Assembly: GCA_000697355.1 (NCBI GenBank) | Contig: JNEN01001227.1 | Coordinates: 124,001 to 188,000, forward strand | Direction of reading: 5' to 3' | Source: Syncephalastrum monosporum B8922 | Taxonomy: Eukaryota; Mucoromycota; Mucoromycetes; Mucorales; Syncephalastraceae | Length of the DNA stretch: 64,000 nucleotides | In this document: in pieces, positions 1-64,000 of the stretch | Layout of the letters: every line of letters starts with the position of its first letter | How positions within the stretch are numbered: the stretch's first letter is position 1 | Position numbers and translations under genes: made by a program | The notes under the pieces: generated by a model | Database searches by the model: none | What the model was told of the DNA's origin: nothing | What the model saw: the letters and a program-made list of their open reading frames with translations, nothing else

Positions 1-1420
1 CGTTTCATGCGCGCGTGGCGGGTGCGAAAGCCATCGGATTTCATGGAAGCGTCGTCAGTACACGACAAAAACAAAATAGCGCGTCGTGCCCGTCCCCGCC
101 TCGCTTTTTCAACGCGCGACCTATTATGGACGCAGTCCTTCCCTCGAGAATGACTGGGGTTGTCGCTGTGGTGGTGGTGATCGTCGTCTGCGATCGGTAA
201 GCACGCTAAAATGCTGGATGTATATTGTATTGACCCAGTTTCTTATGCAGTGGGTCCATTCAGAATCTCCTGTCCCCGCCTCAGTTTCCTTCTGCCTGAT
301 TCTTCCTGCGTTCGTTGATGTTTTGGGCGGACTGGCATAGGAAGTTGTTTTCCGGGAAAGCACGTACGGCCGTCGATGAGACTTTTCGGTCGTGTGAAGG
401 AAACACTATGGACCAGATAGTAACGTAACGAAGGATGGTTTCGTCAAGAAAGGACATAAAGGAAACTGTATCTTCCTTCCGACACGTTGTAATTTACTAG
501 CTATCAAAGTCAAAGGTTGACCATGTAAACGTGGGGGTCTGTTTATGTACAAAACAAGAAATATACTGGGATGTTGTTATCATTGTTATTTTTATTAGAA
601 AGATTTTCGTGGTTGAACCGCATGCGTAGACAAGCGACGGGGAGGTCGCGCGAAAAGGAATAGCCCGGTTGGATGACAAAAACAATCGACGTATAAGGAG
701 CTTAACATGGAAAGATGAGGTCATCTTTTTCAAAGTATTGGCGATGCTTGCGTGCAGACCATCTATCTCCTGAAAGAGGCATGCTTTCATACACTGTGCC
801 TGCTCAAAATTCCAATAATATCTTGCAGATATGTAGTCACGACTTTTTTCTTTTCTGTTTCCTTACGCTACTTGACTATGAAGTCACGTAGTCATTTCAT
901 AAAATAAAGATATCATGCGTGTAACGAAGCGTTCAGGGCAACAAGAAAAGGCAGGTGCATATCAGGGACAAGAAGCAAGAGACATGGGAAGTAAGTTTGC
1001 ACCCGTTTCCATGCGGCGTGGGTCCTGAAGCTGGAAAGGGGTCGTGTGGGGGAATAAACAAGAGCAAAGGGCAATCAAATCACGCACTCGGATTACCAAA
1101 AACGTCAATGACGTGTAATGTTTATGTGTGTGAATAGTCTTGTTATTAGGGTGCACATATATAATTTTCATGTAAAGATAATAGCAAAATGGACAATACC
1201 AAACCAAAATGTGAAAACGGCATAAATACAATGAAGAAGCAGAAATATGAAGAAAGAAGAGAAAAAGATGTCGGTCTGTAGAAATGAAAAGCGTATGAAA
1301 GTTCATGAATGAAGGGCATAGAGCGAGAAGTGGTGAAAGTGAATGGGAGGGGGCCGTCACAAAACAAGCGGAAATAGTAGCTGAGACGGCGCAAATAATG
1401 TATATAGTTGCTGGAGATCA
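1..1420. other. intergenic stretch, no gene supported
   Basis: Only short open frames occur here, none with a recognisable domain, a convincing start context or a splice pattern that extends it. The sequence is AT-leaning with short A/T runs. It contains the 3' flank of the minus-strand gene that ends at 1421. I see no tRNA or repeat of note. Confidence 0.6.
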
Positions 1421-3001
1421 TCAAAGAAGACGGCAGAAGTCTTCGATGCGATCTTCCAGCCATTCCCAACGCTTCAAACCAATGACCCATTCACTCGGCA
1501 GCCGACTGTAACCAATCCGCACGCCTAGCAACGCACCTGCCAAGGCCGCGTTGGTATCTGCCCCACCCCCTTGCATCACGATATCAGACAAGATCTTTTT
1601 GAATGCCTCTGACTCATGACCGATGGGTAAGCTACGTGTAAAGGCGTAGACACCAGCGCCTAGGGATTTAAAGGTAGGATCGGTGGCATGGTCATCGAGC
1701 TGGAGCTGATCGAGGCGAGCGGGATTATAGCAGAGCTCGAGGAGCCGGTTGTAATAGTGCTGGATGCGCTGCGGATTGGTTTCGGGTGTTCGGAAGAGCG
1801 GATCGGCGTTGGGCTCGGTCAGTAGCCGCTTGTTGAGATCGATGACGGCGTGCACCAGCGTCAGGATATGCGAGTCGGTTTTGAGCGTGTCAATGTAGTG
1901 ATTTGGCGGCGCAGGTTTGGCGAGGCCAACGCCGTCAGATGGGGGATGTAATGCTGGGGAAGGAAGAGGCGCGTCGGCTTTGCTTTGTTCGATCTCGAGG
2001 TCTTGCCCGCGCAATATCCTGTGCCATGGTCCGGTAGTCATGTATAAGTTACCACGATAAAGAGGTCCGGGGTTGTGCGTGCAGAACTACTTGCAATAGG
2101 TAGTTTCTCTTTTTTATATGAATTACCGTGCGACCAGCGTAGACAAAATGACACAAGAAACCATGCATCGAGGATCCGGGTTGGTGACGCTATCAGAGCC
2201 GACGTCAGACAGCGAGACACAGTCGCACTCTCCATGAACTTACCGGCATGACTCTGTTGTGTTCTCAATAACAGCCGTGCCGTCCCAAAACTTGGAAGCG
2301 CCGAGAACGAGACAACGTACCAGGGCGGCATTGGAGCCTTTGAGCTGTTTTCCGCTATGCCAGACCTCCTCTGCTACCTTTTTCTGTTATATCTTTCCGT
2401 TTGAGCATCGGAATCGCGTTCTGACCCAGGCGATGAACGCAACTTACCGGAGCAGACAAGAAGTCGGGATGGAAGATCGCAGGCTGATCGGCAGGGTTCA
2501 TGCCAACAGGAGGTTTGCCAAGACCATGCATGCCGCTTTCGCTGTACTTTTTAAGATGTTTTGCAAAGGTCTTTACGTTGAATTGGCCTTCATTCTCGAG
2601 GAGAGTCTGAATAACAAGGAGCAGCTGTTCGGCGTCGTCGCTGAAATCACTGCAAGATATGAAATATCTTCAGTTGTTGTCCACTTTTATACGAGTCTCT
2701 TACTTGTCGTCAAACTTGGACCGATATGTGTCGCGTAGAAACGGATAGCCTGTTTCCGTCTCGTCGTCGAGCCCAAATCGAATGGGCCCGTTAGCGTACG
2801 CGCGCTTGACCTCGTCCCGAGACATGTTTTCGGTAGCCAAACCCAAGCTATCGCCGAGGATCGTACCTGTCATGAGAATATTGCCATAAGAAATATTAGC
2901 CATATTTCAAGCAGTATGCCTTTCTTACCGAATATCATGCCCTTGACACGGTCGACGATCTCTTCTTTTTCGAGCCTAGAGCAGCCGGAGGGGATTCTCA
3001 T
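1421..3001 (-). CDS. ADP-ribosylglycohydrolase (ARH/DraG) family protein, metal-site residues altered
   Basis: Six exons on the minus strand (3001-2929, 2866-2704, 2649-2448, 2377-2244, 2189-2127, 2018-1421) join in phase to a 410-aa protein. Family hallmarks are visible: GTILGDSLG near the N-terminus, DFSDDAEQ where the family normally has a W-T-D-D-T type motif, SNAAL and NPDPRC in the middle, and GGGADTNAALAGALLG near the C-terminus. The family hydrolyses ADP-ribose from proteins or related adducts using two Mg ions. Here the second metal motif, usually GGDxDT, reads GGGADT, and the first lacks the usual Thr residues, so part of the metal shell may be lost. Activity is therefore uncertain; it could be a fungal subfamily with different chemistry. 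The start follows from the first ATG in frame with the GDxxG exon. Every predicted intron is GT-AG and about 50-70 nt long, apart from the last one at about 108 nt. Confidence 0.85.
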
Positions 3002-3348
3002 TGTAGAGTTTTTTGGTTCCTGTGTTTTAAAAATCCGCGTTCTTCTCCAAATTGGTCAGCAACGCACCCGAATGTAGCATACAAAAGAGCTGTCTTTAAT
3101 AATATTACATGCAACGCTAAATACACCAAAATGCTGGCTTATCAAAGGTGTTGCAGCAGATGGAGCGGAAAAAGCGAGTGAAGGAAAGAAAGAAACGAGT
3201 AAGCTTAAAAAAGGACCGTGACGTTTTTCACAGCAGCCTTTTTTTTCTGTCTCCCCGCCAACCCCATCTGTGACACCAGCTGTGCGTACATGGGTTGAAG
3301 AAACATGTCGTGCTATGCTATCCTCCCTTCCTCCGGGATACACACACG

Positions 3349-3475
3349 CACATCATACCCACACATCATACCGATACATACGCACATAATTTATTTACGT
3401 ATATTTATAATATATATATAGTATTCATACACACTACATACACATACGCATATTACAATATATTCATACATTGAT
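3349..3475. repeat. AT/ACAT-rich low-complexity tract
   Basis: Short CACA, CATA and TATA words recur imperfectly across this stretch, including a TATATATATA core near 3410. It lies between genes and looks like decayed simple sequence. Confidence 0.6.
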
Positions 3476-4031
3476 TGACTGACTTATCATAGGATTGTCG
3501 GACCATGGAGGGAGAAGAAAAAAGGGCACTAGTATCAGCCATAAAGGTTCAGTAAAGGAGCGGAATAACACGCAATGATGACTATTATGAGATGCACTAT
3601 TTTTGTTTTATGAAAATATAACAAGAATGGGGCTTGCTTCTTTCCTCCATCCTCATCCCTGCATACCCGTCTTCGTGTGTTCTGTCTCGGTCACATGCCC
3701 CTTCCATATTTTTGTTTTACTCAAACACATGTCCATGTCAAAAGCGGCCCGTTTGCAATGGTTTGTGCAACCTGCGCATGCAACGATCCAATGTCTGATG
3801 ACCCGTAAAATACTTACCGTAACCGCTGTTCGCACCGGCCGGTGGCGTGCTGCTCTATCCCCCATCGGCCCGCTCCCCTTTTTCTCGGTGCCAGCAGCCC
3901 CGAGCTCCCTCGCTTGGGTTGTTTTCGCGTTTCTATTCTTCTTTTTTACGTGCACGTTCTTTCTCTTTTTGCCTTGCTTTTTCTTTTCGCAGGCCGACAC
4001 ATACATGGCATTGGTCCGCTCGAAATCTTGT

Positions 4032-4034
<3 letters not shown>

Positions 4035-4067
<33 letters not shown>
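4035..4067. repeat. 33-nt poly-T homopolymer
   Basis: An uninterrupted run of about 33 T residues, followed by GCATAATCG. No flanking target-site duplication or retroelement coding sequence is obvious, so it is simplest to call it a homopolymer. Its exact length may be affected by sequencing error. Confidence 0.85.
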
Positions 4068-4069
<2 letters not shown>

Positions 4070-4972
4070 ATAATCGCAAATCGTATATGATTTCAGACGA
4101 TGTCTCTATCTTCGTTGTAAGAACGAGTTCCCTCCCCCTTTTGCAACTTTCCTTTCCACTGAATCAACCAGAATGGGGGTTATGAGGATCGAAATTATCT
4201 AACCATCTGAGACATGACGCTTTGCTATTCTCAGCATTTAATATTAAATATCACATTATGTAGATATTTTTAACCAAAGTGTTTCCCCCGTACTTATCGA
4301 CAGGGTCCTGGGCGCTAGGATTATTAAAACAGAAGCACTGAATTCTTAAAATACATTTTGTACTTCTTTTTACCACATGTTGGAAAGGAGGTGGTTATTT
4401 AGCTCCTTGTGCGTGGGTGTGAGTGCGAGTGTGTGTGTGTACTTGTGAAATGGGAAGAATACGCGAGTGGCATAATGTTTCATATGTGTTGTTTATCAGG
4501 TCATCGGTGTTCAAACAATAATGAAAAGAATGGGCTCCGTGCTCCTGTCAGAAGCTGGTGTAACCTAGAAGCCAAGACTACCTGTGGACTAACGCGAAAA
4601 GGACAAGTCGTTCTAAAGCTTATTACCTTGACGCTTTGTTCCACTGCAGCCGATCAAGAAGTCGTGGCACCATCCGGCATACGCAGCTTTTAACAAGGTG
4701 CGGGCTGATGTAGACTTTTCTGTTGTTACGCTTGTATTATAGAGCACGATGCCCTTTCTGTTGGGGCATTATGAGAATAAAATTTGGCTCCGATGGATAT
4801 ATGCCATGATTCAGCGTTCGCGAAGCTTGGATGACGACGAAAAAAAAAAAAAAAATCCGATGATGATAGGATGATAAGCGACGACCCGAATCCCGGTGGC
4901 TATGAAGTAAGGAACGGCTTACAAAATCATATGCGCATAGATGTACCTCCGACAGCATCGCCCACGCGCGTG

Positions 4973-4992
4973 CACACACACACACACACACA
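4973..4992. repeat. (CA)10 microsatellite
   Basis: Ten consecutive CA dinucleotides in intergenic sequence. Confidence 0.9.
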
Positions 4993-5624
4993 GACGCCTC
5001 CTCTTACGGTTTCCTTTGGCGCTTTATAGCTCAACTGTACGCCACGTTTATTCTTTTTTCTCTTTGATCTGCTTTTCGTTGTATACAAATATGCACCCAT
5101 ACTGCAAGCAAATGCTTGAATGACTTCCCATACAAGTAATGTGAGCGCTTAAATATTTCATCCAGAAAGCACAGAGCTGGGTGTACGAAACTGATGTCGT
5201 TGAGAACTGCTTGCTCGGTTTGATTGCGTGAATGTGCGCGCGCGGGTCATACGCGCATTTTGTAACGCCGCCGTCGATGAAGCGGCGCTTGTATATCCAC
5301 GTGAGCAAAAATGCAAAGGCAGAACCTTTCTTTGGCAAGTTCAGGGCGGTGAAGGCAGCACTATAAGATGTATTATAAGGGCGTTCTTTTTCTGACAAAG
5401 AGTGCGAAGGCAAGGTACGTGGTAAGGAGTTTGGGCTGCGAGAGTGAGACAAAGCTTCTGTTACAAGATACGCATGATGTGCCCACGGTGAGTCTCGTGA
5501 ATCGTGGAGAGAAGATCCTGTTCTGTCATTTGAGCAACTGCAGCCGCAGCAAACAGCAACAATAGTGCTACCGGCAGTTGAGATTTGGTCGCTCAAATGA
5601 CTTGAATAAGGAAGTCCAAATGGT

Positions 5625-5640
5625 CATATGTATACATATG
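5625..5640. repeat. 16-bp perfect palindrome
   Basis: CATATGTATACATATG is its own reverse complement. It lies in the spacer upstream of the histidine kinase gene. It may be chance in AT-rich DNA or a dyad binding site; nothing nearby distinguishes these. Confidence 0.5.
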
Positions 5641-6562
5641 TATAGGGTGGCGCCTCCGCCCAACTATCCATGGTAGAAATGTAGAAACGAGTTTAAAATC
5701 AGGAAGGTCAGCATGATCATATCTACTATTCTGTACAGTACATACAGTTGTCGTTAAAGCGATCGTCTCGGATCTTCAGCTCGCTGTGTGAGATGATAAT
5801 AACCACATATGATACTGGATCGAGAGGATGTATTGGTGTTTTCATCGTTAGGCAGAATATGTGAAGGGAAGGGAACAGAATATATACGCAGAATCATGAG
5901 AGAAAAGTTATTAGATAAAAGCGAGCCAAGTTTACTAGATCAGATCTGGATTCTGTTACAGCTTATCGCCGGATGAGGAAATCGGTGCACAGGGTCCTCT
6001 GTTTGGAGATTTAGATGGGATTTCAAAACTAAAAGGGCTCTAAAGACGTTAGATTCATGTGTGAAACCCTCTGGCGCTGGGACGGCACACCAAAAATCAA
6101 GAGTCTTGTGCACCGTTCACAAAAGCGCACGCGCGGCCCGCCAAAACGTATCAAATGAAATTTGGCACTCAGAAGTGAATATGGTAAAAAGACGAAAGAA
6201 GGTTGCGATTTCAATTCAGTCTTTCTCTTTCACACCCCTTTTTTATATCAACCGCAAGAAGGACCCAAGCAATTTCCGTCTTCTTTCTTTCCTTGAAAAG
6301 CGAATGGAGGATCTCTACTGAAGATTATTAGAAACGACTGAATACCATTCTGCCCTGCTGACCCGATACGTTTCCGAACCTCGGTCACCCGTTCCAAACA
6401 AACTTTAGCATTTGGCTCCCATACCCCCCTCCTCACACCCCCCTCACACGCCCTGCTTACCCCACGTCTCTTCTGCTTTATTTTTTGCTTTCCAACCTCT
6501 CTTTCTCGCCACTCAAAAGAACACGCCTGTCTTTTGATTAACCTCGGCCACTGCGGTTACAT

Positions 6563-9500
6563 ATGAAAAGATCGTTCAATACACGCGACCACCTTTCGCA
6601 ACACGGCAAGAGAATCTGCTCTGAATCTCAGCAATCGCAAGAAGCACACCAAACTCCCACTCTGGCTATCAACGATCGCGACGCAGCGGACAACAACAGC
6701 AGCAGTAGCAGCAGCAGTAGCAGCAGTATAAATAGCAGTAATCCTCATAATATTAACAACAGCGCTCCAAGCTCACCGGACATCCGCCCAGCAACACACA
6801 CCAACGACTCCGAGACAACGACACCGTGCCCATCGTCCACTATGAGTGCTGTCGTGCTTGACTATGTGCATGACATTGTGCAGGATCTGGATCAAGGCCA
6901 TCTCGATCGCTGTCTGAGTAAACACCTCGCGCGTGATACCCTCGACAACCTCCACCCGCCAGACGCCGAACTCGCCTCTTCCCTCGACGCCGCCCTGAAA
7001 AGCATCGCTCAGCGCCAGTTGATGCTGCAGACAGAAAACTTACGATACCGGATAGCCATTCAACAGCAGCACCAGTTGCTGACCGCCCAGCATGAGCAAC
7101 ACGCGGAAGACAAGAAGGACGACGAGCCTGCACCCAGGACGTCAACCACCAACGATGAGACCGCTTCCCGCAAAAACTCGCTTGTCACGCCCGAAGACGG
7201 CATCTCCACCATCAAGGACTCCTCTATGCTCGATAAAATGCATCACTCTTGTACTTCTCAGAACCGCAGCCCCCACCCGCCCGCTTCCAACACCAATGCT
7301 ACGCAATCCACCGGTTACTTCTGTAAGCTTTCTTTCCTTTCCTTTTCCTTTTCTTTTGTTTGTCCAAGACACACATCTTCTGAAACGTCTTGTTTGTGTC
7401 GTCATAGCGATGCCCACGGCTACGGCGACTGCTGCTGCTGGCTCATCAAGCACTCCGCCGTCCGTTGGCCATCAATCACCGTTTACCATTGCTTCGACTA
7501 CTACCGCTTATCCCGTTTACTTTGGCACTCTCTCTCCGCCCCTGCATTTCCCCGCCGCCTCCGATCAAACCTCTGCTGAAAACATCGTCTGCCCCGACTG
7601 CGTCGTTCAAGCCGTCAAGGTCGCCTCCGCTATCTTCAACGGTGACCTCGAGCAACGCGTGACCTGCACCCATGAACGCTGTGTTTCTTCTGGCAATACT
7701 ATGCACGCCTCTTCTCCGATCAATATGCTCAAAAATGCCGTCAACGCCATGACGAGTCGCCTGCAGCGCGTGGCGGACGATGCCACATACGTCGCGCATG
7801 AAACGGCCGTCAAGGGTAAACTCGGCGTCCAGGCCCGCTACACCCGCGAGATGAAGGGCGTCTGGCGTGATTTTCTGACAAACATGAACAGTATGACCCT
7901 CAACCATCTTCACCAAGTCCGTGACATCGCCGACGTTTCGACCGCTATTGCGAAAGGTGACCTAAGCAAGGCTATTACCGTTCCTGTTCGGGGTGAAACA
8001 CTTGTCCTGAAAAACACATTCAACACCATGGGTATTAGATTTTCGTTTGCTCTTTAGTAAGCGCTAACATTTTTTCGTGTTATGTGCTATTGCAGTCAAT
8101 CAACTCAACTTGTTTGCGTCTGAGGTATCTCGTGTCGCACATCATGTCGGAACCGAAGGCAAACTGGGTGCACAAGCAACGGTGGCGGGCGCCGACGGCA
8201 TATGGAAAGAACTCACGGATAATGTCAACACCATGGCTGCCAACCTCACGAACCAAGTCCGAGATATTGCTCAAGTATCCAAGTCGGTAGCACGTGGCGA
8301 CCTGACCAAAAAGGTCACGGTCGAAGTACGTGGCGAAATGCTGGATTTAAAAAATACCATCAACACTATGGTCGATCAAGTACGCTTTCTTAGTCTTGCA
8401 TGGCCTTACATGCATGTGCAGGATACAAGTGCTCATTTTGCCTATTAGCTGTCAACATTTGCTACCGAAGTCACGCGTGTTTCACTCGAAGTAGGCACGG
8501 ACGGTATATTGGGCGGCCAAGCAATCGTCAAAGACGTGGCTGGTACATGGAAAGATTTGACAGACAACGTGAATATGATGGCCGATAGGATCACGGGTCA
8601 AGTGCGTGACATTGCTGTGGTTGCCAAAGCCGTCGCATGCGGTGATCTCAGCAAAAAGGTGACGGCCAATGCGCAAGGAGAGGTGCTTGAACTCAAAGAT
8701 ACCATGAATACAATGGTAAGGGTGTTTTTTTTAATGCACGCACGTGCTATGACCTGACTCGATCCATTTTAGGTGGACCAGCTGATTCTGTTTTCCGCCG
8801 AGGTACGGCGTGTATCACTTGAAGTTGGCGTCGAAGGTAAACTTGGCGGCCAGGCTGTCGTCAAGGACGTCGGCGGCGCCTGGAAAGATCTGACGGATAA
8901 TGTCAATACCATGGCGGCCAATCTTACGACCCAGGTGCGATCTATCGCGGGTGTGACAAAGGCAGTCGCCATGGGCGACCTCTCCAAGAAGATTGACGTC
9001 GAAACACGAGGCGAAATTTTAGACCTCAAGAATACGGTGAACGACATGGTAGACCAGCTACGAGTCTTTTCGACCGAAGTCACTCGGGTCGCCAAGGAAG
9101 TCGGCACCGAAGGAAAACTGGGTGGGCAGGCGCGTGTGCCCAATGTGGGCGGGACCTGGAAAGATTTGACTGACAACGTCAATACTATGGCAACCAATCT
9201 CACGACGCAAGTGCGGTCGATTGCAGTCGTCACCAAAGCCGTCGCCAACGGTGATTTATCCAAGAAAGTGGTGGTCGACGTCAGTGGTGAAATTTCGGAC
9301 CTCAAGGATACGGTCAACAACATGGTCGACCAGCTTCGGGTATTCTCGACCGAGGTGACGCGTGTCGCCCGTGAAGTCGGCACCGAAGGCAAGCTCGGCG
9401 GTGTGGCGCATGTTCCGAGCGTGAGCGGGACCTGGAAAGACCTGACAGACAATGTCAATACCATGGCGGCCAACCTAACGACTCAAGTGAGATCGATTGC

Positions 9501-12500
9501 TGAGGTCACCAAAGCCGTGGCGAAGGGTGACCTCAGCAAAAAGATCGATGTTGAGACTCGGGGTGAAATCCTAGATCTCAAAAACACAGTCAACAACATG
9601 GTTGACCAGCTCAATGTGTTTGCGGCCGAAGTCACACGTGTGGCCAAGGAAGTTGGCACTGACGGCAAGCTCGGTGGCCAGGCCATGGTTCCGAACGTAG
9701 ACGGTACCTGGATGGATTTGACAGACAATGTCAATCAAATGGCGGCCAATTTGACAACACAAGTGCGGTCCATTGCTGAAGTCACCAAGTCGGTTGCGAA
9801 CGGTGACTTGTCTAAAAAGATTGAAATCGAAACGCGCGGTGAAATTCTGGAGCTCAAGAACATCGTGAACGACATGGTGGATCAGCTCCGTGTCTTCGCG
9901 GCTGAAGTCACCCGTGTCGCGAAAGAAGTCGGCACTGAGGGTTTACTCGGTGGCCAGGCTGTGGTACCTAACGTAGGTGGTACCTGGATGGATTTAACGG
10001 ATAACGTGAACCACATGGCTGCCAACTTGACAACCCAAGTGCGATCCATTGCCGAGGTGACTAAAGCCGTTGCACACGGCGACTTATCGAAAAAGATCGA
10101 GGTCGAAACCCGAGGCGAGATCTTGGAGCTCAAAGATATTGTAAACAACATGGTGGACCAGCTGCGTGTGTTTGCATCCGAAGTCACGCGCGTGTCTAAA
10201 GAAGTCGGAACCGAGGGCAAATTAGGCGGCCAAGCTATTGTCCAAGGTGTAGCAGGCACGTGGCATGAGTTGACAGATAACGTCAACATCATGGCAGCCA
10301 ATTTGACGAACCAGGTGCGATCGATTGCCGAGGTGACAAAGGCCGTCGCGCTAGGCGATCTATCAAAGAAGATCGAGGTGGAAAGTGGCGGCGAAATACT
10401 CGAGCTCAAGAACATTGTCAACAACATGGTGGATCAGCTTCGTATCTTTGCGTCCGAAGTGACACGTGTGTCAAAAGAAGTTGGCACGGAAGGAAAGCTG
10501 GGTGGCCAGGCGGTCGTCAAGGGTGTTGCTGGCACCTGGATGGATCTTACAGATAACGTCAATCAAATGGCGGCTAATCTGACAACGCAGGTGCGGTCGA
10601 TCGCTGAAGTCACCAAGGCTGTTGCGCTCGGTGATTTATCCAAAAAGATCGACGTCGAGACGCGTGGAGAGATCCTCGAGCTCAAGAATATCGTCAACGA
10701 CATGGTGGATCAACTGCGCATTTTCGCCTCCGAGGTGACACGTGTGTCGAAAGAAGTCGGAACCGAAGGCAAACTAGGTGGCCAAGCCGTGGTGAAGGGA
10801 GTCGCCGGAACGTGGTACGAGTTGACCGACAACGTCAACATCATGGCGGCCAACTTGACGAACCAGGTGCGATCGATTGCCGAGGTGACAAAGGCCGTCG
10901 CGCTAGGCGATCTATCAAAGAAAATCGAGGTGGAAAGTGGCGGCGAAATACTTGAGCTCAAGAACATTGTCAACAACATGGTGGATCAGCTTCGTATCTT
11001 TGCGTCCGAAGTGACGCGTGTCTCTAAGGAAGTCGGCACAGAAGGCAAACTCGGCGGTCAGGCTGTCGTGCAAGGTGTGGCAGGCACATGGAATGAACTG
11101 ACGGACAACGTCAATATTATGGCAGCCAACCTTACAAGTCAAGTGCGGTCGATTGCTGAGGTCACGAAAGCGGTCGCTTTGGGCGACTTGTCTAAAAAGA
11201 TTGAAGTGGAAAGCGGCGGCGAGATCCTCGAACTCAAGAACATCGTGAACGACATGGTAGATCAGCTTCGCGTGTTTGCCTCCGAAGTGACGCGTGTCTC
11301 TAAGGAAGTCGGCACCGAAGGCAAACTAGGTGGTCAAGCAGTCGTGCAAGGCGTCGCAGGCACATGGAACGAGCTGACAGACAATGTCAATATCATGGCT
11401 GCCAATTTGACCACGCAGGTCCGATCGATTGCAGAGGTGACCAAAGCAGTCGCTAGTGGTGACCTTTCGAAAAAGATCGAAGTTGAGACGCGCGGTGAAA
11501 TCCTGGACCTCAAGAACATCGTGAATGACATGGTTGACCAACTCCGTGTGTTCGCGTCCGAGGTGACGCGTGTAGCTCGCGAGGTCGGTACTGAAGGAAA
11601 ATTGGGTGGTCAAGCCGTGGTCTACGGCGTGGCCGGTACCTGGATGGATCTGACTATGAATGTCAACACGATGGCCGCCAATCTAACAACTCAAGTACGT
11701 TCGATTGCCCAAGTCACCAAGGCGGTCGCAAGCGGTGATTTATCGGAAAAGATTGACGTCGAGACACGTGGTGAAATCTTGGACCTCAAGAATACAGTGA
11801 ACAACATGGTCGACCAGCTGCGTGTATTCGCGGCTGAGGTGACGCGCGTGTCGAAGGAAGTCGGTACTGAAGGCCAGTTAGGCGGTCAAGCCATGGTGGA
11901 AGGCGTGGCAGGTACCTGGAAGGACCTTACGGACAATGTCAATACGATGGCTGCCAATTTGACAACGCAGGTGCGGTCAATTGCTCAAGTCACCAAGGCT
12001 GTTGCGCTTGGTGATTTATCCAAAAAGATCGACGTCGAGACGCGTGGAGAGATCCTCGAGCTCAAGAACATTGTCAATGACATGGTGGATCAACTGCGCA
12101 TTTTCGCCTCCGAGGTGACACGTGTGTCGAAAGAAGTCGGAACCGAAGGCAAACTAGGTGGCCAAGCCGTGGTGAAGGGAGTCGCCGGAACGTGGTACGA
12201 GTTGACCGACAACGTCAACATCATGGCGGCCAACTTGACGAACCAGGTGCGATCGATTGCCGAGGTGACAAAGGCCGTCGCGCTAGGCGATCTATCAAAG
12301 AAAATCGAGGTGGAAAGTGGCGGTGAAATACTCGAGCTCAAGAACATTGTCAACAACATGGTGGATCAGCTCCGTATCTTTGCCTCCGAAGTGACGCGTG
12401 TCTCTAAGGAAGTTGGCACAGAAGGCAAACTAGGTGGTCAGGCTGTCGTGCAAGGTGTGGCAGGCACATGGAATGAACTGACGGACAATGTCAATATCAT

Positions 12501-15288
12501 GGCAGCCAACCTTACAAGTCAAGTGCGGTCGATAGCCGAAGTGACCAAAGCTGTAGCCAACGGTGATTTATCCAAGAAGATTCATGTCGAGACGCGTGGT
12601 GAGATCCTGGATCTCAAAAACACGGTGAACAACATGGTGGATCAACTTCGGGTATTTTCCACCGAGGTCACCCGCGTTGCGCGCGAAGTCGGTACCGAAG
12701 GCAAACTCGGTGGACAGGCCATTGTCCAAGGCGTGGCTGGCACCTGGAAGGATCTGACAGATAATGTCAACATGATGGCCGGCAACTTGACGACCCAGGT
12801 GCGATCGATTGCGACCGTGACCACTGCGGTTGCCCGAGGTGATCTTTCACGCAAAATTGTTGTGGAAGTCCAAGGCGAGATTCTGGAGCTCAAGTAAGTC
12901 GAATAATATCTGCGTGCTTAAGATGGATACTAACCAAACTGTAGGGATACGGTGAATTCCATGGTGGACCAGCTCCGTGTCTTTGCGGCAGAAGTGACAC
13001 GTGTGGCACGGGAAGTCGGTACCGAGGGTATGCTTGGCGGTCAAGCGGCGATTATCGGCGTCGACGGCACGTGGAAGGACTTGACGGATAATGTCAACTT
13101 GATGGCGAGCAATCTGACAGACCAGCTACGCGCGATCGCGGCCGTGTGTAAAGCCGTCGCTCAAGGTGATCTCTCGAAAAAGATCGAAGTCGAGGTGCAC
13201 GGCGAGATTGCCGAGCTCAAGAACACGATTAATACCATGGTGGACCAGCTCAACTCGTTTGCGTTTGAGGTGACGCGCGTTGCCCGCGAGGTCGGCACTG
13301 AAGGCAATCTGGGTGTCGAGGCACGAGTCAAAGGCGTAGGTGGCGTCTGGCTGGAGATTACGAGTAATGTCAACACGATGGCATCCAATCTGACGACGCA
13401 GGTTCGTGCGTTTGCGCAAATTTCAGCGGCCGCGACCGAAAACGACTTCTCTCGCCTTATTACTGTCGAAGCATCCGGTGAGATGGACGCCTTGAAAACC
13501 AAGATCAATCAGATGGTTGGATCGCTGCGGGAAGCAATCCGAAAGAATGGTCAAGCTCGTGAGGCGGCTGAACTAGCCAACCGGTCCAAGAGCGAGTTCC
13601 TGGCTAACATGTCACATGAGATTCGCACCCCCATGAATGGCATTATCGGCATGACATCGCTGACCCTCGAAACGGAGTTGACACGCCAGCAGCGCGAGAA
13701 TCTGATGATCGTGTCCAGTCTCGCCAACAGCTTGCTGACCATCATTGATGATATCCTGGATATCTCGAAGATCGAAGCGGGTCGCATGACAATGGAGACC
13801 ATCCCGTTCTCGCTGCGATCCCAGATGTTTAGCGTCCTCAAAACCCTGGCTGTCAAGGCCAACCAAAAGAAGCTTGATCTAGTCTACAAGGTGGATCAAA
13901 ATATTCCAGATCAGCTCATTGGCGATCCATTCCGGTTGCGCCAGGTAGTCACCAACCTGATTGGCAACGCGGTCAAGTTCACGACTACAGGTGAAGTCGC
14001 ACTAGAGACCGAGGTCCTCAAAGTGGAAGGCGACATGGTGGACCTGCGCCTGTGCGTGAGTGATACAGGCATTGGCATCCATGAAGACAAACTACACGTT
14101 ATCTTTGACACGTTCTGCCAAGCGGACGGGAGCACAACGTAAGTGATATCAGAAAGCAAGAAACAGGTTTTCTGTCGTGTCACAAGGAACTCATCTCCGG
14201 TTTTAGACGTGAATATGGTGGTACAGGCCTTGGTTTGTCGATCTCCAAGCACTTGGTACAGCTAATGGGTGGCGACCTTTGGGTTGAATCCAATTACGGC
14301 CACGGATCTCGATTTTATTTTACCATGAAACTGCGGCGTTTCCCAATCAACGAAAAAGAGATTACTGAACGTATGAAGCGTTTCCAGAGCCGCCGCATTC
14401 TGTATGTTGACAGCGTTCGTGCTGCGGCCGACGCGTTGGCCAAGGTGGAGCAACTGGGCCTGCATGCCTTCCGCGTTGGCAACGTCGAAGAAGCGACCGA
14501 ACTCGCGAACCGATACGCAAGCAAGAGCAAGCATACGCCGTTCTTTGATACAGTTGTCATTGACAAAATGGTTCAGGCTGAAAAGATACGCGAAATTGTA
14601 CCGCTTCGCTATACCCCGATCGTTCTCATTGCACCCGAGCCTCACCTTCTCAACATGAAGCTGTGTATTGACCTAGGCATCACGGGGTACATCAATGCGC
14701 CGCGTAACATGGCTGACTTGGCCGATGCGCTCCAGCCTGCCCTGGAAAGTCACGCCGCCCTCCCTAGCGACGCGACCAAAACCGTCCCTCTCGAGATTCT
14801 GTTGGCCGAAGACAATGTGGTGAACCAGAAGCTGGCGGTGCGCATCTTGCAAAAGTTCGGGCACAATGTCAAGACGGTGGGCAACGGCAAGCTGGCTGTC
14901 GATGCCTTTGAATCACAGCATTTTGATCTGATCCTAATGGATGTCCAGATGCCCGTCATGGGTGGTTTTGAGGCGACGCAGCGCATACGGCAGATAGAAC
15001 GAGAAACTGGCGCCAGTCGGATACCCATCATCGCTTTGACTGCGCACGCCATGATCGGAGATCGTGAAAAATGCCTTGAGTCTGGCATGGTAAGCAGGAA
15101 TAAGACTAAAAAAATAATCAGAACGAAGGAGCTCACCCAGTAATTAGGATGAATACGTGACTAAGCCGCTGCGGTTCCCCGAACTGATTTCTGCGATCAA
15201 GAAGTTTGCCCCTCATTCCGCCCATGTGATGATGCAAGAACAACAACAAAAACAGTCTTCACCGCAGGCGCAGCAGCAATCGCGGTAG
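6563..15288 (+). CDS. Group III hybrid histidine kinase (Nik1/Os-1 type) with 20-unit poly-HAMP array
   Basis: Eight exons (6563-7322, 7408-8031, 8096-8379, 8449-8715, 8773-12893, 12945-14138, 14207-15089, 15148-15288) join in phase to 2757 aa. The N-terminus (about 1-330) is Ser/Gln-rich and low-complexity. Then come 20 tandem units of about 92 aa, each with a T-D-N-V-N-like core and a G-D-L-S-K-K segment (poly-HAMP), to about residue 2210. The HisKA H-box is [11 protein letters not shown] with His near 2243. The HATPase shows [16 protein letters not shown] and GTGLGLS. A degenerate receiver-like segment follows, then a true receiver with [10 protein letters not shown] (Asp near 2662), ALTAHA and YVTKPL. 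Family knowledge: these cytosolic kinases sense osmotic stress, signal to the HOG pathway and mediate sensitivity to phenylpyrrole/dicarboximide fungicides. Ascomycete members usually carry about five or six such units, so this one is greatly enlarged. No transmembrane segment is seen. Confidence 0.95.
10621..11130 (+). repeat. Copy A of near-identical 510-bp block in HAMP array
   Basis: This stretch matches 12001-12510 almost base for base, exactly 1380 nt (five units) downstream. There are only scattered synonymous differences, and roughly 240 nt from about 10700 are without any difference I can see. Other units differ from each other at many third positions, so the block was copied or homogenised recently. 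Confidence 0.9.
12001..12510 (+). repeat. Copy B of near-identical 510-bp block in HAMP array
   Basis: Downstream partner of the block at 10621-11130, lying five repeat units away. The flanking units diverge on both sides, so either a five-unit tandem duplication or a gene-conversion tract would explain it. Confidence 0.9.
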
Positions 15289-16779
15289 CCTGGGTTTATT
15301 GGTCGTCGATGGCTTGGTGATTATCTCACATATATTATAATCGTGTTCCTTTTCTCATGCTCAGGCACTTCATCTCATTTCACATACACACACGTACACA
15401 CAATAAATGTATTAACATGCATAGACATATTATATTAAATCCTGTCGTGCATTGGTTTTAGAACGTCACGTACGTAATTAGGATGCTTTCCGTGGTGACC
15501 AGAAGGATTTTTAAATAGCAAAACTCGCATTGCATATGTCTGCCCTCACAGTCTATGTTGTTAAGAATAGAATAGTCAGGGAATAAGATCCCCAGGGTCC
15601 GGCGTGCTGCTTATGCACGGCGCTGTCGGCGCCACAGCAAAGACAAAAAAAAAGACGCTAGTGTATTTTTGGCTCCCTCGCCAAGGGAAATGAAAAAAAA
15701 AAGACACGCGAAACACAAAAATCTCGGAACCCGCTTTCCAGCCATGTGAGAATGAATTGAATCGGAAAGCTCGGAACTGGCTGCCCCCGATGCTGGTTGC
15801 TCAAGGCGGCCTTATTTTTATTATTGCCATTGTTGAGGTTCGCATATTCAGATGCGCGCGATCGGTTTACTGTCCAAATATGGCAAAAATCGCGTCAATG
15901 CGCGCTGTTGCCATATGCTTCTTCAAAGTTTTATTTATCTTTTCAGTTTGCATATGTGTACATGTGTATATGTGTGTATGTGTATATGTCCAAGTTTTCA
16001 ATGGTAAACAAACCCATTCTGCCGGGTAATGAACCAATCCATTGTGTCTGTATTATTTTGATTCGGATTGCGGCGCTCCGCAGCAAAAAACCTTCCCGTG
16101 CGCAATAATAAGCGGGTACAATGTTAATAGAGTAGTACTCGTTCTACCCATGCGTTTCTTCTTGGCTTACCAGTTCAACTGGTTGCGAACGTCAAAGAGC
16201 AAAAGCGTAAAAAATTTGAGGTCACTAACCTGTTCCGGTCGTGGCTGAAATGCGGGAATTGGGGAATGGGTACACAAGTAAAAAAATTGAGATGGTGACA
16301 CGGCATATGGATGACGAAGAGGTGACACCAGAGTTCAAAAAAGTGTAGATACAATGAGAAACAACATACAGCAGAAATAACAAAAACAAAAGGATTACCG
16401 TGGAAGAAAGGTAGCATCATTGATCTAGGACATAGCTGAGACATATCATGAGCCCAAATAGAGTTTCTCTCATGATGTATCGTTTCAATCGTCTGTCGTG
16501 TTTGACGCGCGCGGCCTTGACTCCAGATCTGGTAAGTCGCAGCCAAAGTTAAAAAATCCCCTGTGTGTTCCGCTGATCGTCTCATTATAGCACTCACGCT
16601 ATCTGAACGCCAAGCTCTTCTATCCCTTGAATAAACACAATGCTTTAATAATAATATGAAAGATATCAATGGAGAAGGTGCCAGCCACGGTAACACCGCT
16701 TCTGCATCATCAGCTGTGGCGTTCTTCTCGATATCCAATTATGGATCACAGTATTTTGGGGGCAGAAAGAATATGAGGC
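15289..16779. other. intergenic stretch between histidine kinase and Pro-rich gene
   Basis: It holds the 3' flank of the histidine kinase gene, AT-rich sequence, a degenerate TGTGTATATG tract around 15955-15995, and short frames without recognisable protein features. The open frame on the minus strand at 16175-16738 shows no domain I know. I see no gene. Confidence 0.5.
15412..15417 (+). terminator. Candidate poly(A) signal AATAAA of the histidine kinase gene
   Basis: AATAAA lies about 125 nt past the stop codon, after a CA-rich stretch and before AT-rich sequence. The position fits a fungal 3' UTR. Not confirmed by transcripts. Confidence 0.45.
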
Positions 16780-16790
16780 TATATATAAAG
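16780..16790 (+). promoter_or_regulatory. Candidate TATA box TATATATAAAG
   Basis: A strong TATA-like element 125 nt upstream of the ATG at 16915 and 71 nt upstream of the alternative ATG at 16861. This spacing favours initiation at 16915 with a 5' leader of ordinary length, but does not exclude 16861. Confidence 0.5.
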
Positions 16791-16914
16791 CTGCCAACAT
16801 TGGGGAGGAGATGTCTTTTTCCTCTTATTCAGACAAACTCTTCAAGTTCACTTATCTATCTTGGTCATTGTCCCTTTTTGGATGCACCACGTCTCTTTTC
16901 TGGACTTGCTGTAC

Positions 16915-17835
16915 ATGGAAGAGCTTAAAGCGCCTACAACAACCTCTGATAGCAGCAAGCCAATGACGACAAGTACAACACCCTGTATGCCAATGATGAT
17001 GCCAGCAGTAACAGCCAGTAGTGCCTTTGACCTTTATCCCCCCCTCTATCCGTACTACCAACGGCTTTACTTTCCACCATCCTATCCACCATTAGTTCCC
17101 TCACTACCATTGCACCCGCCCGCACCTGCTGTGGCGCCTCATTATATACAGCAGCACCAACCATCACCAGCACCTTCATGGTCTATGGACAGCCCTCCGC
17201 CGCGCAGCACATATCAATTCACAAGTCCACCGCCCGGAGAAGCTATTGTGCAGCCCATCTTGCCTTCGCAGCAAAACCTATTCCATCCTTCGCCACGAGC
17301 GCCTCGTCCAGCACGGGCAGCGCGACCGATACGGGCGGCACAGCCAGTACGGGCAGTACTGTCGAAACGGCCCGCGCGACGGCAGCGGCAGCAACGACAG
17401 CAACAGGAAGAAGAAGCACAGCAAACACAAGAGAAGCCAAAGAAACGAAAGCGACAGTCCGACAGCAGAAAACGTGGGTCGCCGTCAGAGTCAAGCTCGC
17501 CTCTTTCAAAGTCTTGCGAAGACAACAGTGCGCGCAGCACACCGACGCCGTCGTCCCGAGCAGAAGCTGCTATCGAGACCTTGGAGACCGAGCTGGGCTA
17601 CCTACGTGGCGATTACGCTACGATCTGCATCATGCTCAACTCATTGCGCACCACATTTGTGCCTACACCCGAGACACCTGAAGTATCGAGTGACCCAGAC
17701 ATTGAGCGCGAAAAACGCGTCGCGTTTGACGACTTGGTCCAGCAAATCCGGCACTTGGAGCGCAACATTGAAAAGCTCGAGACCGACCTAGTGTCCAAAT
17801 GCTCCCCTCCTCAGAAACGACTTAAGAAAGAATGA
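16915..17835 (+). CDS. Unrecognised Pro-rich protein with basic stretch and C-terminal coiled coil
   Basis: A single-exon frame of 306 aa from the ATG at 16915 (324 aa from 16861). I do not recognise the family. Residues 1-160 are rich in Pro, Tyr, Ser and Thr (P-P-L-Y-P-Y-Y, P-P-S-Y-P-P). An Arg/Ala-Pro repeat follows, then Q/E-rich sequence with K-P-K-K-R-K-R, a good nuclear localisation signal. A Ser-rich linker leads to a predicted helical region of about 80 residues (E-T-L-E-T-E-L-G-Y-L and H-L-E-R-N-I-E-K-L-E-T-D-L heptads), and the end is basic (K-R-L-K-K-E). The coiled coil after a basic/NLS region suggests a nuclear, dimerising protein. I see no canonical bZIP or bHLH basic signature, so a transcription-factor role would be speculation. 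Confidence 0.7.
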   Translation: MEELKAPTTTSDSSKPMTTSTTPCMPMMMPAVTASSAFDLYPPLYPYYQRLYFPPSYPPLVPSLPLHPPAPAVAPHYIQQHQPSPAPSWSMDSPPPRSTYQFTSPPPGEAIVQPILPSQQNLFHPSPRAPRPARAARPIRAAQPVRAVLSKRPARRQRQQRQQQEEEAQQTQEKPKKRKRQSDSRKRGSPSESSSPLSKSCEDNSARSTPTPSSRAEAAIETLETELGYLRGDYATICIMLNSLRTTFVPTPETPEVSSDPDIEREKRVAFDDLVQQIRHLERNIEKLETDLVSKCSPPQKRLKKE

Positions 17836-20386
17836 TCCGATAGCACCAGCAAGAAGCAAGCGCAATGTGCAAGGTGAGGATTGACAAGATCAGGGCAGAA
17901 ATGCGCCCAGGGGCAACTCTCTCAGGTTGTACTGACTCCTACCCCTAGTAAACAAAAACCTAGTTCCTTTCAAGCTCAACCCAACTTCCTGGAACGACTC
18001 ATCTATCATTATATCAACATCACACCCTTCATGAACAACTCAACAACAACAGAAAAAGGCCTCGCATATCTTATCTTTTCCACTATCCCCTGCTCTTACG
18101 CGTTTCTCATTTTCGTTTTGCTCCGCGAGCGACACCATGCATACGTCCATCTCTATTTCTCTTCTTTCTTTTATTTTTTCGTTTCAATGCCATGCACACA
18201 TGATCCCTTCCTGTGGTGATAACGACTTATGCATTTCGTCTATTTTTTCTTTATATTTCTCTCTCAAAGCTAGAAGTTTGTTTGTATATATGTGTTATCT
18301 ATCTGACATTTTACTATGGCAACGAAGACCACCCCGGCCTTCCGTATGTAGATATCCCCACTCTCATCATATATTTATCCCTTTCTATAATATATATATC
18401 TACTGTGCGCGTTTCATACATAATACTCAATTTTGACTTTTTGGGGGAATTTTGAGCTTAGATCGCATAGGGGTTATGGTTGCACACCAAACGCCCAAAG
18501 ACCGTCAAAGAATTTCATCGTCATTTTGTTATCCAGACAACGCTTTCATCAGTGTGGAGTCCGCTTGTGCAGCTTTTTACATCTATCTGCATGGAACGCA
18601 TCTTGCATTCGTAAAGTAAGTAGGTGCTGTTGTCATCCGCCAGCCATAGCATAGCATGAATGGAGACTTGATTTGGCGCAATGTTTCGTGCGTAGAGTTT
18701 AGTTGCATCATCCGAAAAAATACAGCATTGTTTCTTAGGAGACCACATAGCCCATCAGGAAGAAGAAAAAACAAATAATGAACTCATATCTATGTCTACT
18801 ACGTGTGACCAAATTCTAAAAAGGTGCTTCCCATGAAGCGATACTCTATCAACGTCGAGCTAAAGCTTCACGTATGTATGGACGGATATACAAAAACAAA
18901 TTAGCGCTCAGGGGAATTACATTTAGTGCAGTAGCAGCACCAGATTCATGCAGAGTAGGTCATCCAAAATTCACAGCCGTCCCTAGTTGAATTGCTTAAT
19001 GCATGACAAATAACGCCAGCCATATGTGGTACGATGTCGCTTAGATATGCGGCTGCAGCGGACAAAAGTTCTTGACATATCTGTCAAGGTAACGATGCAT
19101 AGACATAGATCCTATTAGAACCAAATTAGTCTCCACTTTGCTTTATGTGAAGATATATGGTGGCTGGCGGACAATTAAATGACGGGTCTACAAGATCCTG
19201 CATATTCCTTATTTCAGAATATAATAGTCAGAGTAGCTGTAGGATAAATCTACAAGCACTTGGATATGAAGATTCATAGACCCTCATTCTTTTGTTGGGG
19301 CGAGGGATGAGGTGAATTGGCTTATACAAAAGAATGCAACTTTAAGGTATCACATTCATTAGGCTCTCATCTGGATTATAGGTAAGTGAAAGCATGACTC
19401 TGTGAAGGCCATTTTATTGTTTGTACAAAGGTTATTAATGTTTACACATGAAGCTCTAAAACATGGCAGCATAATATACCGGACGATTGTGAGTGTCAAA
19501 GATTGATCTACTAACTATGCGAGTATGGGCTTTCACGTACAGGCATACACACAGGCAAGCGACTATGTTGTTTCAGATTATCTACCTCGAAAACTCATGG
19601 TTGAGCAAGACATAATAATCTGACTGTCAATAACGAGCGTCTTTAAGTTATTTGCATTAATATGAGAAAAGGCATTAAAAATCCTTCGCGTATGTGATCT
19701 TGGCCAAAAGATCTTTCGACAATGTAATGCCAGAAGCTATACAGGAAAACATATGTAGGCAGCCAGAAGTATAGGTCAATGCTTGACAAATTGCATATTC
19801 GTTGCGCACCTGCGTCTTCTTGCTGTACGTCATTTGATGCAGAAGCTCAATTGTGCTGGGTTACTACATTCAATTTCAAATCGAATGATTTGCGCAGAGA
19901 CTCACAGACATCCGCTGCTAAGTCCTATTACAAGTAGCACATTTCTTATTTACCTATTTACCCAATGTTTATATGTACCACTTATGGTTGTTACCACAAC
20001 CGTCCTACGTAGCAACGTCGTCATAAGCTACTATGTTACAATAAAATCCATCTAGAGAGCATACATGATGCAGCTTGTTCTTATAGTGTACTGCCATCAA
20101 ATTTAACGTAGTTACTATGCCTGCCGTATACATCTTCCTGACTCGATAACACCAGTAAGCTTTCCAATGGTCAAATGCATATAAAGTAATGCCAATGCCA
20201 ATGAAAATAGGTAATGGATTGACACAATTTCGAAATCCGACGGGGCATTTGCGCTTGCCCTTTCCGCACTCCCAGAAAAGCCGAGCCAAAAGAGAGAAAG
20301 AGCTTGTCACACCTTACAAGTCGTAATAGCATAGGCAGTTATTTTCCCTCCCTTCCTCTGTTTTTGACTCCTCCTTTCTCGAGCCA
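17836..20386. other. 2.5-kb AT-rich spacer
   Basis: The first 600 bases are pyrimidine-rich and probably the 3' flank of the preceding gene. From about 18500 to 20330 the sequence is AT-rich with no frame longer than about 100 codons and nothing resembling a domain, terminal repeat or RNA gene. The last 60 bases before 20387 are CT-rich, as expected just upstream of a fungal start codon. Confidence 0.5.
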
Positions 20387-23300
20387 ATGACTACCACAAA
20401 AGCGGCTCAAATCGCTAAAGATATTGAGACTGCTCGCCTCAAGGGTAACTGGAAGGCCATTCCGGACCTTGCCCGAAGATTCAAGAAATACAACCCTGGT
20501 GGGACAGGTCAGTATACCTTTCTGCTTCTATATTCGTTTTGACATCATTCTAGTCATTGAGCAAACCATTCTGGTCGAAGCATCTCTCGCCCAGCTGAGA
20601 GTCGAGCATCACCAAGATGAGGACAGACCCTTGCTCGACGTTGCTCAAGTCCAACCCTTAAGACGTCAGCTCGAGTCGGCCCTCCACGCGTCTTCTACGG
20701 ACACCGACCCACTCTACAACGAGGTATGCAATATAAAATATACATAAAGCCATTCATAAACACAGTTTCTAACAACATTTTCTAAAGTTTGCCAAGATTG
20801 TGCTGGCCCGCTGCCACTTTGAGTGTGGAGAGTATCAGCAGACTCTAAGTATTGTGGAAGGGCTGGCATTCAAGCGAGAAGACGTCAGTGTCGGCGTTGG
20901 ACTCGTGCTCTTTCTGCAAGCACGTACTATTAAGGGTAAGGGGTATTTTCTCTGAAAATTATACGTTGACAAGTTTTCGTCTTAATATTTTTATGAAGCC
21001 ATTTCGCAGGAGATGACAGGAGACAAAGAGTCAGCTATTAAGAGTCACCTGGCCATTGTTGCTCTGCTCCTTGAAACCCAGGATACACGGGACCGGGTGC
21101 TGGCAGAGTGGGCCGAGGAAGGCCTTTATAAGGCCATCCAGCTAGTGACACGTGAGAGGTTGGTGAAGACATCGCTTGTTTCGGCTATGACAGTAACACA
21201 TTTATTCTACACAGCAGCAACCTTGACTTGGCAGACAAGTTGAATATCATGCGCGCCTACCATAAAATGACACATTGCATGCCCTACGACTGGCGCACCG
21301 TGCGGCGCCTCAAGACCACATGGTCGAGCATCCGCCAACTCTCCGAAGTCTATCAGGAGGGGCAGTATCTGCTACCTGTCGGAGCGCCCAACGAAGCTGA
21401 CATGTAAGTTGTATGTTTCTCGATGTTCTCGTCGTAGCTAAATCCTGGGTGTTTCCAAGTAAAACGGAATTCACACATGAAATCATGCAGCTCCATACGG
21501 CGTACGAGCAGATGGTCGGGCTGATTGTTCAGTTCCCCAAGGCAGGCCAAACAAACGCGGCCTTGCTCCAATTCATTGAACAGCTGGGGGTAGACATGTC
21601 GCTCATCGAGCCCACTCATTCTCAACTGCGTGGCTACATTGAGGTAAGGTGTGCGGGTGACAGATATCAAGATTCCTGACCATATGCAGGTTCTTAATCG
21701 TGCCACCCAACGTGCGTTTAACTCACCTTGCATCACGCGGCACCTCTTTCTTGCGCTCCATGCCCTGGGCGATTACGACGAAGCGAAGCATGCGCTGAGC
21801 CCCTACCTCTATCTCGTCGGTCTGAGCTCGCAGGCATGGGAAAATGCAGCTCAGGACGGCGAAGCTCTCGTGGTTGAATCGCTGACCCGGAGACGTGTTC
21901 CGATCCCACGTGTCAGCGAGATTGAGCGGCTCGTCAATGAGAGCGCTCCCGGTGCCGAAGGCGATGCAAAGTCGATTGCATCGCAGCGCAGCACAGAGAA
22001 CGAGTCAGTCGATAATATTGTTACTGTGCTGATGACCGCGGTTACTATGTACGCCGAAAGCTTGCAGGATGGCGTCAAAGCGGTCGAAGCAGCCGAGTTG
22101 GCGCGGTGTAAATTATCGCACCTGCCACCCGCAATGCAGGCCGCGGACGGGCTAAGCATACGTGTTTTACGACACGCGGGTGCGGCATACAATGTGCTGG
22201 CGAGTCAAAGTAAGTGCGTGGCCATTGTATTTGCTTATAACTGAACATATTACCAGCCCACGACATTGCCCTCCGCTCCAGTTACCATGACAAGGCACTC
22301 GAGTACCTCAAAACAGCGCATGCATTAGATGAGAACGATTGGCAGACGCTGTACCAGCTTTCACTCCAATATGCCGAGACACGGGATATCCAGCACGCCA
22401 TCCCGGTAATTGCCAAGGCTTTGCAGGCGAACCCAAAGCATATTCCCTCATGGCACCTCTTGACACTACTGTGCTCATGTCCAGGCCAGAACGATCTCGG
22501 TCGGGCGCTTCGGACCTGTGAGCTGGGACTCCGGGAGGCGCAAGACATCTCCCAACAAGATACCACAGAGCAGCACGTCTTGCTCAAGATTACCCAGTCC
22601 CTCCTTCTAGACGCCTCTCAGGGACCGGAGGCTGCACTCGCTTCGCACCAGGCCTTGTTTGCTTTGTTTGGTAACCTAGCTACGCCCGAGGGCAGTTCCA
22701 GCGCTAGCAGCCTTGAGCATGATCCGCGCCGCAACCAAATGGTCGTGTCAGGTTCGCTCGGCAATCTGAGCGAGTACCAGGCCGACAGCAGGCGCGGCCG
22801 CGGGAGCAGTATTGGGAATGGCTCGGTGCCACATCTGAACGAGTCGCACATTCTCGCGTCTCGTTCGCATGACGATGTGCGTAACAAGTCCCGGTCGGGC
22901 ACACTAACGAACCGGACGCGATCAGTGTCGTCTTTCAATAAACGACCACCTCCAGTGTCCAACAGCATGCTTTCGGTGCCAGATCAGCGTGCACCTGATA
23001 CATTGAGTGTCAAGGAGCTGTCAACGCACTCTGGAAAACATCATCATCATCACCACGGGCTACATCTTTTCAGTTCGCGGAGTACAAGTCGGCGGTCTAG
23101 GAGAGATGAATCGCAAGAATGGAGCGAAAAGAATAGTCCGAGCAAGAGTTCGTTATCACCTGGTAAGATGCAAAAGGAAGTGAGGGAAGGATGTTTGCTT
23201 ATCAGTGCGAAGATGCCATGTCGATGCAAACATCCGCATCCTCGATGCACAGTATCTCTCGGAGCAGTACGCGCACGCTTCTGGAACCCACTGCGATATC

Positions 23301-23854
23301 CACACGACCGACCGCCCGGGCCCGCATGCGACAACGCAAGGAAGCCCATCTTCTTTCCGATCTCTGGCTTTTGTCTGCTAGCACTTTTCTCAAGATAAAC
23401 AAGCTTGAAGAAGCACGGAAAGCAATTGAGGAAGCCGAAAACGCGGACTGGACGAGCAACTCGGGCGTGTGGTGTACGCTCGGCCGATTGCGCATGTTGG
23501 AAAATAATCAGACCGATGCGGTGAAGGCTTTCCATAAAGGACTCGTGGTCGACGCGAACGACATCTCGTGTCGGATTTGGATGGCCAAGGCGTACCTTCA
23601 ACAGGGAGAAACAGAACTGGCTGAGGGACTCTTAGAATCGGTGACCAAGCAGAACGGGTGGGACAGCTCAGAAGCATGGTAAGTGACTAGAAAGGACGAG
23701 CACAGGGTACTGATGTGGATACAGGTTTTACTTGGGTGAGATGTACAAGGCAAGCGGACGTACGAGTCGCAGCAAAGAATGTCTGCTGTATGCACTGGAA
23801 CTAGAGAATACGCGGCCCGTGCAGCCGTTTTCGATTCTGCCGCGATTCGCGTAG
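20387..23854 (+). CDS. YPP1/TTC7-like TPR protein of the plasma-membrane PI4-kinase complex
   Basis: Ten exons (20387-20507, 20554-20723, 20788-20935, 20999-21158, 21215-21403, 21460-21643, 21690-22209, 22257-23162, 23213-23678, 23725-23854) join in phase to 997 aa. The protein is helical throughout with TPR-like pairs (for example Y-H-D-K-A-L-E-Y-L-K-T-A near the centre and R-K-A-I-E-E-A-E-N-A near the C-terminus). It ends in a typical A-L-E-L-E-N-T-R-P-V-Q-P-F block. In yeast and animals YPP1/TTC7 links EFR3 to STT4/PI4KIII-alpha and so sets plasma-membrane PI4P. A Ser/Arg-rich disordered insert with a run of six His near 23040 separates the TPR blocks. Assignment rests on the overall pattern and the C-terminal block, not on a computed alignment. 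It converges on PSF2 with only 176 nt between them. Confidence 0.8.
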
Positions 23855-23935
23855 AAAGTGTGCTTTCCTCGTATACATGCAGTAGAACAATAAGAGAAAA
23901 TATATCATGCTATTTACAAGAGATGTGATGTAAAA

Positions 23936-23959
23936 TGTGTGTGTGTGTGTGTGTGTGTG
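23936..23959. repeat. (TG)12 microsatellite
   Basis: Twelve TG dinucleotides in the short gap between the convergent TTC7-like and PSF2 genes. Confidence 0.9.
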
Positions 23960-24030
23960 CGATGTACGAAAATAGAGAGAGAAAAGGCGGCAACAACGAC
24001 GTAAGAGAAGTGGGGGATATCATGAATCCT

Positions 24031-24756
24031 TTAGAGGAATTGGTTTGATCTGCTATCGGGATTGAGGCGTTGCATCTCTTTGAAGGCACGTGCATAGAAC
24101 GGACGAATTTCGTTGACTTCCATGAGGGATAAGTTGTTCATGCCAAGCCAAGCGTCATCGAGAACGCGTAAACCGGCGCGTGCCTTGGACTGCCGCGTTT
24201 CGCGTAAATCTTTGAGCAGCCGGCGTATTTCTTCAGCGTCCGGAATGTCGTCGACCGCACTGAACAATACAATTAGATAACATACAGCAGTCGTGTATGG
24301 TTCTTACAAGCGCAGTAAAATATGAGCCATTTCCATGTAGTAAAAAGGGACCTCTGCGAATTCGTCACTCTCTTCCTCTGTTTCGAGCACCTTTTTGAGA
24401 TTGTCTGTATTGCTAATTTAGTGACAAGAAGACGGTCACTCTCAAAACCTACCAACGTTAAGCCATTCCGGAGGTACGACAGTGCATCTGTTGTTCTTCT
24501 TCAAGCTAAGCGCAAGCCAGAGCGGGACATTGGTACGGAATGGAGGACGGAAAGGACCAAAGGTGTTCTGATCACAGAGACACACACCGAGTGAGTGAGT
24601 TATGGGAAAGGGGGGGGGATATGTTTATGGGCTTACTTGAATGAGGGTCAGGGGAGGCATGCGACGCGTAGGAATGACCTGAATGCTTGCATTGCCGACA
24701 ATAAATTCAATTTCCTGAGGGGTGAATGCCTTCTGTTGAGCCAACGGCAAGGCCAT
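24031..24756 (-). CDS. PSF2: GINS complex subunit Psf2
   Basis: Four exons on the minus strand (24756-24637, 24567-24453, 24404-24308, 24259-24031) join in phase to 186 aa, the normal Psf2 length. The N-terminus has [17 protein letters not shown], the middle has [12 protein letters not shown] and P-P-E-W-L, then [16 protein letters not shown], and finally R-R-L-L-K-D-L-R-E and [15 protein letters not shown]. These are the diagnostic Psf2 blocks. Psf2 with Sld5, Psf1 and Psf3 forms GINS, part of the CMG replicative helicase in the nucleus. All residues expected in these blocks are present and nothing suggests loss of function. Confidence 0.95.
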
Positions 24757-25871
24757 ATATGAAAATCAAATGTAACAAAGGAGAGGTGCTTGAAAGGGAG
24801 CGGGTGGCGCTGTTCACTTCAAATTTATTGCGGCGGTCAAGCCCGCTCATACAACTAACACAAAGTGTATACAGTATTTAAATCGTTTTCTGTGGTATGA
24901 GAGACATATACTATAAATATGTATCCATAAATGATGGATCCATAGCTTCGATCTCATGGGAGTGTGTATGGACCCTGAAAAAGCAATAGCAGGATGGCCC
25001 TGAAGCTGCCCGAGTGTGTGGGTGTCCATGTACGACTCAGGTCATTACAAAGTCATTACATGGATTATATTGAGTGGCAGTCTCGCATACCATATTGAGC
25101 ACTATGTGTACTATACTATTCTGACCATGTAGCCTTCGCAGCATGGAAGCAGCAAGATTAGAAAATGGCAGGTGGATCTATGGTATGGCAGCGTCTCAGG
25201 GTCCAGCCAAATTATTATTACCATGCTATTACCATGCTATTTCTATTCTGGTCGTAAATAGCTTTTGTTTAAAACTCACTAGTGACAATACCATGGCGAG
25301 ACCCAAAAAAAAAAAAAAAAAAAACAATAATAAAAAAAGGCAGGCACCCATGGTAAGGAGAGCGGAAGAAAAAAGGTTCATGCACCGGTTTTATGAACGA
25401 ATTAACGACATAAATGAAGCCAAGCGTTCCATGTTTGTTGTATACACCATGTCCCAGCAGTCTGGAAGGTGGCAACCGATCGAGCAGCGTATGCTACTGC
25501 AGTAATGCGGCATGATTCTTTTTATACTCCACGGTCTGTGTCCTGTACATTATGTGCCGTTATAATGTTGCAGATGATAAGAAATGGATTGCCATACCGT
25601 TGGTCCCCCAACGAATGGTTCTCCTTCCTTGTATTTCCTTATAATTGACCGGGAAACCGGATGGAAGTCAAACACGTTTTTTATCGGCCAGTGAGGAAGG
25701 TCTCGAAGGTTTCACTTTTGAATTCCCGGCTCAGTCCATCCGCTGCCAACTGTACCTTTTTTTTTTTTCTTTTTCTTTTTTTCTACAGTAACGATCTTGC
25801 CATTCCTTTTCATTCCCCTCCCTTCTCTCTACGCATTACTACTTCTTTATACAGCAATATTGTAATCTAGT
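24757..25871. other. divergent promoter region between PSF2 and glycosyltransferase gene
   Basis: About 1.1 kb between two divergent genes. It contains AT-rich stretches, a 20-nt A run, a direct repeat of TTACCATGCTAT near 25220, and a T-rich tract just before 25872. The frame at 25143-25505 spans the A run and shows no domain, so I do not call it a gene. Confidence 0.5.
25305..25324. repeat. 20-nt poly-A run
   Basis: Uninterrupted A residues followed by CAATAATAAAAAAAGG. No retroelement sequence lies 5' of it. Confidence 0.8.
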
Positions 25872-28163
25872 ATGGCGCCTCCGCCGCCAAGTAATGTCGA
25901 GGTGATGATGGTGCATCGGAGAAACTCGACAACGACGACGATTACCAAGGGCAGTCGACGCGAGTATCGTCTTCCCCTGACACAATACGATCGCACACAC
26001 TACTTTTCAAAATACGACCGACGCTGGCGCTGGTGGCATGTTGCCTTTATATTCATGTTTCTTTTTGCTCTCTTTGAAGCCGGCGCTCTTTTGGTAGGCG
26101 GTGCATTATTGCATAGACAACCTTCCCCGATTCGCATAGGTATGGTCTTCTTATTGCATAAGGCCCTCTATTCATATGTTTCATTAGCCCTGCGACAATA
26201 CCCAACCATGCAATATCAGCACATGCCGCCCTCGTCGACTGAAGTCATGAAAGGCACTTCGGTGTACCATGTCACCAAAGAGTTTGGTCCGGCCGCGATG
26301 GGTGGGATGGGCATGGTCGTTACCGCGCTCGCGGCTGCTCAGCAACGCTCGGGTGTCTTCCAGACCCATGTCGTGATGCCCTATTACTCGTTCATCAAGA
26401 ACAAACACAAGACGGAACGGGTGGTTGATTTGGTGGTGGATATCCGCGACAAGGATGGCGGAATGATTCCGGTTGAGTTCCGGGTCTGGAAGATGATGCA
26501 CGTCTTTGATCCGCCGCCGCCACCCGAGAATATCACCACCTGGGAGATCATTGACGGTGTCAACACGACGGTCGTCACGACGCCTCCTCCAGTGCCTATC
26601 CCACCCACGGAACAGGTCCCGGTTTACCTCATTGGTCCCGGTAACCGACGCCCGCTGAATCTCGCCTTTCGTGCGCGCAGTCCCCTCCACGTCTACTCGG
26701 TCCCGCAGGCGTTGCCGATGGAGTGGAAAGACCAGTTCTTTAGCAAAGCCGCCGCCGAGTTCATCGCCTACCAAGCCGCTTCCATTGATGAGATCTCGCT
26801 GTTTGCACCCGCATCGCATCCTTTCCCACATGTCGATATCGTCCACATTCACGGCGCCACCAATGCGTATGTGGCCAAGCACCTGCGCGACTATGAGCAG
26901 CGCCATCAGCTCGGCGCTCGCCCACCAGCCATCATGTACACGATGCACGACTATCTCGATGAGCTGCAGTATACCAATACGGTCAACAATGTTCACAAAT
27001 TTCTCAACGCGCCGGACGATCGATTATTGGACTATCAACGGGGTCACCGCGTGTTCATGTCCAGCTTGGGCATCGACTTGTCGGACGTAACGACGTTTGT
27101 GAGCAAAACCATGGCGGCCGACATCGTCGAAGGCCGACTGGACTTTTATCTCAAGGAGCTCGTCCTCGACAGTGTGCTGCGCAAGGCCGAGCAGGGCCGG
27201 TTTTTTGGTATCACGAACGGTGTCGATTTTGGCACACTGAATCCATTTAGCAATAAGCGCATGGTGAGCCGTAAGCTGGCATACCCCGCCCAGGCACTCG
27301 AGCAAGTCAAGGCGCAGCCGACGATCCCCGGGACAACCACCTGGCATCTTGCGGCTTCGCACAAGGAGTACGTGGTCGCGGCCAAGGATCGTGCCAAAAA
27401 ATGGCTGATGCGTCGGGGGATGCTAGACCCGCGCGACGTCGATCGGCCCATAGTTCTCTTTGTAGGACGCTTCCAGTACAACAAGGGTCTGGAGATTTTT
27501 GACGAGGCGTGCCAGTACTTTGTGAAGCACGATATGAAGCTGATCATCATGGGCCAGCCCAACAATTACCCGCTCAGCTGGGTTGAAGCCCTGGAACGTC
27601 GATATCCGGATCACGTCAAAGTCATGTCCACGGCACGCGAGCAGCGTCAGTGGTCTGTGTTCTATCGTGCAGCCGCCGACTTTGCGTTTGTGCCCAGCCT
27701 GACCGAAAGCTTTGGTCTGGTCGCAGCGGAAGGCTTGCTGTTTGGCACGCCCGTCATTTCGACCGGTGCAGGGGGCCTGCGCGAGTTCCTGATTGATCGC
27801 CCTACGAAGCGGTCCCACGTGCGGGTCTCGCGCGACAAGGAAACGCGCGCGCCGACCCTGACGAGCCACGAAACCTACAATGCTTACGTGTTTGAACCTT
27901 CGACGCTTGCGGAAGCGATCGCGGACGCTGCCCAGGACTATCATGAGAATCGTCAAAGCAAGCCTCGACGCGAAGAATTTTTGCTGCGCATGATCCGGAG
28001 CGCGGTCGCGTTGGGTTGGGACCGTGATCACCACGAAGGGCCAGTGTATGAATACATGAAGGCCTACCACATTGCCTTAGATAGGAGGCAAACGCCCCCG
28101 CTACGCCATCATGAACTAGCCGACGAGCAGCGCCTCATAGCTCGTCTCCAATCCTCTGCATAA
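25872..28163 (+). CDS. Membrane-anchored GT5-like (glycogen/starch-synthase-fold) glycosyltransferase
   Basis: The frame encodes 763 aa. A likely 48-nt intron at 26140-26187 (GTATGG to TTCATTAG, length divisible by three, no stop) would reduce it to 747 aa. A short basic N-terminal tail precedes one hydrophobic segment (about 56-80: W-H-V-A-F-I-F-M-F-L-F-A-L-F), giving a type II membrane topology. The following domain has the GT-B pattern: E-F-G-P-A-A-M-G-G-M-G-M-V-V at the donor loop, N-G-V-D-F-G-T-L-N-P, V-L-F-V-G-R-F-Q-Y-N-K-G-L and the C-terminal P-S-L-T-E-S-F-G-L-V-A-A-E-G catalytic block. GT5 enzymes transfer glucose from ADP/UDP-glucose to alpha-glucans. A soluble glycogen synthase would lack the anchor, so a cell-wall or Golgi alpha-glucan role is inferred. 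Substrate is not determinable from sequence. Confidence 0.85.
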   Translation: MAPPPPSNVEVMMVHRRNSTTTTITKGSRREYRLPLTQYDRTHYFSKYDRRWRWWHVAFIFMFLFALFEAGALLVGGALLHRQPSPIRIGMVFLLHKALYSYVSLALRQYPTMQYQHMPPSSTEVMKGTSVYHVTKEFGPAAMGGMGMVVTALAAAQQRSGVFQTHVVMPYYSFIKNKHKTERVVDLVVDIRDKDGGMIPVEFRVWKMMHVFDPPPPPENITTWEIIDGVNTTVVTTPPPVPIPPTEQVPVYLIGPGNRRPLNLAFRARSPLHVYSVPQALPMEWKDQFFSKAAAEFIAYQAASIDEISLFAPASHPFPHVDIVHIHGATNAYVAKHLRDYEQRHQLGARPPAIMYTMHDYLDELQYTNTVNNVHKFLNAPDDRLLDYQRGHRVFMSSLGIDLSDVTTFVSKTMAADIVEGRLDFYLKELVLDSVLRKAEQGRFFGITNGVDFGTLNPFSNKRMVSRKLAYPAQALEQVKAQPTIPGTTTWHLAASHKEYVVAAKDRAKKWLMRRGMLDPRDVDRPIVLFVGRFQYNKGLEIFDEACQYFVKHDMKLIIMGQPNNYPLSWVEALERRYPDHVKVMSTAREQRQWSVFYRAAADFAFVPSLTESFGLVAAEGLLFGTPVISTGAGGLREFLIDRPTKRSHVRVSRDKETRAPTLTSHETYNAYVFEPSTLAEAIADAAQDYHENRQSKPRREEFLLRMIRSAVALGWDRDHHEGPVYEYMKAYHIALDRRQTPPLRHHELADEQRLIARLQSSA

Positions 28164-30131
28164 TACCTCTTTTTCTTTATTATATATTGCATACTCCCCA
28201 CACACATGCACACGCACTTTTGTTTTCTAACAAGCATTCTTTCATTCCATCATATTTTTCTATTATGTGTATTATATAAATGATCGAAGCTTGGCGCCCT
28301 TCTACATCCTTTGGTGCCATGAGAAAAAAAATTAATGAATTGGGAAAGGCGTGAAAGATTCTCCGAGGAGAAAACATTTTCCCTTGCAATGCAATGACAA
28401 AAGGAATAGGAGTTTTTTTTTCGCAGCCACATCTATGGTTTCTGCCCCAAAAGGACACCCTAAGATAGAAGAGCATAGCGTAAAAGGTGTGGCACAAACC
28501 TCGTTCTCTATGAGGGGATCGGCAAAAAAAAAAAAAAAAAAAACGACGGAGTGGCAGGGCGGGACCGGGTACATGTGTGGGGATTTTTTCTCCTTACGCA
28601 GTGTGCCGTCAAGAGAGTTGTGTACGACATCCACGAAGAGCCCAACAAAATGTGCGAGAGGAGCATTGCTTCTACTGTGGGAGTATTTTCCGATATCCCA
28701 TCTATCTTCATATTCAGCAGCGCTGTAGTAGAATTGGGCTATCATATGTGGAGTGCAGATACGCACAACTGTTGACAGGAAAGGGAACATGTCAAAGAAA
28801 AGGCTCTAAACCCAGCCATTGGGCTTGATTTGAGCGGATCAATAGACGAGGTCAATAGGAACTGGAATGGATGGTGTCCCGAAGTCATGTAATGATCAAT
28901 ACGTTGGTTAATCAGTTTGCCTAATGCTCTTGGCTTGAATCGATGTTAACTACGTGCTTGGGTAAAAAAAGGTGACATACTGTCCGTGACGTAAGAGGGT
29001 TTTATCCGTGTTTAAATAGCACTTATGACCAATTTCGATCAAAGCTAAGTCAGCCAGCTCGACCATGATGCCTATATTCCAACTGCATCATGGGTAATCT
29101 TCAATGAAAAGGTATTGTGTACCCACGAAAGATAACACAGAAATACAGGAAGCAAACCATGGATTTCACCCAAAATTTATGTCTAAAAAATGAGATTACT
29201 AAAGGTCATGGGAAGGTCAAAGAAAAGTGTACCACGCAACAGGATGCATGTTACTGTTTTCGTACGCTAAATAGTATGTGTACCTGTATGTTATACAAGC
29301 TAGTCTATTGTGATCACTGTAAGGCGGGTTATCCTTTAACTGGAGATGTATCTATTTTTCCTATACATCTGCACGGACCAAGGAGCCGTGGGCCGTTGTG
29401 CGCGCTTCGGACGTACAGCCGCCATTTCAGATAACCCAACAGCCGCGAATTCCTTCTTCTTGAGTTACATCTCGGCCTATCACCCATACGTGAGGAGGAA
29501 GGGGTGGGATGAAGGTAGTAGAAATCAGGTTGGTAAGGATGCATAGGCCGTTTAGGAGTGAAACACACACAAAAAGTGAAAGAGAGGTAGTTTGAATCTC
29601 TTGATACTATAGTCTGTTTCGATCACTGCTTAATCATCACAAGTTGCTTGATACGTATGGTGTCGATAGGCTTGTCCTCCACCTGAAGTAGCAATAGAAA
29701 AGCAAAAAGGACTCGAATATGTATTTGTCAGTGACATCATTTTTGTAGACCGTGGGCGTATTGAGATACGTATATCCACACATCGTTGGATAAGTAATAA
29801 ATAACAGCGATCATTGCAGAAGAGAACCCCTGCAGAGTTTATTTACACAAGTTCACGAATACAAGGGAGGCAATATATTATTGCGTCCAAGCGTGATCGG
29901 TCTGTCCGCTCGACGTTAGTCGTATATAAGTATGCTTGTTTAGCCTCTGTATACGAAAATACACACAGCACCGCTTAGTATGCCCTAAATAGACACATAC
30001 GAGTCCAAGTAAGACTCCACGAAGTGATAATCCCACTAGTAACATATAAAAACTCACAGATATGAAGGGGTTCTTTCGTGACAGAGAGAGAAAAGAAAAA
30101 TGAACTATGTATAGAAGATGAAAATAATGCT
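28164..30131. other. 2-kb spacer between convergent genes
   Basis: No recognisable gene. Contains a 19-20-nt A run near 28525, several short frames on both strands without domains, and AT-rich 3' flanks of the two converging genes. Nothing resembles a transposon terminus or an RNA gene. Confidence 0.5.
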
Positions 30132-31869
30132 TTACAAATGCTCGGTGTTGATCAGACTGTTCATGATCATGTCGTAATCCTCCTGCTCGCCTAATGGAAA
30201 TGGCTCACTTTGAAGCTGGTCGCTAAACAGGCCGTCCCAAGGGTGGCAGGAGGAAGTGTCATCGAGGGTAGATTTGGGTGAAAAGGCCAGGGGCGAAAAG
30301 AAATCGGTGGGTTGTGGGTGATGAGTTGACACAGAGCTCGTGTCGGATGACGCCAAGGACGAAGCATAGCGCTGTTGTGATGCTTCTTGTTGTGATGTGT
30401 GCTGCTGCTGTCGCTCTTGGTCTAATGCCGTGGGCAGTTGATAATTCTGCCGGCCGTCCTCCAATTCGTTCTTGCCTTGCATCCTCCGCCAATGGTTCGT
30501 GGTCCGTTGCAACGAAAAGTCAATCGTGAGGAACCAAAACTTTTCGAAAAACTCAGCGGGTAGTTCCCAGTTGGCAGCCACGGCTGGGTCGCCTCCGTGG
30601 AAGATTGAGTTCCCGATCAAGCACCGGAGACAGTCTTCGAGGTCAAACATGTCGCGAAACAGGATCATGCGGTCGCGCATATGAGGCGTAGGGATTAAAT
30701 CGATACGTGGGTCGTGAGGAATCGTAAGCTATAGAGGAAAAGAAAGACGGAATAAGACATGATGCTATTTTCCCCATCTGCCCATCTCTAGCAAGCGCGA
30801 TGTATACCTGAAGCACGGTGGGTTGGATGGCAAATGTGCTCGAGTCGACCTTGGCACAGAAGGACTGAAGGCGCAGACGCAGCCGGAGGATTTGGACGGC
30901 GGCATAATTGGAAGTCGCTACATCTGTGTTGTTCAGGGCCGGTTGCGGTGACGGCAGAACCTGCTGCTGTGGTGGGTCATATTGAGGCGGAGAGGAGGGT
31001 GGGTGTGATGGACTTGATGCCGGACGGGGCGGATTAAAGAAGGCCGTGTCGGCATCTTCGAGAAGGATGGGCGAGAGCGCCGGGGGTTCGTCACTCATAG
31101 CCATGGACTCATACTCTTCTTCTTCGTTTGATTGCTCAAAAGGGTGGAAAAGATCCTCAGTGGGTGGGTCAAGAGGCGAGACATGGAATTCATTGAAAGA
31201 TGGAGAAGAAAGTTCGGGCGGCGACACGTCAACCGTGGTGCGGGCGGGCTGGGCCATCATGGAATGGGGAGGATGGATAGGTTCAGCGGGTATGGACCGA
31301 ATGCCATCTGGCGAGACGACCAGCGAGCCAGACGAGAGGTAGCGGTCGCGCGGTTTGCGTGGTACGTCCGCTGCAGTGGGCATAGGCAGCTTGTTGTTGG
31401 CATTAGCGGCCATATAGGATGCGATAGGTTCCGGGGTCGACTGAGCTAGCAAGCTCAGGGCTTCGTCGTTGATATACGGGCTGTGTTGCGGGATGACGAG
31501 GTTGTGACGGAAGCAGACCAGCTGGAGTGTAAGGACGGTGCCCTTCAGATACCAGTTTTCGGATCGAAGGATGTCATTGTCGCCCTTGAGTTGCTCGTTT
31601 TCGGCCTGGAGGCGGTCGCGCTGCTCGCGCACCTGCTTGACAGCGAGCTCGAGCTCGCGGAGGTGGCGCTCTTTACGCTCGCGAAACGCTCGCTGGGCCG
31701 CCCGGTTTTGTGCCTTGCGAAGGGCGGGCGAGGCAGGATTGGGTTTGCGTCCTGGCTTCTTGCGCACCTTGACGGGTGGCTCTTGATGTGAGGACGGTTG
31801 TGACAACACCTGCTGCTGCGACTCCAGCTGCTGTTGTTGTGCTTGGGGCGGTTCAGTCACTGAGGACAT
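30132..31869 (-). CDS. bZIP transcription factor with DUF3425 domain (AP-1/Yap-like basic region)
   Basis: Two exons (31869-30808 and 30728-30132) join in phase to 552 aa. After a Gln/Pro-rich start, a basic region K-A-Q-N-R-A-A-Q-R-A-F-R-E-R-K (N-x-x-A-Q-x-x-F-R, Pap1/Yap1 type) runs into a leucine zipper (L-R-E-L-E-L-A-V-K, L-Q-A-E-N-E-Q-L). The middle is Ser/Pro-rich with acidic patches. The C-terminal domain, P-T-P-H-M-R-D-R-M-I-L-F and W-E-L-P-A-E-F, matches the fungal bZIP-associated DUF3425. Exon 2 ends in a Gln-rich, acidic tail. The factor should bind DNA as a dimer in the nucleus. I see no obvious Yap1-type Cys-rich redox domains, so an oxidative-stress role is not supported directly. 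It diverges from the multicopper oxidase gene. Confidence 0.9.
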
Positions 31870-32709
31870 CTTTTGTGAGTGTGTGAAAGAAGAACAAGAA
31901 GCGAAAAGCAGTGGCGGGAAACAAGTGAAATGTGTCAGAAGCGGGGTGCTGGGGTATTGGTGTAACTCGCATTTTCTTTTGCGAGGGCCAATCTTCCAAA
32001 GGCTGGGTTATCATGTTTCTCATATACATATTCTCCCCAATCCAAAAGTTTTCCCGAAAATGCGGGCAAGAGGTTCATTGGCTCTATCCTGCATCTCCGA
32101 AAAATAGTATTCCCATCGGTTGCACCATCCAATGTTGCTGAAGAAGCTTTTTTACATTTGCAACTCCGCAATGCCCTATTTGTTGTTTTGTTGCTGGGCC
32201 CGCCACCCATCCCTCCAGTCCACTAGTCAAACGTATTTGGAAAGGTCCTGTGCATCATTGGGCCGAATGCACGTGCCCACCTCCGATTTCCAAGAAAGGG
32301 TTCTTGCCCTTCATTGCATTATCACTGCTGCTGTACATGCATATAATACGCAGAAAACCAGCGCACAGCCTTTGCATATATGTCATTCGTTGGCGAGTTT
32401 TTTTTTATTTCTAATCCTTTTATACCCTTTTCTCTTCCAGTGATATACTCAAATATTTTTGAAATACAAGCGCCATTGGCACGCAGCATAGCAAAAGCAT
32501 GTAAAGTCGGAGGATGAAGATTAGTTACATATGGAGAGTATGTTGATACCAACTCGACCGGGAAGGGTGGCAAAAGAAACAATGAAAGCTCCTAAATGAC
32601 GAGAGCCTTGTTGACTTTACAACCAGACGCTACTGCTATACTAGTGTTTATTTATGATCATGCGCATCTTGATCTTTCTTCTTCCATCCTTCCTGACAGC
32701 TGCTTGCTC
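31870..32709. other. bidirectional promoter region, bZIP / multicopper oxidase
   Basis: About 0.8 kb shared by the divergent bZIP (-) and oxidase (+) genes. Contains AT-rich stretches and short frames, none convincing. The oxidase frame could be extended upstream to 32596, but those residues do not look like a signal or domain. Confidence 0.5.
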
Positions 32710-34434
32710 ATGTTAATAATCGCCGCAGTCTATGTCGGGTTGTATGTCTGGCTATCTTTATTAGGAGAAGCCGCACCGTCCATGTCCAGTACGGTGCATT
32801 ATTTCGATCTGAATATTACACGCGATTGGATTGACCCCGACTGCTCCGGCTTCAGCGCGCCGGTCTTAGTCGCGAACCATCAGATGCCAGGGCCGACGAT
32901 CCGCGTGAAGCGGGGCGACCGCGTCCACATCACGGTGCGCAACCTTCTCTGGAACGAACCTGCCGTCAGCCCGAATGTGACCCACCCTGGTGCCGGCATG
33001 AACGCAATTTCAATTCATTTCCACGGCATCCGCCAGTATGGCTCGATCCAAGCGGACGGCGTGCCAGGCTTGACCCAACCCGTTATTCCCCCCGGCGCCG
33101 AGTTCATCCACGAGTTCAGTGTCGTGAATCAAGCCGGCACCTATTTCTACCATGCCCACGTTGGACTCCAAGAGCAAAGTCTCTTTGGACCCTTTATTGT
33201 CGACGAAGAGGCATCGGAAAATAATCACGAAATCAAGCATGCCGGACCCTATACGTACGACGACGAGCGGACGCTCACCTTGAGCGAGTGGTGGCAGCGC
33301 GACCGGGCCGAGTTTGAAGATTTTCTGCTGAGCCCTCATTTTAACTACATCCCCGAAGCCGACAGCGTCTTGATCAACGGTCGCACGGTCATGGACTCCA
33401 ACCGGCCCGTGCCAAACACGTGTCCAGGCTATCCGGTCGTGGATGTGGATCCGGGCAAGACCTATCGACTCCGCGTGATCGCCGCCGCCACGTTCCGCAC
33501 CTTTGGGTTTAGCATTGATGGGCACAATATGACCATCATTGAAGTCGACGGTGAGTTGATCGAGCCGTACGAGACGTCGTTTTTGGAGGTCGCGCCGGGC
33601 CAGCGATTTTCGGTTCTACTCCACACACACCACCACCACGTCGGACGTGATCTCACTGTAGCGACCTACCGGCGCTGGGCTGAGGGTATCGACACATCCT
33701 CCAACGGGCTCGCTGTGTTGCGTTACAGTGGGGAAAAGGACACACCTATATTCTATGCGCCTGAACGGCCCATCTTTCCTACCGACTTGTCACCGCACTG
33801 GATCTGGAACGAGCTGAAGCCGCTGCATGGCGTAGACCCAGTCGCACGCGGAGACGATGCGCGTGTGGTCAAGTTGCGTTCCACCGACCAAGCCTTGCCG
33901 GACGGCCGCGTGCGGTGGTTTATCAACGGTGTGTCATTCAGCGATCCCGAAGAGCCTTTACTGTACCAGCTTCGATCAGGTAAGCGGCGGAGGCCGATGT
34001 ATGGACGGCTCCAGAACGGCTACGATCCGTTTCTCGGGACATATCCGCTGTCCTACTACGAGACGGTCGATTTCGTATTGCAAGCGACGCACGTACCGGG
34101 CGAGCCGTGCCGGTCACATCCGTGGCACACCCACGGCCATTCGCACTGGGAGATTGCGTACGGCGCAGGCGAGTATGACGAGGCGCGCGACGGCAAACTG
34201 CGCAATGTACCGCATCCGATCCAGAAAGATATCACGCTCGTCTACCCACAAATTGATCCTGCTCTCGAAGTCGCAAACGGTACGCTGCGCAAAGAGGTCG
34301 TTGGGTGCGGTTGGTCCAAGATCCGGATTTTGGCAGATAATCCTGGGTTCTGGGCCATGCATTGCCACAACACGCCGCATATGCTGATGGGCATGATGCT
34401 CGCGCTGGAAGAAGCTCCTGAACTCATTCAATAG
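32710..34434 (+). CDS. Secreted/anchored multicopper oxidase (laccase/ferroxidase-like)
   Basis: Intronless frame, 574 aa from the ATG at 32710, which begins a hydrophobic signal or anchor sequence (L-I-I-A-A-V-Y-V-G-L-Y-V-W-L). The frame is open back to 32596. Three cupredoxin domains are expected. All four copper motifs are present: I-H-F-H-G-I, Y-F-Y-H-A-H-V, H-P-W-H-T-H-G-H, and H-C-H-N-T-P-H-M-L-M-G-M near the C-terminus. Type 1, 2 and 3 copper ligands are therefore complete, so the enzyme should couple one-electron oxidation of a substrate (phenols, Fe(II) or similar) to reduction of oxygen to water. The residue ten after the T1 Cys is Met, an axial ligand typical of lower-potential T1 sites. 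No dedicated ferroxidase partner (FTR1) lies nearby, so laccase versus ferroxidase is undecided. Confidence 0.9.
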   Translation: MLIIAAVYVGLYVWLSLLGEAAPSMSSTVHYFDLNITRDWIDPDCSGFSAPVLVANHQMPGPTIRVKRGDRVHITVRNLLWNEPAVSPNVTHPGAGMNAISIHFHGIRQYGSIQADGVPGLTQPVIPPGAEFIHEFSVVNQAGTYFYHAHVGLQEQSLFGPFIVDEEASENNHEIKHAGPYTYDDERTLTLSEWWQRDRAEFEDFLLSPHFNYIPEADSVLINGRTVMDSNRPVPNTCPGYPVVDVDPGKTYRLRVIAAATFRTFGFSIDGHNMTIIEVDGELIEPYETSFLEVAPGQRFSVLLHTHHHHVGRDLTVATYRRWAEGIDTSSNGLAVLRYSGEKDTPIFYAPERPIFPTDLSPHWIWNELKPLHGVDPVARGDDARVVKLRSTDQALPDGRVRWFINGVSFSDPEEPLLYQLRSGKRRRPMYGRLQNGYDPFLGTYPLSYYETVDFVLQATHVPGEPCRSHPWHTHGHSHWEIAYGAGEYDEARDGKLRNVPHPIQKDITLVYPQIDPALEVANGTLRKEVVGCGWSKIRILADNPGFWAMHCHNTPHMLMGMMLALEEAPELIQ

Positions 34435-34634
34435 CATGCATCCTTTCTCCTGTAAATTTTTTTTTGTATACCACGTATGTCATTTGTAATACACATCGCG
34501 CAAGCATATTAGATTATTTTTTTTTTCTTTTCCTTTTCGGCTGTATTCTCTCTCATGAATGGGCAAAGCGTTTTTGTTATTTTTTGCGATTGGGCTGTAA
34601 AAGAAAAAAAAAGGGTCAATCGATTTAATTAAAT

Positions 34635-36962
34635 CTAGTACACACGAGCGAAAGGAGGCACAGGCTTGCACTCGTTCTCATCCAGAGTGGTGTCAGTGAC
34701 GCCACGGTAGCTGAGCTTGACCTCGCCGGTCTCCTGGTTCTGCCATGACAGAGTGTGCTTCATCCATTTCTACAGGAAAAATTAATTAAAAAATCAGTAT
34801 CTGACGGCACCATCCGTCCAACCCTGAGCTTGCTTACCTCGTCATCACGGTTGGGGCAATCGTCACGGGCATGGGCACCACGCGACTCGGTACGGACAGC
34901 AGCGGCGTGCATGGTCTGAGCGGCACAGGTCAGGAGGTTCTGAAGCTCGAGGGTCTCGGTCAAGTCAGTGTTCCAGATCATGCCACGGTCGGTGACCTTG
35001 ACCTTGTCAAAGGTCTTGAAGACCTTGTCGATCTTCTCGACACCCTGGTCGAGGGTCTCCTGGGTACGGAAGACAGCAGCATCGGCCTGCATGACCTTCT
35101 GCATGCTCAGACGGATCTCGGCGGTGGAGAGCTCACCGTCGGCGTTGCGAAGCTTGTCGAGGTTGGCAATGGTGGCGGCACCGGCGTCAGCAGCGAAAGG
35201 CTTGAGGGGCGTGCCGGGCGAGGTCTTGGAAGCAATGTGGTGGGCGACGGCACGGCCGAAGACGACAATGTCGAGGAGCGAGTTGGCACCAAGACGGTTA
35301 GCACCGTGGACGGAGACACAGGCGGCCTCACCGGCGGCGTAAAGACCGGGCACGACCTTGTCATTGCCGTTCTCATCGACGGCGAGGACCTCACCGGTGT
35401 ACTTGGTGGGGATACCACCCATGTTGTAATGGACGGTGGGCAGGACGGGGATGGGCTCCTTGGTGACATCAACACCGGCAAAGATAGCGGCGGTCTCGGA
35501 GATACCAGGCAAGCGCTCGTGGAGGACCTCGGCGGGCAGATGGTGAAGCTGGAGGAAGATATGGTCCTTCTCCTCACCGACACCACGGCCCTCTTTGATT
35601 TCGAGAGTCATGGCACGCGAGACGACGTCACGCGAGGCGAGATCCTTGGCGGTCGGGGCATAGCGCTCCATGAAACGCTCACCGGCCGAGTTGATCAAGA
35701 TACCACCCTCACCACGCGAACCCTCGGTGATGAGACAGCCGGCACCGTAGATACCGGTGGGATGGAACTGGACGAACTCGAGATCCTGGAGAGGCAGACC
35801 GGCACGGGCGACCATGGCGTTACCGTCACCAGTGCAGGTGTGGGCGGAGGTGCACGAGAAGTAGGCACGGCCGTAACCACCGGTGGCGAGGACAGTGTTG
35901 TGGGCGCGGAAGCGATGGAGCGTGCCGTCCTCCATGTTCAGGGCAATGACACCCTTGCACTCACCGTCCTCCATGATGAGGTCGAGGGCAAAGTACTCGA
36001 TGAAGTAGTTGGTGTCGTGGCGGAGGGACTGGCCGTACAGGGTGTGCAGAATGGCGTGGCCGGTACGATCAGCGACGGCAGCGCAGCGGTAGGCCTGACC
36101 GCCCTTGCCGTACTTCAAGCTCTGACCACCGAAAGCACGCTGGTAGATCTTGCCCTCGGCCGTACGCGAGAAGGGCACACCGTAGTTCTCAAGCTCAACA
36201 ACGGTATGGGGCGCCTCGCGGCACATGTAGTGGATGGCGTCCTGGTCACCCAGCCAGTCGGAACCCTTGACGGTATCGTACATGTGCCATCTCCAGTCGT
36301 CTTCGGTCATGTTGCCCAGCGCAGCGTTGATACCACCCTACAGAGGACATGCAAGAATGAGGTGTGAATGGGTGCGTTTACACGGTATGACGGGATGCAA
36401 TGAAATGCAGTGCAGCGATATGGTATAATATGGTATGATATGGTACCTGAGCAGCGACGGTGTGCGAACGGGTAGGGAAGAGCTTGGTAATGCAGGCGGT
36501 GCGCTGACCGGCCTCGGCCAGACCGAAAGCGGCACGCAGACCGGCACCACCAGCACCCACGACGACGGCGTCGTACTCGTGGTCAATGACGGGGTACTTG
36601 CTGGCAATCGAGCCCTGCGCACACACAAATATATCAATTGACAGACGAAACAAACATCACGGCTATCCACTTACCGAGGCTTCCTTAGCGTTCAGCGGGT
36701 TGGTGGCCATGACACGCATGGCAGGCTTCGACTGGTGGAGACCACGGCGACCGACAACGGTACCTTCACATAGCAACGTTAGCATTCCATGCAGACATGA
36801 TTCGCAAGGGTGACGTACGGGTGGCTCGCGACTGTGTAGTTGCGTAAACAAGTGAGGGACGCGAAAAAAGGGAAGAAAATAAAACCGGTTAATGGGCAAT
36901 TCCAAATCAAGTCAATGACACATTACAGCCAAGGGCGAGGCATTCTGCATAAATTTGAGCAT
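34635..36962 (-). CDS. SDH1: Succinate dehydrogenase flavoprotein subunit (mitochondrial complex II)
   Basis: Six exons (36962-36927, 36831-36819, 36763-36675, 36614-36447, 36337-34838, 34769-34635) join in phase to 646 aa. The N-terminus [12 protein letters not shown] followed by basic residues (R-A-T-R, G-R-R) is a mitochondrial presequence, and it needs a 13-nt microexon. The FAD site [15 protein letters not shown] is present, as is the flavin-linking [22 protein letters not shown] and [10 protein letters not shown]. It oxidises succinate to fumarate in the TCA cycle, passing electrons to the SDH2 iron-sulphur subunit. Codon use is strongly biased, as in highly expressed genes, so the opposite strand is open over nearly the whole 1.5-kb exon; that antisense frame is not a gene. 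An ATG at 36792 is an alternative start that avoids the microexon but gives a poor presequence. Confidence 0.95.
36819..36831 (-). other. 13-nt microexon in SDH1 leader
   Basis: The minus-strand exon TCGCGAGCCACCC is flanked by a TACACAG acceptor and a GTACGT donor. It joins the first ATG-bearing exon to the presequence exon in phase, giving S-P-L-A then S-R-A-T-R. Without it the ATG at 36962 would not be in frame with the rest. Confidence 0.65.
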
Positions 36963-38429
36963 GGTAACGCAAAGGAGAGGGCCCAAATGAAGAGAGAGAG
37001 AGAGAGAGGGGTTAGAAAAAAGAAGAGTGGGGGTTAAAGGTGTGTGTGTTTTGCGCAGGCAGACAAAGCAACAACTTCCGCCCTTGCGGTCAAATGTTTT
37101 CGCCTTCCGGTCCATCCTCCATCGAGGTGTATATTTTGTATTATAAAACACCGAGCAGGCCCTGGCGCTTTCTCAACATTCACGTGTACCAAGTCACAGA
37201 ATTGTTCTTTTTGCACCTTCAACTTCCCCGCAATCCCGGTTCAACCCTCCCTCTCTTTTTGCTTCTTCGACGTTGAATATCTTAAACGCCGTATATGGAT
37301 ACTATGATGCTGCTTATCTAAATAGAGATAACGGCACTCTCGGATGCGCTACATGCCGATCTGCTTCTTGTCGATCTGTCTGTTAGCCCTTGTCTTCTTC
37401 ACGACTGATCTCGTAGCGTGGATACGTTCAGCGTCCAATGGGAGAAAAAGGAGTTCCACAAGTGAATCCAGAGAAGGTGACCTTTTTGTCTCACTGTAAT
37501 TCTAATGATAATCGCTTGTGTACCCATTTGAGCCAAAAAGAAATATGCAGTATATAGTAGGTGCGTCAAGATAAGAACATACTAAAAGAGGACAGAATAC
37601 TGTTGACAGATCAAGGACAAGTAGAGGAAGACTTCCAGCATCCTCGCAAAAGTGGAGTATAGGCGTATTGGCCAGCGTCAAAAATACTCTAGAATCGTAA
37701 AGCGCACTTTCTCTTGTTTTATTCCATCATTTCATCCCTGTTCCCACGATGCGTTTTTTAGATAAGATAATCCATATTGACAGAGCTTGATACATATGAA
37801 AAGAGCATGTACCTCCTCGTATTTGCCTAGTTCTTCACTTGAATGGATCACAGACACACTTGATGCATCGGCGATTCTACGTCGACTTTATCCATCGTAC
37901 CTGCCGGTTAAATGGCACGGAATAAGCAGCTCCTATTGATGCGCGATGACTCCGAGCATGCCTCCTCTTATTTCCATGACGCATATCATTTCCGAATACA
38001 GGGAATAATGCAGTGCAAGACAACCCTTTTATATACATAGCTGCTGGTGATACGTTACTTGCATGCATTTTTTCTTTTTCTTTCTCCTGTCCTTATCGTT
38101 TGTCAGGTCGTCATATACCTCTCCTGCCAGGGTTATGTCCTCAAAAATGGTCTCTTATAATAAGACGACAATGAAAATCAAAGAAGTCGTATCCACGCTC
38201 TTTAAGTCCGGAAATGAGGGTGACGTATATGATAGCATACTACTGCCTTTGTTCGTACAAGTGTTTCATACATAACGAAGAGAGTATGAGCTCTTTTTCA
38301 TTTATTTATCAACGTATACCAGAGTAATACAAATATAAAGAAAAGTCTCATACAAATGCAAGGATGGATGGTGGAAGACCTAGGGTTGCACAGACGATTT
38401 GCTTGTCGTATAAACCCCTTTTGATTTTT
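36963..38429. other. spacer upstream of SDH1
   Basis: It holds the SDH1 promoter (a GA-rich tract near 36985-37006 and a TATAAAAC on the plus strand near 37141) and AT-rich sequence. The plus frame 38063-38275 starts hydrophobic and could be a tiny secreted product, but nothing beyond length supports it. The stretch around 37220 resembling a tRNA B box does not fold into a T-arm. Confidence 0.45.
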
Positions 38430-38675
38430 CTAGTGGCGGTTGTTGCCATAGCCACCACCATTGTTGTTGTTGCCACCATTATTTTCACTGCAAGAGCAGT
38501 CCGTCTTTGAGTTGCAGCCTTTGTAAGAGTAGCCGCGGGATGCGCAAAGCTGGCGGCAGCCGTTCTCGTCACAGTTGGCGGTGGGGAATGGAAAGTCTTC
38601 ATCCTTGGCGAGGACCGAGTTAGCGACCATAGAGAGGCAGACAGCGGCAACGAAAAAAGCGACGGAGAAACGCAT
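38430..38675 (-). CDS. Small secreted defensin-like (CS-alpha-beta) peptide
   Basis: A single-exon frame of 81 aa. Residues 1-23 are a clear signal peptide (F-S-V-A-F-F-V-A-A-V-C-L-S-M then A-N-S-V-L-A). A short acidic spacer (D-E-D) precedes a compact Cys domain with Cys at 35, 40, 44, 54, 60 and 62: C-x4-C-x3-C-x9-C-x5-C-x1-C. The C-x3-C with a later C-x-C is the CS-alpha-beta defensin signature, seen also in fungal defensins such as plectasin. Residues 63-81 form an Asn/Gly-rich tail ending G-N-N-R-H. A TATA box lies 79 nt upstream of the ATG. Predicted to be secreted and disulphide-bonded. A role in competition with microbes is inferred only. The Gly/Asn tail could alternatively mean a wall-associated peptide. 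Confidence 0.75.
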   Translation of the reverse strand: MRFSVAFFVAAVCLSMVANSVLAKDEDFPFPTANCDENGCRQLCASRGYSYKGCNSKTDCSCSENNGGNNNNGGGYGNNRH

Positions 38676-40719
38676 ACTAAGGCACAGGACGGAATTACAG
38701 AAGAGAGCGAAAGGAAGATGAGTGGTGGGATGGCAATAAGCGATTTGTTCTGGTTTATATATCTTTTGTCTCCGTTGCATTTGTCTTAGGCTTCTGTAAA
38801 CAGAAAGAGAGGGAGAGGGGTTTAGGAGCGACAAAGGGGGGGGGGGGGCAGGCAGAAAGTACCGGCTGTCCACATACAATTAGCATGTATGTGTGCCCAT
38901 GCGACGAGAGTGAGGATATTTTGAAAACTAGAGCACAGACCAGAAGGGTGATCAGCGGATTGTGCCTCATGGTCTGTGTTGTCAAAAGAATGCGATTTGG
39001 TTCAAAATCCAGATTGAAAATATGTCTACAGGTGCTACCAATGACACCATGTGTCCTGATATCATATGTACGATGACGAGGCAATCGATTTATTTTTGAC
39101 GTGTTTCTCGATTTAGGATCGGCACAGAGGAGACATAAGACAAGCGAGATTTGACTCCTGCACTGACATGCAGAAGGATCTCCGAATATGGAAACTCCAA
39201 CCCTTCAAGATAGAGAAAGCACGTTGCCCCCTTTGGTGTCAAGCAGAGTAGCGCGCATATACTTTATTTGATAGTATGGAGTATTACCCATCAGCAACAC
39301 CGAATCCTAATTTCGACGTACTGTTTGATTAAAATCAAGAATGACTACCACCTTTCAACATATTTCGAGGTCTTGCTTAATACCACTGACTGTAACGCTG
39401 AATGGGGATTGTTAAATGGAGCTAATTGACATATACCCACTGCTGTAGCCATAACATATAACTTAGTACAGGCCTGTCGTCCCTGGCTGGCCAAAGATCA
39501 CGTCATAGATGAGAGTTTAAAATTAAGGACGGAAAGCAGTAGAGAGATCAGGTATCCAGGAACATACTTTGATAGAAGACGCATTCTGAGAATACATCAG
39601 TATCCTTCCCATGTATCCATCCTTTCATCATTCTATTCTGTGTTTGAAGTCTATGCGCAGCTTTCTGAAAGTCATTAGCGCAAGGTGAACTCTGTTTTTT
39701 TTCGCCTCCCTGCCCGAGAAAATATCTTACATGCGCGCAAACAAATCACCGTGGAATATCGATCGGACATATGCAAGCTCGCGTTGATTCCCCCTTCCGC
39801 ATCTCATCCCATCCCACTCTCTATCTCTGTGTGCGCGCGTGTGTGTGTGCTAGGGCACTTTAGCCGACCCTTGCTTTATTTTTACCTTGCATCATAACTT
39901 CTTCGAGAACGAAAAAAAGAAGGGGTGCCCGGGATGGGGGGCTGGGCTTGCGTGTGTCGTGGACTAATTTTGGTCTTTCGTTATAGATGTACATGACAAC
40001 CTTAAAAAGTTGTCTAGGTGGACCTGTCGCACAGCCTTCATCATTTTCTTCTTTTCTTTTTCGAAGATTCAGTACATTCTCAATGCATTCGTATACATAT
40101 GCAAGAAAAAAAAAGTTTGTCATACATCATCAGTCCATCCTATGTGAATGCTTCTCCTAAGTACACGAGGCGAGATATGATGACATAGGTCCATGTTGCT
40201 TTTCTCAAGATACACGCACCACCCCCCTTAAATGATGACTATTCATGTACGTCTCTTGGTACAGAAGAAAGAAGCAAAGAACAAATACGAGTGTTCTGGA
40301 ATCAAACCAACAGTGCGGTCGAGCAGAAAACCGATAGTGAGATAATATGCTACGTGATATCTAAAATGGCTACGAACGGTTTTTTCTCTTTCAGAAAATT
40401 CGTTCACTAAAGCAGGGCTATAGAAAACTAGGCCTAGACTGCATCCATAAGGCAAAACTGGGGATAAGAAATAACAAAGAAAAGGTGTCGACTCCTGTTG
40501 TCTCACTTACGACACGTCGTCGGAAGATGTTTGTAGGTCACTACTATTACTATGCATTCTCCACGTCGCGTTCTGTCATTGGGCGCAAGCTATGGCAGGT
40601 GGTATACTGTATGTGCGACGTGGCAAAAATCATTTGCAGAGCGTCATAATGATCAGATGTTTACCAGCGTATGCAGAAGCATAGATGCTATACGTCGTGC
40701 AAGGCATTCGTGGATTACG
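38676..40719. other. 2-kb spacer with few signals
   Basis: Contains the TATA element listed separately, a 13-nt G run at 38836-38848 and AT-rich sequence. The open frames are short and without domains. No RNA gene or mobile element recognised. Confidence 0.45.
38754..38761 (-). promoter_or_regulatory. Candidate TATA box for the defensin-like gene
   Basis: Minus-strand TATATAAA, 79 nt upstream of the ATG at 38675. The spacing is right for a short 5' leader, supporting that this small frame is transcribed. Confidence 0.5.
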
Positions 40720-41047
40720 ATGACCCGCATACGACCCCTTTTGTTTGTCGTCGTCTTAATTGGTATATTGGTAGGAGCATGTTTTGTCAGTATTCTTTGC
40801 CGGCGCAGCGAGGGTATTTCGTGACCTCAACCCTGCTGTGTCAAATGTTAGTACGTTGAGTGACATTCAAAGCAGTATTCCCAGGCAGCTGCTGATGCTT
40901 TTTAGGTCAGCGGCATGCGGATCTGGCGAGTCGCGTACCATCTTGAAGAAGAGCAGTAGGCCCAATCTGTTTAACCAAGCAAGGGCGTTGGGTCCTCCGC
41001 ATTTATATTCCCAAAACAAATGTATAGATTGGAAGGAGGTATGCTAG
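40720..41047 (+). CDS. Tentative small protein with hydrophobic N-terminus (two exons)
   Basis: An ATG at 40720 opens a hydrophobic start (R-P-L-L-F-V-V-V-L-I). A plausible 46-nt intron (40763-40808, GTATAT to GCGCAG) joins it in phase to a frame running to a stop at 41047, giving about 93 aa. The mature part has no domain I recognise; it has a Ser/Lys stretch and C-S-G type sequence but no Cys pattern. The reading could be chance. No homology is claimed. Confidence 0.2.
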
Positions 41048-41298
41048 ATACGTTCAAAAGATAAAATGAGCTGAGTGATATTAGTGTACCGATTCCAATA
41101 CAAATAGAAGCTTGTGTGCATAACCGAAGAGACGTGTATGTACTATTTTCATCTGAATGAATGAATGAATGAGCGAACGACACGAGAGTGCACAGGAAAT
41201 CAGCGACGATACCCAAAAAGGAAATGATAATTCAGGGCGGGCTTGACGTGCTCCATGCTGGCTTGCTTTTGGCACTTGCGATCTTTGTAGTTTGAGTG

Positions 41299-42391
41299 AT
41301 GCTCAAGTTCACATTTTGTGTTATTGGCATCTACACCTGTTTCCTGACGTGGGGCGTTGTGCAAGAGCGGGTGAGCACGACCGCGTACGGCGACGGGGCC
41401 AAGCCAGCCAAGTTCCGCTTCTTCATCGTCCTGAATCTAATCCAGTCCTTCATTGCCGCGGTGGTTGCCTTCATTTACATCAAGGGCAGCGGCCGCCATC
41501 TCAATCTCACGAGCTCACCACGCGCACTGTACGCGAAATACGCCCAAGTTGCGCTGCTAAACTGCACGGGGTCGCCGTTTGGCTATGCCGCTCTGAAGCA
41601 TATCGACTACCCGACCATGATCCTCGGCAAGTCCTGCAAGCTTGTGCCTGTCATGTTGATGAACGTGGTCGTGTACCGCCGGCACTTCCCGCTCTACAAG
41701 TATGTCTGCGTTGCGCTGGTTACGACAGGTGTTTCGATGTTTATGCTTTACCAGACGGTGGAGCACACCAAGGGGGCAGCGGCCAACTCGCTCTGGGGAC
41801 TCTTTTTGCTGGCGACTAACCTCGCGATCGACGGTCTGACGAATGCGACGCAGGACCAGATTTTCCATGCATACGGTCGCCATGTGAGCGGCCAGCACAT
41901 GATGTTTTTCATGAATGCGATTGGCGCCGTGTTCATGACCGCGTATCTTTTGGTGGGGTCAGACGAGCTTGGGCAGGCCTACGCGTTTTTCAACCTCTCC
42001 CCCGCCGTGATCCGCGATGTGCTCCTGTTTGGCTTGTGTGGTGCGATCGGCCAGTGCTTTATCTTTTATACCCTCCAGGAATACGGAAGTCTGCGTTTGG
42101 TAACAGTGACCGTGACCCGCAAGCTGTTTACCATGCTCCTCAGCGTATTTTGGTTCAACCATGCTCTGTCCTTCGGTCAATGGTCGGGCGTCGCCATGGT
42201 ATTCTCAGGTAAGAAGAAATAAGGAGTACAACGCACACAACGCATAAGATATTTATATTTTGTTGCCAGCAATTGGTATCGAGGCCTATATCAAAAAGGC
42301 AGAGTCAACCCGTATAAAAAACGACATGAAGGCGGCGGCCAACGGATCAGGCGGCCCAGCTCCCGCTAAGCCAGCCGCCAAGACGGCCTAG
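41299..42391 (+). CDS. HUT1: UDP-galactose/nucleotide-sugar transporter, HUT1/SLC35B1 type
   Basis: Two exons (41299-42208, 42270-42391) join in phase to 343 aa. The start is typical (L-K-F-T-F-C-V-I-G-I-Y, then F-L-T-W-G-V-V-Q-E-R-V). About eight to ten hydrophobic segments follow. Motifs of the SLC35B family are visible: A-L-K-H-I-D-Y-P-T, L-G-K-S-C-K-L-V-P-V-M, T-N-A-T-Q-D, G-A-I-G-Q-C-F-I-F and V-T-V-T-R-K-L-F-T-M. The protein should sit in ER/Golgi membranes and exchange nucleotide sugars (UDP-galactose in yeast Hut1). The tail is Lys/Ala-rich with K-K near the last membrane segment. It converges on the CCDC174-like gene with a 129-nt gap. Confidence 0.9.
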
Positions 42392-42520
42392 ACCCGTCGT
42401 CGTGCGTTATAGAACATCCTATTCCATCCATAGAATCCCTCCATGTCCTCTTTCTTTTCTTTTGATATATATATTTCATCCTAGCACAGCGAAAGGAACG
42501 CGTTGCGTATCGTAGAGGGT

Positions 42521-43599
42521 TCATTTCTCGACAGTCTTGCGTACAGAACTCAGGAATTGGGTGACGGCGTCTTCATCCAGGTTAGCAGGCATAGGCCCCG
42601 TCTTGTGGCGTTTGGCGAGCATGGCAGCACGCTTGGCCTTGATCTTGTCGGCGGCCTGGGCCATATTTGCCTTGCGGCGGTCGGCGGCACTCTGCGCGTT
42701 GCGTCGGGCATCTTCTGTTTCCTGACGCAAGCGGTTGAGGCGCTCCATCTGCTCGGCGCGCTGATCATCGTCGGTCGCAAACTGGTAGAAACCGACACCG
42801 CGTGTTCTGACCTCGGCCGAGGCATCATAGTGGCGGATGGAGGCGCGATCGGCGAGCTGGTCCGGGTCGCGTGGTATAAAGGGTGCGTCTTCAGGTTCTG
42901 GGGATGATTCGGGTGAAGACGGCCGTTCACTGCGTCGTACGATGCGTGTCCGACCAAATTCGTCCTCATATTCGACCCACGGGTCATCTTCGTCGTCGTC
43001 TTCTTGATCGACCTTGTTTTTCTGTTTTGCTTTTTCTTGTGCCCGGCGCTGTTCTTCAAGTTCGCGCTGTAGAAAAAGTTAGAAAGAAGTCGAGCAATCG
43101 TGTAAGATACTTGCGTCTTGCCAGTATTTCTGGTCAAAATCAATTAGGATATCATCTTCCTCGTCATCTTCATCGCTGCCTCGCCTCCGTTTGCGCAGCT
43201 GTTCATAGAGTTGTGCCTTACGCTCAAGGGCTTCTCGACTGCGCGTCAAGGAATGGGCTTCGACATCTTCGATCCGTTGGACCTCGTCCCGCTGTTGTCG
43301 TGTCGAGACTCCCTTGTTTTGTCGTGCCCAAACTGTGGGTTTCTTCAACAAAAAGTGGAGCGCATGTAAGTCAATGTTGTATACGCAAATGGCAACCATA
43401 CTTTATCGGATCGTCGCGGTGCAGCAGGACCTTGCTTCGCACCAGCCCGTTTTCGATCGAATTCCTCCTTTTGCTGGGCGATTTGTGCCTTGAGGTCGAT
43501 CGCCTATGATAAGATAGAAGAATGAATATTCAGAAGAGGACTTGAGTGAGGGTCTCTTACGGATGAGGCACTGATGTCAATAACGGGTTTGGGCGGCAT
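42521..43599 (-). CDS. CCDC174-like coiled-coil protein
   Basis: Four exons (43599-43561, 43503-43402, 43342-43115, 43066-42521) join to 304 aa. Visible features are K-A-Q-I-A-Q-Q-K-E-E-F near the start, a charged coiled coil (L-E-R-K-A-Q-L-Y-E-Q-L-R), acidic D-E-D-D-E-E-D-D, then the diagnostic D-P-W-V-E-Y-E-D-E-F-G-R-T-R, and a basic, Ala-rich C-terminal helix. Human CCDC174 is a nuclear protein with links to mRNA processing and the exon-junction machinery; the same role here is inferred. The third intron fits best as a GC-AG intron (donor GCAAGT at 43114-43109), which keeps phase 0. A GT alternative one codon later would need a different acceptor. Confidence 0.75.
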
Positions 43600-44008
43600 G
43601 GATTTGGAATTGAAATGGATGAAAAAGGCGAGTGACACAAACACTAAAAAATCCTGCTTTCCTTTACATGAATGATCTCTTTGATACGTTGATCCCCGCC
43701 GATGCGCGCTCATGGCATACCCACATATATCGCTACATCATTTATTATAGGCTGTTCCATTTACAATGGCAATAGTTGATGCTGGTATTTAATTCAATCA
43801 CGTTAGGGACTTTTGATAAGGGCTATAAATAATATCAGTGTATAGCCTGGTGTGTATATCCAATGGACATCTCATCCAGATGTTCGGATTTTGTCTGCAT
43901 CGCATGTCCCGACAGACTTACGCACCCGTGGAAGAAGTTCATTCTTTTCTCTTTTTTCTTCATCTTGCTTCAGCCTCCTTTTTTCTTTTCTACTTCCTTG
44001 ATTTCGTC

Positions 44009-45180
44009 ATGATGGGCCTCGGATCGTCTGAGCCCTGGTTCGAGATGGACCTTCCGGAACCAATCGTGGTGGATGCACTTTACCTGGTCGGTTTCTACGT
44101 GGTCATTCTCGCGGGCGACTATCTCCTACTACGACACGAAGACAAGCTACCGCTGTCAAGCGTGCAGTTGCGCGCTGCCTTGGCGATAGCTCACTCGCTA
44201 CTTCCCATGATGGTTGTGTCACCATGGGCACCGTATAACCTCTTCTTTGCAGCGATGCCCTGGTTTTACGTTTCTTACACCGCCATTTTGCCCGTCGACC
44301 GTCTCTCGTGCCGTGAATGGCTCTATTCCTTTTATGCTGTGGTGTTGGACATCCCAGACGATGAACGACGTCGCATTGCATTTGCCCACAACACCCAGAT
44401 CGGTGCAGGGGGGCATGACCCTGTGGCAGCCCGGAAGGGCGGCGTGGTGAAGCTCCTCCGTGGTGCCTTCAAGTTTTGGCTTATGAAACATGTTATCGAT
44501 CAGATAATGCCGGAAGACTACACGGTGCTGCTACGCTTGCCATGGTTCAGCGCAGGCAGCCTCATGCTGACCGTCGTCTTGGGTATCAAGGCCTACTTGA
44601 TGCTGGGCGTGGTTGATCTCGGAATGGGTCTAGAGCAGCTGGTGCTGGGTGTTCCCCTCATTGACCTGCAGGACTCGCCCATTATTTCCGCCAGTCCCCG
44701 CGACTTTTGGAGGTATTTTCTTTCAATCGGTATGAATCAGCAAGAACTTAATGCAATGGTTCTATTTAACCTAGCCGGCGGTGGAACAAGATCGTACGCA
44801 ATTTGCTCCACCAGCTAATTTTCATGCGCGCGGCCCATCCCGATCCGAAACACGAAAAGGCCAAGTCCTCGGCCTGGCGACGGAATCTGCGTGGTCTGCT
44901 CGTGTTCTTTGTGAGCGGCGTCTTCCACGAGATGATCATTATGAGCATATGCCGCAAAATGACCCTGGAGAACCTCCTCTTCTTCACGCTGCATGGTGTA
45001 GCAGTGCTTTTTGAATTGACCTTGCGTGATCGGTTTCAATGCAAAAGCTACCCCAAGGGCGTGATGCGCGTGCTGAGCGTCGCGCTCCAGTTGGTCTTCT
45101 TGGCTGCTACCGGGCGTTTGTTCCTTGCTCCCTTTGTGCGCTATGATTTTATGGGCATTCGTGAAAGCACTCTCTTCTAG
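44009..45180 (+). CDS. Wax-synthase-like membrane-bound O-acyltransferase
   Basis: Two exons (44009-44712, 44775-45180) join in phase to 369 aa; the frame is open upstream to 43838. Many hydrophobic segments alternate with charged loops. The wax-synthase-domain signature is seen as R-D-F-W-S-R-R-W-N-K-I-V across the splice and F-F-V-S-G-V-F-H-E-M, with the candidate catalytic His in S-G-x-x-H-E. Family enzymes esterify fatty acyl groups to alcohols or related acceptors in the ER membrane. The acceptor here is unknown. It is 409 nt from the divergent CCDC174-like gene. A more upstream start would add 57 residues that are partly hydrophobic; I favour 44009 but cannot exclude it. Confidence 0.8.
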
Positions 45181-45684
45181 CTAGCTAGCTACTTAGCTAG
45201 ATGACTAGATATAGACAGGCGGGTATACATATCTTTTTTTCGAGACTGCATGACAATACATTATACACCTACTTACCTACTTGCACACTTATATCTTTGA
45301 AACGATGTGTGCTGGTTCACTGATAAACACTTTCTATACAGTACCGTACATACCGTATGTACGGTATATCCTATCTTTTTTTGGGTGGGATTCTTCCTTA
45401 TTTTTTTCTCATCCCGATTTGTATGATTTTGCCCGCATTACTCATTCACGGCGGGACGAAAGTCGTGAGGGACCAAGACGGGGGGCGATGACGTTTTCCT
45501 AAAGGAAAAAGAGACTATCACCCTTATTCTCTTTTTTATTCTCGCTTGCTTCAGTGGACTGTGTGTCGGTTTGCTTGACTGATCTTCTCTCCATTGTGGT
45601 CCATCCCCTCTTTATTACCTCTCTCTTTTTTTTGTTATTTTCTAATTTACCTTGACGACAGCATCGACTTTTTGTTGAATAAGA
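45181..45684. other. intergenic stretch with CTAG repeats and inverted repeat
   Basis: Directly after the stop there is a run of CTAG words (45178-45205). A near-perfect 25-nt inverted repeat sits at 45342-45366 and the rest is T-rich promoter-like sequence for the cullin gene. Confidence 0.6.
45342..45366. repeat. 25-nt inverted repeat, 12-nt arms
   Basis: TACCGTACATAC, one central C, then GTATGTACGGTA. The arms are perfect reverse complements. It lies midway between the acyltransferase stop and the cullin ATG, so it could be a dyad binding site or an RNA hairpin. Confidence 0.6.
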
Positions 45685-48934
<3,250 letters not shown>

Positions 48935-49291
48935 GCAAACACAGAATACAAGAAAGGGGGAGCCCATGTGCTCCGCAAAAAAAGAGAAAAGTCATAATGA
49001 AAAAAAGAAAAGAAAAGCTTAAACGGTGTTGTTCGAGGCTCGGGGTCCATCACTGTCAATGTTTGCGGGCTGGGTATGACAGCCATATAGAAGGACGAAA
49101 TTTGTACGACCCTGTGAGTTTCATTGCTTCCGTGCGCTTTGTATTTTTTATTTCACCGCATCTGTGTGTATATATAATATCCACGGTTCCTTTTTTATTT
49201 CTTTTCTTGGTTTTTTAACATACTTCCCCCCCCCCTTCCGCTCATTTCTTTCGCCACAAAAGAGCAGGCAATCATCATATTAGAAGAAATA
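48935..49291. other. short intergenic region, cullin to subtilase
   Basis: 357 nt with A-rich sequence after the cullin stop, a TATATATAAT element near 49170 and a C run near 49226, then the subtilase ATG. Likely 3' flank plus promoter; no gene. Confidence 0.55.
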
Positions 49292-51085
49292 ATGGCACTA
49301 TTAGCCGCCATTCGCCTTCAATGGCTACTCTTATTGATGGTAGTTTGCATTTTCTCCCCTTCTGCTCTCGCTGCATCTCCTTCGATACCCGACCTCACCA
49401 CCGCAACTCAAAACACGGACCGTTACATTGTCGTATTTAAGCCCAACCTCCCTTCGCGGGCACTTGCGAGTCACATGCAAGCTGCACAGCGCTTCCTTAT
49501 TACACCTTCATCATCAACAGCAGCAACAAACACCACCCCATCCGCCGCCGCTCGCGCATCGACGCTGAACTATACCTCGATCGGTCTATTCCACTGGTAC
49601 GCTGGCGAATTCTATTCCGACAAATTCGAGCAGCTCCTGGGCACCACGCGTAACACATCCGACGACGTCATTCATTACTGGGTCAAGGACGTGCCGATGT
49701 CCTTGCAAGAGTTTGTCCAGACCAATCCGCCGAGCTGGGTGCGTTTGCATGGATCCCCTATGTGGAGGGCGTGTTGTTTACTCATTGTTCATTGTTCTTC
49801 CAAGTAGGGCCTGGATCGCATCGACCAACGACAGGGCACGAACGGTCAATACCGTTTTCCGACCAAACAGGTAAATTCATATATGCATACATAGCAGAGC
49901 ATTGGCTGACGACCCATCCCTAACGAAGGGCGAGGGCGTGACAGTGTACGTCCTCGACACGGGCGTCTTTGCGCACAAGGACCTCGAGGGTCGGTTGAGC
50001 ATTGGCCCATCTGTGCTGGACACCAGCGAGGACGGCAGCAACGATGTGTACGGCCACGGCACCTTTGTGGCCGGCGTATGCTGCGGAACAGAGTACGGCG
50101 TGGCCAAGCAGGCCCAAGTTGTATCGGTCAAGACGCTCGACGATGAAGGCAACGGTAAATTGTCGGATCTCCTCAAAGGCCTCGAATGGGTCACGACACA
50201 GCACACGCCGGGTGCCAAGAGCGTCGTCAAGTAAGGGCCGACGCATTCTTTTCCACTTTTTGCTGAAGACTGAAACGACATTATCCCTAGTTTATCCCTT
50301 GGAGCGCTGTACAACCAGGCCGCAAACGATGCGATTGAGCAAGCAACCGCACTGGGTATTCATGTCGTCATATCCGCTGGCAACTATGGCGAAGATGCAT
50401 GCAAATACTCACCGGGTTCGGCCCCGTCAGCGGTGACGGTCGGTGCGATCGATTCCGATGACGCTGTGGCCAAGTATTCCAATTTTGGAGCCTGTGTTGA
50501 TATGTGAGTTTTCTGGGGTTGGCGGATATATCGGGTATTTCTAAAGATTTTTTTTGTAGATTTGCGCCTGGCACTGATATTGTTTCGATTGGCACCTCGA
50601 ATGACGCGACGCAGACCTTGACGGGCACGTCCATGGCCGCACCCCGTAAGTAGCTTTTTTGTTTGTTTCCAAGGATCGACGAGCAATGATGATGCAGATC
50701 GCCAAATAATGCTCACGTGGAAAACAAACAACATCTAGATGTGGCAGGTGCTATGGCATTGTACTTGTCTGAAGCCGATTACACGCCCAGCACACTTGCA
50801 TCCCACCTCAGACACGTCTCAAGCCTGGTGTCCAATCATTTAACGCTGGGCACGGGCAACAGGTCCGTGCTCGATAATAGTGTGGGCGATGGCTGGAAAG
50901 TGCCCGGCTACTATGACGAGGCGGCGACGCCCATGAATATCTTGTTCACACATCCCATCGACGGCCAGCAGTTTTACATCTTTGGCCAGGTCGTCAACAG
51001 CGGGGAGCGGGTTTACCCGGGTTCCCTTTTCAGTGTCATCATATTGATGATGATGATGATGATGATGATGTCTCTCCTCGTCTGA
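49292..51085 (+). CDS. Secreted subtilisin-like serine protease (S8, proteinase K type)
   Basis: Six exons (49292-49738, 49808-49870, 49929-50230, 50291-50503, 50560-50645, 50739-51085) join in phase to 485 aa. A signal peptide (L-L-L-L-M-V-V-C-I-F) is followed by an I9-type propeptide (R-Y-I-V-V-F-K-P-N). The mature domain begins around W-G-L-D-R-I-D-Q-R. The triad is complete: D in V-L-D-T-G-V, H in G-H-G-T-F-V-A-G, S in G-T-S-M-A-A-P-H, with the oxyanion Asn in S-A-G-N-Y-G. The enzyme should be an active extracellular or vacuolar endopeptidase. The final residues are odd: hydrophobic and then eight Met from an ATG repeat before the stop, possibly a degenerating tail or an unrecognised splice. 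It lies 101 nt from a GPI-type gene in the same orientation. Confidence 0.9.
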
Positions 51086-51186
51086 AACCCCTCATAGCAT
51101 TGTTTCACTCCATTTCCTTCCATCATAAAAACGCGCGCGCAGGCGTGATTTTTTTCATTTTCAACTTTTCTACTCCTTAATACAAC

Positions 51187-51750
51187 ATGTATCCCAAGAC
51201 TATCATTGCTCTTGCTTGCCTTGCCGCGCTTGTCCAAGCCCAACAATGTACGTAGCGTGTGTGTGTGTATGCAGTTTTGGAGCAGATGACTGACGACTAT
51301 TTGTATGAATATATAGCTCCTGCGACAGGTGGTGGCGGCAACGGTGGCGGTAATGGTGGTGGTGCCACCAACACATTTGGCGGCGGTTCTGAAAGCCTGC
51401 TGCCCACCGGTACGGGTGGCACGGGTGGCATGGGTGGCACGTCGAGCATGACTGGCGGTAGCGGCGGTAGTGAAACTTCGGGCATGATGACCTCGTCCGC
51501 GATGGGTGGTGAAAGCTCAGCCATGAGCGGTACGTCTTCGCCCGCCATGACGTCGTCCCCCGAGACCTCGGCTATGACCAGCGGGTCTGAGACCGGCACG
51601 GAGACTGGCACGACCGCAACGGGCACGTCGACCTCAACCTCGACTTCAGGAGCCAACGCGCTTTCTGATTTCAAGTCGACCTCGCTCCTCTTGCAAGGTT
51701 CGACCTTGGCGTGTCTCTTCCTCGTCAGCTGCGCCGTCATGCTGGCCTAA
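51187..51750 (+). CDS. GPI-anchored Ser/Thr/Gly-rich cell-surface protein
   Basis: Two exons (51187-51247 and 51317-51750) join in phase to about 164 aa. Exon 1 is a signal peptide (K-T-I-I-A-L-A-C-L-A-A-L-V-Q-A). The mature part is low-complexity: G-G-G-G-N repeats, then S-S-A-M/T-S-S-P/T-G-T-E stretches likely to be O-glycosylated. The C-terminus is a hydrophobic segment (L-A-C-L-F-L-V-S-C-A-V-M-L-A) without a charged tail, the pattern of a GPI attachment signal. No enzymatic domain is visible. It should be displayed on plasma membrane or wall. Confidence 0.8.
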
Positions 51751-52307
51751 ACTTACTAGATGTATATAAATTCACTTTTTTTTATTCTGTTCTTATAAAT
51801 ATTAGAAAACCAGGATTTTGCAAACGTTCTGCGGTTCTGCGTTCAACAGATGCTTCGCTCAATAACTGTGAAATTCGCCTCGAAAGGTATTATTACAGTG
51901 TGGGTTACCCGGTGCTATGTACATGGGGATAGGTAAAGCGGGTACATGGGAACATCAACTGGGGTTCTGCATAAGTGATAACACTTTTAGTCATTGAATT
52001 TGCTACTTACTCGCCCATGCATTATCGACTGAGACCCAAGCTACAGCCCATCCAGCACACGTACACATAACTTGATATCTTGCGTTAATTTCGAAACGCA
52101 TGGCTAGTTGGTGTATGAATGCCTTAATGTAATTTGGGGTTTTTTATACAGATGAAGACGTTGTTATATAGGGAAGGAATGTTATGTTAGCCGGGGAGGG
52201 GATATAGGTAAAGAATGTGCTGTTAGTGTGAGTGTGCTTGAGTATATGATAAATATGATAAAGAGTATCTAGACTAAGAAAATAAGCAGAAAAAAAGGAA
52301 GTAATAG
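51751..52307. other. intergenic stretch between convergent genes
   Basis: 557 nt of AT-rich 3' flank between the GPI-type gene and the formin. No gene or RNA recognised. Confidence 0.55.
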
Positions 52308-55300
52308 TTATTTGGTAGAAAGACGACGGGTCCGCAAGCGCGGGGGTAGCGTGGATCGGTCTAGCGGAGGGGGCCGTTTGCTTGTCTTGCGCGTGCGAGG
52401 GGTCGCCAGCCTTGTGGACGTGGACCGGCTCGACAAAAGCTGGGGTACGGGCTGGTGCAGCGGGGCAGTGAAACTGCGCGTTGAACTGTGCTGATGGTGA
52501 TGATGATCGGCCGAGGTGCGTCGCCGCCGCGTCGAAGACGGGTTGAGGGGGGAAGTCGGTGTGGGAGGCGCGACAGGGAAGACCTCCAACTCAGCCGGTG
52601 AGGCGAGCGTTTCGCTCTGGATGGACTGGAGCATACGATGGGCCCGCAAGGAGACCGAGTCGGTTTGGGGCGTCGACATGCTTGTGGAGCGCTGGCGGTG
52701 AACGCGCTGCTCGTTGCGGCGCCGACTGGCCTTGCTGCCACCTGTGGTGACCATTCTCAGCTTCTTCATCAAGCCGTCCATGATGGCATTTTCGCCCGTA
52801 TTGGTGATATCGACGCCCTTGCCGCGGGCAGTCGAGCCGGAGCGGGCACGGGTTCGGCGCTCTTGTTCGCGCTTCTTTTGTTTCTCGAGTCGTTCTCGTT
52901 TCTGGCGTGCGAGCTTGACATCAGCGTCACAGCGCTAAAAAGACATGTGAGATTCAAGTAAACGCAGACACATGCGTATATTAAAGTATTTCTTACCTCC
53001 CAGCTAGAAGTAAACCGCTTGAAGATGCCAAAGAATTCATCTGGGTGCATCTTGGCCGGGTCTTCGCCATAGTACTTGACGACTTTGTCGTACCATTCGT
53101 CCATCTTGTTGCGCAGTAGATAGAGCCGTTTAAACTCGCTTAATGCTTGGACGTGGAACTCGCGCATGACACGAGCAAATATATCGTCGTTATCTTGTTC
53201 TTCAGGGTAATGCTCAAGTTCCTCGCCCAGTTTTTGCAGCTCGGTTTCGAGTTCACGGAATTCATTGTTCATCTCAATCCGGGAAACTAACAAATTGTTG
53301 GACTTGATACCGAAAAGTTGCTGTTGATGCTTACCTTTGCACGCTTCGCCGCACTCCTCAAGTTCTTCCAAAAAGTTGGTCATGTTTGGAAAGTTACGAT
53401 CTACTGTATCCACCAAAAAGTGCAAGAACGTCGTCGCATTTGCAGTCGCTTTGGTATCGACGAGCTATGGAAGGTTCAGTCACTTGATTTTTTGAGCCCT
53501 TTTTTCATGACTTACCTTGTTGATACTTGCAATCTTGATGCCAAACGCACCGCCTCTGTAGGTATTGCCGTTCAGAAAGTTACCGAGCAGCAAGATCAGA
53601 TGCAAAAGCTGGCCAAATGCCTTGGCGTTCTTGAGCGACAGCGACGCGTCAAAGATGGCTGTCATTTGCTTGTGAAGCTGGTGGTAGCGGTCCCAGAAGG
53701 TAGTGCGAAACAACATGGCCTGGATGCGCTCCTTGAACCTCGGAATGGTCATGACCTCGATGCAAAATTGGTCGGGCTGGGCAAGATCCGCATCGCTTTG
53801 AGAGTACGGTTTCAGTTTGGTCATTTCCTCGTCGGTAGGGGCAAACTTGAGGAGGTTAGCGAGGACCTGCTCGTCGTCGAAATAGGGATCCATGGCTCGA
53901 ATGCGTGGCACAATGTCATGGAAGGGTATCTTGCGGGTAATACTCGTGATAAAAATGTCTGCGTGGGTTAAGTACGGTCCCCTATTCGTAAGTACCTTTC
54001 TCCCCGCTACTTACTGAGGTTATATGCCTTGCGCGGCTCGAGGGCCTGGATACGGTCCTTGGCCTGCTTCATCTTTAGTTGCATGGCTGGACGTTGCTCA
54101 AAGTTCTGTTCTATATCGTCAAAAATCCCTGCTCTCGCGAGCTGGTACTCGACCGAGTGTTCGAAGGGCTCGTTGCCCTCTGATTCGATCGTCTTTTCGA
54201 GCTGGCTCCAGATCGTGTCCTCGATTTTGACCGAGTTCATGATTTCCCACTCGACAAATTTGAGCTTCCGCTTGGGCTGGAACGCACTCTGCTTGCGTCC
54301 GATGCTGCCCAGCATCATGGGCGGGGGCGGGGGCGCCAAGCCATCCGCTGGTGGTGGTGGAGGCATGCCTGGCGGCAATGGTGGCGGGGGCGGGGGGGGA
54401 GGCATCATCGAAGGGGCAGGCGGCGGCGGAGGTGGAGGTGGAGGTGGAGGCGGAGGAGGTGCCAATGTGGGTGCGGATGTGTCCACATGGAGAGGCCCCG
54501 TTTCGGTGGGATGCGCAGGTTCCAGGGCAGCTTCTGTTTCATCGGGTGTGCCCTGTTTGACCTGAATGGCTTCATCCACGGTAGCATCGGTTTTGCCGTC
54601 CGCACTCTGGTGGTCGTCTTTGCCACTATCGACCGAGAAGCCGGAAAAGATACTCGAAGCGCGGTTGCTCTTCTTGCTCGAGAGGCTGACTGTGTCGGGA
54701 TCAAGCGTCAAGCTGCGCTGCGACTTGCCGTCATCCGACGTATCCGAAATGTGATCCATGATGCGGCGGAGTAGAGTGTCTTGCTGGCTTGTACGCTTCA
54801 TGAAACTGGTCATGCGCGAGCTGATTTTACTTTTGAATGTGTGCCTGAGCGCGTCCGAGACGGTGGTGGAGCTTCGGCGAGGTCGCGGTTGCTCGCTCAT
54901 GGACTCGTCGAGTTTGTGCTGACCGGTCTGGATCTCCCAGAGCCGAAGGTCGGCATCCGAGTTGTATTTGCGACTCGAGCGGTTGCGTTTTTTCTCAACA
55001 GGCGAGCCGTACTCGGTGAGCTGGCGAATGGTGTCATACAAACGTCTGTTCTGGGCATCCATGGCCTCGACGGTTTGCTGGTACTCGAGCTCGAGGTCGT
55101 TGAGTTGCTGTTGCAAAACCTGGTTGGCCGAGTTGGCGACTCGCAGACGTTTGTCGAGGTCCTCGTTTCTATCCTTGAGAGACGCAACCGTCTCTGCTTT
55201 GATCTATCAGTAACAGATGGCCTGGTGCAACGCAAAATTTTTCTTACCTGTCGATTCTTCCGACTCGGATGCTTCGCTTGGACGCGGTAAGCCGAGATCC

Positions 55301-57471
55301 GCTTCCCGCAAGGCCTGGTCTAACTCCGTCTCCTCTGCAAACTTGGAAATCAAGGCGTCCACCGTCATGGACGTGTCCTCCACGTCATCTGCGTTTTGCT
55401 GGAGCACGATGCGGCTCACAACCGACTCGATGAGTTGATAGCAGCGATCACGAGTGGCCGTCTCGCCCTGAACAAGCATGAGGTGCTGCAATATGGAGCG
55501 GAGGGACTCGTATGCTTCTGTGCCGACGACGCTCGCAAGGATATTGTCCAAGATCTCAGGTGGATCAATCACATCGTTGAGGACCATGTCGCCGTAGATG
55601 AGTGCAGCGTCGTGTTCTTCCAGATCTTTGAATTCTTCCATCTTGCGGCGGAGGAGCTCCGAGGGCAAGGGCTCCATCTTGTCAAGGATCCGGGTGAGGC
55701 CCGCTTGATAAAGCTGATTGCGCAGCGCGACGCGGATGTCGAGGTCTTCGACTGCGTCCGGATCGACGAGTGCATTGATGAGGAGCATATTTGCGAGCTG
55801 TGGGAGATTAGTATTACTCTGTCTTTTTGACTCGTTTGCAGAATAAACTTACGCCATATTCCATGAGATGCTCTTCTGGGTTTTCCGAGATGCCGGTCAG
55901 TTTGAAAAAGTCGCGATCGGTACCGACGAGCGAGCCCATCTTGCCGCGGGCGTCAAGGATACGTTCAAAAGAACCCAGCCAGATGTCGAAGCGGCCCTCG
56001 CCGTCCTTACGCTCCTTGAGAAGTTCCATGCCACGCAGGACCATAGAGTGGCCGTTGGGTATATCGCAGTAGCATAGAAAAGTGAGAGCGTCGCATGTCA
56101 GCTGGCGGGCGGGCACGTAAGGTGAGAGGAGCGACATGGTCATGCTGTCAATGTAGCGCGAGTCGCGCAGCATTTCCTGGATGCCATACTACATGCAAGA
56201 GCCGTATGAGGTAGGGGTCTATTACCATTCAGGTCAAGTACGTACCACATTGTTGATCATAATTTTTAGACATTTGATGATCTCCAGCTCGATTAGGCAA
56301 TCTTTTTGTTTCCTATTCTCTGGGCTATCAGAACAGAGAAAATGCAAGCATGCAAAAGATACTCTACCTGTCTAATCTGCCGTGGAGCTTATCGAGCTCG
56401 CCCGCGATCAGTTGCATGCCGCCATCATCAATGAATTGTTTGATCCAACTGCATGAAGCAAAAAGGTAAGCCATGGGATGAGACAAGTCAGGGATTTCTA
56501 TATATTACCTAAGAGGCATATTTTCCAATTGCGCAGCAAGGCCTGACATGACCTTGATGCGATCTGTTTTTTTCTCGGCCTTGTAAAAAGGGCGGATATA
56601 CGACTTTGCTTTTTCGCCTGTCTCGTGTGATTTGAGGCTAGCATGGCTGCGTGACGCTCGGGATCGGAGGCTGTGTTTTGCTTTGTTGTTCATGACTGAC
56701 GCCAGTTGAGAGGTGAGCTCAGCTTCGTTGCGGAGGATCCATTCTTTTTTATCCAAAGACAAGTCGCGCACGTCGCCATCGGCCAAGTTAAGATCAAGCC
56801 GAGTCTAAAGGCAGGAGCATAAGTATATGGACTGGCCCGAATGCTAATAGTAATAGTAATAGTAATAATAAAGAGAGATAATAGAAAACGTACGGCAACT
56901 TCCTGGAAGAGGCGTTCGATCTCTTGATCTGTTGATTTTTTATCCGCTGCATCGTCGTGGTGCGGATGCACGGGGTTTTCTACGTCGGGGCTGTTGTTGT
57001 CATGATGTCGAGGTGCATCCAAGGAACCCAAGCTGCGGCTTCCCGTTTCGAACTCTAAGAAAACACAAGGAAAAAACGGTTAGACCATGGAGTTTGATAA
57101 TCCATATCCTTACCCGCCGGATCCCAGGCGTCCCATTTGGGTATACACGGCATTGAGTTGTAAGAACGCGCCATGAGAGGAGCAGCGCGCTTAGCAAGAA
57201 AACTGGTCTTGTGCCTGAGCGCCTGGGGCGGATCGATAACGAGCGGGCTGGCGACTTGCTGACTTGATACGGGATCGACTACCGTTGGAATGCAGAGGCT
57301 CATTGCCCTCAAGGAGCGCGGCCGAGAAGCCTTGATAGGCTCTTCATTGATAGGTTCCTTGAAAGAGACGGCGCTGATGGCTGAAACGGTCGAATTGCGC
57401 CTGGAGTTGTAGTGTAGACGGGATTGACTCTTTAAACGGCGTTTGCCGCTTACGTTCGAGAAAAGGTCCAT
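52308..57471 (-). CDS. Diaphanous-related formin (GBD/FH3-FH1-FH2)
   Basis: About a dozen exons on the minus strand give a protein of roughly 1,500 aa. The start is M-D-L-F-S-N-V at 57471. Order: a Ser/Arg-rich N-terminus; a GTPase-binding/FH3 region (I-R-P-F-Y-K-A-E-K-K, then the S-W-I-K-Q-F-I-D-D-G-G-M block and L-T-C-D-A-L-T-F-L-C); a coiled coil (L-Q-Q-Q-L-N-D-L-E-L-E-Y); FH1, several runs of 6-14 Pro around 54300-54460; FH2, with the W-E-I-M-N-S-V, L-L-G-N-F-L-N-G-N-T-Y-R-G-G-A and L-V-D-T-K blocks; then a basic C-terminal tail. Formins nucleate unbranched actin filaments, use profilin through FH1, and are released from autoinhibition by Rho GTPases. A C-terminal DAD-like basic region is not clearly defined. 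The exon boundaries in the FH3 part are approximate. Confidence 0.9.
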
Positions 57472-58591
57472 CGGTAGGCGATCGTCAGTATGCAAAAGTC
57501 AGTTCATGCGCGCACAGCAAATGGCAAAAAAGCAGGTAAAAGAGTAAAACGATAAATCACGATCTCTCTTTTTGAGTGAAGTTTGAGGCAAAAGAAAATA
57601 AGAAAATAAAAAAAAAGAGAAAAGAAAGAGACGCTGAAAATGGAAAGGGCGGTTTGAACCTTGAAGGCCATTGTGGTGGTGGCCACGTGTCGCCAATATA
57701 TACATAACACATCATAGCTTGTTCCGCGCGCCCGTTCCACTTGCTCAATCCTTTTTACGCCCTTTTCTATTGTGTTCCACACGTGTTTGTTCATAGCGTT
57801 ATCTACGAGAAAGCTATGACTGGCTTGGGACGTCATCTCTCAAGCTGCTTGCATGAAACGAGGTCGGCATGGCAACAGCTCTTTCCTCATGTCTATCCCT
57901 AGAAACCCAAACGATGGGCTACTCAAAAGCAGGGGCATAATTTGATTTTAATACGTCTCTCATTCTTTCAGTGGGCACATGCAGTACAAAGCAAAACAGC
58001 CTCGAGGGCCGTCAGTGTTCCCATACATACACGCGCAGGTAGTCAATGAGCCCGCCAAAAAAGAAGTGGACGACCACAGTTTTTGGCTCAGGTACAGAAA
58101 CCTTATCGGCAGAGTCGGGGGCAAACAAATAGAAACTGAAACGGTATGGAGCCATGGAGTGAAATGAGGACGGGCCACGGCTTCTATTGTAGTTGTAGCT
58201 GTAGTTGTATCACCTTGGCGGCGTCTATCTTTTTATTCGCTCCCCTTTTTCCTTTTTTTTTTTTTCCTGTTGAATACATCATAGGTTCCAAGAAATGAGC
58301 CCAACTGTAATTGAATTCGATATAGACAACACTCAGCACGTTGTTATGAGCCATTGCATCATGTGCCTGCGAGCAAGAGACAGGCTCCATAGTTTAGACA
58401 GAACCTCGACTTCAGGCAGTCTTATACTGGATAGATCAGGTTAGGGGAGCTTTATGGCTCGGGGCACCGCCTTTTTTCATGAATGCACTGTGGGGTGCGA
58501 TGCACACAGAAGAATGTGTGTTCGGTGGCCCTATTTTGGACCCAGCCGACACGTTCAAATTTACGTTGGTCCTTCACATTTACGCACTGGA
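57472..58591. other. divergent promoter region, formin / MED10
   Basis: About 1.1 kb of A/T-rich sequence between two divergent genes. The minus-strand frames near 57500-57836 lack domains. The plus frame that reaches MED10 from 58454 is just an open upstream extension. Confidence 0.5.
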
Positions 58592-59292
58592 ATGATGCAG
58601 CAGAGTGGATCACGTTCTTCGTCGAGTTCACCGTCCACGGCCACTGCTACACCGACTCACCCTGCCAACACAATACAGGACCCGCAGAACCCATCCGACA
58701 CTGCCCGCCAGGCTGTCGAAGACCAGCTGAACGATCTACTCCAGCTCCTGTTCGAGCTGAGCGTTGTCGTCTACGATTTCCAACCGGATGGCAATCGTCT
58801 GGTCTGGAACAAAATGTACGATCCAAAGGATGGCTGAGGGTGACCGTCCACGTGAATTAACCTCCTGTTAGAAATGCCGTTCTCGAGCACTACCAAAAGA
58901 TCGACGAGCTCAAAGACAACTTGGACGTGCACATACCCGAAGAAGTCATAAAGTGAGTCCGAACCGTTTGAGGTTTCCATGGTTAACCCTCGCTAGCTTT
59001 GTTGAGCATGGTAAGAACCCGGACATCTTCACCCAAGGTTTTGTGGAACGCACTGCCACAGAAAACCAGTTTACAAACGGCAAGATCAAGGCAGTCGATG
59101 TGAGTATGAACAGTGACTGACTGATGCACGCCAAGTCATGTCGAACCACCCACTCATGTCTGTCTATAGGAATTTCGCTCTATACTATCAGACGAGTTTT
59201 CAAAGTCATTTCCTGACCTGTATGACAACAATTATGAAAAGAAGGACGACCCTATGGTGAACGATAATACCGATACTCCCGATAATGCCTGA
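58592..59292 (+). CDS. MED10: Mediator complex subunit 10
   Basis: Four exons (58592-58815, 58872-58952, 58997-59099, 59170-59292) join in phase to 176 aa. After a Ser/Thr-rich start (about 45 aa, longer than the core) come L-L-Q-L-L-F-E-L-S-V-V-V-Y-D-F-Q-P-D-G, L-K-D-N-L-D-V-H-I-P-E-E-V-I, G-K-N-P-D-I-F-T-Q, and S-I-L-S-D-E-F-S-K-S-F-P-D-L-Y. These are the conserved MED10/Nut2 blocks. MED10 sits in the Mediator middle module and links activators to RNA polymerase II. The tail is acidic. It converges on the glycine-rich-domain gene. Confidence 0.92.
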
Positions 59293-59626
59293 TTCATTTT
59301 ACTACCCCCTCTTCCATCTGTACATATTCAGCCGCACAGCGAGCACCAATAAAAGGCAAAGTTACAAGCATGCATAGCACATTTACGCAGACACGGACAG
59401 GAGCCAAGTATAGCCAAGTGTGCGAAGAGCTGGTGCTGCTGCTTACCATGTTTAATATGTATCAAGCCATACACTGCTAATGCAGCTGCTAATTTTACTA
59501 TACTGTATGTACAGTATAACTCATATTGTTTATTCTAGATCATTTGCGAATATATATAGTCCAATACTTCTGTGTGAGGCATAATGTTATATAACAGATC
59601 GATGGTCGAAGGAATGGCAGAGCTGT
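59293..59626. other. intergenic region with 20-bp inverted repeat
   Basis: 334 nt between convergent genes. Contains the inverted repeat listed separately, AT-rich 3' flanks, and no gene. Confidence 0.6.
59499..59518. repeat. 20-bp inverted repeat, 9-nt arms
   Basis: TATACTGTA, TG, TACAGTATA; arms perfect reverse complements. It shares the GTATGTAC core with the 25-nt repeat at 45342-45366. Confidence 0.5.
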
Positions 59627-62017
59627 TTAGCAGCCGCCGCCGCCGCCGCATCCGCCACCTCCTCCGCCACAACCGCCTCCACCGCCTCCACCGCAGCCGC
59701 CACCTCCACCGCCTCCGCAGCTACTGTATCCACCGCCGTACGAATAGCTGGAGTAGCCGCCACCGCCACCGCCACCGCCACCGCCGCTGCCGCTGCCGCT
59801 GCGCGTGCCGCTACCTCCTTTTGTCTTGCTTGTCTTTATCACTCGGGGCGGAGGGGGCGGACAATAATCTACATATTTGGATAAAGGGTCATCATTAGAA
59901 AGTGCTCTCGATAATTTGCTTTGATATCTTGTACATACCGATGACATCGGTGGATTTGACCGGATAGGAGTCAGGCTCTGGAAAATGGTACAAGTTAGAA
60001 TGGCAAATAGTTCATGCTAATGTAGCAGCGGGCTCAACTCAATACTTACCAGCGTCGTCCATCGACATGCCTCTTAGTTGCTGCGATGCATCTTCCGGAC
60101 GATAGGCTGGCATGGTGACGCCCACCTCAGGGTAGGTGCCAGCATCGTAATCATCTAAGCCTAGAGGGACTTGACGCGTGCGCTTGGACTTCGGCTGTCG
60201 CGACTTGTCCTTCCCCTTCTTTGTTTTCTCGCTGGAGATACCAGCATCCTACATGTAATGCACAACGATATTGTAGTTCTGATTAGCCACAGGCAACGAC
60301 CAACAAAGGATCATGTGAGACATACCTCGATACGATACGTATTGCCAGAATCCTTCCATGCAGCATTGGTATCGCTGCGATAATCCCTCAGTTTTACCTC
60401 CGGTATTGTATCGTCGTGATTCATGACGCGGCCCAGAAATTTCAAAGTAAAGTCGCGGTAGGCCTTGGGGTGCAGCATGTGTGTATGCCAGCTCACATCT
60501 ATTAGAATTATCAAGTTAGACTTACTTCGTTTCAACGGACGAATGTTAAGCACACACCAATTTCATGCGTGGGCACGAAGATTCTTCCAGGATTATCTTT
60601 CATGAGGAACAAAAAGTCCTTATACTTGCGAAGGCCACGGATGATACCGCCAGGAACACTCCAGTTCACGTTGATCATATCGGTACCGACTTTGTTCTGG
60701 CGATTCACAGCAGCGAGAAGATCCACCGAAAAGGGGCTCGGATGTCCGTAATAACAATGCTTCAATGAATGCATTATTTCTATTTAAAGAAAAAGGTCGG
60801 TGATAAGCAAGTGCCGCCACAAATTCTCCTGATAGATACTTACCCTTTATTTGTGGATCGATCATCGTTGGGTCCCAACGACGTCGAGCTGTCAAGCCAA
60901 AAGCCTTGTTCATCCGACGTATAAACTTGTGCCGTCTGCCCACGCGGTGATTAGAATGCATACGGTTGCTCAAACGATATTCTACTCTTCGGATGACATT
61001 GTCCTCAGTGATATTATTCATCTCGTAATGGACTTCGGCGGCGGTCAAATAACGAGCGCAGTAGTTCAGGTCCTCTGTCTGACGGAGCTGACCATTATGG
61101 TTAAGCATTAGGCCACTACACACAGGCAAAGAAGGGCTGTTTAGAAAAGGGAACCGTCATCTGTGATTCGCTCTTTTGACTTACGCCACTTTTAGGTTCT
61201 GACTCAAGCGGTCACCAAAGTCGTCTGCCCAGTGCTTTGAAGAAAAATTCCATGCTGTGAATCGTCTTCGGCATCTGTGACAAACAATTGTAGCTTTTTC
61301 GTGGCGCCACTTCAAATAGTCTTCCCTGCAGTGATATATTAGGTGTGTAAATTCTCAAACCTCAACTGGAGACATACCAGGTACACTTGATAATGGCGTC
61401 GCAGTAATAGCAGCTAAACCCCGATTCTGACATCTTGTCGCTCGGTATGTAGGGCATGTCGCTTTGGGAGTACGGCTCGTTGCCCATATACGTTTTCCAA
61501 GTTGTAAGAGTATTTTCGCTAGGGCCATCGCGTTCCTCGAACTATAGATCGTTGACAACCGGTAAATAAACATGACAGATGGAAAGAGAGAGCCTGCTGA
61601 TCGTACCATCTTCTTGAGAGGAAGTGTATACTCGAGCATCTTATCGGGACGATACAAGCGATGCATATCTTCATAGTAGCGAAAAGGGCTTACTAGATGT
61701 GCATGCCAGAGATAAGCGATGTCTAAGAAACTAAGGTTAGTCGTCCATTTCAGTGGTCTCAAAACTGGCTCACCTAGGGGCGGAGGCACGTCGGCAAGAT
61801 TTCCCTCGGAATCATCAAGAGTTTTCATATACTGAATGTATCGCAGCTCCGCACGTGCCAGGGCAACATCCAGGTACTTTTCGCCGTTGCGGAATTGAAT
61901 GAAGCGCTCGATCAGGGAAAGATAATAGAAAGCATTTTCGACGGTCACGACGCCACCCAGTTGGGGGAAGGTCCCGTCTTCGCTTTGTGTGGGAGGGTCA
62001 CCTTGAAACTTGGTCAT
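59627..62017 (-). CDS. Glycine-rich-domain protein (DUF1399/GRDP type) with Cys/Gly tail
   Basis: About ten exons on the minus strand, about 600 aa. Exon 1 is 62017-61774; exon 2 is 61722-61607. The first intron (51 nt) is a multiple of three and stop-free, so unspliced reading would insert residues before the WHAH motif. Visible blocks: A-Y-L-W-H-A-H-L-V-S-P-F-R-Y-Y-E-D near the start, E-P-Y-S-Q-S-D-M-P-Y, two CxxC-type pairs (C-Y-Y-C and C-H-R-C) that resemble a zinc ribbon, and a second V-S-W-H-T-H-M-L-H-P. The C-terminus is a G-G-G-G-C-G-G-G repeat ending in Cys. The two W-H-x-H motifs and the Gly/Cys tail match the DUF1399 family (plant GRDP proteins included), whose molecular role is poorly known. 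Exon joins in the middle are approximate. Confidence 0.75.
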
Positions 62018-63039
62018 GGTAGAAGAGTAAGAGAGATCGATAGTACTGACGTGGGGAGTTGTTGTGGCCGTATTTATGCGAAAGCATGGTGGCGCAGGTA
62101 CATGCACAAAACTGGTATGCGTCTTTACGTAGTTCTCGGTTTGTACTGTGTGTGACTCAGTCAATTGGTAGATGATAACTTCTTTGGGTTCTCACGTGAA
62201 TCAGATTTGTCAAATCGAGACATGGTGTAATACACGCTCAGCGCACTGCATTCCTAACTGAGTAGATGAACGAAAGACGCGCCACAAATTTCTGCGCATT
62301 GCTTCCGTACCATTGAGGTAATACGCAATAACAGACTGGTGACTTCTCTCCGCCGATGCATCGTTCACGCACAGAGAAATACGAGCGGGATGTCTATATT
62401 TAACATGCTTAATCCAGGTACCTGGTAAATAAGCGGAATGGCTGCTGCGCATAACTTTAATTTCATCACGGATCTACTGCGCTGTATGGGAGATGCATGC
62501 AATCATAGAAACTATAGAAATTCGTAATCAAAAGCGCCGTACTACAGATAGACGAATACAGAGTATTAAATTTACACGGATACTTTAACAAAGGCACCAC
62601 ATAACTGACACAAGTGGTGTTCGCTGACAAGTGGTGTTCGTTGGAATCATACTAAAGCAGTGTTGGTCTATGTGTGCGAACAATGGAATAAGTCCGTGGT
62701 TTTGATATCAGTCTTCAATACTTTCTGGTGCAAAGGTAAAATCATATTTTTGTAAGGGCGTCAGCTGTAGCATGCACGCATAGTATGAGCTGTTTAATAT
62801 GTCATATTGCATAATGTTGCAATGTTGGTTGTATCATAGCAACATGAGCCAAATACTCTTCACTTAACAAAAACGTGCGACACCGTAATCGAGATACAGT
62901 ATTCGTAGAGGGGAAAATTGAGTTCTGGTTTCCAAACGCGTTTGGCAGCGCATATGCAGCCACGGCAACCCCGAAAATATCCATTGACATTTTTTTTCTG
63001 TGTGTTTTTTTTTCTGCCTTGCAAGCAATTGTATTAGTC
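62018..63039. other. divergent promoter region, GRDP-like / ABTB1-like
   Basis: About 1 kb between two divergent genes. It contains an imperfect 17-nt tandem duplication at 62611-62644 and AT-rich sequence. The open frame extending upstream of 63040 has no supported ATG-proximal domain. No RNA gene seen. Confidence 0.5.
62611..62644. repeat. 17-nt imperfect tandem duplication
   Basis: CAAGTGGTGTTCGCTGA followed directly by CAAGTGGTGTTCGTTGG (15 of 17 identical). It lies in the shared promoter interval and could be duplicated binding sites or chance slippage. Confidence 0.6.
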
Positions 63040-64000
63040 ATGGGGAAGAAACCGGTTGACATGAAGCGCAGGATTATGCAGCTTGCGTCCGAGGAAGCGC
63101 ACAGTCAGAACGACACGGACTACACCTGGTCCGAAAATGTGTCGACACTCGATGAGGCCAATGTGAATCTATTTGAAGAATTATGCAACGCTAGCAAAGA
63201 AGGCACGTACCTCTGTTGATCGTTCGCCGAGCTGATCATGCGATAGGCGATCTCGAGAAGACAGAGAGTCTCGTACGTAACTTTGGGGCGCCTATCAACC
63301 GGGTCGACGAGTGGCAGTGTAACCCACTGTATTATGCCTGTAAGATATCTATCTGCTCGAATGAGAAAGAAAAACGCTGATAGGTCTTCCTTCCTTTCTT
63401 CTCTCAGGTCTGTGCGGTCACTACCAGGTGTGTTGCTTGCTCGTGACTAGATACGCTTGGACGCTAACATACAAAACCCTAGGTGGTGGAGTTCCTGTTG
63501 GAGAACGGCGGTAAGTACGGAGTATCAACCACGGATGCATGATGTTGATGATATGCATTCAGCACAATGCGATCCGCAGACTTTCTCGGGGTTTGTAGTA
63601 TAAGCATAATGGCTTATTGGAATAGGGGCTGATTGCTCTTTGTAGCGAGCGATGTCTTTACGGTGCATTAAATGACAAAGTAAGGGGCAGCCTCAGACCT
63701 CGCCACGGTTGGATTGCTTACTGCTGGGTATTAGATAAGGCGCCTGCTGAGATCCTACAAGTTCTCGAAAGCCACCAACGAAAACCAGGTATGGCCCTAG
63801 CGGAGAGCTCACTCGGCTGTGATACAACTAAGCGTATCCGTGTTTGTGCAGCCATACACTCAATTCTTGATGGACCTGTACGACAAGCATTCCTTCTACG
63901 ACCTGACGTTCAAGATTAAGCTATCTGACGGCACAAGCAAGGATTTCCCTGCCCACCGATTTGTCCTTGTGGCCCGTTCCAAATACTTTCGAGAGAACTT
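63040..64000 (+). CDS. Ankyrin-repeat/BTB protein (ABTB1-like), partial at window end
   Basis: The start ATG at 63040 opens a lysine-rich N-terminus. Several exons follow: 63040-63202, then 63247-63339, and further short exons to the end of the window. Visible are N-P-L-Y-Y-A-C-L-C-G-H-Y and V-V-E-F-L-L-E-N-G-A (ankyrin), then G-E-R-C-L-Y-G-A-L-N-D-K, then D-L-Y-D-K-H-S-F-Y-D-L-T-F and F-P-A-H-R-F-V-L-V-A-R-S-K-Y-F, the start of a BTB domain. The block order matches ABTB1/BPOZ (adaptors in CUL3 ubiquitin ligases). The first intron is likely GC-AG (donor GCACGT at 63203). The 3' end is beyond 64000. Diverges from the GRDP-like gene. Confidence 0.85.

Follow-up and report, generated by a model that had tools for sequence, protein, structure and literature searches.

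The window, that is, the whole 64,000-nt stretch of Syncephalastrum monosporum B8922 DNA that was analysed, carries on its forward strand a gene for a group III-type hybrid histidine kinase with a long tandem array of HAMP units. Its eight exons (6563-7322, 7408-8031, 8096-8379, 8449-8715, 8773-12893, 12945-14138, 14207-15089 and 15148-15288) are bounded by GT/AG splice sites predicted from the sequence. The spliced translation corresponds to a CDS of 8274 nt and 2757 aa with a single, terminal stop, and 6563-15288 contains 0 ambiguous N bases. Among the matches listed, the closest homologues over the searched region are those of Zychaea mexicana (94%) and Circinella minor (93%). The features of the locus are the following:

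6563..15288, + strand: gene for a group III-type hybrid histidine kinase, 2757 aa, 8 exons, frame open once spliced
7590..7682, + strand: C-x2-C-x21-C-x-H-x2-C in the unpaired first HAMP, residues 315-345 (motif search; predicted HAMP fold)
7755..8715, + strand: units 1-3, introns at or near unit borders (own-repeat profile)
8773..12893, + strand: exon 5 (4121 nt), intron-free, 276-nt period; complete units 4-17 (14) plus 85 of the 92 residues of unit 18
10429..10980, + strand: units 10-11, with one copy (source or duplicate) of a 245-nt exact tract (base comparison of units)
11809..12360, + strand: units 15-16, with the other copy of the 245-nt tract, five units downstream (base comparison of units)
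12637..13515, + strand: units 18-20, adjoining the kinase (array comparison)
13585..13782, + strand: HisKA with the phospho-acceptor H-box SHEIRTP (Pfam and motif location)
13921..14336, + strand: HATPase_c, spanning the intron 14139-14206 (Pfam; coordinates transferred by hand from the protein)
14796..15201, + strand: receiver domain, spanning the intron 15090-15147 (Pfam; coordinates transferred by hand from the protein)

Searched with a profile of its own repeats, the protein yields 20 tandem units, ending at residue 2209, in agreement with the 20 consecutive units of about 92 aa read in the first-pass annotation. The lowest-scoring unit counted is unit 1, with 76 bits; a 21st match, at residues 320-341, scored -0.8 bits and was left out of the count. 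Units are spaced 92 aa apart in 18 of the 19 steps, the first step being 93. TRF independently found a period of 276 with 14.5 copies at 8821-12812, and Pfam HAMP matched 14 stretches in exon 5. The exact 276-nt period formerly claimed for this exon is therefore confirmed, while the fifteen units assigned to it have to be reduced to 14 complete ones and most of unit 18. The introns of the array fall in units 1-4 and 18, and its middle is a single exon.

Behind the array, HisKA, HATPase_c and receiver each score above the Pfam cut-off and the H, N, G1, G2, Asp and Lys motifs were located, so that the kinase and receiver motifs are intact, as had been stated before. Tandem 92-aa HAMP pairs at the N-terminal side, a HisKA with its H-box, a HATPase_c and a C-terminal receiver with Asp and Lys are all present, which supports the earlier assignment to group III. 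Pseudogene status is excluded, the frame being open, the motifs present and dN (given below) far lower than dS. About 30 residues lie between the end of unit 20 (2209) and the H-box (2242), and no GAF domain was found between the array and HisKA by Pfam on the scanned pieces of the protein. The gap from HATPase_c to the receiver is about 150 residues; in Drk1, a pseudo-receiver lies between these two domains according to the available text of PMC6433957. By hydropathy only, rather than by a dedicated predictor, the highest 19-residue value is 1.65 at residue 2272, within HisKA, a single window just above 1.6.

In a four-unit AlphaFold model, a monomer with pLDDT 43 that was used for the helix pattern only, each unit comprises two helices of about 30 residues and two connectors, one of 14 and one of 18 residues. 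Because of this pattern and the precedent of CaNik1, which is described in the accessible part of PMC3848655 as having four HAMP pairs plus one unpaired HAMP, each 92-aa unit appears most simply to be a pair of HAMPs. The protein would then hold about 41 HAMPs, consisting of 20 pairs and one unpaired HAMP ahead of unit 1. The nearest solved chains by sequence are the poly-HAMP constructs 9trk and 9trj, followed by Aer2 (3lnr, 4i3m, 4i44); 9trk is absent from the structure-match lists, an absence that is uninformative.

Within the array, units 11 and 16 are identical in 99% of bases, and the next most similar pairs in 88%. A 245-nt tract is repeated exactly at a distance of five units (10429-12360), the units in between having diverged, and this repeated tract is probably the product of a recent conversion or unequal exchange. 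An exact tract five units apart could mislead a short-read assembly, and assembly error might in this way have multiplied units, at most about one of which is in doubt. This is very improbable, as apart from units 11 and 16 no pair exceeds 88% of bases, the genome holds a paralogue with 21 units, and the rows for Zychaea, Circinella and Dichotomocladium have 20. The assembly duplication that had been named as a possible refutation of the unit count fails on the same ground, the second long gene of this genome and the assemblies of other species carrying the same array.

HAMP matches were found at three loci of the genome (27.5 Mb, 198 contigs), namely the window gene and the genes on contigs C146 and C70. 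The C146 paralogue has 21 units and 2773 aa, with an uncertain exon 1/2 junction, and the C70 gene (C70:39552-45236) has 10 units and 1666 aa in a splice model set by hand. The introns of the C70 gene are distributed through its array, and one of them is apparently a GC-AG intron. In kinase plus receiver, the window gene shares 73% identity with C146 and 56% with C70. In a kinase tree whose fungal kinases are all of the poly-HAMP kind, the window kinase joins those of Dikarya and Mucoromycota against those of bacteria (100/100); the window gene and C146 fall among the long arrays of Mucorales, which form a clade, whereas C70 is in a clade with short arrays. Many inner forks of this tree are weak, and two Kickxellales rows, in which the H-box pattern was not found, were dropped. 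The genome also has 10 HisKA matches, 9 of them above the cut-off, and two HPt matches, the better of which has an internal stop, perhaps an intron.

Pairing the units of the window gene with those of C146 gave dN 0.047 and dS 1.98 for 14 pairs picked as best matches, dN 0.049 and dS 2.25 for the 11 pairs common to both pairing methods, and dN 0.059 and dS 2.36 for all 20 pairs of the unit alignment. The choice of best matches lowers the dN of the 14 pairs, although the other pairings changed little, and the dS of single units was often not computable. Strong purifying selection has thus acted between the two long paralogues. Since synonymous sites are saturated between paired units, a recent homogenisation that affected the array in its entirety is excluded. 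Frames at window positions 33001-36752 have relatives in the flank (C146:111500-121499) next to the C146 gene, the best with 82% over 427 aa, and this shared flank suggests an old segmental or genome duplication.

Unit number in other genomes was taken from three homologue searches, each giving the best 120 of about 8000 scored proteins; candidates were bounded at 0.55-1.75 times the query length, so that the first search favours long proteins. The unit counts cover each of the 300 distinct proteins listed. Of 3742 steps between near-full units of 288 proteins, 3521 measure exactly 92 aa, and for this reason the spacing is not due to chance. A clade table was made from 77 rows of other genomes, hand-picked and non-random, with several rows from one species and gene models that are possibly truncated; the species are grouped by order and phylum. 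Two proteins used in the kinase tree, P0207 (Mortierella alpina, 938 aa, 4 units) and P0137 (Pyrenula, 5 units), are omitted from it.

In this table, the Mucorales have 9-26 units with a median of 20 (42 rows), the Mortierellales 18-30 (seven rows), the Glomeromycotina 7-10 (five rows), Umbelopsis 7, 7 and 17 (three rows), the Zoopagomycota 11-34 (six rows, among them two Kickxellales with 32 and 34), Calcarisporiella 5 (one row), the Dikarya 5-28 (10 rows) and bacteria 10, 15 and 15 (three rows). Long arrays among the Dikarya are those of Calocera, Dacryopinax and Mycena (16-28 units), and short ones those of Saitoella, Rhodotorula, Sporobolomyces and Wallemia (5-7). Of the hand-picked Mucorales rows, 33 of 42 have at least 15 units and 29 of 42 at least 18, and the five with 9-10 units are of the C70 type. 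The long array is therefore common among the Mucorales rows and not a rarity in this clade, and the view of the first-pass annotation that it might be exceptional is not supported. A survey of related species with 15-20 units as the usual number had been named there as a refutation, and for Mucorales the table gives this outcome. The contrast drawn there with the five or six units of ascomycete Nik1/Os-1 proteins agrees with the repeat numbers that the available texts give for group III kinases: 5-7 (PMC5159414), five to six (PMC3848655) and six in Bos1 (PMC3418262). Mucorales and several other lineages do not conform to the cited range of 5-7 repeats. In the literature covered, which includes the available parts of PMC4965123, PMC3570549 and PMC12077210 and leaves out most subscription journals, a survey of how many repeats Mucoromycota have was not noticed, and no claim is made that such a survey is unpublished.

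Unit order was compared by aligning the arrays as strings of units. The 20 units of the window gene pair with 20 in Zychaea mexicana, Circinella minor and Dichotomocladium, and all of them pair with 20 of the 22 units of Apophysomyces. Reciprocal-best positional pairs were 10 of 20 in Zychaea, 10 of 20 in Circinella, 9 of 20 in Dichotomocladium and 17 of 20 in Apophysomyces. When the interior units of the partner were shuffled, 0 of 200 shuffles reached the observed score for C146, Zychaea, Circinella, Apophysomyces, Absidia, Rhizopus microsporus, Mucor lusitanicus, Helicostylum and Dichotomocladium. Unit order is thus common to the window gene and nine of the ten Mucorales arrays tested, its own paralogue included; Phycomyces does not share it (46 of 200 shuffles reach the score). 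Among the six arrays tested outside Mucorales, the order is not shared by Linnemannia (165/200), Coemansia (45/200) and Calocera (126/200), and weak signs of it are present in Umbelopsis (6/200), Mortierella alpina (3/200) and one bacterium (10/200). From these alignments, the long array with position-keeping units appears to be old within Mucorales. In 30 long arrays (29 Mucorales rows and C146), the best conserved unit is unit 19 (12964-13239), with a mean of 96%, and the least conserved is unit 1, with a mean of 73%.

These results bear on the idea that array length is neutral, with unequal crossing-over growing and shrinking the intron-free middle, selection purging only errors of frame and register, and 5 or 20 units being equivalent. 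The placement of the middle in one exon with introns confined to units 1-4 and 18, the presence of a recently copied tract and the differing unit numbers among Mucorales rows are in line with this idea; it is nevertheless unlikely, given that 9 of the 10 Mucorales arrays tested have retained the unit order and nearly the same length despite saturated synonymous sites.

Like the group III kinases of Dikarya (Nik1/Os-1, CaNik1, DhNik1, Bos1, TcsC, Drk1), the window protein has tandem 92-aa HAMP pairs, in the former sometimes with one unpaired, and HisKA, HATPase_c and receiver; it differs from them in its 20 units, against 5-7 in the available cited text (PMC5159414), and in the Cys motif of its first HAMP. 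It also shares the 92-aa period with bacterial poly-HAMP hybrid kinases (such as P0029 and P0061), whose arrays have 13-17 units in many rows. Most bacterial poly-HAMP rows, in contrast to the window gene, list the GAF family (PF13185) and have one 97-aa step. With the bacterial P0029, P0061, P0101 and P0229, the window units share 62-69% identity on average and the kinases only 41-42%, whereas with five Dikarya rows the units share 56-61% and the kinases 67-73%. Such a mismatch in sequence identity would mean either that the unit is under extreme constraint or that array and kinase have partly separate histories, and part of it may come from short arrays consisting of atypical end units. A tree of the units, built on 92 columns, left the root unplaced and does not discriminate between these two readings. 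Long bacterial HAMP arrays are reportedly treated by Dunin-Horkawicz and Lupas (2010).

Observed at the locus are 20 units in strict 92-aa register, a Cys/His-bearing unpaired HAMP ahead of them and the kinase and receiver directly behind. The window protein is probably the Mucorales form of the group III (Nik1/Os-1) hybrid histidine kinase, working as a soluble parallel-dimer HAMP rod that relays a signal to the kinase. As a soluble parallel dimer, it would stack its units into a rod of about 41 HAMP bundles and about 90 nm, reckoned from two helices of about 30 residues, or a rise of about 4.5 nm, per unit. Signal input, whether at the tip of the rod or somewhere along it, would shift the HAMP bundles, and the last units, adjoining the kinase, would toggle it between kinase and phosphatase. 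By analogy with Dikarya, as described in the accessible parts of PMC3848655, PMC5159414 and PMC6433957, this switch would set phosphotransfer to an HPt protein and the HOG pathway. The middle units would be mainly a register-keeping relay and the ends the input and output; a step of any other size would break the helix phase along the rod, and for this reason the exact period would be retained. Twenty units are not needed for the kinase as such, since Dikarya and Umbelopsis work with 5-7, and unit 1 is not favoured as a fixed input site because it is the least conserved. According to the available text of PMC3848655 and PMC5159414, CaNik1 without all its HAMPs leads to activated Hog1, and the switch of DhNik1 includes a HAMP4-HAMP5 contact. 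Relay studies, in the portions of the literature at hand, used one to a few HAMPs (Aer2, DhNik1, CaNik1). The fungal and bacterial kinases constitute a natural series of about 4 to 34 units in one register, in which the effect of length on transmission is directly testable.

Alternatively, the array could be mainly a scaffold or ruler whose many similar lateral faces bind partners or bundle dimers, signal relay being secondary. The likeness of many units, up to 99% of bases in window pairs, would suit repeated binding faces, as would a length that varies by species (9-26 in the Mucorales rows); this role is conceivable and rather doubtful, for a strict 92-aa register would be superfluous in a loose scaffold and the unit identities are kept in order.

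Returning to the signal-relaying rod, a concrete candidate for the point of signal entry in soluble kinases with no recognised input domain is the Cys/His motif of the first HAMP, a putative metal or redox cap at the rod tip. Among rows with an adequate N-terminus, C-x2-C-x21-C is present in 47 of the 50 from Mucoromycota and in none of the 6 from Dikarya. All 51 rows with the motif in place have at least four Cys/His, three positions being fixed and the others variable. Tentatively, and with a low likelihood, the Cys/His site of this Mucoromycota cap would staple the start of the first HAMP helix to the connector, and metal loss or thiol modification by oxidants or aldehydes would free the cap, the conformational change passing through about 40 HAMP bundles to the kinase. 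If so, the cap would make a soluble redox- or metal-gated long-range allosteric rod that replaces the membrane input of classical HAMP proteins. The ascomycete Drk1 is reported, in the available text of PMC6433957, to have reactive cysteines, at sites other than the cap motif.

At the N-terminus, the window gene (6563-6625) and the C146 protein both start with MKRS, followed by a further basic pair at about residue 17, which is a possible nuclear signal of the two long proteins. TcsC is nuclear through its N-terminus, as given in the accessible text of PMC11253588. Codons for a serine repeat with a 12-nt period are found at 6697-6726, where the N-terminus looks disordered.
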